From assembly GCA_001769125.1 (NCBI GenBank), contig MEOG01000065.1, positions 1 to 35,746 of the forward strand: 35,746 nt of DNA, read 5' to 3'. The notes under the pieces are model-generated. The model searched no databases. It was not told the DNA's origin and saw nothing but the letters and a program-made list of their open reading frames with translations. Made by a program: the position numbers and the translations under genes. This DNA comes from Bacteroidetes bacterium GWF2_35_48. Its GTDB lineage: Bacteria > Bacteroidota > Bacteroidia > Bacteroidales > GWF2-35-48. Positions 1 to 35,746 of the stretch are shown here, piece after piece; within the stretch, counting starts at the first letter, position 1, and every line of letters begins with the position of its first letter.

Positions 1-96
1 AATATAAAAGTACACAAAATTATGCAAATATGGAAGCTAATTTATTAACAATCAAATGTTTATAACTGCAAAACTGAAGTGAGAAATGTTAGTTAT

Positions 97-2916
97 TTAT
101 TTTACAATCACCACTTTCTTATTAATATTCTGCGTTGCAGTTTTTACTTTAATAATATAACTTGCAGAGGGCAAATTAAAATCAAATTTATTCAAGCCTG
201 TAATAATTTGTTTGCTTGCAAGCATTTTTCCGGTTATGTCAAAGACATTAATAATACCCGTTTCATTCGTTGGATTTTGAACAAAAACTGAATGATTAAA
301 AGCATACACATTCATCGCTTCTGTATTCAAATTTTCTACAGATGCTGCCGGACCAAAATGCAATAAAAATCTATCTTTCGTTGTTCCGTCATGCATAAAA
401 GAATAAGTCGAAGTTTTCAGATTTGTTGTTTGTTGTGTAACTTGGTCTGCCAATGTTATACCCGTGTTTTCATTGAAATTTTCCAGATGAGATGCGCTTA
501 TGGTTACTTCTCCTGCTGCACAGTCTATTGATAAAGGCACTGTAACATTATTCGGAAGCGCTGATAGCGTATTAATACAAAGTTTCGCATTATCAGTAGC
601 TGTTGTAAATAATTCTGGAATTTCTTCATTGCCACTTGATAATAATAAAGCATCGCTTTCTGTATCAAAATCATTTGTTGCACTCGCGTCAAAATAAATA
701 ATTGTTTCATATTCGTTTTCGCCCATTATAGCTTTTACATATACAATATCAGCTAACCCGGACTTGCTTTCCTTATAAAAAGACTGTGAAGAAATAGTCT
801 GCGCCGAAGCAGGGAAACTTAAACCCGCACCAGTTGCATTCACAAAAAATCCCTGCCCTGAGGAGACATATTTTGAATCAGCAGTACCTGCAACCCCATT
901 ATGTGTTAAAAAAGTAGAACCATTCCACAGATACATGGTTGAACCGGCAATATTTGTTCGGGTTGTTGCTGACCAATCAAGTGCGCATGCAAATGGATTT
1001 CCGACAAGATTCCAGCCTGTAGCAATTGTTGGGGTTATAGTTCCTGTATTTGGAGTGCCAATGAAGCTAACGGTTGCATCTGAAGTCTTCTTTGCGAAGT
1101 ATCCACTTCCGGGGGTAAGTACTTGAGATGCGGAAGAAATATAATCATAAAGAGAAGTAGCAGGGTTATACAATTTGAGATAAAATCCATTAAAAACAGC
1201 AGCTGTGGCAGATATAACCGGAGAAGAAACCATGTGCCACTGATTACCGCTAAGATACCGCTGAATAGTTTTAGTACCCGAAATAGTTAATGTACCCCCG
1301 CTATTCTTGAACTGACCTGTACCGGAACTTGCAGAATTGATTAAAAAATTTCCTGAAACATTCAATATTTTTGAGCTGTTTAGTGTTGCAGAGCGGGTAT
1401 TATTAATAGTAAGATTTTTACAAGAAGCATTTGCTGCTATAGTACAGGTTCCGTCAATTGTAGCATTAACTGCTGATGAAGGAATTCCGTTATTCCATCG
1501 TGCAGCATCGCCCCAGTTTCCCGTTCCGGTAAAAGTGCTGGTCTGATCTGAAAACGCAATCGTGTATGCCTTGATAGCAACATCGTAAAGATATGATGTT
1601 CCACTTCCAACAGCAAGCCACGATGAACCATTGCTGCTAATCCAGCATTTACCGGTTTCAAGAGACACAGAAGCATATCCCGAAATATTTTTTTCAGTTG
1701 GAACAGGATAATTATAAGAGGGTGTATTATATTGAATTTTAATATAAAAATCATTTCCGGAGGCAGTGTTTACAGGATTCGTCAAATCAAAAGAATAATA
1801 CCCTGGTAAACCCTTGCTTTGATTAGAAATTGAACTTAACAGATTACTTAAATTAGAACCATCAAAATCATCATAAATTTCAATAGAAACTGTAGAATTG
1901 CTTTGGCTGAGCCATGTTCCTATTTTTGTGATTTGCTGGTTTGCAGAAGCTACATATTTAATCAGACCATAAGCGGTATTACTTCCATAACCCGTTGCAC
2001 TTGTTGCCCCCAAATCATCGTAAGCATAAATATTGATATTAGAATTATAGGCTATTCTTGTGGGAAAATAACCGACTTCTTCATTAACTTTAGAATCATT
2101 ATAAGAAATATAGAAAAAGCCGCTTTGCCCCCAGGCTCCCCAACTATTTCTGATAATCCATGCTCCGGTTCCCCCTGCTGTAGCCTTGTTATCATCCCAT
2201 CCAACAAGTAAAACCGCATGGTCAACATCATTAGTACCACTATAATAATAGGTGTAATTCCCCGAATTATAATAAGCATCATCATAGTGCATTACTGTAT
2301 ATAACGCTCCATAATCAAGAATGGCTTGCTTTATTGAAGCTGCATCGTTTGGTACATATACAATTTCAGGAATATATGCCTGCTCGGTAAGACCCGTAGG
2401 GCATGCATTTGGCGTAACAGAATAAACATCCTGTGTTTCGAGCATAGGACCTGATTTTCTGGACATATAAGAAGCTGCCATATCTAAATTGCCACCTTCA
2501 CACGATGGAAATAAAAACCCATGGCAATTATTCAAATTGTCCTCAGAAAGATTAAAGTCCCCAAGTCCCTGTATTTTCCAGCGAGACTCGATAGAACCCA
2601 TAGTGGCAAATGTCCAGCAAGCACCACAACTTCCCTGATTTTTAACAGGAGTTAGCAAAGAAGTACCACCAGATCCAGCAGTACGTAAATCATAACTCGC
2701 ATCAAATTGTACTGATTTGGGACTGTTGTAACCTGTAAAATCTTTTTTTAAAGGTGGAGGAATATATCCTTTTAAATATTCTTCTTTTGATGATTTGATT
2801 TTATTAAGATAATTTACAAAAGAAGGATTAAGAGGGGCATCCTGCGGAATTTCCTGAGCATATTGCGCAAAAATGAATCCTGCAATAAAAATAAGGGTAA
2901 AAAATAGTTTTTTCAT
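97..2916 (-). CDS. Secreted papain-family (C1) cysteine protease with type IX sorting domain
   Basis: A 939-residue protein that starts with a signal peptide (MKKLFFTLIFIAGFIFA). The papain-like domain covers about residues 70-285. Its active-site block NQGSCGACW gives the oxyanion Gln94 and nucleophile Cys100. The catalytic His233 lies in DVDHAVLLVGW and Asn257 in RNSWGAWG, so all the key residues are present. The long middle part has beta-rich, Ser/Thr/Gly-rich sequence and a GWNLVGNPF block, as in many Bacteroidetes surface proteins. The last ~75 residues (from about NVYAFNHSVFVQNP to KKVVIVK) look like a Por/type A sorting domain, so export through the type IX system and cell-surface attachment or release is inferred. 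The native substrate cannot be told. The gene stands alone, transcribed away from sbcC with 319 bp of repeats between. Confidence 0.9.
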   Translation of the reverse strand: MKKLFFTLIFIAGFIFAQYAQEIPQDAPLNPSFVNYLNKIKSSKEEYLKGYIPPPLKKDFTGYNSPKSVQFDASYDLRTAGSGGTSLLTPVKNQGSCGACWTFATMGSIESRWKIQGLGDFNLSEDNLNNCHGFLFPSCEGGNLDMAASYMSRKSGPMLETQDVYSVTPNACPTGLTEQAYIPEIVYVPNDAASIKQAILDYGALYTVMHYDDAYYNSGNYTYYYSGTNDVDHAVLLVGWDDNKATAGGTGAWIIRNSWGAWGQSGFFYISYNDSKVNEEVGYFPTRIAYNSNINIYAYDDLGATSATGYGSNTAYGLIKYVASANQQITKIGTWLSQSNSTVSIEIYDDFDGSNLSNLLSSISNQSKGLPGYYSFDLTNPVNTASGNDFYIKIQYNTPSYNYPVPTEKNISGYASVSLETGKCWISSNGSSWLAVGSGTSYLYDVAIKAYTIAFSDQTSTFTGTGNWGDAARWNNGIPSSAVNATIDGTCTIAANASCKNLTINNTRSATLNSSKILNVSGNFLINSASSGTGQFKNSGGTLTISGTKTIQRYLSGNQWHMVSSPVISATAAVFNGFYLKLYNPATSLYDYISSASQVLTPGSGYFAKKTSDATVSFIGTPNTGTITPTIATGWNLVGNPFACALDWSATTRTNIAGSTMYLWNGSTFLTHNGVAGTADSKYVSSGQGFFVNATGAGLSFPASAQTISSQSFYKESKSGLADIVYVKAIMGENEYETIIYFDASATNDFDTESDALLLSSGNEEIPELFTTATDNAKLCINTLSALPNNVTVPLSIDCAAGEVTISASHLENFNENTGITLADQVTQQTTNLKTSTYSFMHDGTTKDRFLLHFGPAASVENLNTEAMNVYAFNHSVFVQNPTNETGIINVFDITGKMLASKQIITGLNKFDFNLPSASYIIKVKTATQNINKKVVIVK

Positions 2917-3024
2917 CTGATTTTGTAATTTTTAAAATGTAAAAATAATGAAAAAATTCTATAAAAATATTTTTCTGATAGGTATTTATACGCAGAGAGG
3001 TTGAGCGTTGTTCGCCTCAGCGAA

Positions 3025-3052
3025 GTTGAATGTTGAATGTTGAATGTTGAAT
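3025..3052. repeat. Four perfect 7-bp tandem units (GTTGAAT)
   Basis: GTTGAAT is repeated four times without error. It directly follows CAGCGAAGTTGAA (3018-3030), a one-mismatch copy of the GAGCG[A/G]AGT[C/T]GAA motif found elsewhere in the window. Such heptamer runs are prone to slippage. Confidence 0.85.
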
Positions 3053-3228
3053 CCACTCTGAAAAGTATCATTTTATGGAATTGCCACTAATTTCACAAAT
3101 TAGCACAGATTTAATCACTGATTAATAGAATTAATAACCTGTCTGCTGCCAAGGCAGGTCTGTGAAAACCCGCCTGCGTCTGGCAGGTTGGTGTAATTTG
3201 TGCAGATGGGTTTTCGGAGTGGACTCAA
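3047..3228. repeat. Small element with imperfect 18-bp inverted ends
   Basis: The left end TTGAATCCACTCTGAAAA (3047-3064) and the reverse complement of the right end (3211-3228) agree at 16 of 18 positions. Both differences are transitions that would allow G-T pairing in RNA. Inside are a GCCACTAATTTCACAAATTAG block and a CCTGCC/GGCAGG palindrome cluster at about 3136-3190. No target duplication is visible. The left end overlaps the heptamer array, so the exact boundary is uncertain. It may be a decayed MITE-like element or only a structured dispersed repeat. Confidence 0.5.
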
Positions 3229-3235
3229 CAATCTA

Positions 3236-6200
3236 TTACACAATTTTAATTTCACTTATTCCGCTTCCTTTTTTAATAACTTGTACCTGACAGGGAATAC
3301 GTTCTTTGAGTAATCCCACGTGAGAAATTATACCAATAGTTTTTCCTGAAGATTGCAGGTTCTCAAGAGCCGAGAGTGCCATGTCGAGTGTGGCAGGGTC
3401 GAGTGAGCCAAAGCCTTCGTCTATAAAAAGTGACTCAACAGGATTTTTGCTGCTTGCCATTTCGGAAAGGCCAAGAGCAAGCGCTAGACTGACAAGAAAT
3501 GTTTCTCCGCCGGAAAGAGTGTCCATGGGTCTGATGTTGTTTCCCTGAAAGCGGTCTTCAATATCGAGTTCGAGATTTTTTATTCTTTTTTTGTTTTTTA
3601 GCATGATAACATTATAGCGCCCGCTGATTCGTTCCAGATGTTTGTTTGCAATTTCTGTTAGTTGCCGCATCGTAATACTCTGTGCATATTTTCTGAACTC
3701 ATCACCATCTGCAGAACCAATAACTTTATTGAGCAAATCCCATCTTTTCAGTTCTTGTTGTTGCGCTTCTATGCGTGATACTTCTGCACTGTATTTTTGA
3801 CGGATTTCCTCATCTTGTTTCAGCTTTTGAGTGAGATCGCTTATTCTTTCTTTTATTTCATTATATTTTGTTTCTATTTCAATTTTTTTCAATTCAAGAT
3901 TTTCTTTTGAATCTTCTGTTATTTTTTTTTCTTTTTCCTCCGTAAGTTGCTTTGATATTGTTTCAAGGCTGACTTTTGCATTTCTATATTCATTTATAAC
4001 ATCTTCGTATTGTTTTTTCAGTTTCTCATACCCTGTTTTTTCCATGATATTTTTTCTGACATCTTCAATAGATTGAAATATGTTTTGAATATTATTTAAT
4101 AATTTATTTTTTAATGTCTGGATAATTTCTTCCTGATGTTGTTTTTGTTCATTAGCACTATTGTGTAATGTATTTGTTTGTGTTAATTTTTCAGTGATTT
4201 CTTTAACTTGCTTTTGCTGATTTGAAAATTGTTCATTTAATACATTTAATTTTTCTTTGTATTCTTTTTTTACATCTTCAATTTTACGGTTATTGAAAAT
4301 ATGTTTTCTTTCTTCAGTTAAAGCCGTAAGATTATTTTTCACATCTTCAATTTCTTTTATTTTTCGGGGATATTCTTCATCCTTTAAGTTTTGAAGAGCT
4401 TTTTCATCTCCCGTAATTTCAGCATTCAGAATTTGTATTTTTTCTCCGAGTTCTGATTTCTCCGCAGTAGTTTTTTTATATTCGTTTTCATGCTTAACAA
4501 GTGTTGAAATTGCAGCCTCTGTTTTATCTTCATTAAAAGCAATATCAAAAGGTTGAAGCGCAAGAGTGATAGATTTATTGTATTCTTCAAGCTGTTTTGA
4601 TATTTGTTCTATTTCTGAAATTGCATTTGTTCCTATTTTTGAGAGTTCCTGTAATTTCATTTCAGATTCCTGTAAGTTAAGCTGAAAATTATGGAGCTCC
4701 TGTGTTTGATTTTTTAAATTATTTTCTTTCTGATAAATTTTTTCATTATTTTTTTCAATTTGAGAGATACGCTTTTTCAGATTTTCTGTATTTGTAATGG
4801 AATGATTTAAGTTGATTGTTAATTCCTCGTTTTCGCATACGCGGATGTTTGGAATTTGTATTTCAGTTTTAAATTTTTCAAAATCATTTTCTAATTTTTG
4901 TATTTCATTTTTTTCTTTTGTAATGGTATTTGTTAGTTGCTCCATAGCTGTTTTGGATGGGATGCTTTGGATTGTTTCAAGAAGATCTTTAGTTGCTTTT
5001 TTTAATTCAACTTTTTTTTCTTTAATTTTATTTTCTGTTTCGCTTGTTGAAGAAATTCCATTACCATTTGCAAAAGGATGTGTGGTTGCGCCGCATAGAA
5101 AACAAGGCATTCCATCCTTTAATTTTTTTCTGTCTTCTTCATAATTTTTAATAAGAATTTCAACTTCTTTTTTTTGCTCAAGCGTAATAATATATTCTTC
5201 AAGCATTTTAATTTTCATTTCAGTTTCTTCCTTTGTGATGCAGCATTTTTCTGTCAGATAAATTTGTTCCTGATCTTTTTTTGTGTTCTCTTCCCATGAT
5301 ATTTTTTTATTCGACCATTCCTGTGAAATGCGCGATAAATTCTGCAATGCGTTTTTTTTCAGCTCGAGTTTTTCAAATTCATTTTTGAGAGAGGATAAAT
5401 CACTTTCTGCGAATAATTCAGTTTTAATCTTTTTAAGTTTTTCAAGTTCTGCATTTATTTTATCTATATTTGATTGCAGCTCAGGCAGATTTTTTTTAAT
5501 TATATTATTCCTTTTTCCAGTTTCAGTTAATTGTATTTTTACATCTTCTAATGCTTTTTCTTTTTTTATTTTTTCAACATGAAGATTGTTGTACGCGTTT
5601 AATTTTTCAACAACCCGACCTTTTATTTCGGGTATGTTTTTGTAATGATCATAACGAACCAGCCACTTCTCAATTTCTGAAATTTTTTCGGAATATTTAG
5701 CGTGATGTATTTTATTTTTTTGAATTTTTTCTGATATTTCGTTTAATTTTTTTGCGACAAAAATCTCTTCATCTTTAATTTTATTGTATTTTTCCTGTGT
5801 ATTTTTTATACTTTCATCCAGCGTTGCAGCATGCGTAAATAGAGGTTCCTGTATTTCAATTTCTTTAAGAAGATTATTTATCAAAAGCTCCGTTTTATCA
5901 TGCAATTCTTTCTCTTTTTGATATTTTTCATTAATGGCAGGCAATGATTTTTCATAATTGAAAATTAGTTCATTTATTTTTTTAAAATTGGCTTCAGATT
6001 CATCAAGCAGAGCCAGATCGGGAAAAAAAGGGATGGTACTTTCGTGTGCTTCTTTTCGGAGTTTTATTTCATCAGCATTTTTCAGATTATCTTCTGTTGC
6101 TTTATATTTATTTTCTGCTTGTAGTTTTTCTTTTTCTTTTTCAATAATCGCATCAAGCCATAGAATGGATTTTAAAACATCATTTCTCAGAATTTCAAGT

Positions 6201-6904
6201 TTTGACGTTTCAGTTTTTTCTGTTTCAATTTTCAGAAAAATTTCTTGCTTTTCTTCATTGTTTAGCGTTTTATAATTTTCGAGATTAATAAGTAATTGAT
6301 CTAATTTATTTTTTTCTTCTTTATATTTATTATAAGCTGCAATTGAGTATTTACTGTAATCGGTCTGCTGTGTGATTTTTTCAAGTAGCTCACCACGTCT
6401 ACCGGGATCTGCCTTCATAAATGCTGCAAATTCGCCCTGTGCAAGTAATACCGATTGTTTGAATTTATCAACATCAAGTCCTGTTATTTCTATAATTTCT
6501 TTTTCAATGTCTTTTTTCTTTTCTGCAATGGTTTTATGTTTATCAGGGTTCGGATCTGTGATGTCAGCAAGTTTTAAAGTGGAGTTTTGCAGGTTTCCAT
6601 CGGGTTTTTTGCGTGCCCTCGTTCTTTGCCAGGTTGAGCGGTATTTCTTTTTGCCTGATTCGAATTCTACCTCAGCCATTGCCTCCCAAGCACCATGGCT
6701 CATTATATCATCTTCAGAAGAACCCCGCGGTATTGAATTATAAATTGCAAGAGAAATTGCATCAAGAATGGTACTTTTCCCTGCTCCTGTTTCGCCGATT
6801 ATAGCAAAAAGCCCCATGTCTGATAAAGGAGATTTGTTGAAGTCTATCGTGTATTCTCCCATGATAGAGTTCAGATTTTTTATTGTGAGTTTCAGGATTT
6901 TCAT
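3236..6904 (-). CDS. sbcC: SbcC, ATPase subunit of the SbcCD (Rad50/Mre11-type) nuclease
   Basis: SbcC pairs with SbcD to open and cut hairpins and protein-blocked DNA ends. The start is placed at 6904 because MKILKLTIKNL is the normal N-terminus of the family; the open frame runs back to 6964, but that would overlap sbcD and add 20 unrelated residues. The 1222-residue product has Walker A GETGAGKST at residues 37-45, then a very long charged coiled coil. The zinc-hook CFLC lies near the middle (Cys601, Cys604). A returning coiled coil leads to the ABC signature LSGGE (about 1130-1134) and Walker B LFIDEGFGSLD. The length fits the family. It lies just downstream of sbcD with 46 bp between, so the two are probably co-transcribed. 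Confidence 0.95.
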   Translation of the reverse strand: MKILKLTIKNLNSIMGEYTIDFNKSPLSDMGLFAIIGETGAGKSTILDAISLAIYNSIPRGSSEDDIMSHGAWEAMAEVEFESGKKKYRSTWQRTRARKKPDGNLQNSTLKLADITDPNPDKHKTIAEKKKDIEKEIIEITGLDVDKFKQSVLLAQGEFAAFMKADPGRRGELLEKITQQTDYSKYSIAAYNKYKEEKNKLDQLLINLENYKTLNNEEKQEIFLKIETEKTETSKLEILRNDVLKSILWLDAIIEKEKEKLQAENKYKATEDNLKNADEIKLRKEAHESTIPFFPDLALLDESEANFKKINELIFNYEKSLPAINEKYQKEKELHDKTELLINNLLKEIEIQEPLFTHAATLDESIKNTQEKYNKIKDEEIFVAKKLNEISEKIQKNKIHHAKYSEKISEIEKWLVRYDHYKNIPEIKGRVVEKLNAYNNLHVEKIKKEKALEDVKIQLTETGKRNNIIKKNLPELQSNIDKINAELEKLKKIKTELFAESDLSSLKNEFEKLELKKNALQNLSRISQEWSNKKISWEENTKKDQEQIYLTEKCCITKEETEMKIKMLEEYIITLEQKKEVEILIKNYEEDRKKLKDGMPCFLCGATTHPFANGNGISSTSETENKIKEKKVELKKATKDLLETIQSIPSKTAMEQLTNTITKEKNEIQKLENDFEKFKTEIQIPNIRVCENEELTINLNHSITNTENLKKRISQIEKNNEKIYQKENNLKNQTQELHNFQLNLQESEMKLQELSKIGTNAISEIEQISKQLEEYNKSITLALQPFDIAFNEDKTEAAISTLVKHENEYKKTTAEKSELGEKIQILNAEITGDEKALQNLKDEEYPRKIKEIEDVKNNLTALTEERKHIFNNRKIEDVKKEYKEKLNVLNEQFSNQQKQVKEITEKLTQTNTLHNSANEQKQHQEEIIQTLKNKLLNNIQNIFQSIEDVRKNIMEKTGYEKLKKQYEDVINEYRNAKVSLETISKQLTEEKEKKITEDSKENLELKKIEIETKYNEIKERISDLTQKLKQDEEIRQKYSAEVSRIEAQQQELKRWDLLNKVIGSADGDEFRKYAQSITMRQLTEIANKHLERISGRYNVIMLKNKKRIKNLELDIEDRFQGNNIRPMDTLSGGETFLVSLALALGLSEMASSKNPVESLFIDEGFGSLDPATLDMALSALENLQSSGKTIGIISHVGLLKERIPCQVQVIKKGSGISEIKIV

Positions 6905-6950
6905 GATAGGTTGTGTTTTGTAAATAATGAGATGCGGTGGCACTACGTGT

Positions 6951-8207
6951 TTACGTACCAACATGGTGCATGAGGTCGGTAAGGAGTTGAAAGCTTTGTT
7001 TTATTTCTTTTATTTGCTCCTCTGTGTAGCCTTCTTCGATGCATTTCATTTCGAGCAAGTCTTCAGGGGTTAATTCCTGAAGCGTTTTACCGGAATATTT
7101 TTCTGATTCATCCGTTTGTATTTTTTTTTGTTCTTCAAGAGTATATTTTAAAATTTCTATGTTTTTTTCTTTAGCTGTCGAATTAAGCGCATCAAGTGAC
7201 ATTTGCGTGAAGGGTTCGGTAAAGATTATTTCAGCCCATGCCGTTAATGTGTTTGGATTGGAATAGTTTTCGATTTCATTTTTCAGAATTTCTTCGTTTC
7301 CTTTAAATCGCACTATTTGTCGAGGCTTGCTTAATGTAATATCTGTTGCAGAAATAAAATTTTCATTTTCAAATTCCACAACAGTAATTGTTTTCTCATC
7401 TTTGAATTCCGAAAAACTCATACACAAAGGAGAGCCCGAATACCTTATGTTTTCAAAGCCCCCGGGTTTTTGAGCTTTATGAATATGACCAAGTGCCATG
7501 TACGAAAAAGTGCTGTAAAATTCACTCATATCAACCTGAGCAAGGTTTCCGATGTGAATATCATTTTCGCCTTCTTGTCGTGCATCATTTCCGGGCAAAA
7601 CAGATTTTTGTGCAAATAGATGACCCGTCGCGATGATGGGGATTTCTTTATATTCTGAAAGTAATTCAGCTAAATGTTGGTAATGATTCCTGAGTCCCTG
7701 TCTCATAGCTGCAATTCTATCTTCAAAGGATTGCCCGGCAACTGACTTCATTATATCTCTGTCGCGTAAAAATGGGACTGCTGCTATTACTGCATGAAGA
7801 TCTTTATTTATGCCGTGCAATTTTATAATTTCATGGTCAAAATTTATTTCTCCGTTTTCATTGGTTTCAGCAGCACCAATAACATAAATGTTCAGCAATT
7901 CGAGAACTTCTTTTGGAGCCTCAAGCATTGATGGAGAATCGTGATTTCCACCTGTAATTACAATGTGTTCGCAGCAAGTTCCTATCAGTTGTGTGAGAAA
8001 AAGGTAATACATTTTACGTGCGGAGTTTGATGGGACTCCTGTGTCAAAAATATCTCCTGCAATAATCAGAAGATTTATATTATTTGTCTTGATAAGTTCG
8101 ACTAATTCATTCAAGAAAAATAATTGTTCTTCTTCTCTGTCCTTATTTAAAAGCCTTGCCCCGAGATGCCAGTCGCTTGTATGCAAGAGTTTGATTTTTT
8201 TTGTCAT
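6951..8207 (-). CDS. sbcD: SbcD, Mre11-type nuclease subunit
   Basis: This 418-residue calcineurin-like phosphoesterase is the nuclease half of SbcCD, with Mn-dependent exonuclease and hairpin-endonuclease activity in the family. Metal-binding motifs are in the expected order: SDWHLG (Asp12, His14), GDIFD (Asp52), GGNHDSP (Asn88, His89), then GHLFA and ALGHIHKAQ further on. The C-terminal ~150 residues match the capping and SbcC-binding region, ending with a helical tail. It is the first gene of an sbcD-sbcC unit. A minus-strand TACATTTG (around 8248-8255) is a possible -7 element, but no matching -33 TTTG is seen at the right distance. Confidence 0.95.
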   Translation of the reverse strand: MTKKIKLLHTSDWHLGARLLNKDREEEQLFFLNELVELIKTNNINLLIIAGDIFDTGVPSNSARKMYYLFLTQLIGTCCEHIVITGGNHDSPSMLEAPKEVLELLNIYVIGAAETNENGEINFDHEIIKLHGINKDLHAVIAAVPFLRDRDIMKSVAGQSFEDRIAAMRQGLRNHYQHLAELLSEYKEIPIIATGHLFAQKSVLPGNDARQEGENDIHIGNLAQVDMSEFYSTFSYMALGHIHKAQKPGGFENIRYSGSPLCMSFSEFKDEKTITVVEFENENFISATDITLSKPRQIVRFKGNEEILKNEIENYSNPNTLTAWAEIIFTEPFTQMSLDALNSTAKEKNIEILKYTLEEQKKIQTDESEKYSGKTLQELTPEDLLEMKCIEEGYTEEQIKEIKQSFQLLTDLMHHVGT

Positions 8208-8397
8208 TTTTTGTATTTAATATAATTTTTAGTTTTCACAAAGTAATGCAAATGTAAGTAAAACCTTATAAAAATTAATTTTTCTTTTTCTGCATTTTAT
8301 ATACGTATTTAAAGAATTTTTATAACAAATTTTGTGTGATAGAGAAATATAAATATAAATGGATTAAGGATTGAGAATTAGGAATTAGGAATTGTAG

Positions 8398-8417
8398 AAT
8401 CGCTCCATGGAGCGATT
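8398..8417. repeat. 20-bp perfect palindrome
   Basis: AATCGCTCCATGGAGCGATT equals its own reverse complement. Its form, CG..TCC then GGA..CG, recalls the CGACTCC-GGA-GGAGTCG hairpin inside both MITE-like elements at 20171 and 20536, which suggests related dispersed hairpin repeats. There is no T-run next to it, so it is unlikely to be an ordinary terminator. Confidence 0.75.
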
Positions 8418-8485
8418 AAAAATTCCAGTATAATTGGATTTAGGAGTAGGAGTAGTAAAATCATTAATGGGATTGTTCGTTGCAT

Positions 8486-8526
8486 AAAAAACAAAAAGCT
8501 GCAAAATTTGCAGCCTTTTGTTTTTT
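8486..8526 (-). terminator. Rho-independent terminator of the M43 protease gene
   Basis: An A-rich arm ending GCTGCAAA pairs with TTTGCAGC followed by a T-rich arm; the 20-base arms differ at one position. Because the arms are A-rich and T-rich it could act in both directions. It lies 18 bases after the stop of the minus-strand protease gene. Confidence 0.8.
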
Positions 8527-8543
8527 ATATTGTTTGATTATAA

Positions 8544-10904
8544 TTATTGAACAACAATTCTTTTTGCAATAATCTGATTGCCAAGTCTTATTTTTACAAA
8601 ATAAATACCAGAATTTTGCATCATAGATTTTGTTATTTCAAAGCTGTTATTTCCGCTTTCTTTTACACCATCAAAAATATTACAGATTTTGCGTCCCAGA
8701 AGATCGTAAATATCTACAGAAACATTTTCTTTTTGAAGCGTATTAAATGAAAGTACAGAGCTTTCATTCATCGGATTTGGATAAAATGAAAAATCTAAAT
8801 TTTCTTCTTTTTCAATTTCCGTAAAATCGGTGGAAACGTCTCCAACAGAAAGGTTATCAATATATATGTTATTTCCGCCTTTGCTGTAAAAAGTGAATTT
8901 TAATCTTACATTCGCACTGTTTGCTGTTACACCAACAAACGCTAATAACTCTTCTCTCCATTGGCTAATATTATTAGGTACAAAGCTGTTTGAATCAAGC
9001 CCTGCTGTTACCATTTGGGTTGCATTATAAGATTTTTTTATGTTCCATGTGCTACCGCAGTTTGTAGAATAATAAACATAAAGTTTATCATAAATAGTGT
9101 CAGCAGTATTTGTACCATAAAGCATTTCAGCAAGAGCATTGCTAGGGACTTTTTTTGCAGCATACGACATTCTGTATTTTATGCGCAATGGTGTTAGTGG
9201 AGACATTGAGCCAAAATTATAAACAGGTGTAATAATTTCGTCAACACTACCTGCCGTATTTTCATAGAAGTTAGCAACGCGTAAACTTTTTGTGCCTGCA
9301 TAAGAGGCAGAATCAGTTAATGTCCATGTGTTTTTCCCATCCTGATTATAAATTATCCAACCATTCGTATTTGGAACACTGATTGTTTCAAATCCTTCAA
9401 GATTGTTCCCAGTTATAGGGTTAGAAGGATCAACTACTGTAATTAAATTATGACGCGTAATAGAATCGCTTCCCTGCGCATTTGTTACTTTTAATGTAGC
9501 AGAATAAACTCCGGGATTGTCGTAAGTAATAACAGGCGTAGTATCCATAGAAGTAGCAGGATTACCACCGGGGAATGACCATTCCCATAAATCGGGAGTA
9601 GCATTGTATGAATACTCTGTAAAAGTTATAGATGAACCTGTACAAACCATTTTTGTATTAGGATTAAAATCAGGATGCGGAATTCCAACAGGATGATACG
9701 ATGTGTCGAAAACACCTGATGCAATTAAGTTTTCTAATGACCATAATTCGCGACGATCTCCCATCATGGTTGCATTTATTCTGGCAAGCTGACCTGTAGT
9801 AAAAATATTTGTGCAATAACCAAATTGGTAATCCATATAATTTTCAACCATGTCCACTTCATCACCATAACCTGACACATTATTGGAACAGGTATTTCTG
9901 CTACCCGGAACAATACAGGAAAGAGATGTATTCTGATTGGCTGTAATAACAGGAGGCGTGTCTGCAACTTCATCATTATTTAAAGAAACAAACATACATA
10001 GTCCTGAACCCGATGTAGAACAGCCATCTGCTCCCATACAAGGAATTGTTCCCAAAGATAATTTCAAATTCTGGAATGGATGGTATAGATTATAATAATG
10101 ACCTAATTCATGGGTAAAAGTACGATTCAGCGCATTAATTCCTTGTCCCATCATATTTGTTGCAGTTCCAATACCCCCAATTCCATCATGACGAATAAGA
10201 ACTCCATCGGCTAAAGTATCGCCACCTGTAAATAAAGGAGTCAACGGATTTGATGGAGGGAACACAGACATGCCTCCGATTGCAGCTCCATCAGGAAGAT
10301 TGATTCCTTCAGGATAAATAAAAGAAACCGAATATACATTAAGATATTTTTTTGGATCCCATGCATAAGTGCTGCAAATGTCGTAGTAAGCATAATTTGT
10401 ACGCTCATCATAATGCCTAACAATGCCATCTGTAATATTGCCATTGGGGTCAATTTTTGCAAGACGGTATTCAATTTTACAATCAGCTCTTCTTGATGTG
10501 AATGTAGGCCATGAATACTGAGCAGTAGTATCACTATTCAGTTTGTTGTAATCTATGTTTAAACGTTCAATAGCATCGTGAATTTGTTCTGCGCTGATAT
10601 TTTCAATTCCAAAATTATGAATAATGTGAAAAACAACGGGAATAATTTTACGACCATTCTGCGTCGTGTCGGTAAGCGTCCCTTTTGGAGATTCTGTAAT
10701 ATCATTAATAATGTTTCGAAGGTTTTCTTCGTACATTACATATTTCCCCAAAACTTCAGGGTTTTCCATTACTTTTTTCTCTAAAAGTAAATGATCTGCT
10801 ATGGAAAAATTCTGAAAACGGGGTGGCAGCAACTGGGCAAATGAATAGCTAATACTAAAAGCTAAAAAAGCCAAGACAAACAAATAACGGGTAAATTTGC
10901 TCAT
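8544..10904 (-). CDS. Secreted M43-type metalloprotease with PKD domain and type IX sorting domain
   Basis: The 786-residue product begins with a signal peptide (to about SYSFAQ, residue 24). The catalytic zinc motif HELGHYYNLYH gives His265, Glu266, His269 and His275. The Met-turn segment VENYMDYQFGYC follows about 100 residues later, as in pappalysin/cytophagalysin-type M43 enzymes. The usual glycine of HExxHxxGxxH is Asn272 here, a change I believe also occurs in other Bacteroidetes homologues. A PKD-like domain (WEWSFPGGNP, YDNPGVYSATLKVTN) follows at roughly 410-490, then a jelly-roll-like region. A Por sorting domain (FSFYPNPMNESS to KRIVVQ) ends the protein. Export by the type IX system is inferred. 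It probably degrades extracellular protein. Confidence 0.9.
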   Translation of the reverse strand: MSKFTRYLFVLAFLAFSISYSFAQLLPPRFQNFSIADHLLLEKKVMENPEVLGKYVMYEENLRNIINDITESPKGTLTDTTQNGRKIIPVVFHIIHNFGIENISAEQIHDAIERLNIDYNKLNSDTTAQYSWPTFTSRRADCKIEYRLAKIDPNGNITDGIVRHYDERTNYAYYDICSTYAWDPKKYLNVYSVSFIYPEGINLPDGAAIGGMSVFPPSNPLTPLFTGGDTLADGVLIRHDGIGGIGTATNMMGQGINALNRTFTHELGHYYNLYHPFQNLKLSLGTIPCMGADGCSTSGSGLCMFVSLNNDEVADTPPVITANQNTSLSCIVPGSRNTCSNNVSGYGDEVDMVENYMDYQFGYCTNIFTTGQLARINATMMGDRRELWSLENLIASGVFDTSYHPVGIPHPDFNPNTKMVCTGSSITFTEYSYNATPDLWEWSFPGGNPATSMDTTPVITYDNPGVYSATLKVTNAQGSDSITRHNLITVVDPSNPITGNNLEGFETISVPNTNGWIIYNQDGKNTWTLTDSASYAGTKSLRVANFYENTAGSVDEIITPVYNFGSMSPLTPLRIKYRMSYAAKKVPSNALAEMLYGTNTADTIYDKLYVYYSTNCGSTWNIKKSYNATQMVTAGLDSNSFVPNNISQWREELLAFVGVTANSANVRLKFTFYSKGGNNIYIDNLSVGDVSTDFTEIEKEENLDFSFYPNPMNESSVLSFNTLQKENVSVDIYDLLGRKICNIFDGVKESGNNSFEITKSMMQNSGIYFVKIRLGNQIIAKRIVVQ

Positions 10905-11012
10905 AATTTGAATTTTTTAATGATTTATTAGAATTAATTTCTTACAATAATAAAGAAAAGTTTTTAAATGACAAAAAATATTCGATGAAAAGGAAATTTG
11001 AATGGTTAAAAG

Positions 11013-11346
11013 ATGAATACGAGTGTATTTTTATCGCATTGGCACGCAGACCAGAATCTGGAGGATAACGGTCTTATCATGCCACAGGCAAAATTTTCTA
11101 CAAAAATACACGACAAACATACCATGTATGCAGGGGCAGATTACAAATACCAGATGTTAAAAAAAACATCAACTTTGGAATGCAGGAATATCATTTATCG
11201 TAAAAGAAAAATACGAAATTTATTTTAATGCAAACAACCTACTCGCGCAAAATAATGTTTCTATCAACGGTACAATACGAACGGATATTAAGTTTTTTAA
11301 TTTATGCACTGTCAATATGAAATTCCTTAATGACGAAAAATTATAA
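11013..11346 (+). pseudogene. Frameshifted remnant, possibly the C-terminus of an outer-membrane beta-barrel protein
   Basis: Two overlapping frames read as one protein if one A is removed from the eight-A run at about 11159-11166. Frame one gives ...DNGLIMPQAKFSTKI...HTMYAGADYKYQMLKK. The next frame continues HQLWNAGISFIVKEKYEIYF, then ANNLLAQNNVSINGTI and ends ...VNMKFLNDEKL. The alternating polar/hydrophobic pattern, the NANNLL-type phrase and an aromatic near-terminal VNMKF recall barrel strands of outer-membrane proteins. An in-frame stop just upstream (11007-11009) and the lack of a signal peptide show that the front of the gene is missing. The frameshift could be real decay or a homopolymer error. 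The family assignment is an inference from pattern only. Confidence 0.45.
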
Positions 11347-11368
11347 TATTTTGATTTTTCGTCATTAA
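11327..11368. terminator. 14-bp perfect inverted repeat, likely terminator of the remnant gene
   Basis: TTAATGACGAAAAA (11327-11340) is repeated exactly inverted at 11355-11368, with a 14-base AT loop. The left arm lies inside the last codons of the remnant frame and the stop codon is in the loop. A stem this long with A/T flanks suggests a bidirectional terminator. Confidence 0.65.
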
Positions 11369-11424
11369 TTTAATCAAATATAGATTAGACTTTTCTGAAA
11401 TGTATTTGTTATTAATATGCACTG

Positions 11425-11560
11425 ACCTGCCACACGCAGCTTGCCTGCCTTAGTAGGGCTGGTTAACCGATTTGCACAGATATTAATCGCTTAATTATAG
11501 TCGAAAAAATCTGTGTAAATTCGTGATATCCGTGGCAAAAGGTTTTCGTAGAGATTTCAA
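11425..11560. repeat. CCTGCC-type palindromic stretch and GCCAC..ATxTCACxAATT-type dispersed repeat
   Basis: The first part (about 11425-11462) carries CCTGCC/GCCTGCC pieces like those at 3136-3190 and 20510. The second part, read on the minus strand, gives GCCACGGATATCACGAATTT then ACACAGATT, which aligns with GCCACTAATTTCACAAATTAG and CACAGATT inside the 3047-3228 element. Both copies look like degenerate members of one dispersed family. Confidence 0.5.
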
Positions 11561-11615
11561 TTTTGGCAATATGTTATAAAAAACAGATATCAACGTATAA
11601 TAACCATGAAATTAA

Positions 11616-11646
11616 TTTTCCATGTTTTATAAATTCATTACGTTTG
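11616..11646 (+). promoter_or_regulatory. Candidate Bacteroidetes promoter for udk
   Basis: TACGTTTG at 11639-11646 fits the -7 consensus TAnnTTTG exactly. TTTT at 11616-11619, 19 bases upstream, is a three-of-four match to the -33 TTTG. Transcription would start near 11653, about 20 bases before the udk start codon. Confidence 0.5.
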
Positions 11647-11674
11647 TAGAACATTTCTTTAAAAATTCAATCAT

Positions 11675-12295
11675 ATGCTCGTAGTAGGAATAGCTGGTGG
11701 TACAGGCTCCGGCAAAACAACCGTTGTTAAAAAAATAATTGAAAATCTTCCGAAAGACGAAGTTGCAGTTCTATATCAGGATTCGTATTACAAAGATATG
11801 AGTCATTTGCCTATGGAAGAAAGACTGGAGCTTAATTTTGACCACCCGGATTCATTAGAATTTGATTTAATGGTAAAACATATAAAAGAATTAAAGAAAG
11901 GAAAAACCATAGATCAACCAATTTATTCCTACCTAACCTGTACACGTTCTCCGGAGACGATTCCGGTTGCGCCGAAACATGTGGTTATAGTGGAAGGCAT
12001 TTTAATTTTATCGGATAAGGATTTACGCAAGCAACTTGATTTGAAAATTTTTGTAGATGCAGATGCAGACGACCGCTTATCGCGTGTTATAACCAGAGAT
12101 ATTGTAGAGCGCGGGCGTTCGGTAAATAAAGTGCTCGATCGCTATGATAAGACAGTTAAGCCCATGCACCTGCAATTTATTGAGCCTACAAAACGCTATG
12201 CCGATATTATAGTTCCGCAGGGTGGAAATAATCTTGTTGCGATTGATATTTTAACACATTTTATTGAGAAAAATTTACAGAAAAAAAATAATTAA
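11675..12295 (+). CDS. udk: Uridine kinase
   Basis: This 206-residue enzyme phosphorylates uridine and cytidine to the monophosphates in pyrimidine salvage. The P-loop GGTGSGKTT is at residues 8-16. YQDSYYKDMSHLP and NFDHPDSLEFDL are the nucleoside-binding segments typical of Udk. DQPIYSY, VVIVEGIL and the lid-region RDIVERGRS follow in the normal order. The length is standard. It begins about 20 bases after a likely promoter and is followed 12 bases later by an exonuclease gene on the same strand, so the two probably form a small operon. Confidence 0.95.
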   Translation: MLVVGIAGGTGSGKTTVVKKIIENLPKDEVAVLYQDSYYKDMSHLPMEERLELNFDHPDSLEFDLMVKHIKELKKGKTIDQPIYSYLTCTRSPETIPVAPKHVVIVEGILILSDKDLRKQLDLKIFVDADADDRLSRVITRDIVERGRSVNKVLDRYDKTVKPMHLQFIEPTKRYADIIVPQGGNNLVAIDILTHFIEKNLQKKNN

Positions 12296-12307
12296 TACAT
12301 TGTATTT

Positions 12308-13033
12308 ATGCTCGAACAATATAAAACAGAAAACATTATTTTCTTAGATATAGAAACTGCGCCACAACATGCAGATTTTAATTCTCATTTACCCCGGATG
12401 CAGGAATTATGGATAAAAAAAGCCGATACACTGAAAATAGTTGGAGAAGGACAATCTGCTGCTGATAAAGAAATATTTTACAGAACTTCTATCTATGCCG
12501 AATTTGGTAAAATAATTTGTATTTCGGTAGGACTGATAACTGAAAAAAATAACAATAAAATTATTAGAATAAAATCATTTGCAGGCGATGATGAAAGAAA
12601 GTTATTACTCGATTTTTCTGAAATGATTAAGAAATTAATCCCCGCGACTCTTTTGTGCGCACATAATGGTAAAGAATTTGATTTTCCATATATTTCAAGA
12701 CGAATGATTATACACGGTATTCCTCTTCCCAAATTACTCGATTTATCAGGTAAAAAACCATGGGAAGTAAATCATCTTGATACAATGGAATTATGGAAAT
12801 TCGGCGATTATAAAAGTTATACTTCCCTGAATTTATTGACTGCAATATTAAATATTCCTACTCCCAAAGATGATATTGACGGAGGAGATGTAGCCTGCGT
12901 GTATTGGGAAGAAAAAGATTTGGAGCGTATCGTTACCTATTGTCAGAAAGATGTACTTGCTGTTGCGCAGATTTTTCTTAAATTAAGGGGAGAAGCACTG
13001 CTTGATGAAAATAATATTGAAATTGCGGGTTGA
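12308..13033 (+). CDS. DEDD-type 3'-5' exonuclease (PolB-exonuclease-like)
   Basis: This 241-residue protein has the three exonuclease motifs of the DnaQ/PolB superfamily. Motif I is IFLDIETAP with Asp14 and Glu16. Motif II is CAHNGKEFDFPYISRR with Asp125. Motif III is YCQKDVLAV with Asp215. No polymerase domain is attached, so it is a free-standing nuclease of the type found across Bacteroidetes. Its biological role (DNA repair or RNA processing) is not known from sequence. It sits 12 bp behind udk and is probably co-transcribed with it; I see no functional link beyond that. Confidence 0.85.
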   Translation: MLEQYKTENIIFLDIETAPQHADFNSHLPRMQELWIKKADTLKIVGEGQSAADKEIFYRTSIYAEFGKIICISVGLITEKNNNKIIRIKSFAGDDERKLLLDFSEMIKKLIPATLLCAHNGKEFDFPYISRRMIIHGIPLPKLLDLSGKKPWEVNHLDTMELWKFGDYKSYTSLNLLTAILNIPTPKDDIDGGDVACVYWEEKDLERIVTYCQKDVLAVAQIFLKLRGEALLDENNIEIAG

Positions 13034-13344
13034 GGTTGTTTAGTCTGTAAATGTTAAAATTTTGTCGAAAGGGTCTTTATGATGTAGTGGGAGCTTTGAT
13101 AAATGCTTTAGACAATGTTCATTAAGAGGTAAAGAAATAATTTTTGTAATTCTCTTTTAGATGATAAATAAATGAATTTATACTCAAATTGCTTAAATCC
13201 TTTACCTTTAAGTTGCAGGTTACAAGTTGCAAGTTGTAACCTGCAACATGCAACATGCAACAAAAGTGAAAAAGTTAAAATATCATACGTTTACAGTATA
13301 CAAAATTTTATTGCGATTACTTTATCTTATACTTACCGTAAATT
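13034..13344. other. Convergent intergenic region with GTTGCAGG inverted repeat
   Basis: These 311 bases separate the 3' ends of the exonuclease gene and uvrB. The only clear structure is the inverted repeat at 13212-13247. A copy of the same word family occurs at 33526-33627. No gene is supported. Confidence 0.7.
13212..13247. repeat. 14-bp perfect inverted repeat of the GTTGCAGGTT family
   Basis: GTTGCAGGTTACAA (13212-13225) and its exact reverse complement (13234-13247) are separated by eight bases, GTTGCAAG. Further short copies (ACATGCAACATGCAACA) follow at once. Lying between two convergent genes it may stop transcription from both sides, although it lacks a proper T-run. Confidence 0.8.
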
Positions 13345-15372
13345 CTACTTCTCCTGAAATTTTTCTTTCAATAAATTCTGCAATTTATATAACTCGTCCC
13401 GATACTGCGCTGCAGAAACAAAGTCGAGTTCTTTTGCTGCTTTTTCCATGGTCTTTTTTGTTTTATCAATTGTTTTCATCAGGGCATCTTTCGACATGTA
13501 TTGAAGAACCGGATCAGCAGCAATATCAATCGTTTCGGGTTCAACATAGTACCCTGCTTTTCTTCTTTCCGAATCAGAAGTTTTTCCGATAAGTGGTCTT
13601 GTTGCTTTTATAATCTGCTGTGGTGTAATATTATTTTTCTGATTGTATAATAATTGTTTTTCCCTTCTGCGATTTGTCTCATCAATCGTACGCTGCATGG
13701 AACCCGTAATTTTATCAGCATACATAATAACCATACCGTTAATATTGCGCGCCGCTCTTCCTGCTGTTTGCGTGAGTGATCGCTCCGAACGTAAAAATCC
13801 TTCTTTGTCTGCATCAAGAATCGCTACTAATGAAACTTCCGGTAAATCCAATCCTTCGCGTAAAAGATTAATCCCAACAAGCACATCGTATTTTCCGGTT
13901 CTCAGATGATCCATTATTTCCACCCTTTCGAGTGTATCTACATCTGAATGGATATAATTGCAGCGGATTCCCATTTTCAAAAGATATTTAGTGAGTTCTT
14001 CCGCCATGCGCTTTGTGAGTGTCGTTACCAAAACCCGCTCCTTACTTTCAATGCGCTTATGAATTTCTGTAATAAGATTATCAACCTGATTAAGGCTAGG
14101 ACGCACGTCTATTACTGGATCAAGCAGTCCTGTAGGACGAATTACCTGCTCCACGATTACACCTTCTGATTTCTGTAATTCATAATCCGCCGGAGTTGCG
14201 CTCACAAACACGGTTTGTCCTGTCAATTCCTCAAATTCATTAAACCGCAACGGACGATTATCCATTGCTGCAGGAAGCCTGAAGCCATACTCCACAAGTG
14301 TTTCCTTGCGCGAACGATCTCCTCCAAACATAGCATGAACCTGTGGTAATGTAACGTGGCTTTCGTCAATAATTGTAATAAAATCTTTCGGAAAATAATC
14401 AAGCAAACAAAAAGGCCGCATCCCTGCTTTTCTTCCATCAAAATAGCGGGAATAATTTTCTATACCCGAGCAATGACCCAGCTCCCGAATCATCTCCAAA
14501 TCAAAATTTACTTTATCATGCAGACGCTTTGCTTCAAGCTCTTTTCCTGAATTTTTGTAAAAATCAACCTGCGCCATCATATCATCCTGTATAGCATTTA
14601 AGGCTTGTTGCATACGATTTTTTGTTGTCATAAAAATACTTGCAGGATAAATGATGACATTATCCAACTCCCCAAGAGTAGCATTGTTAACAGGATTCAA
14701 CGAACGTATGGATTCAATCTCATCATCCCAGAAAATTACCCGGAGCGCAACATCTCCATAAGCAAGAAAAATATCTACCGTATCGCCTTTTACCCGAAAA
14801 GTACCACGACTAAAATCAACTTCGTTTCTCGAATAAAGACTGTCAACCAACAAACGTAAAAACTTATTACGGTTTAACTTCTGCCCCCGCTCCAGTTTTA
14901 TTATATTATTATAAAAATCATCGGGATTGCCAATTCCATACAAGCAGGAAACAGATGAAACAACCAGCACATCTTTTCTTCCTGACAATAAAGAAGAGGT
15001 AGTGCTGAGGCGGAGTTTCTCTATTTCATCATTAATAGAAAGATCTTTTTCAATGTATGTATCGGAAGATGGCAGATAAGCTTCGGGCTGATAATAATCG
15101 TAATAGGAAACAAAATATTCCACTTTGTTCTCAGGAAAAAACTGTTTGAATTCGCTGTAAAGCTGCGCTGCAAGTGTCTTATTGTGACTCAACACTAAAA
15201 CAGGACGTTGCATTAATTCCACAACATTGGCTATGGTAAATGTTTTTCCGGATCCTGTTACGCCAAGCAGCACCTGATATTTTTCTCCATTAACAATCCC
15301 TTCGACTAATTGTCTTATGGCTTCCGGCTGATCCCCTGTCGGCTTATATTCTGAAACAAGCTTAAAATTCAT
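13345..15372 (-). CDS. uvrB: UvrB, excinuclease ABC subunit B
   Basis: UvrB is the damage-verifying helicase-like subunit of bacterial nucleotide excision repair, loaded by UvrA and then bound by UvrC. The 675-residue protein shows Walker A GVTGSGKT at residues 37-44 and the damage-probing beta-hairpin segment YYDYYQPEAYLP near residues 92-103. IIDESH is the Walker B box. VGINLLREGLDLPEV and QTAGRAARN are the late helicase motifs. The UVR domain that contacts UvrC is at the end (AAKELDFVSAAQYRDELYKL). The length matches the family and it stands alone here. Its 5' flank holds a 23-bp match to the MITE-like element at 20171. Confidence 0.97.
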   Translation of the reverse strand: MNFKLVSEYKPTGDQPEAIRQLVEGIVNGEKYQVLLGVTGSGKTFTIANVVELMQRPVLVLSHNKTLAAQLYSEFKQFFPENKVEYFVSYYDYYQPEAYLPSSDTYIEKDLSINDEIEKLRLSTTSSLLSGRKDVLVVSSVSCLYGIGNPDDFYNNIIKLERGQKLNRNKFLRLLVDSLYSRNEVDFSRGTFRVKGDTVDIFLAYGDVALRVIFWDDEIESIRSLNPVNNATLGELDNVIIYPASIFMTTKNRMQQALNAIQDDMMAQVDFYKNSGKELEAKRLHDKVNFDLEMIRELGHCSGIENYSRYFDGRKAGMRPFCLLDYFPKDFITIIDESHVTLPQVHAMFGGDRSRKETLVEYGFRLPAAMDNRPLRFNEFEELTGQTVFVSATPADYELQKSEGVIVEQVIRPTGLLDPVIDVRPSLNQVDNLITEIHKRIESKERVLVTTLTKRMAEELTKYLLKMGIRCNYIHSDVDTLERVEIMDHLRTGKYDVLVGINLLREGLDLPEVSLVAILDADKEGFLRSERSLTQTAGRAARNINGMVIMYADKITGSMQRTIDETNRRREKQLLYNQKNNITPQQIIKATRPLIGKTSDSERRKAGYYVEPETIDIAADPVLQYMSKDALMKTIDKTKKTMEKAAKELDFVSAAQYRDELYKLQNLLKEKFQEK

Positions 15373-15740
15373 TTATAAAAATGGCATAAATATTATATGA
15401 AATTTTGTCATAAAATTTGCATATATGCACCCAATTTATCAATTGCAGTACGTAGAAACAAATTTTCTCCAAAAACGATTGTAATATATAAAAAAAAATA
15501 AAAGTAATAAAATAAATAGAGGTTGATGCTCGCCTCTTTTAATAGCTGCATAATAAATTGTAATTTGAGAGCAATGGGTTTTTAAAACACTATTTAAGTT
15601 TGGCTCTTTTATTGCTTGCTTGGCAAGATTTTTTAAATTTGTAACAAAAGCGCAAGCAAATAATGATTTGATGGTAAAATAATCCTTCTGAAAAACAAAA
15701 AATATATTTTTTTGTTTACGTACCGTTAAAAATTCTAATT
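15373..15740. other. Divergent intergenic region between uvrB and the restriction-methyltransferase gene
   Basis: No gene is seen in these 368 bases. Near uvrB is a 23-base match to the MITE-like element (15402-15424). Around 15609-15665 there is an imperfect inverted repeat (ATTGCTTGC against GCAAGCAAAT). The right end holds the promoter of the methyltransferase gene. Confidence 0.65.
15402..15424 (-). repeat. 23-bp fragment identical to the inner stem of the MITE-like element
   Basis: Read on the minus strand this is ATATGCAAATTTTATGACAA followed by AAT. It is identical over 23 bases to the right inner-stem arm of element copy 1 (20368-20390). No terminal repeat lies next to it, so it is either a decayed relic or a shared sequence signal. 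Confidence 0.55.
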
Positions 15741-15743
15741 TTG
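15711..15743 (+). promoter_or_regulatory. Bacteroidetes-type promoter of the restriction-methyltransferase gene
   Basis: TTTG at 15711-15714, a 21-base spacer and TAATTTTG at 15736-15743 match the TTTG-N19..21-TAnnTTTG consensus exactly. Transcription is expected near 15750. The upstream TTG codon at 15741 lies inside the -7 element, which settles the translation start at ATG 15762. Confidence 0.75.
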
Positions 15744-15761
15744 AGACTAAATTATAATAAT

Positions 15762-18700
15762 ATGAAGAAATCAGCGAACGAAAGAACTTTTCAAGGTAGA
15801 CTATTTATCCTTGCTCAAAAGGCAATTGATGAGAATAAAACGATTGCATTTGAAAAAATCTATCAGGAACAAAATATAGGTACAACAACTGCAAAGTTTT
15901 CTGATGGCATTATTACTTCAAATATAGATTCCGGTAAAAAAGTTTTCATTGAGTTAAAAAATGCAAGTTGGGATGCATCAGATGATGAATTGGTAATGGA
16001 TGCAGCCAATAAAGCAAATATGAATGGTGCGGAATATTTTATTACGGGTACACCTCGACAGCTTATTATTTTTCAAACCTTTAAACCCAATACAACTTTA
16101 CAAGAACGCAAATTAAAAATTTATACTTTAAGTAATATTAAGAAGGATGATGAAATCCTACTTCCACAATATGAACGCGAAATAGCACCAAAATTAAAAC
16201 TCTTTCTTCAGGAATTATCTGATATTGTTCATGGCGTTAAAGAAGTTACTTGGGATAGTATTGATAAATTCTTTGTAAATCGTTTATCGAATTTCATTCT
16301 CGAAGCATCTGCTTCTATGATTGAACCAATGTATATAAGAATTTCTAAAGATAAAAAATTACAAAAAAAATTACGCGAATATTTAACTGAGCAAGATATT
16401 TTTAATGTTACTTTTAAATTCGACAGCAATGATGTTTACAATATTTGTCAGTTAGCGAATTATTTGCTTTTCTTAAAACTAATTTTTTATACCTACCTAC
16501 AACGTGATGTACCAGAGTTGAAATTAAAACCAATAATAATATCAAGAGATAAAAAATTACTCAACAAAACGCTGAGGAAACATTTCGATGATGTGTTACA
16601 ACATGATTTCGAAATGATTTTTAGTGAAACCATTCTTGACGAGTTTGAATTTGAAGAACGTTACCTTCCTGTACTTAGTCAAAATGTAGAGCAAATAAGT
16701 CATTTAAATTTTCATGATTTAAATGCTGATATTATTGGCACTATATACAATACATTAATTGATAACCAGGAACAGCACGACCGTGGACAACATTTCACAA
16801 ATACGAACGAAGTTGATATTGTAAATGCTTTTTGTATTACTCCCGATACCAAACTTATTCTTGACAGTGGATGCGGCGCAGGTACTTTCTTAGTTCGCGC
16901 TTACCATTTTATTAAATTTTACTATCCTAAAATTACTCATGAGCAATTATTAGAACGGCTTTGGGGTATTGAAATAGCAGCATTCCCAGCCTTTCTTGCG
17001 ACAATGAATCTATCATTACAAAGTGTAAAAACTTTAAACAATTACCCAACAATTATTCAAAGCGATTTTAATAAAGTTGAAAGTAACTCGCATTTTAATT
17101 TAATATTTCTAAATGCAAATAAAAATTTTAAGGTAAAAAAGTTAGATGGAAACCGTAAAGAAGTTGCCATCCCTGTTTTCGATGCTTGTGTAGGGAATCC
17201 ACCCTATATACGACAAGAACTTATTCAAAACAAACAACGTTGGAGCGATCTTGCTTTAACAGAATTTGGGATAAAAAAAATAAACCAGCAAAGCGACCTC
17301 TATGTATACTACCTCATGCACACAGCTGCTTTTTTGCGTGAAAGCGGTAGATTAGGTTACGTAATAAGCAGTAGTTGGTTAGATGTTTCATTTGGTGCCG
17401 GCTTGCAAAAGTTTTTGCTCAACAATTTTAAGATTATTGCAATTATTGACCATCAACAAACACGAAGTTTTGAAACAGCTTTAATAAATACAGTTATCCT
17501 TATTCTCGAAAAATGTAGTGATTCAAAAGAGAGAATAAAAAACAATATCCGTTTTGTAAAAGTTACGAATGATTATGAAAAATTACTTGGTAACTATAGC
17601 GATAAAGATAGAATCAAAAGAGTTGAAAAATGGACAAACGAAATTGAAAATGTCAAGAAAGACATTTCTAATTCTGACTATTCAATTGCAATTGTTAATC
17701 AAAAAGAACTTGAAGAATTTAGTACGGTTGATGGGAAATATATAAATGGAAATTGGGGCGCACAATATTTTCGTTCACCTGCAATATATCATAAATTAAT
17801 AAATGCAGGAAAAGGGAAACTGTTTCCTCTTCATCATTTTATAGATGTAAAGTATGGTATTAAATCTGGAGCGAATGACTTTTTTTATTTAGTTGATGAA
17901 ACAGACAAAGCACTTAGCTTATCAGATAATTTATACAAGCTTCAGTTTGGATTAAAATTTGATTCAGATATTGCAACTCATAAAAAGATTTGGGATAAAT
18001 TCGGTTGGTTTTACAGTGAAATGAATCAACAACATTATTTATTTGAGCGTTTTAATACAACACCGATTTTCAAATCTCAACACGAAGCACATAATCTTGA
18101 TGTAGATTTATCTCAATTAAAATATCGAGTGGTTATATGCAAAGACAATAAAGATAAGCTCAGTAAATACAAGAATAAAATTTTAAAGTACATAGAAGAT
18201 GCTGAAGAAAGAGATATTCATAAAAGAGAATCCATTAAAGATAGAAAAATATGGTATGACCTATCTCCTTATGCTGTAGTTGGTGATTTTATTTTCCCTT
18301 CTAAAATTGGCGAGAGATTTAGGCTTATTGATAATAGAAAATCAAAAGTTTTCTGTGATAAAGTAAATTATGTCATGACTGTAAAAGATGAATTCATTGA
18401 ATATGAAGATACACTTTTTCTATTAATGAACAGTATAACATTTAGATTTTTAGTTGATTTATTTGCACGACAAATGGTTGTAAAAGTCAGCGATGTAGAT
18501 GTAAGCGTTGTAGAAAAGACTTTGATTTTAAATCCAGAATTGTTAAAATCTAAAAAGAAAGAATTAAATAAAATCATACAGTCATTGAAATCACGTGAAC
18601 AGGAAACTATTTTTGAAGAAATCCTTCAAAAAGACAGACGCAATTTAGATGTTTTAATTTTCGATGCTCTCGGTTTATCAGCAAAAGACGTTGATGACCT

Positions 18701-19214
18701 TTATTATGAAGCTACAAAATATATACAAGATAGAAAAGAAAAATCTAATTCACTTGTTACAAAAAAATCAAAAGGAAAATTAACTAATGAAGATGCAACT
18801 GAATTAATCAATGAACGTTTTTCGGAAATAAAAAATTATATATCATTAATTGAAAAAGTAAAAACACGTTCGGTTAAAATACCTGACTGGGTTGCAAAAT
18901 ACCCCAAAGGAGACATTTCTGATAATTTGTTCGGTCATTATGATGTATATTTTAAATTAGGGAACAAGCAAATGAGTCTTAGTTTTAGTAATATTAATCA
19001 GATGAATTTATTCCGCTTTCTAAATGAAACTTTAGATTTGAAAGGGCAAAAAATAAATTTGCCAGAAGATGAAAAAATTTGCAAAGAGATTCTGATAACA
19101 CTAAAAGAAGATTTTAATAATGCTTTTCCTCAAATTAAATCGCTGTTAAAAGCGCATAGAAGTAAAGTTAATGCAATTAGTATTTATCGCAATTTACTTT
19201 TTCACAAGAAATAG
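15762..19214 (+). CDS. Eco57I-like (type IIG) restriction enzyme/adenine methyltransferase candidate
   Basis: A 1150-residue protein. The start is put at ATG 15762, not TTG 15741, because the latter lies inside the promoter. The N-terminal ~150 residues resemble a PD-(D/E)xK nuclease: Asp48 in FSDGII and Glu64-Leu-Lys66 in KKVFIELKNA. The central methyltransferase has the AdoMet motif LDSGCGAGTF (Asp368 onward) and the N6-adenine catalytic motif GNPPYIRQE (NPPY at 479-482). The later ~500 residues probably hold the target-recognition region and helical spacers. This layout, nuclease plus methylase plus specificity in one chain, is that of type IIG enzymes; a phage-defence role is inferred. 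No separate hsdS or hsdR gene is nearby. It has its own promoter, and an unrelated hydrolase gene follows 51 bp later. Confidence 0.8.
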   Translation: MKKSANERTFQGRLFILAQKAIDENKTIAFEKIYQEQNIGTTTAKFSDGIITSNIDSGKKVFIELKNASWDASDDELVMDAANKANMNGAEYFITGTPRQLIIFQTFKPNTTLQERKLKIYTLSNIKKDDEILLPQYEREIAPKLKLFLQELSDIVHGVKEVTWDSIDKFFVNRLSNFILEASASMIEPMYIRISKDKKLQKKLREYLTEQDIFNVTFKFDSNDVYNICQLANYLLFLKLIFYTYLQRDVPELKLKPIIISRDKKLLNKTLRKHFDDVLQHDFEMIFSETILDEFEFEERYLPVLSQNVEQISHLNFHDLNADIIGTIYNTLIDNQEQHDRGQHFTNTNEVDIVNAFCITPDTKLILDSGCGAGTFLVRAYHFIKFYYPKITHEQLLERLWGIEIAAFPAFLATMNLSLQSVKTLNNYPTIIQSDFNKVESNSHFNLIFLNANKNFKVKKLDGNRKEVAIPVFDACVGNPPYIRQELIQNKQRWSDLALTEFGIKKINQQSDLYVYYLMHTAAFLRESGRLGYVISSSWLDVSFGAGLQKFLLNNFKIIAIIDHQQTRSFETALINTVILILEKCSDSKERIKNNIRFVKVTNDYEKLLGNYSDKDRIKRVEKWTNEIENVKKDISNSDYSIAIVNQKELEEFSTVDGKYINGNWGAQYFRSPAIYHKLINAGKGKLFPLHHFIDVKYGIKSGANDFFYLVDETDKALSLSDNLYKLQFGLKFDSDIATHKKIWDKFGWFYSEMNQQHYLFERFNTTPIFKSQHEAHNLDVDLSQLKYRVVICKDNKDKLSKYKNKILKYIEDAEERDIHKRESIKDRKIWYDLSPYAVVGDFIFPSKIGERFRLIDNRKSKVFCDKVNYVMTVKDEFIEYEDTLFLLMNSITFRFLVDLFARQMVVKVSDVDVSVVEKTLILNPELLKSKKKELNKIIQSLKSREQETIFEEILQKDRRNLDVLIFDALGLSAKDVDDLYYEATKYIQDRKEKSNSLVTKKSKGKLTNEDATELINERFSEIKNYISLIEKVKTRSVKIPDWVAKYPKGDISDNLFGHYDVYFKLGNKQMSLSFSNINQMNLFRFLNETLDLKGQKINLPEDEKICKEILITLKEDFNNAFPQIKSLLKAHRSKVNAISIYRNLLFHKK

Positions 19215-19265
19215 AATTTAATAAAACATAAAACTACAAATATAGAAAGCAACAGAAATTCTGTT

Positions 19266-20066
19266 ATGAAAAAATATTTATTAATTTTTATTTTCCTCTT
19301 CTCTGTCCTTTCATCCTGTACGTTTCAGAAGATGTTTTATCATCCGGATACTATTAATACAACATTAGCATTGTCCGATTTCAAATACGAAGAGGTATGG
19401 ATAAATACAGAAGATAATGTAAAAATTAATGGACTTTTTATAAAATCAAAAAGCGAAGCAATAGCTACGATTTTATTTCTTCATGGGAATGCCGGTAACC
19501 TTTCAGGATGGAAAACGACGCTAGAAACACTTGTGAAAAATGGCTTCAATGTTTTTATTATAGATTATCAGGGATTCGGAAAATCAGAAGGAAAACCTAA
19601 GCATAAAAATCTGTTTAAAGATTCAGAAGCTGCTTTGTTTTACATGAAAAAAAGAAACGATACTGCCAAAACAAAAATCATAGTTTTAGGGACTTCAATA
19701 GGTGGACATCTTGCAGTATCTTTAACAGATAAACATCAGGATAAAATTGATGCGCTTGTAATAGAAGGGGCATTTACCACACATAATGAAATAGCTACAG
19801 CAATTGTTCCGTGGTTATTCAAACCCTTTGTGAAAATTTTAGTGCGCTCAAAATTTAAGGCAAAGAAGCACATTAAAAATGTAAAAATTCCAAAGATGAT
19901 TGTTCATAGTGCAGAAGATGTAGTTATTCCTTTTCGTATGGGAAAAAAATTACATGAGCTGGCTGCAGAACCAAAAACTTTTTGGGAGATAAAAGGGAAA
20001 CATATTCATGGTTTGAAATTGTATCCGGATGAGTATGTGCAAAGATTGAAGGAGTTGGTAAAGTAG
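19266..20066 (+). CDS. Alpha/beta hydrolase, probable lipoprotein (BEM46/YfhR-like)
   Basis: The 266-residue product opens with a lipoprotein-type signal (LLIFIFLFSVLSSC, Cys18). FLHGNAGNLSGW forms the oxyanion loop. GTSIGG contains the nucleophile Ser144. Asp218 in HSAEDVVIP and His248 in KHIHGLK complete the triad. The order and length match serine hydrolases of the BEM46/YfhR/ABHD13 group. The substrate is unknown, and activity as an envelope esterase is inferred. It lies 51 bp behind the methyltransferase gene on the same strand and may be read through from it. Its 3' end opens directly into the mobile-element region. Confidence 0.85.
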   Translation: MKKYLLIFIFLFSVLSSCTFQKMFYHPDTINTTLALSDFKYEEVWINTEDNVKINGLFIKSKSEAIATILFLHGNAGNLSGWKTTLETLVKNGFNVFIIDYQGFGKSEGKPKHKNLFKDSEAALFYMKKRNDTAKTKIIVLGTSIGGHLAVSLTDKHQDKIDALVIEGAFTTHNEIATAIVPWLFKPFVKILVRSKFKAKKHIKNVKIPKMIVHSAEDVVIPFRMGKKLHELAAEPKTFWEIKGKHIHGLKLYPDEYVQRLKELVK

Positions 20067-20220
20067 ATTTGAATATGTATTAATTTGAAGATTTTTACGA
20101 ACATTGAGCTTGCCTGCCCTGCTTTAGCAGTGGTCAAAATGAGAAGATGAATCAACCTGCCTTGTCGGCAGCTACCGTGTGGACACAAATAATGAAAAAC
20201 GACTCCGGAGGAGTCGAATG

Positions 20221-20242
20221 CCTGCCTTGCCGGTCAGGCGGG
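20221..20242. repeat. CCTGCC-type palindrome present only in element copy 1
   Basis: A 22-base block beginning CCTGCC and ending GGCGGG sits between GAATG and TTTATAAC, which are joined directly in copy 2 (20581-20592). It is of the same kind as the palindromes that the elements themselves interrupt. So a small palindrome appears to have entered the element, or to have been lost cleanly from copy 2. Confidence 0.7.
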
Positions 20243-20258
20243 TTTATAACCCCGAGCT

Positions 20259-20283
20259 ATGGTTATTGAGCGAAGTCGAAATA
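20259..20283. repeat. 25-base block with GAGCGAAGTCGAA in the hairpin loop of copy 1
   Basis: In copy 2 the hairpin arms CCCGAGCT and AGCTCGGGG are separated by two bases (CA). In copy 1 they are separated by 25 bases containing GAGCGAAGTCGAA (20268-20280). Close copies of this 13-mer stand at 3018, 26340 and 33561. Confidence 0.7.
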
Positions 20284-20468
20284 AGCTCGGGGTATAAACA
20301 AATGAGAATAAAAAGATTTTGGCGGAAAATTTGCGTAATACCTATGTTAACCTTACATAACAATATAAATATGCAAATTTTATGACAAAATCTCAATTAA
20401 AAAAGATGTGTCCACACGGTAGCTTGTCGGCAGACAGGTTTGAATATGTATTAATTTGAAGATTTTAA

Positions 20469-20510
20469 CGAACATTGAGCTTCGAACATTGAGCTTCGAA
20501 CATTGAGCTC
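20469..20510. repeat. Three tandem 14-bp units (CGAACATTGAGCTT)
   Basis: Three units, differing only in the last base of the third. The first leader (20098-20111) holds a single copy, so the array expanded after the two units arose. Confidence 0.85.
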
Positions 20511-20535
20511 CTGCCTGCCGCCTGCCTGCCGGCGA

Positions 20536-20744
20536 GCTACCGTGTGGACACAAATATTGAAAAACGACTCCGGAGGAGTCGAATGTTTATAACCCCGAGC
20601 TCAAGCTCGGGGTATAAACGAATGATAATAAAAAGATTTTGGCGGAAAATTTGCGCAATACTAATGTATAATCTGACAGTACAATACAATTATGCAAATT
20701 TTGTGACAAAATCAAGCTGATAAAAGATGTGTCCACACGGTAGC
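20536..20744. mobile_element. MITE-like element, copy 2 (209 bp, 17-bp TIRs, 9-bp target duplication)
   Basis: It has the same perfect 17-bp ends as copy 1 (20536-20552 and 20728-20744). It is flanked by its own duplication TGCCGGCGA (20527-20535 and 20745-20753), different from that of copy 1, so it inserted separately. All three inner hairpins are kept; the middle one is nearly loopless. It lies between CCTGCC (20521-20526) and GGCAGG (20754-20759), the arms of a palindrome. It ends 73 bases before the mtnA start and so may affect mtnA expression. Confidence 0.88.
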
Positions 20745-20817
20745 TGCCGGCGAGGCAGGGTAGGCAAGGTGTCGAAATGTCGAAATGTGAAGTTGTAATA
20801 AAGATAAAATAAGATAA

Positions 20818-21861
20818 ATGAAAGTTAACGGAAAAGAATACAGAACTGTATGGATGCAGGGCTCCAGTGTATTTATGATTGAGCAAAATTTGCTGCCTTT
20901 TGAATTCAGAATCATTGAATGTAAAAATTATCTGGAAACATGTTTTGCTATTAAAACAATGATTGTACGCGGTGCCGGAGCTATTGGAGCAGCTGCCGGT
21001 TTTGCAATGGCGCAGACATTTCTACATACGCCAGAAAAAAACAAAGAAGATTTTTTGTTAAAAGCAAAATTGGAAATAGAAAATACGCGCCCCACTGCTC
21101 AAAATTTATTTTATGCTGTGAACCGGGTTTATTTTGCCGGACTGAAAAGTACAATAGATGCTCAACATGAAGCGCAGCAGGTCGCAGACGACGATGCGTA
21201 TACTTCGCAAAAAATCGGAGAATACGGAAATGAAATAATCAAAGACGGGTTCAGAATTGAAACGCATTGTAATGCCGGATGGCTTGCTTTTGTTGATTTT
21301 GGGACAGCCTTGTCTCCTGTTTATTATGCAAATTGTGCAGGTAAAAATATTTTTGTTTACGTGGATGAAACCCGTCCGCGTAGTCAGGGAGCCAGACTTA
21401 CAGCATGGGAATTGCAAAACGAAAATGTTCCCCATGTTATTATTCCGGATAATGCAGGTGCGCATCTGATGTCGCTGGGTAAAATTGATATGATGATTGT
21501 CGGCGCAGACCGAATTGCTGCAAACGGCGATGTGGCAAATAAAATCGGCACGCTTGAAAAAGCTATTGTTGCAAAAGAATATGGTATCCCTTTTTATATT
21601 GCAGCTCCTTTTTCAACTTTTGATTTAAAATGTGAAACAGGGCAAAACATCCCTATTGAAGAGCGAAGCGAAGAGGAAGTATTGTATCAAACAGGCCCTG
21701 ATGCTGAAAATATTGTGCGAAAAATATTGGTAAGCGCTCCCGGTTCTACTGCTTTCAATCCAGCCTTTGATGTTACACCTGCGAAATTTATTACGGGGAT
21801 TATAACTGAAAAAGGAATTATTGATGCGAGTAAAATGGTTGTAGAGAAAATTAATAATTAG
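20818..21861 (+). CDS. mtnA: Methylthioribose-1-phosphate isomerase (eIF2B-alpha-like fold)
   Basis: This enzyme turns 5-methylthioribose-1-phosphate into the ribulose form in the salvage of methylthioadenosine; family members can also take 5-deoxyribose-1-phosphate. The 347-residue length is typical. VRGAGAIGAAAG is the N-terminal phosphate-site loop (usually RGAPAIG). THCNAGWLA holds the catalytic Cys151. VDETRPRSQGARLTAWEL and VGADRIAANGDVANKIGT, with catalytic Asp231, are diagnostic. The TAG stop codon is also the first three bases of the 11-bp repeat array. A class II aldolase gene follows about 200 bp downstream on the same strand and may use the product. Confidence 0.93.
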   Translation: MKVNGKEYRTVWMQGSSVFMIEQNLLPFEFRIIECKNYLETCFAIKTMIVRGAGAIGAAAGFAMAQTFLHTPEKNKEDFLLKAKLEIENTRPTAQNLFYAVNRVYFAGLKSTIDAQHEAQQVADDDAYTSQKIGEYGNEIIKDGFRIETHCNAGWLAFVDFGTALSPVYYANCAGKNIFVYVDETRPRSQGARLTAWELQNENVPHVIIPDNAGAHLMSLGKIDMMIVGADRIAANGDVANKIGTLEKAIVAKEYGIPFYIAAPFSTFDLKCETGQNIPIEERSEEEVLYQTGPDAENIVRKILVSAPGSTAFNPAFDVTPAKFITGIITEKGIIDASKMVVEKINN

Positions 21862-22035
21862 GAACTCAATAGGAACTCAATTGATGTTCAATAGGAATTC
21901 GATAGAAATACAATAGAAATACAATAGGAATACGATAGAAATTCAATAGAAATACAATTGTACATCTACCGAACTAACAATTGAACATCTATCGTACATC
22001 TATTGTTGCACTATCGAACATCTATTGAATTATTA
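21859..22035. repeat. 11-bp periodic array, 16 units, switching orientation at the middle
   Basis: The intergenic sequence divides into 11-base steps with one 12-base exception. Nine units of the kind TAGGAACTCAA, TAGAAATACAA and TAGGAATACGA (21859-21957) are followed by seven of the kind TTGTACATCTA, TTGAACATCTA and TCGTACATCTA (21958-22035). The second kind is close to the reverse complement of the first (TAGATGTTCAA-like; unit 3, TTGATGTTCAA, is intermediate). The two halves could pair into a long imperfect hairpin. The first unit starts on the mtnA stop codon. There are no spacers and no coding sense. Its function is unknown. Confidence 0.9.
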
Positions 22036-22061
22036 TTTCGTTTGTTATAAAAAATAAAAAT

Positions 22062-22658
22062 ATGTCAGAAAAATACGAAGGGGTAAAATTTCGTACTGTT
22101 TTTAAAAGCAAAGATATTCCTGTTGATCTAAGGCTCGAAACATTAAAGATGTGGGCGAAAAAATTTGATGAATACCGTCTTGCTCCGCCTTATGATGGAG
22201 GTTCAGCAGGAAATCTAAGTTATCGTGTAAATTCTGACAGCAATAAATTTATTATAACAGGTTCAAGAATTGGACTGAAATGTTCTTTGCAGGATGATTG
22301 CTTTGTAATGGTAGAAAATTGTGATTTCTCAAATGGAATTGTGTATGCATCCGGTGTGAGGGAGCCCTCATCTGAAGCAATGCTCCATTTTGCAATTTAT
22401 GATAAAAGAAAAGATGTTCAGGCAATTTTTCACGGACATAGTCAGGAAATACTTGATGCTGCAAAGACACTGAAACTTCCTGCCACTTCTGAATTCTATC
22501 CTTATGGAACTAAAGAGCTGCTTCAATCTGTTATTTTAATTCTTGAAAAACATTCTGTAATTATTATGAAAGATCATGGCTTCATTGCTTTGGGAGCAAG
22601 TATGGGAGAGGCAGGGAAGCTTTCTTTACAATTAATTGATCGTTTTCAGAATGAGTAA
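22062..22658 (+). CDS. Class II aldolase/adducin-family protein, possible 5-(methylthio)ribulose-1-phosphate aldolase
   Basis: A 198-residue member of the L-fuculose-1-phosphate aldolase fold. The Zn ligands are visible: His124 and His126 in FHGHSQE, and His172 in KDHGFIALG. The catalytic acid is probably Glu105 in EPSSEAML. Fuculose aldolase, ribulose-5-phosphate epimerase and MtnB dehydratase all share this fold. Being next to mtnA favours a role on methylthio- or 5-deoxy-ribulose-1-phosphate: either the MtnB dehydratase of the classic cycle or the aldolase (Ald2 type) of the DHAP shunt. No other methionine-cycle gene (mtnC, mtnD, mtnX) is near, which favours the shunt. The substrate remains an inference. 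The start ATG lies 26 bp after the 11-bp array. Confidence 0.75.
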   Translation: MSEKYEGVKFRTVFKSKDIPVDLRLETLKMWAKKFDEYRLAPPYDGGSAGNLSYRVNSDSNKFIITGSRIGLKCSLQDDCFVMVENCDFSNGIVYASGVREPSSEAMLHFAIYDKRKDVQAIFHGHSQEILDAAKTLKLPATSEFYPYGTKELLQSVILILEKHSVIIMKDHGFIALGASMGEAGKLSLQLIDRFQNE

Positions 22659-22715
22659 AATGTATTCATCAAATACTTTAAAGAGAGAAAAATATCGGAA
22701 ATTATCAGGTATATT

Positions 22716-22723
22716 TATTTTTG
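22716..22723 (+). promoter_or_regulatory. Candidate -7 element upstream of the M28 peptidase gene
   Basis: TATTTTTG matches the TAnnTTTG consensus and would start transcription near 22730. That is 17 bases before ATG 22747 and downstream of the earlier in-frame start codons. No -33 TTTG is found at the right distance, so this is only suggestive. Confidence 0.4.
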
Positions 22724-22746
22724 TAATTGTTCGAAAATATTCATGT

Positions 22747-24195
22747 ATGAAAAATTTTATTCTCTTCTTTTTTCTTGTAAATTTTAGTTGCACACAGGCT
22801 CAGAATGTGGCATTCATTAAAAAAGAAAATTTATTAAAAACCGTAAGTTTTTTATCTTCCCCTGAATTAGACGGTCGCTTGCCCGGAAGTCCCGGATACC
22901 ACAAGGCCGCTGAATTTATGGCTTCTGAATTTAAAAAACTTGGTTTGCTTCCAGTTGGCGATAGTTCGTATTTTCAATTTACAAATGTTGAATATACAGA
23001 GATTTCAGATCAGTTTTATTTTATGTTATTGCATGCGGGAAAGCCCATCGCGACATACAAGCAGGGCGAGGATTATATTTTCAGAACCAATACCGGATCC
23101 GGTCATGCAAGGGCTGATGTTGTTTTTTGCGGGTATGGAATTTCCGAGCCAGCATTAGGTTACGATGATTATGCAGACGTAGATGTTAAAAATAAAATTG
23201 TTTTGGTTTTTAAGCAAAATCCGGGTTGGAAAAAAAACAACAAGGAATGGGGCGAAATGCTGACCCGTTATAAAGCGCAAACAGCATCAAAGCATGGAGC
23301 TCTGGCTATTCTTTATGTTTCTGTTCCGAATAACTGGGACGGGGGTGTTCCTATTGGCAGTATTATGGATGGCGATGGTTTTTATGAGCAAAATATTCCT
23401 CAGTTGCATATTTCTTACAAAGTTGCAGATGATTTATTGAAAGAGACAAAAAGTGATTTAAAAATCTTAAAATCTAAAATTGATTCATTGCAAAATCCTG
23501 TTTCTTTTTCAACAGAAACATCGGTTGAATTATCAGTAAATTCAAAATATATAAAGAATAAGCGATCTGAAAATGTTATAGGTTTTCTTGAAGGAAAAAG
23601 TAAGAAAGATGAATATTTTGTAATTGGAGCGCATCTCGATCATGTAGGCAGGCAAGGGGATCTGTATTTTCCCGGAGCGAATGACAATGCCTCTGGTAGT
23701 GCGGCGGTATTAGAAGTTGCACGCGCTTTTGTTTCCGGAACAAAACCGGAACGTTCCATCTATTTTGTTTTGTTTACAAGTGAGGAGCAGGGCTTGCTTG
23801 GAGCAAAAAAGTTTGTTGAGAATCCTCCTTCATCTCTTGAAAAATGTCAGGCTTTTATCAACATGGATTGCATTGCTTATGGCGACAGTATTCAGGTGGG
23901 ATGCGGTAAAACAAGCGTGAATCTATGGAAGCTCGCGAAAAAATCGGATTCTCTTTCTTCAAAACAAATGACGGAACGCACATGGGCAGGTGGCGGAGCA
24001 GATGCAGAACCTTTTTATAAAAAGAAAATTCCAACAGCTTATTTTGTAACTACAAATAGTTATAAGCATTTGCATCTCCCTTCTGATAAAGTAGAAACAC
24101 TGAACAGCGATTTGTTTGAGAAGATTGTACGCTTAATTTTTACGACGGCCTGGGATATCGCAAACGGAAAATATTCGCGTGAAAAAATTGAATAA
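22747..24195 (+). CDS. Secreted M28-family zinc aminopeptidase/peptidase with PA domain
   Basis: The start is set at 22747, where a signal sequence begins (MKNFILFFFLVNFSCTQAQ); the open frame runs back to 22636, overlapping the aldolase gene, but those 37 residues do not look like part of the protein. The mature part has a PA-like insert (VFCGYGI, DYADVDVKNKIVLV) followed by the co-catalytic two-zinc site of M28: His296 in GAHLDHVG, Asp313 in PGANDNASG, Glu346/Glu347 in TSEEQGLLG, Asp374 in NMDCIAYG, and His443 near the end (KHLHLPSDK). All five ligand positions are present, so it should be active. It probably trims peptides outside the inner membrane. The signal could be a lipoprotein type (Cys at FSC), although the lipobox is poor. 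Confidence 0.88.
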   Translation: MKNFILFFFLVNFSCTQAQNVAFIKKENLLKTVSFLSSPELDGRLPGSPGYHKAAEFMASEFKKLGLLPVGDSSYFQFTNVEYTEISDQFYFMLLHAGKPIATYKQGEDYIFRTNTGSGHARADVVFCGYGISEPALGYDDYADVDVKNKIVLVFKQNPGWKKNNKEWGEMLTRYKAQTASKHGALAILYVSVPNNWDGGVPIGSIMDGDGFYEQNIPQLHISYKVADDLLKETKSDLKILKSKIDSLQNPVSFSTETSVELSVNSKYIKNKRSENVIGFLEGKSKKDEYFVIGAHLDHVGRQGDLYFPGANDNASGSAAVLEVARAFVSGTKPERSIYFVLFTSEEQGLLGAKKFVENPPSSLEKCQAFINMDCIAYGDSIQVGCGKTSVNLWKLAKKSDSLSSKQMTERTWAGGGADAEPFYKKKIPTAYFVTTNSYKHLHLPSDKVETLNSDLFEKIVRLIFTTAWDIANGKYSREKIE

Positions 24196-24205
24196 AGATT
24201 TATTT

Positions 24206-24408
24206 AGTGTCAGCAAGAAAACAGCCTTTTTTTGCTTGACAGTGCTAGTGGCAGATAAGAAAACGTCAAATACAAGGCTTTCGAAGTCATGAAAACCAAG
24301 GAGTTTACTTTTGTAAATGACTGTTTTCATGACGAGAGTAACAGGGCAAGCACCCTGTGGGTGTTTGAGCCAGCTAGTGCGGATGTTTGGCGTTTTCTTG
24401 CTGACACT
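24206..24408. mobile_element. 203-bp hairpin element with 17-bp TIRs and ATTT target duplication
   Basis: AGTGTCAGCAAGAAAAC (24206-24222) is repeated exactly inverted at 24392-24408, and ATTT lies directly outside both ends (24202-24205 and 24409-24412). Inner pairs continue the fold: AAGAAAACGTCAAA with TTTGGCGTTTTCTT, and GTCATGAAAAC with GTTTTCATGAC around a TTTACTTTTGTAAA tip. No protein frame is supported. It lies between two convergent genes. The last TIR bases plus the duplication supply the TAG stop of the TPR gene. It shares no end sequence with the 20171/20536 elements and so is a second MITE-like family. Confidence 0.78.
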
Positions 24409-26305
24409 ATTTACATATCGCAGCCATAGCATCCTGTGCTGGCTTAAATCCTAACCGAGCAGCTTGCTGTAAATCTTCACAAGCTTCGGAATTCCGACCT
24501 AAATTTGATTTGATAAGTCCTGAATTATACCACGACTGGGCATCTGTAGGGTCTACAGCTATTATTAAAGAAAAGTCTTTCAATGCATCGGAAAATTTTT
24601 TCTGCAAAATTAAAATAATCCCCCTGTTATAAAGCGCATCGGTATTTAATGAATCGCTTATTAACGCTTTGTTGAAACAAGTAAGTGCATTTATTGTATC
24701 TTTATTTTTAATGTACAACATCCCAAGTTGTGTATGTGCAGTTGAAAAATCAGGATTAAGACTTAAGGCTTTTTCATAGGCAATTTTCGCTCCCTGAAAA
24801 TCATTCATTGTCATTTTTAAATTACCGATGTTATTAAAAGCCTCAAAATACATAGGGTTAAGAGAGGTTGCCGTATGGTAATCGGATAATGCCCTTTCAA
24901 ATTTGCCAAGCTTTTTAAAAACATTACCGCGGTTCAAATAAAATTTAGGAACATCGTCAGATAGATAATGCTTCGAGTGAATTGCCATGGTTAAATCTTT
25001 TTCAGCGCCGGAATAATCTTCTTCCTCTGCTTTTGCCAGAGCGCGGTTGTAGTAGGGAAGCGCGATCCCCGGATTTTTTCTGATAATATCACTATATAAT
25101 GAAATGCTGTTTTTCCAGACATCAATTCTCAGAAATGTTTGAAGACCTAAAAGGATTGTATAGAAAAAAAGAAGTACCAACAATATTTTATTTATATGAA
25201 TTTTTTTCAATACAACTGGTTCTGCAAATATTTTTTCAAGATAAAATCCTGCAATAAAAAAAAATCCCGCGTATGATAAGTAGCCGTATCGTTCAGCAAT
25301 GACCTGATGACCGAATGGTATAATTTTTAGAGCTACGACAGAAATACTAATCAGGAAAAAAAGTATTCCGAAAGTTAATGTTCTGTTTTTATTTAAATGC
25401 TTTACGAAAATAATCAGGGCTATTATCACAAAAACGGCATAGATAGTATATTCAGCAGGCAGCAATATTCCTTCTTTTTCAGGAATGGGATAAAATGCAT
25501 TCAGTCTTATAGGTGCAATAAATTTTACGATGTAAATTCCTATAGAATATGCTGACAAAATAAATCTGTCAAAAATTGAAAATGCTGCAGCAGGATTAAT
25601 ATGTCCGGCTTCCTCTCTGAATAGAATTGTCAATATTCCAAATAAAATTAAGAGCAGGAAAAAAGGAATTTTTTCGATAAATATATTTTTATTGATTTTT
25701 CTGTTAAACCAAAAATCAATAAGAAATAGGATTACAGGAAGCGTCAATGCCTGTGATTTAGAGAGCAGGGATAATAAGAAAAAAAGTAATGCATGAATAA
25801 AAAATTTCTGATTTTTTTGTTTTACAAATTCAATATAAGCATTCAGACTCAGAAAATAAAACAGCGTAAACAGTAAGTTGCTTCTTGTAGATATCCATAC
25901 AACACTTTCTGTATTCATCGGGTGCAGGGCGAATAAAAGCGCGACTATTAATGCTGCATTTTTTTTATTCGTAAGATTAATAATCAATTTGTACAGCAAC
26001 AATATATTTAAAAGATGAAGAATTAAATTGCTCAGATGAAAAATTAATGGGTCTAATCCTCCTATAAAATTATCAAACGTGTATGAAATCATTGTAAGGG
26101 GAACATACATCCCTGCAAAGCTTTGTGAGAAAATAGCTTTTATATTATGAAAAGAAAATTCGCTGATGAATGGATTTTGTGTTACATTAATTCCATCATC
26201 CCAATTAGTGAAATCGCAGAAAAGGCTTGGGAGATAAGCAAAGAAAGTAAGTATGAGAATGGAATATAAAAGATTATTGTTCTTATTTTTAGTGTTTGCT
26301 ATCAT
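24407..26305 (-). CDS. Multipass GT-C/TMTC-like membrane protein with C-terminal TPR repeats
   Basis: The 632-residue protein has about ten membrane spans in the first ~400 residues and TPR units in the last ~220 (for example ALPYYNRALAKAEEEDYSGA and FYLNRGNVFKKLGKFERALSDY). After the first span lies NWDDG (Asp36-Asp37), the acidic pair expected in the first outer loop of GT-C glycosyltransferases. The block HPMNTESVVWISTRSNLL is characteristic of TMTC/protein O-mannosyltransferase-like proteins. A role in transferring a lipid-linked sugar to envelope proteins is inferred; the acceptor is unknown. The stop codon TAG is formed at the edge of the 24206-24408 element, so the original C-terminus may have been longer, though the last TPR looks complete. 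Confidence 0.78.
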   Translation of the reverse strand: MIANTKNKNNNLLYSILILTFFAYLPSLFCDFTNWDDGINVTQNPFISEFSFHNIKAIFSQSFAGMYVPLTMISYTFDNFIGGLDPLIFHLSNLILHLLNILLLYKLIINLTNKKNAALIVALLFALHPMNTESVVWISTRSNLLFTLFYFLSLNAYIEFVKQKNQKFFIHALLFFLLSLLSKSQALTLPVILFLIDFWFNRKINKNIFIEKIPFFLLLILFGILTILFREEAGHINPAAAFSIFDRFILSAYSIGIYIVKFIAPIRLNAFYPIPEKEGILLPAEYTIYAVFVIIALIIFVKHLNKNRTLTFGILFFLISISVVALKIIPFGHQVIAERYGYLSYAGFFFIAGFYLEKIFAEPVVLKKIHINKILLVLLFFYTILLGLQTFLRIDVWKNSISLYSDIIRKNPGIALPYYNRALAKAEEEDYSGAEKDLTMAIHSKHYLSDDVPKFYLNRGNVFKKLGKFERALSDYHTATSLNPMYFEAFNNIGNLKMTMNDFQGAKIAYEKALSLNPDFSTAHTQLGMLYIKNKDTINALTCFNKALISDSLNTDALYNRGIILILQKKFSDALKDFSLIIAVDPTDAQSWYNSGLIKSNLGRNSEACEDLQQAARLGFKPAQDAMAAICK

Positions 26306-26331
26306 CTGTTTAAATCAAGGAAATCGGTAAT

Positions 26332-26359
26332 CGGTGTCTGAGCGGAGTTGAAGACACCG
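26332..26359. repeat. Hairpin with GAGCGGAGTTGAA loop
   Basis: CGGTGTCT (26332-26339) pairs with AGACACCG (26352-26359) around a 12-base loop that holds most of GAGCGGAGTTGAA (26340-26352), a member of the 13-mer family also at 20268 and 33561. It lies in the short gap between the small secreted protein and the TPR gene. It lacks a T-run on either side. Confidence 0.65.
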
Positions 26360-26377
26360 GTTGCGAAGCAGTATGTA

Positions 26378-26821
26378 TTATTTCTTTTTCCACAAACAAT
26401 CTTTTCTGATAAAACTTCCTTCAAAACATTTTGAAAAATAAAAAATTTTGCCTGCACCGGATATGGCTTTTCCATCAACCATATAAATCATTTCATCAGT
26501 TTTAACGACATCGTGGTCGAGTTTGATTTTTATCAGAGGCTCCAACTCTAAATTCTGAAATGACTGCTGTTCCTTAATGTAGGAGAGTGCTTCAGGCATT
26601 GATTGTGGAGAAATTTTTTCTGACATGATATTTATTTTTTCAGTTTTGGCACTTGTCTTTTTTTCGGCAGTATACCAATAATAAAACGTAAACACCGAGC
26701 TGTCAATAGCAGTTATTGTATAAATAGCATCTTCTTTTTCTTTGATATTTTTTTTATTTTGTGCTGAAATATTCAGAACAGAAAAAATTAGACTTAGAAT
26801 TAAAATTTCTCGCTTCATCAT
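26378..26821 (-). CDS. Small secreted protein of unknown function
   Basis: The 147-residue product has a signal peptide (MMKREILILSLIFSVLNISAQ) and a charged mature part. I do not recognise the family. Two cysteines (in SKCFEGSFIRKDC) lie close to the end and could form a disulfide. It starts 19 bp after the stop of the histidine kinase gene on the same strand, so it is probably transcribed with the two-component pair. It could be an envelope partner or target of that system; this is inference from position only. Confidence 0.7.
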   Translation of the reverse strand: MMKREILILSLIFSVLNISAQNKKNIKEKEDAIYTITAIDSSVFTFYYWYTAEKKTSAKTEKINIMSEKISPQSMPEALSYIKEQQSFQNLELEPLIKIKLDHDVVKTDEMIYMVDGKAISGAGKIFYFSKCFEGSFIRKDCLWKKK

Positions 26822-26840
26822 AAAATTATATTTATCATTA

Positions 26841-27890
26841 TTATCCTTTTTTCAGAGTAAACCCAAAAGTAGTTCCAATTCCTACGGTGCTTCTTACATT
26901 CACAACCTGGTCATGCGCTTCAATAATGTGCTTAACTATTGCAAGTCCCAGACCTGTCCCTCCAAGCTCTCTGGAGCGGCTTTCGTCTGTTCTGTAAAAA
27001 CGTTCAAAAATTCTGGGAAGGTCTTTTTGTTCAATTCCAACTCCTGTATCTGTAACTTCCACCAGTATATTTGGATCCATCTCGAAAAAGCTGATTTTTG
27101 TAGAACCACCTGCATTTCCATAAGATATAGAGTTTCTGAGAAGATTTACAAAAACCTGTCTTATTTTTTCTTTATCGGCATAAACAAAAACAGTTGCTAC
27201 ACTTGAGTCTGCAAGGAATAATTTTATTTTTTTTTCTTTTGCTTTCAGCTCCAGTTCATCAAAAATTTCATGGACAAGGTCAATAATATTGAATTTTTTA
27301 GGATTAGGTTTTAGTTCTCCAGATTCAAGTTTTGATATAGCATCAAGGTCTCTTACAATGTTAACAAGGCGATCCACGTTTTTTTCTGCCCTTTCAAGAT
27401 ATTTAATATTTACATTCGGATCGTGAATGCCCCCATCAATAAGTGTTTGCAGGTAACCTTGAATTGAAAAAATGGGTGTTTTTAATTCGTGAGATACATT
27501 GCCGAGAAACTCTCTTCTGTATTTTTCACTTGCGCGCAGTTGCTCAATTTCCTGACTGCTTTCTTCTGCCCATTGTGTAACCTCTGTGTTTACATCAGAG
27601 ATAATGTCTCTTGTAAAATCCAGTTTAATCGTGCTTTTATGATTTTTTTTCTTGATTTTATATGTATGTATCGTTTTGTAAATAAGTTTGATTTTATTAT
27701 AAATAAAATTTTCTATCGTGAATTTAAAAATGAAAAAAGTTATTGAAAATGAACTTACCAGAACCAAAAAAAAAGCAAGCCAGTTAATTTCATCATAAGC
27801 TAACCAGTAAAGTAATGCAAATGCGCAGCAAATAAGATAGCTTGTTGTAACTGATGTTAAAAGCGCAAGTCTTTTTGTCGAATTATTCAT
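26841..27890 (-). CDS. Two-span sensor histidine kinase (PhoR-like)
   Basis: A 349-residue membrane kinase. Two spans near the N-terminus (about 8-31 and 35-60) are separated by only a few residues, so there is almost no periplasmic sensor domain. The H-box VSHELKTPIFSIQGY carries the phosphorylated His134. The ATP-binding domain shows NLLRNSISYG (N box), DTGVGI (G1) and GTGLGLAIV (G2). The order and spacing are those of PhoR/ResE-like kinases. Its start overlaps the end of the response regulator gene by eight bases, which indicates translational coupling. With so little outside the membrane, the signal is probably sensed within the membrane or through a partner protein. Confidence 0.93.
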   Translation of the reverse strand: MNNSTKRLALLTSVTTSYLICCAFALLYWLAYDEINWLAFFLVLVSSFSITFFIFKFTIENFIYNKIKLIYKTIHTYKIKKKNHKSTIKLDFTRDIISDVNTEVTQWAEESSQEIEQLRASEKYRREFLGNVSHELKTPIFSIQGYLQTLIDGGIHDPNVNIKYLERAEKNVDRLVNIVRDLDAISKLESGELKPNPKKFNIIDLVHEIFDELELKAKEKKIKLFLADSSVATVFVYADKEKIRQVFVNLLRNSISYGNAGGSTKISFFEMDPNILVEVTDTGVGIEQKDLPRIFERFYRTDESRSRELGGTGLGLAIVKHIIEAHDQVVNVRSTVGIGTTFGFTLKKG

Positions 27891-28557
27891 TTATTTCAAA
27901 TTTATATCCAACTCCTTTTATTGTTTTGATTATTTCGTCTCCTAATTTGTCTCTGATTTTTCTGATGTGAACATCAATGGTACGGTCTCCTACAATAATT
28001 CCTTCTCCCCATACGCGATTGTAAATTTCATCTCTTGTGAAAATCCTGTTTGGTTTTGTAGCAAGAAGATGCAAAAGCTCAAATTCTTTTTTGGGTAGTT
28101 CTATTTCTTTATTTTTTAATCGAACAGTATACGTATTTTTGTCAATAAGAAGTCCGCTGATACTTATTTTATTATCATCGTCGGTTTGTCCTGTTCTGCG
28201 GAAAACAGCTTTAATTTTACTTATCAGGACTCTTAGCTTTATGGGCTTTATTATATAATCGTCAGCTCCAACATCAAGTGCAATGATTTGAGTATAATCT
28301 TCTGCTCTTGCAGATAAAAAAAGAATATATGTATTTGCAAACTCCGGCATTTCTTTTAATTTTCTGCAAGTTTCAATACCATCAAGTTCAGGCATCATTA
28401 CATCAAGAATAATCATGTCGGGTTTTATTTTAACAGCACGAGTTAAAGCTTCTGCTCCGTTTGATGCTGTATGAATTTCAAATCCTTCTTTTGAAAGGTT
28501 ATATTGTAGAAGTTCTAAAATATCCGGTTCATCATCGGCAATAAGTATTTTTTTCAT
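27883..28557 (-). CDS. OmpR/PhoB-type response regulator
   Basis: The 224-residue regulator has a receiver domain with the acidic pocket (Asp8, Asp9), phosphate acceptor Asp52 in IILDVMMPELDG, switch residue Ser82 and Lys104 in IIKPIKL. A winged-helix DNA-binding domain follows (LPKKEFELLHLLATKPNRIF, GDRTIDVHIRKIRDKLG, TIKGVGYKF). It is the first gene of a unit with the kinase (8-bp overlap) and then the small secreted protein. Its targets are unknown. PhoB-like phosphate control is possible but not shown, as no pho genes lie nearby. Confidence 0.95.
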   Translation of the reverse strand: MKKILIADDEPDILELLQYNLSKEGFEIHTASNGAEALTRAVKIKPDMIILDVMMPELDGIETCRKLKEMPEFANTYILFLSARAEDYTQIIALDVGADDYIIKPIKLRVLISKIKAVFRRTGQTDDDNKISISGLLIDKNTYTVRLKNKEIELPKKEFELLHLLATKPNRIFTRDEIYNRVWGEGIIVGDRTIDVHIRKIRDKLGDEIIKTIKGVGYKFEINE

Positions 28558-28756
28558 TTCAAGAATTTTTCCGAAAATTATATATTTTCAGGTTATAAAA
28601 AAATATACATGAAATATATTTATTTTTTATTGAGTTTTTGTGCGAAAAAAAAGGGAGATAAATATTAGAGTTGGAGTAAATAGAAGAAAGTAATCCTGTG
28701 AGGTATTGTAGGTCGGCAAGTGCGATGGCTATCCTCACAGGTTTGCGGGAATATTG

Positions 28757-28791
28757 GATTAAAGATTAAAGATTAAGGATTAAGGATTAAG
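28757..28791. repeat. Five tandem 7-bp units (GATTAAA/GATTAAG)
   Basis: Two GATTAAA units are followed by three GATTAAG units with no interruption. A similar but imperfect array is at about 8361-8394. Confidence 0.85.
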
Positions 28792-28793
28792 GA

Positions 28794-28820
28794 CCTGCCT
28801 GCTTGACGCAGTCTGGCAGG
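28794..28820. repeat. CCTGCC/GGCAGG palindrome (unoccupied)
   Basis: CCTGCC and GGCAGG are separated by 15 bases. It is of the same kind as the two palindromes that received the MITE-like elements at 20171 and 20536, but is empty here. Confidence 0.65.
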
Positions 28821-28872
28821 CTAAGAAGTAGGAAGCCTTGGTTATCCTCAATATTAATACAAAAAATAGAAT

Positions 28873-28903
28873 TTTGCTAATAATAAAAAAAAGTTTAGGT
28901 TTG
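28873..28903 (+). promoter_or_regulatory. Bacteroidetes-type promoter of the LysM gene
   Basis: TTTG at 28873-28876, a 19-base spacer and TAGGTTTG at 28896-28903 fit the consensus exactly. Transcription is expected near 28910, leaving a ~40-base leader before the ATG. Confidence 0.75.
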
Positions 28904-28950
28904 TAGTTATTATATTCTTTTCAATCTTAATGTAATATGTTATTGCTTAT

Positions 28951-31095
28951 ATGAACCGCAATTTCAGAATATTTATACAAAGCCTGATAATTCTTTTTTT
29001 TATACTTTCATCGGGTAATTTTTCTTTTGCACAAAAAGATGGAAAAGTTAAGATTTCCAAAAGAATTACCTGGGTTGACGGCAAACAGTATTATCTGCAT
29101 ACTGTTAAAAAAGGCGAAACCTTACAAGCTTTGAGTAAGGCATATAACGTACTACCTAAAGATATTGTTATTGAAAATCCCTCCGCCATGGATGGGGTAA
29201 AGCCCGATCAGGTGCTTAAAATTCCTATGGTTGAAGACAAAGAAAACTTTATTTACCACACTGTTGAAAAAGGTCAAACTTTATATTCAATTTCAAAAAA
29301 ATATCAGGTTGAAATAAATGATCTTATTAAATTAAATCCTTCTGTTGAGGACGGTTTGAAAGTAGACATGATACTGAAAATCGCTAAAAAGAAAGAGGGA
29401 AAAGGTAAAGAAAAAGATACCCAGAGCGATGTTATAAATAAAGAAAAATCTAAAGTTTCTGATAAAGATGGTGTAGTTTATCATACAGTAGAAAAGGGGC
29501 AAGGCATCAATGCAATATTAAAAAAATATCATATTACCATTGATGATTTGTATGAAGCAAATCCAGAGCTTAAAAGCAGGGGGCTTCGCAAAGATGAAAA
29601 GTTAATTATTCCTAAGACAAAGAAAAAAAATGAAAATAAATCAGAAAAAATAGTAACAGATAAAGATAAGAAAAAAGAAGAAACGGATAAGAAAAAAGAG
29701 GAAACAGATAAGAAAAAAGAAGAGACTGAAAAGCGTCGCATTGAGCTTGACGAAAAGCGTCGCATTGAGCTTGACGAAATGAAAAAAGAAGAAGCAGATA
29801 AAGAGAAAATAAAAGAAGTTGTAAATGAAAAAAAGCAGGTGACAGAATCCATTAAAACCGACACAATTACTACGCCTGTTGTTGTAAAAGACCTCTCTGG
29901 TAAAGAAGAAAAACTTGCTCCACCTGATGTTAAGCCTTGCGGTACTTTTGATTACAAATCGAATGCTGTTCCATTTAAAATAGCTTTTCTCGCACCTTTC
30001 TATATTAATCTTAATTTAGGATACACATTAAAAGCCGGAAGAAAAAAAGACGAAGAACCTCCAATACATCCTAAGTCTATTAAGTTTCTTGAGTTTTACC
30101 AGGGATTTTTGCTTGCTTTGGATTCATTAAAATCAGCAGGATTTAATGCTGAAATTCTTACGTATGATACAAACAAAGATTCTGCTCGTTTAGTAGCTTT
30201 TGCTGATAAAAAAGAATTCTCTGAATTGGATTTAATTATTGGTCCATTTTTTAGCACAAGCCTAAAACAATTTTCTTTTTTTTCTGCAAAAAAAGGAGTT
30301 CCATTAATATCGCCTTTATCACAGTCGGCTGATTTTTTAAACAATAATCCTTATGCATTTCAGGTAAATGCAACTAATACAACGCAAATAGATGTCGCAG
30401 CAGACTTTTTTTCAAATTCAAAGGATAAAAATTTTATAGTTGTGAATACAGGAAGAGAGGATGAAGTAGCTTTTATTAATCATTTCAAAGCAAAAATATA
30501 CGAGTATGTTGATGTTAAATTCAAATCCGATCCTGCCCGTTTTAAAGAAATTATTTATAAAGAAGTCGGATTTAATGGTCTGCGTGAGGCTTTGGATAAG
30601 GATCTTGACAATATTATATTTATTCCATCCATTAGAGAGTCTTTTCTTGTTGCCGTATTAAATAAATTAAATGCAATATCTGAAAAAAATAATATCACTG
30701 TCTTGGGATTCCCTTCCTGGGCTTCAGAAGATAACATTGAGCAGGATTATTTATTTAATCTTCAATACACTTATTTTACATCTTTGAATGTTTCCTATGC
30801 CTCCGATACGGTTAAAAAATTTGTTCAAAAATATAGGGAATATTTTTCTTCCGAGCCCACTAAATATAGTTTTCAGGGCTATGATATAGGATTGTACTTC
30901 GGAAGTGCGCTTATGAAATACGGAAGAAGTTTTCCAAATTGTATTGAAGCAGATACGACAATTAACAAAATCGGAACTCAGACAGAATTTAATTTTAAAC
31001 GAACAAAAGAAAGCTGTGGTTTTGAAAATGTGAAGACTTATATCATACAATTTGACAAGGAATATAATATAAATAATGTAACACCGGGGAAATAG
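28951..31095 (+). CDS. Triple-LysM protein fused to a periplasmic-binding-protein-like domain
   Basis: A 714-residue secreted protein. After the signal peptide (to FSFAQ, residue 28) come three LysM peptidoglycan-binding units at about 48-91 (YYLHTVKKGETLQALSKAY), 100-144 (YHTVEKGQTLYSISKKY) and 174-219 (YHTVEKGQGINAILKKY). A ~100-residue highly charged linker follows, built of KKKEETD repeats and two KRRIELDE repeats. From about 340 (PFKIAFLAPFYINL) to the end is a type 1 periplasmic-binding fold like that of amino-acid transporter receptors. No transporter genes are near, so it probably does not feed an ABC permease. A cell-wall-anchored sensor or envelope-maintenance role is possible. It has its own promoter and terminator. 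Confidence 0.85.
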   Translation: MNRNFRIFIQSLIILFFILSSGNFSFAQKDGKVKISKRITWVDGKQYYLHTVKKGETLQALSKAYNVLPKDIVIENPSAMDGVKPDQVLKIPMVEDKENFIYHTVEKGQTLYSISKKYQVEINDLIKLNPSVEDGLKVDMILKIAKKKEGKGKEKDTQSDVINKEKSKVSDKDGVVYHTVEKGQGINAILKKYHITIDDLYEANPELKSRGLRKDEKLIIPKTKKKNENKSEKIVTDKDKKKEETDKKKEETDKKKEETEKRRIELDEKRRIELDEMKKEEADKEKIKEVVNEKKQVTESIKTDTITTPVVVKDLSGKEEKLAPPDVKPCGTFDYKSNAVPFKIAFLAPFYINLNLGYTLKAGRKKDEEPPIHPKSIKFLEFYQGFLLALDSLKSAGFNAEILTYDTNKDSARLVAFADKKEFSELDLIIGPFFSTSLKQFSFFSAKKGVPLISPLSQSADFLNNNPYAFQVNATNTTQIDVAADFFSNSKDKNFIVVNTGREDEVAFINHFKAKIYEYVDVKFKSDPARFKEIIYKEVGFNGLREALDKDLDNIIFIPSIRESFLVAVLNKLNAISEKNNITVLGFPSWASEDNIEQDYLFNLQYTYFTSLNVSYASDTVKKFVQKYREYFSSEPTKYSFQGYDIGLYFGSALMKYGRSFPNCIEADTTINKIGTQTEFNFKRTKESCGFENVKTYIIQFDKEYNINNVTPGK
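29668..29778 (+). repeat. In-frame tandem repeats in the LysM-protein linker
   Basis: Three 21-bp units coding KKKEETD/E (29668-29730) are followed by two identical 24-bp units coding KRRIELDE (29731-29754 and 29755-29778). Both lengths are multiples of three, so gain or loss of units would change linker length without breaking the frame. Confidence 0.9.
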
Positions 31096-31119
31096 AAAAA
31101 GGCTGTTTCCAGCCTTTTT
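31096..31119. terminator. Bidirectional terminator between the LysM gene and fructose-bisphosphate aldolase
   Basis: AAAAAGGCTG pairs perfectly with CAGCCTTTTT around TTTC. It overlaps the tail of the LysM gene's stop region and lies just past the stop of the minus-strand aldolase gene, with a T-run on each strand. Confidence 0.9.
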
Positions 31120-31122
31120 TTA

Positions 31123-32115
31123 TTATGCTTTGCCGGCAGATCCCAGCACATTTACAGTTTTGTGCATGTATAATTTTTTCAGTTCATCGCGGGCAGGACC
31201 CAGATATTTTCGAGGGTCGAATTCACCGGGTTTTTTGGCAAACATTTCGCGTATTGCAGCAGTCATTGCGAGGCGACCGTCTGAATCAATGTTGATTTTG
31301 CATACAGCTGATGTTGTTGCGCGGCGAAGTTGTTCTTCCGGAATGCCGATAGAATCTTTTAATTCTCCTCCATATTTATTAATTGTTTCGATGTACGCTA
31401 ACGGCACAGAAGAAGAGCCATGAAGCACAATCGGAAAACCGGGAATACATTTTTCAATTTCTTCGAGAATGTCGAAACGAAGCGGAGGAGGAATTAAAAT
31501 CCCGTTTGCATCGCGGGTGCATTGCGCAGGAGTAAATTTGTTTGCACCGTGAGAAGTCCCGATGGAGATTGCAAGTGAGTCAACACCGGTACGGGTTACA
31601 AATTCAATAACTTCATCAGGTTGCGTGTATGTGTGGTGTTCAGAAGAGACTTCATCTTCAACACCTGCTAATACTCCGAGTTCTCCTTCAACACTGACAT
31701 CGTGTTTATGCGCGTATTCAACAACCTGCTTTGTTAACGCAATATTTTCATCAAATGAAAGATGTGAACCATCTATCATAACCGAAGAAAAGCCCATATC
31801 AATGCAGTTTTTACACAATTCAAAACTGTCTCCATGATCGAGATGCAAAACAATTGGAATCGGATATCCGAGTTCTTTAGCATATTCAACAGCTCCCTGC
31901 GCTAAAAAGCGAAGTAAGGTCTGGTTGGCATACTTACGCGCCCCGCTTGAAACCTGAAGAATAACGGGCGATTTTGTTTCAACACATGCGCTTATAATAG
32001 CCTGCATTTGCTCAAGATTATTGAAATTAAAAGCAGGAATTGCATATTTTCCATCCATGGCTTTTTTAAACAGCTCACGGGTATTTACTAAACCAAGTTC
32101 TTTATAGTGAATCAT
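31123..32115 (-). CDS. fba: Class II fructose-bisphosphate aldolase
   Basis: The 330-residue zinc enzyme splits fructose-1,6-bisphosphate into DHAP and glyceraldehyde-3-phosphate in glycolysis and forms it in gluconeogenesis. The catalytic region PIVLHLDHGDSFELC has the Asp and Zn-binding His. VSVEGELGVLAGVED, SIGTSHGANKF and VLHGSSSVP supply the remaining metal and phosphate ligands in normal order. The substrate DHAP links it in principle to the proposed DHAP-forming salvage branch at mtnA, but the genes are far apart. It is separated from its upstream neighbour by a terminator, so it is expressed on its own. Confidence 0.95.
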   Translation of the reverse strand: MIHYKELGLVNTRELFKKAMDGKYAIPAFNFNNLEQMQAIISACVETKSPVILQVSSGARKYANQTLLRFLAQGAVEYAKELGYPIPIVLHLDHGDSFELCKNCIDMGFSSVMIDGSHLSFDENIALTKQVVEYAHKHDVSVEGELGVLAGVEDEVSSEHHTYTQPDEVIEFVTRTGVDSLAISIGTSHGANKFTPAQCTRDANGILIPPPLRFDILEEIEKCIPGFPIVLHGSSSVPLAYIETINKYGGELKDSIGIPEEQLRRATTSAVCKINIDSDGRLAMTAAIREMFAKKPGEFDPRKYLGPARDELKKLYMHKTVNVLGSAGKA

Positions 32116-32194
32116 AATTGTAAGTTTAAATTAATAAACTACTAAAATAGAAAAAAATATCAAGAAATGTATTTTTCAAGAAATAATTAAACAA

Positions 32195-32218
32195 AAAAAC
32201 CGGATTAATCCGGTTTTT
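32195..32218 (-). terminator. Terminator downstream of the DUF5606 gene
   Basis: AAAAACCGGATT followed by AATCCGGTTTTT forms a 24-base perfect palindrome with a T-run in both directions. It lies 18 bases after the stop of the minus-strand DUF5606 gene and separates it from fba. Confidence 0.88.
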
Positions 32219-32236
32219 CAAAAAATGCAATGATAA

Positions 32237-32680
32237 TTAGTCTTTTTCTGTTACCTCTGCTTCAATTTCAGCTTCAACAGGCTTTTCTTCTGTTTCTTCG
32301 TTAAAAACAAGTAAATTGTGTTTAATTAACTGATTGTACCAACTTAAAACTTTTTTCATATCTGAAACATAAACTCTGTTTTTGTCATAGTCTGGCAGAA
32401 TTGTTTCAAAATATTTCCGAATATCTGCATCCTGACTTTTGTGTGAAATACACGGTTGCCCATTTTCCTTATCAAAAATTGATTTGAAAATTGTTTCCAA
32501 AGGGACTTCTGTTTCTTCTGTAAAAATAGCGATGTCTTCAAGAGCGCTTATTTTAGATGTAGCATAAGCCGGCATTCGTTTTCCATCTTCGTAAGATTCA
32601 ACAATAATGGAAGATTTTCCCTGAGAAATCATTTTAAAAAGACCCGGGTGTCCTGAAATAGATAAAATTCCTTTTAACAT
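32237..32680 (-). CDS. DUF5606-type conserved Bacteroidetes protein
   Basis: The start is taken at 32680 because MLKGILSISGHPGLFKM is the usual beginning of this family; the frame extends 11 codons upstream to 32713 without support. The 147-residue soluble protein shows the family's N-terminal block (ISGHPGLFKMISQGKSSIIVES), a segment SKISALEDIAIFTEE, and a central SDMKKVLSWYNQLIKHNLL helix. The acidic C-terminal tail (EETEEKPVEAEIEAEVTEKD) is probably disordered. Its function is unknown. I recall the family as restricted to Bacteroidetes and widely kept there. It lies 84 bp after the DnaJ-like gene. Confidence 0.75.
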   Translation of the reverse strand: MLKGILSISGHPGLFKMISQGKSSIIVESYEDGKRMPAYATSKISALEDIAIFTEETEVPLETIFKSIFDKENGQPCISHKSQDADIRKYFETILPDYDKNRVYVSDMKKVLSWYNQLIKHNLLVFNEETEEKPVEAEIEAEVTEKD

Positions 32681-32764
32681 ATAATTATTTTTTTTTGCAA
32701 AAATACAATTCAAGAGATTTTTGCGAAGGATTAATACTCTTTTTTTTCTTTAAATTATCAACAA

Positions 32765-33484
32765 TTATGCCATTCCTCTTTCCTTCTTTATCACATCATA
32801 AGCCTCATTTAATTTCTTAAATTTTTCATTTGCAGCAGCCTGAACCTCTTCACCGAGATAACTTACTTTGTCTGGGTGATATTTCAACGCCATTTTACGA
32901 TATGCTTTTTTGACTTCATCATCTGAAGCAGAGGGATCAATTTCCATAATTTTGTATGCGCCCCTGGTATCTCCGGCAAACATTGCTTTAATAGATTCAT
33001 AATCTTTACTATTGATTCCCATAGTAACAGCAATTCTGTCAATGAGGTTAAGTTCGCTGGGATGTAACTTTCCATCGGCATTTGCTATTCCGAATAAAAA
33101 ATGCAGCAATTGTAATCTTGAGGAATAATCGAGATTGGTTTTTATCTGATTGCTTACGTCTTCAACCGGAATATTTTTTCCAATTAATTCTCTTAGCATT
33201 CTCAATGCTTCAACAGCAGTTTGTTTACCAAAGCTTTTTACAAAATAATCTTTTACATAGTCGAGTTCTGATTTCAGTATTTTACCATCAGCTTTCATTA
33301 CAGCAGCAACAAGTACAAGAAGGCTCACAACAAAGTCGCCTTTTGTAGTTACAGATGTAGTCTGGTTGTTTGTAATCTGCGCTCCATCAATCATTGTACC
33401 GATAGCAAATCCAAGCAATCCGCCTATTGGTCCGAAAAAAGCCCAGCCTAAGCCGCCTGCTATCCATTTTGCAAATTTTGCCAT
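32765..33484 (-). CDS. TerB-like and DnaJ-domain protein (DjlA-like)
   Basis: The 239-residue protein starts with a glycine-rich hydrophobic segment (IAGGLGWAFFGPIGGLLGFAIG) that could lie in the membrane. A TerB-like helical domain follows at about 50-165 (KADGKILKSELDYVKDYF, ANADGKLHPSELNLIDRI), with two acidic metal-binding-like repeats. The C-terminal J domain (YKIMEIDPSASDDEVKKAYR) carries HPD at 203-205 for stimulating DnaK ATPase. This order is that of DjlA-type co-chaperones. Which client it brings to DnaK is unknown. Confidence 0.9.
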   Translation of the reverse strand: MAKFAKWIAGGLGWAFFGPIGGLLGFAIGTMIDGAQITNNQTTSVTTKGDFVVSLLVLVAAVMKADGKILKSELDYVKDYFVKSFGKQTAVEALRMLRELIGKNIPVEDVSNQIKTNLDYSSRLQLLHFLFGIANADGKLHPSELNLIDRIAVTMGINSKDYESIKAMFAGDTRGAYKIMEIDPSASDDEVKKAYRKMALKYHPDKVSYLGEEVQAAANEKFKKLNEAYDVIKKERGMA

Positions 33485-33525
33485 AGTGTTTATTTTAACA
33501 TGAAAAGGATAATCTTTATTAAATA

Positions 33526-33627
33526 GTTGCAGGTTGCATGTTGCAAGTTAACCGCAGGTTGAGCGGAGTCGAAACCCAGGTTGCAAGTTGTATCAGGATA
33601 TTATGCTATACGAGCTATAACCTGCAA
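33526..33627. repeat. GTTGCAGGTT-family repeat with inverted ends and a GAGCGGAGTCGAA insert
   Basis: TTGCAGGTT (33527-33535) and AACCTGCAA (33619-33627) are exact inverted copies. Between them are further GTTGCAAGTT words and GAGCGGAGTCGAA (33561-33573). It combines two of the word families seen elsewhere (13212 and 20268), which suggests these short repeats insert into or recombine with each other. Confidence 0.65.
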
Positions 33628-33656
33628 TTGAAGACAACACATAATGAATTTCATTT

Positions 33657-34256
33657 TCAAAAATTATCACTTCTTTTTTTATTAATTAATGTATGTATTT
33701 TAAGAATTTGGGGTAAAAGCATTTTTTTTTCATTATTAATAATAATGTAATCTGCTTTTCCTTTTTTTTCATTTTCACTCCATTGCTGGTTCATTCTTTG
33801 GAGAACCTTCTGTTTTATTGAACCATCTCTTTTTATTACCCTTTGAATCCTTATATTTTCAGGGGCAGTAACTGTAATAACAACATCTGTAACTTCATTG
33901 CTTTTGCTTTCAAAAAGGATTGCAGATTCAAACAAAACATAGTTTGATTTCTGATTTTGCGCCCAATTTTTAAAAGCATTTAATGTTGCCGGGTGTACAA
34001 TATTATTAACTTCCTGTAATTTTGATTTATCGTTGAAAATAATAGCTGCAATAAATTTTTTATTCAGACTACCATCTTGTAAAATAGTATCTTTTCCTAA
34101 AACTCCGATTAGTTTATTTTTTACAGTCAGATTCCTGCTCATTAACAATTTTGCTTCTGAATCAGCATCAAAAATAGGAATACCAAGATGGCGAAATATA
34201 GCACTGACAAATGATTTTCCGCTTCCAATACCACCGGTAATACCAACTATAAACAT
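33657..34256 (-). CDS. coaE: Dephospho-CoA kinase
   Basis: CoaE performs the last step of coenzyme A synthesis, phosphorylating the ribose of dephospho-CoA. The start is put at 34256 (MFIVGITGG), giving 199 residues and a P-loop GGIGSGKS at 8-15 in the family's usual position; the upstream start at 34289 would overlap the YbbR gene. IPIFDADSEAKLL is the substrate-binding DAD segment. NNIVHP, LFESAILFES and VITVTAPENIRIQRVIKRDG follow in order. It lies seven bases after the YbbR-like gene, in a conserved yajC-ybbR-coaE order, and is probably co-transcribed. Confidence 0.93.
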   Translation of the reverse strand: MFIVGITGGIGSGKSFVSAIFRHLGIPIFDADSEAKLLMSRNLTVKNKLIGVLGKDTILQDGSLNKKFIAAIIFNDKSKLQEVNNIVHPATLNAFKNWAQNQKSNYVLFESAILFESKSNEVTDVVITVTAPENIRIQRVIKRDGSIKQKVLQRMNQQWSENEKKGKADYIIINNEKKMLLPQILKIHTLINKKRSDNF

Positions 34257-34263
34257 ATTTATT

Positions 34264-35262
34264 TTATTTCTTTTTAATAATGAAATCAACTTTTTGTGGC
34301 TGGTATTTAATGTTTGAAATCATCCTGGGATATTCGTCAAGTTGAACTTTTAAATTTTTAAGGTTCTTGTCTTTCAAATCAGAAAAGTCAACAGTTGCTT
34401 TAAAATAGTAGGGTTTAATTCTATCATAATTACTTAATCCCACTCTGCAGGAAAGATGGATAAAGTTTGGAAGCACTTTAAGCTGAAGGCTGTCAGGAAC
34501 ATTTTTAGTTTCAATAGGAATATTGACAAATGCTTCGGTATATTTTTCAACGGGAACATTAATGGTTACTTTTTTTACAGAAAAAGAAAGTCCGTAGATT
34601 TTTTGTAATTCGATACTTTTTTCTGTTGTCTTGTTTATATTTTTTAAATGCAATGGTATTGTTTTAACAAATTGCAGTGTGTCTGTTAAAATTTTTGGTC
34701 CAAACACATCAATTGAATCAGGATTAACTCCAGGAATATCTTTGAAAGAATACTGTTTTGTAAAATCAATTTTAACAGAGGGAACAATGGGTACTCTTTT
34801 TGTAAAGACCTTGTCGAAAAGAAAATAAATACTGTCTGGTTTGATGTCGAGGACTTTAACTTCGTTTGGAATTTGTCTTTCGATGTCTTCCATTACTAAA
34901 CTTGTAAGCAGATAATGCTTTGGGTTTGCATCTGAAAGACGGTAAATGGGATAGGTTTTCATATCAATCTCAACAGGGCTTGATGGATGGAAAAACCGAT
35001 ATGTCAAAAGAATATATCCACTGCTTTTGATGTTAAGATAAATATAAGCAGGCAATTCTCCAACAGATAATTTATCTTTAGGAAAATTAACAAATTTTAC
35101 AGGAAAAGCTAAAGCACTAATATAATTTTTACGTAGCGCATTAATAAACCAGATACCCGTTGAAATACATAAAAAAATAAAAAATACAATCAGACTGTTT
35201 CGGATTTTAACTCTGTTACGGTTAAAAGAATGAAGCGTGATTTTTAAATAACGTAAAATCAA
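34264..35262 (-). CDS. YbbR-like domain membrane protein
   Basis: The 332-residue protein has one membrane span near the N-terminus (about 24-43, SLIVFFIFLCISTGIWFINA) followed by YbbR-like beta domains outside (for example VPIVPSVKIDF and DIPGVNPDSIDVFGPKILTD, then VPVEKYTEAFVNIPIETKNV). In Firmicutes YbbR/CdaR regulates a diadenylate cyclase; no such gene is in this window, so that role should not be assumed. The only usable start is TTG at 35262, as no ATG occurs nearby in frame. It lies 53 bp after yajC and 7 bp before coaE. Confidence 0.82.
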   Translation of the reverse strand: MILRYLKITLHSFNRNRVKIRNSLIVFFIFLCISTGIWFINALRKNYISALAFPVKFVNFPKDKLSVGELPAYIYLNIKSSGYILLTYRFFHPSSPVEIDMKTYPIYRLSDANPKHYLLTSLVMEDIERQIPNEVKVLDIKPDSIYFLFDKVFTKRVPIVPSVKIDFTKQYSFKDIPGVNPDSIDVFGPKILTDTLQFVKTIPLHLKNINKTTEKSIELQKIYGLSFSVKKVTINVPVEKYTEAFVNIPIETKNVPDSLQLKVLPNFIHLSCRVGLSNYDRIKPYYFKATVDFSDLKDKNLKNLKVQLDEYPRMISNIKYQPQKVDFIIKKK

Positions 35263-35315
35263 TGATGTATTTTTCTTTATGTAACTTTTGGAACTCTGTC
35301 ATTAAAAGATGTCAG

Positions 35316-35633
35316 CTATTTTTGCTGCGGAATGCTTGCAGCGTCAACATGTACGAAATTTTTATCAACTTTTATACGTACATTTGCATCAATTTCAACG
35401 ATAATTGCATTATCTTTTACTTCAATTATTTTACCATAGATACCCCCTGAGGTAATTACCTTATCTCCATTTTTCAGAGATTCTCTCATTTTTTTCAGTT
35501 CTTTCTGTTTTTTCATCTGAGGACGAATCATAAAGAAATAGAAAACAACAATGATAAGAACTAAAAAAATCAAAGAAGCATAAGGACTTTGTCCACCAGC
35601 CTGTGCCAACACTAATAACAAATTATTCATCAT
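35316..35633 (-). CDS. yajC: YajC, SecDF-associated translocase subunit
   Basis: A 105-residue inner-membrane protein with one span (about 18-36, YASLIFLVLIIVVFYFFMI), followed by the hallmark cytoplasmic motif RPQMKKQKELKKMRESLKNG and DKVITSGGIYGKI. It works with SecD and SecF in helping preproteins cross the membrane. It is the first gene of the yajC / YbbR-like / coaE run. The 113 bases upstream to the window edge are AT-rich with no clear TAnnTTTG, so the promoter may be further upstream. Confidence 0.93.
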   Translation of the reverse strand: MMNNLLLVLAQAGGQSPYASLIFLVLIIVVFYFFMIRPQMKKQKELKKMRESLKNGDKVITSGGIYGKIIEVKDNAIIVEIDANVRIKVDKNFVHVDAASIPQQK

Positions 35634-35746
35634 ATAAAAATTAAGGATTAATTACTATCTAACATTTCTCACTTGGTAATTAAGCTGAAAAATATAGTCT
35701 TAATTACGTTTATTAATATTTTATTTTTCTTGAAACTTTTTTTTTG

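What the first reader, a model, noticed from the sequence alone, without database searches (positions are those of the whole stretch)
20521..20759. The elements insert at the centre of a CCTGCC/GGCAGG palindrome
Removing each element and one duplication copy rebuilds CCTGCC-TTGTCGGCA-GACAGG (site 1) and CCTGCC-TGCCGGCGA-GGCAGG (site 2). In both the nine duplicated bases are exactly the spacer between the palindrome arms. Similar unoccupied palindromes occur at 3136-3190, 20221-20242 and 28794-28820. So the transposase may choose structured intergenic repeats as safe landing sites, as some IS elements do with REP sequences.
Basis: partly seen in the sequence, partly recalled or inferred. Interest (0 to 1): 0.68.

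Follow-up and report, generated by a model that had tools for sequence, protein, structure and literature searches.

The report
Tn5-like mini-transposons targeting mobile palindromes
In this bacterium, small gene-less relatives of transposon Tn5 sit almost always in the middle of a scattered 20-22 base palindrome, and that palindrome itself looks like a tiny moving piece of DNA, so one mobile element seems to use another as its landing pad.

Summary
The window elements are MITEs (251 and 207 bp) with 16-bp ends CTACCGTGTGGACACA. The genome has 31 paired copies. Of the 30 with a target duplication, 13 have a CCTGYC half-site at both edges, 16 at one, 1 at neither.

Two corrections. The duplication is 11 bp, not 9: it includes the innermost base pair of the arms. 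It ranges from 9 to 12 bp and equals the half-site spacing in 23 of 27 scorable sites. The 'empty' palindrome at 20221-20242 lies inside element 1.

The likely mover is a Tn5/IS50-like IS4-family transposase. The same ends flank such genes in three related genomes, 18 of 22 ends read again behind CCTGYC. Relatives in rhizobia and cyanobacteria insert between inverted C-rich arms (26 sites, 5.19 of 8 pairs against 2.09 by chance).

Unexpectedly, the palindromes are themselves precise 19-22 bp presence/absence modules: 26 of 92 have an uninterrupted 'healed' paralogue; cuts shifted by 15-20 bp have 0. REP-targeting insertion sequences, one of the IS4 family, are known; the nesting and the target-set duplication length look new.

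The parts
20172..20422 (.). Element 1: 251-bp MITE, ends CTACCGTGTGGACACA / TGTGTCCACACGGTAG
   Evidence: 54 matches of element 2 genome-wide
20537..20743 (.). Element 2: 207-bp MITE with the same ends
20161..20171 (+). left copy of the 11-bp target duplication of element 1 (CTTGTCGGCAG)
   Evidence: sequence
20423..20433 (+). right copy of the 11-bp target duplication of element 1
   Evidence: sequence
20156..20161 (+). left half-site CCTGCC of the palindrome hit by element 1 (last base is also first base of the duplication)
20433..20438 (-). right half-site GACAGG (CCTGTC on the - strand)
20526..20536 (+). left copy of the 11-bp target duplication of element 2 (CTGCCGGCGAG)
20744..20754 (+). 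right copy of the 11-bp target duplication of element 2
20521..20526 (+). left half-site CCTGCC of the palindrome hit by element 2
20754..20759 (-). right half-site GGCAGG (CCTGCC on the - strand)
20221..20242 (+). 22-bp palindromic micro-insert CCTGCCTTGCCGGTCAGGCGGG inside element 1
   Evidence: absent to the base from element 2 (GTCGAATG|TTTATAAC, junction 20585/20586) and from another copy (L080, 85 of 86 matched)
20259..20281 (+). 23-bp insert (ATGGTTATTGAGCGAAGTCGAAA) in the hairpin loop of element 1, absent from another copy (L093)
3138..3158 (+). intact, unoccupied unit CCTGTCTGCTGCCAAGGCAGG; empty paralogue of the occupied site at G000:C140 (L106)

Best explanation
The two elements are MITEs: internally deleted, gene-less derivatives of an IS4-family insertion sequence of the Tn5/IS50 type (NCBIfam NF033590). 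They were moved in trans by a cut-and-paste DDE transposase dimer. Inferred mechanism: each subunit recognises one half-site 5'-CCTGY-C on its own strand and cuts between Y and C, so the two staggered cuts sit at fixed distances from the two arms, and the duplication (9-12 bp) takes the length that the target dictates. Because half-sites occur in inverted pairs mainly in a dispersed family of 20-22 bp palindromes, these become the landing sites. Those palindromes are themselves precise small inserts without target duplication, spread by an unidentified route, and they also enter the MITEs. Shown: ends, duplications, half-site register, empty paralogues of palindromes with and without the MITE, homology of a relative's transposase to Tn5. 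Inferred: movement in trans, subunit-by-subunit cutting, insertion rather than loss of the palindromes.
For: 31 paired copies, 30 with duplication of 9 (2), 10 (13), 11 (14) or 12 (1) bp, five of them with one mismatch; CCTGYC at both edges 13, one edge 16, none 1. Duplication length equals half-site spacing in 23 of 27. Pairing across the site 5.37 of 8 against 2.18 at other places of the same loci; 21 of 30 sites at p<=0.05. Empty paralogues lacking only the MITE, e.g. L079 vs L329 (100% over 65 bp), window site 2 vs L313 and L064 (93% over 58), L106 vs window 3136 (91% over 88). Same ends flank transposase starts and stops in G001, G013, G028; 18 of 22 distinct ends read there stand behind CCTGYC. 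The complete IS in G372 has the identical 16-bp ends; its protein matches Tn5 transposase over nearly its length (E 2.4e-26), NF033590 (E 1.9e-94), Tnp_DNA_bind and DDE_Tnp_1 above their cut-offs and the Tn5 dimerisation domain just below. 26 other insertions of this transposase type in rhizobial and cyanobacterial plasmids: 5.19 of 8 pairs against 2.09, peak at shift 0. Palindromes as modules: 26 of 92 healed, controls shifted by 10-20 bp 0-1.
Against: No intact copy of the matching autonomous element was found in the window's genome: the N-terminal peptide has 0 matches in G000; its one NF033590 match (C30) belongs to another IS with different ends, has an in-frame stop near its start and runs into the contig end. 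1 of 31 copies (L094) has no duplication and 7 single ends were left out. 4 of 27 sites have their best half-site 4 bases away, in repeated CCTG. With only the 6 pairs outside the duplication, 9 of 30 sites here and 11 of 26 in the survey reach p<=0.05. 4 of 22 ends in G001/G013/G028 and all 5 in G134 and G372 lack CCTGYC. 12 of 26 survey sites are not significant singly; cyanobacteria are weak (3 of 9), and several survey sites are copies of one element. Sites in this genome share a repeat background, so the 30 are not fully independent.
Confidence: 0.82

Rival explanations
1. The transposase recognises a DNA structure: the palindrome extrudes as a hairpin or cruciform and the loop is cut, whatever the sequence.
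For: Relatives hit palindromes of different sequence (CTTCTCTC/GAGAGAAG in L202, GTTCCC/GGGAAC in L209, CCCTCC/GGAGGG in L218).
Against: In 19 of 30 sites of this genome the most stable computed hairpin is off by about 2 bases from the insertion centre; arms often mismatch because CCTGCC and CCTGTC are used interchangeably; the different relatives share a C-rich half-site (YCYCY^CC) rather than free sequence; sites with one exact half-site only are used (16 of 30).
Confidence: 0.12
2. The palindromes are merely common intergenic repeats, and the association reflects survival of harmless insertions, not target choice.
For: 29 of 30 insertions are not inside a complete ORF of 100 aa or more; the palindromes are dispersed (92 half-site pairs with spacer 6-12 in the genome).
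Against: 92 pairs in 5.98 Mb are far too few to be hit at the exact base by chance in 13 of 30 cases; the preference recurs in three other genomes and, with other arms, in other phyla.
Confidence: 0.02
3. The CCTGCC/GGCAGG arms are part of the mobile unit (longer terminal repeats), not target.
For: They flank nearly every copy.
Against: Palindromes without the element exist at paralogous places with matching flanks and 58 exact empty units exist; spacers differ between copies and are duplicated, the outer arms are not.
Confidence: 0.01
4. The 19-22 bp palindromes are not mobile; paralogous copies without them arose by precise deletion of the hairpin.
For: Direction of change was not polarised by an outgroup; palindromes can be prone to deletion (general knowledge).
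Against: The same unit sequence (CCTGCCTACCGGACAGGCAGG, 8 of 92 units counting both strands) sits in at least two unrelated healed contexts, which needs spread; in the clean cases break points fall within a base of the unit ends, without a flanking direct repeat (rows with 116-118 of 120 matched).
Confidence: 0.25

Closest known systems
ISRm22 (IS4 family) in Sinorhizobium meliloti REP elements (Tobes & Pareja 2006, PMC1525189; passages seen)
   Same: IS4-family element; 10 of 10 copies associated with REPs (its Table 2), insertion at the axis of palindromy
   Different: Described as IS with 6-bp repeats, placed in subgroup IS4Sa by PMC2266710; here MITEs of Tn5/IS50-like type, another palindrome, duplications of 9-12 bp set by the spacing, host inferred to be of the Bacteroidota (same genus as G001, whose contig lengths equal those of MAG JACREX)
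IS50/Tn5 and the IS50 subgroup of the IS4 family (De Palmenaer 2008, PMC2266710; passages seen)
   Same: A relative's transposase matches Tn5 transposase over nearly its length; ends fit the subgroup consensus CW------Y---CA-A--W- of its Table 1
   Different: Subgroup direct repeats are given as 8-9 bp; here 9-12, mostly 10-11, with strong half-sites outside the duplication
IS4-subgroup elements with conserved target arms; IS186
   Same: Inverted arms on both sides of the duplication; PMC2266710 reports 'spectacular apparent insertion specificity' in target arms and marks variable direct-repeat lengths for some elements; an IS186B direct repeat GGGGTGCCCCC is tabulated in PMC12102499 (passages)
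   Different: Arm polarity C-rich left / G-rich right here; that IS186 has variable duplications between G and C runs is my recollection, from no call
REP/REPIN palindromes moved by RAYTs (PMC3116915, PMC3733652; [quoted passage not shown] title seen only in the reference list of PMC2884548)
   Same: About 20-bp dispersed intergenic palindromes; [quoted passage not shown]
   Different: No GTAG/CGTC tag; no clear clustering around the Y1_Tnp matches of this genome; precise single-unit presence/absence

Membership tests
IS4 family (elements' source) | DDE transposase with Y-(2)-R-(3)-E-(6)-K signature | tested here: met
   Complete relative in G372: YSCRWTIEEVFRTLK; aligned with Tn5 over the catalytic stretches. 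The window's own MITEs have no gene.
IS4 family, IS50 subgroup | Ends CW------Y---CA-A--W- | tested here: met
   CTACCGTGTGGACACAAAT / CTACCGTGTGGACACATCT against Table 1 of PMC2266710, compared by eye
IS4 family, IS50 subgroup | Direct repeats of 8-9 bp | tested here: not met
   9 (2), 10 (13), 11 (14), 12 (1) of 30; hence 'Tn5-like', not filed as an IS50-subgroup member
IS4 family | Direct repeats of 7-13 bp over all subgroups (Table 1 of PMC2266710) | tested here: met
NCBIfam NF033590 (transpos_IS4_3) | Score above 160 bits | tested here: met
   G372 protein 317 bits. Of the proteins bearing the same ends in G001/G013/G028 only pieces are known: 45-aa C-terminus E 6.6e-5, 30-aa N-terminus no match.
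MITE | Short, gene-less, terminal inverted repeats of a known IS type, target duplications, multi-copy | tested here: met
   140-388 bp among the 30 copies with duplication, 31 paired copies
MITE | Movement in trans by the related transposase | not testable with these tools
   needs an experiment
REP (GTAG/CGTC superfamilies) | GTAG or CGTC tag at one end | tested here: not met
   units read CCTGYC-N7-10-GRCAGG; tags as named in PMC3733652
REP/REPIN | Proximity to a RAYT gene | tested here: inconclusive
   units within 1.5 kb in 3 of 10 Y1_Tnp loci of G000, two of them the same unit; whether these Y1_Tnp genes are RAYTs was not tested
Cyanobacterial small dispersed repeats (Elhai 2008) | definition in that paper | not tested
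   paper not held

The most novel reading that the evidence does not exclude
A two-tier nest of mobile DNA: 20-22 bp palindromes that move as units without target duplication, and Tn5-like transposases whose two subunits each measure their cut from their own half-site, so that the target, not the transpososome, sets the duplication length. Across phyla this transposase group would have specialised on different inverted C-rich half-sites supplied by such repeats or by terminator-like hairpins.
Probability: 0.4. Interest if true: 0.68.

Novelty: new variant of a known kind. Interest (0 to 1): 0.55.

Why it matters
For many DDE transposons the duplication length is a property of the enzyme (general knowledge). 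A Tn5 relative whose duplication follows the spacing of two target half-sites would make transpososome flexibility directly testable in a very well studied transposase family, and would be a naturally site-selective Tn5-type tool. The palindromes give a clean natural system for the open question of how 20-bp repeats without a gene spread: occupied and healed copies of one parent repeat coexist in one genome.

Tried and rejected
Within-window enrichment of the palindrome: not significant. Parent IS in the window's genome: N-terminal peptide 0 matches; the C30 gene is another IS. A complete copy of the element of G001/G013/G028: 14 confirmed loci in genome contigs, in four MAGs, each within a few bases of a contig end; none confirmed in viral contigs. 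Transposase pieces alone against Pfam: nothing; against solved structures: only chance-level matches, E 0.95 or worse, later replaced by the complete G372 protein. RAYT origin of the palindromes: no clear clustering. Hairpin-apex targeting: rejected as the main rule. Literature: palindrome words in 0 papers; the 11 papers and the 12 listed of 26 do not describe this system by title and start of abstract; among them is a MITE of Porphyromonas gingivalis (PMC4596501, listing only), not compared. These searches cover only the held open-licence library.

Failed or unusable computations: one search stopped on a missing file; one search returned no alignments (probably unaccepted gap costs) and was rerun; the count '87 of 92' includes self-matches and is void, only its rows with near-complete matches (116-118 of 120, 85 of 86 and the like) are used. 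In one search the model-free gap scan gave 63 clean gaps of 12-60 bp; only 5 of 63 reach a palindromic fraction of 0.7 with my centred score (0.2% of shuffles do), and the mean (0.43) is close to that of shuffles (0.40), so as a class small inserts are not palindromes; the palindromic ones are a subset.

Rows dropped: 7 unpaired ends before the count of 31; L094 before the count of 30; of 55 loci examined, 21 gave no ends with duplication and 8 repeated a place already counted, leaving 26. Of 37 end places in G001, G013 and G028, 22 distinct ones were read, because only the first matches come as loci.

Full report
What was claimed and what is there. Two repeated elements at about 20170-20760 were said to sit in the centre of CCTGCC/GGCAGG palindromes. 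The sequence agrees. The 16-bp ends CTACCGTGTGGACACA are exact at both ends of both elements. No ORF of 100 aa or more lies in them; they are MITE-sized, 251 and 207 bp, between two same-strand ORFs, 19266-20066 and 20818-21861.

Genome-wide test. The window is contig 65 of a 5.98-Mb assembly in 142 contigs. Element 2 has 54 BLAST matches. The 17-base end pattern occurs 69 times with up to 2 mismatches, reversed control 0; these are 31 pairs and 7 single ends. I read all 31 pairs (29 in the stretches, two in the window). Thirty have a target duplication. CCTGYC stands exactly at both edges in 13, at one in 16, at none in 1. Of 27 sites with both half-sites at 5 of 6 or better within 4 bases of the edges, the distance between half-sites equals the duplication length in 23: 13 sites at 11 bp, 8 at 10, 1 at 9, 1 at 12; the other 4 are off by exactly 4. 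Base pairing across the site is 5.37 of 8 against 2.18 elsewhere in the same loci (21 of 30 sites at p<=0.05; with 6 pairs outside the duplication only, 9 of 30), falls to about 1.2 one base aside and has secondary peaks two bases aside (4.07 and 4.53), as expected if the units contain a second, shifted hairpin. 29 of 30 sites are not inside a complete ORF of 100 aa or more; ORFs cut by the ends of the held stretches were not counted.

Length of the duplication. The outer G and C of the apparent ends are target bases: where the target differs, they differ (L093, L078), and relatives show duplications that include them. So the element is CTACC...GGTAG, and the duplications at the two window sites are 11 bp. 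The reconstructed empty sites are unchanged.

Structure or sequence. If a hairpin were recognised, insertions should follow its apex. In 19 of 30 sites the computed hairpin centre (RNA energy parameters, a rough proxy) is about 2 bases from the insertion centre, in 11 it coincides. I therefore prefer recognition of two inverted half-sites. One site (L077) shows a second insertion beside an earlier element end, with one half-site left.

Empty counterparts. Paralogous repeats lacking only the MITE exist: L079 against L329 (100% over 65 bp), L085 against L104 (96% over 51), window site 2 against L313 and L064 (93% over 58), L106 against window 3136 (91% over 88), the third L105 copy against L362 (87% over 85), L097 against L336 (84% over 141). 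In all, 27 of 30 sites had some junction-spanning match of 35 bp or more, but many of these are gapped, partial or (L077) the element's own right flank.

The transposase. Among 60 genomes (own included) the ends, with one mismatch allowed, occur in 4; among 393 of the order, exactly, in 7. In G001, G013 and G028 many sit near contig ends, as collapsed repeats do, and run into the start (MNKISHKPNF.GIFSDKRL...) or stop (...GWILAKQIEKDVSTR) of a transposase gene. The C-terminal piece matches NF033590 weakly. In those three genomes 18 of the 22 distinct ends read stand behind CCTGYC (L109, L114, L119 and L260 do not); over all 35 distinct ends it is 22, with none of the 5 ends in G134 and G372. 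G372 has a complete 1.4-kb element with the identical 16-bp ends; no duplication was found there. Its protein aligns with Tn5 transposase over nearly the whole length, E 2.4e-26, with the catalytic stretches and the YREK signature in place, and passes NF033590 with 317 bits.

The wider group. From plasmid records I collected insertions of NF033590-type elements. Of 55 loci examined (two of them from genomes of the order), 26 distinct insertions had both ends and a duplication of 9-11 bp; no palindrome was asked for in choosing them. Their flanks pair at 5.19 of 8 positions against 2.09 by chance; 14 of 26 are significant singly at 0.05 (11 of 17 alphaproteobacterial, 3 of 9 cyanobacterial; 11 of 26 by the narrower measure) and the mean peaks at shift 0. 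Examples: Sinorhizobium L202 CTTCTCTC/GAGAGAAG, Methylosinus L212, Rhizobium L218; misses: Acaryochloris L206 and L207, Ochrobactrum L214. The half-site is C-rich, YCYCY^CC, sharing with CCTGY^C the C at the first duplicated base (41 of 52 half-sites; 58 of 60 in this genome). Several sites are copies of one element (S. meliloti CP090106, Kovacikia). Whether L202 is ISRm22 itself was not determined.

The palindromes move too. Comparing paralogous repeats showed copies in which the palindrome itself is missing. In a 2.0-Mb sample there are 92 units (half-sites 11 of 12 or better, spacer 7-10). Cutting out the unit and searching the healed 120 bases finds an ungapped copy elsewhere for 26 of 92. 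Moving the cut by 15 or 20 bases either way gives 0 of 92, by 10 bases 0 or 1; shifts up to 6 still give 17-27 because the criterion tolerates 4 mismatches in 28. Clean cases match 116-118 of 120 with the break within a base of the unit ends: L329:1557, L364:12258 and L391:8064 against L342, L383:7264 against L382. The 26 fall into 9 contexts, five of them strong (90% or more over 85 bases or more); both flanks are repeated at one second place, hence testable, for 41 units by another test, 20 of the 26 among them. The window shows it directly: element 1 has CCTGCCTTGCCGGTCAGGCGGG at 20221-20242 between GTCGAATG and TTTATAAC; element 2 reads GTCGAATGTTTATAAC. No target duplication is visible. 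What moves them is unknown; 10 Y1_Tnp matches exist, but units do not clearly cluster near them.

Place among known things. Insertion of IS elements into REPs, including the IS4-family ISRm22 at the palindromy axis, was described in 2006 (PMC1525189, passages). Conserved target arms in some IS4 elements, and the subgroup table used here, are in PMC2266710 (passages). REP/REPIN biology: PMC3116915, PMC3733652 (passages). So the kind is known. New, as far as the searches show, are: this system in what is inferred to be the Bacteroidota, its MITE form, the duplication length that follows the half-site spacing in a Tn5-like group, and a target that is itself a presence/absence module of 19-22 bp.

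Noticed in passing
G000 sample; e.g. L315:7212, L354:2051, window 20259-20281: Other small inserts of 19-25 bp (e.g. ATTGAGC...TCGAAA types, CCTGCTTGC..CAGGCAAG, TTTACCTG..GTAAA) are present/absent in paralogous repeats, some nested in other palindromes.
   Followed up: partly
G000:C5 42511-42835 (L077): Two MITE ends back to back sharing one palindrome: apparently a second insertion at the same site after the first.
   Followed up: partly
window 20469-20509: Threefold tandem CGAACATTGAGCTT just left of site 2, resembling the ATTGAGC motif of some small inserts.
   Followed up: no
window 21859-21968: Run of 11-base near-repeats (TAGGAATTCAA-like and its complement) after the 347-aa ORF (D2).
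   Followed up: no
G000:C30 10184-11161 (L174): A second NF033590 transposase with apparent left end CCTACCGTGTACCCATA, an in-frame stop near its start, running into the contig end.
   Followed up: partly
G000, 10 matches: Ten Y1_Tnp (IS200/RAYT-type) matches; no palindrome family looked for beside them other than the CCTGYC type.
   Followed up: partly
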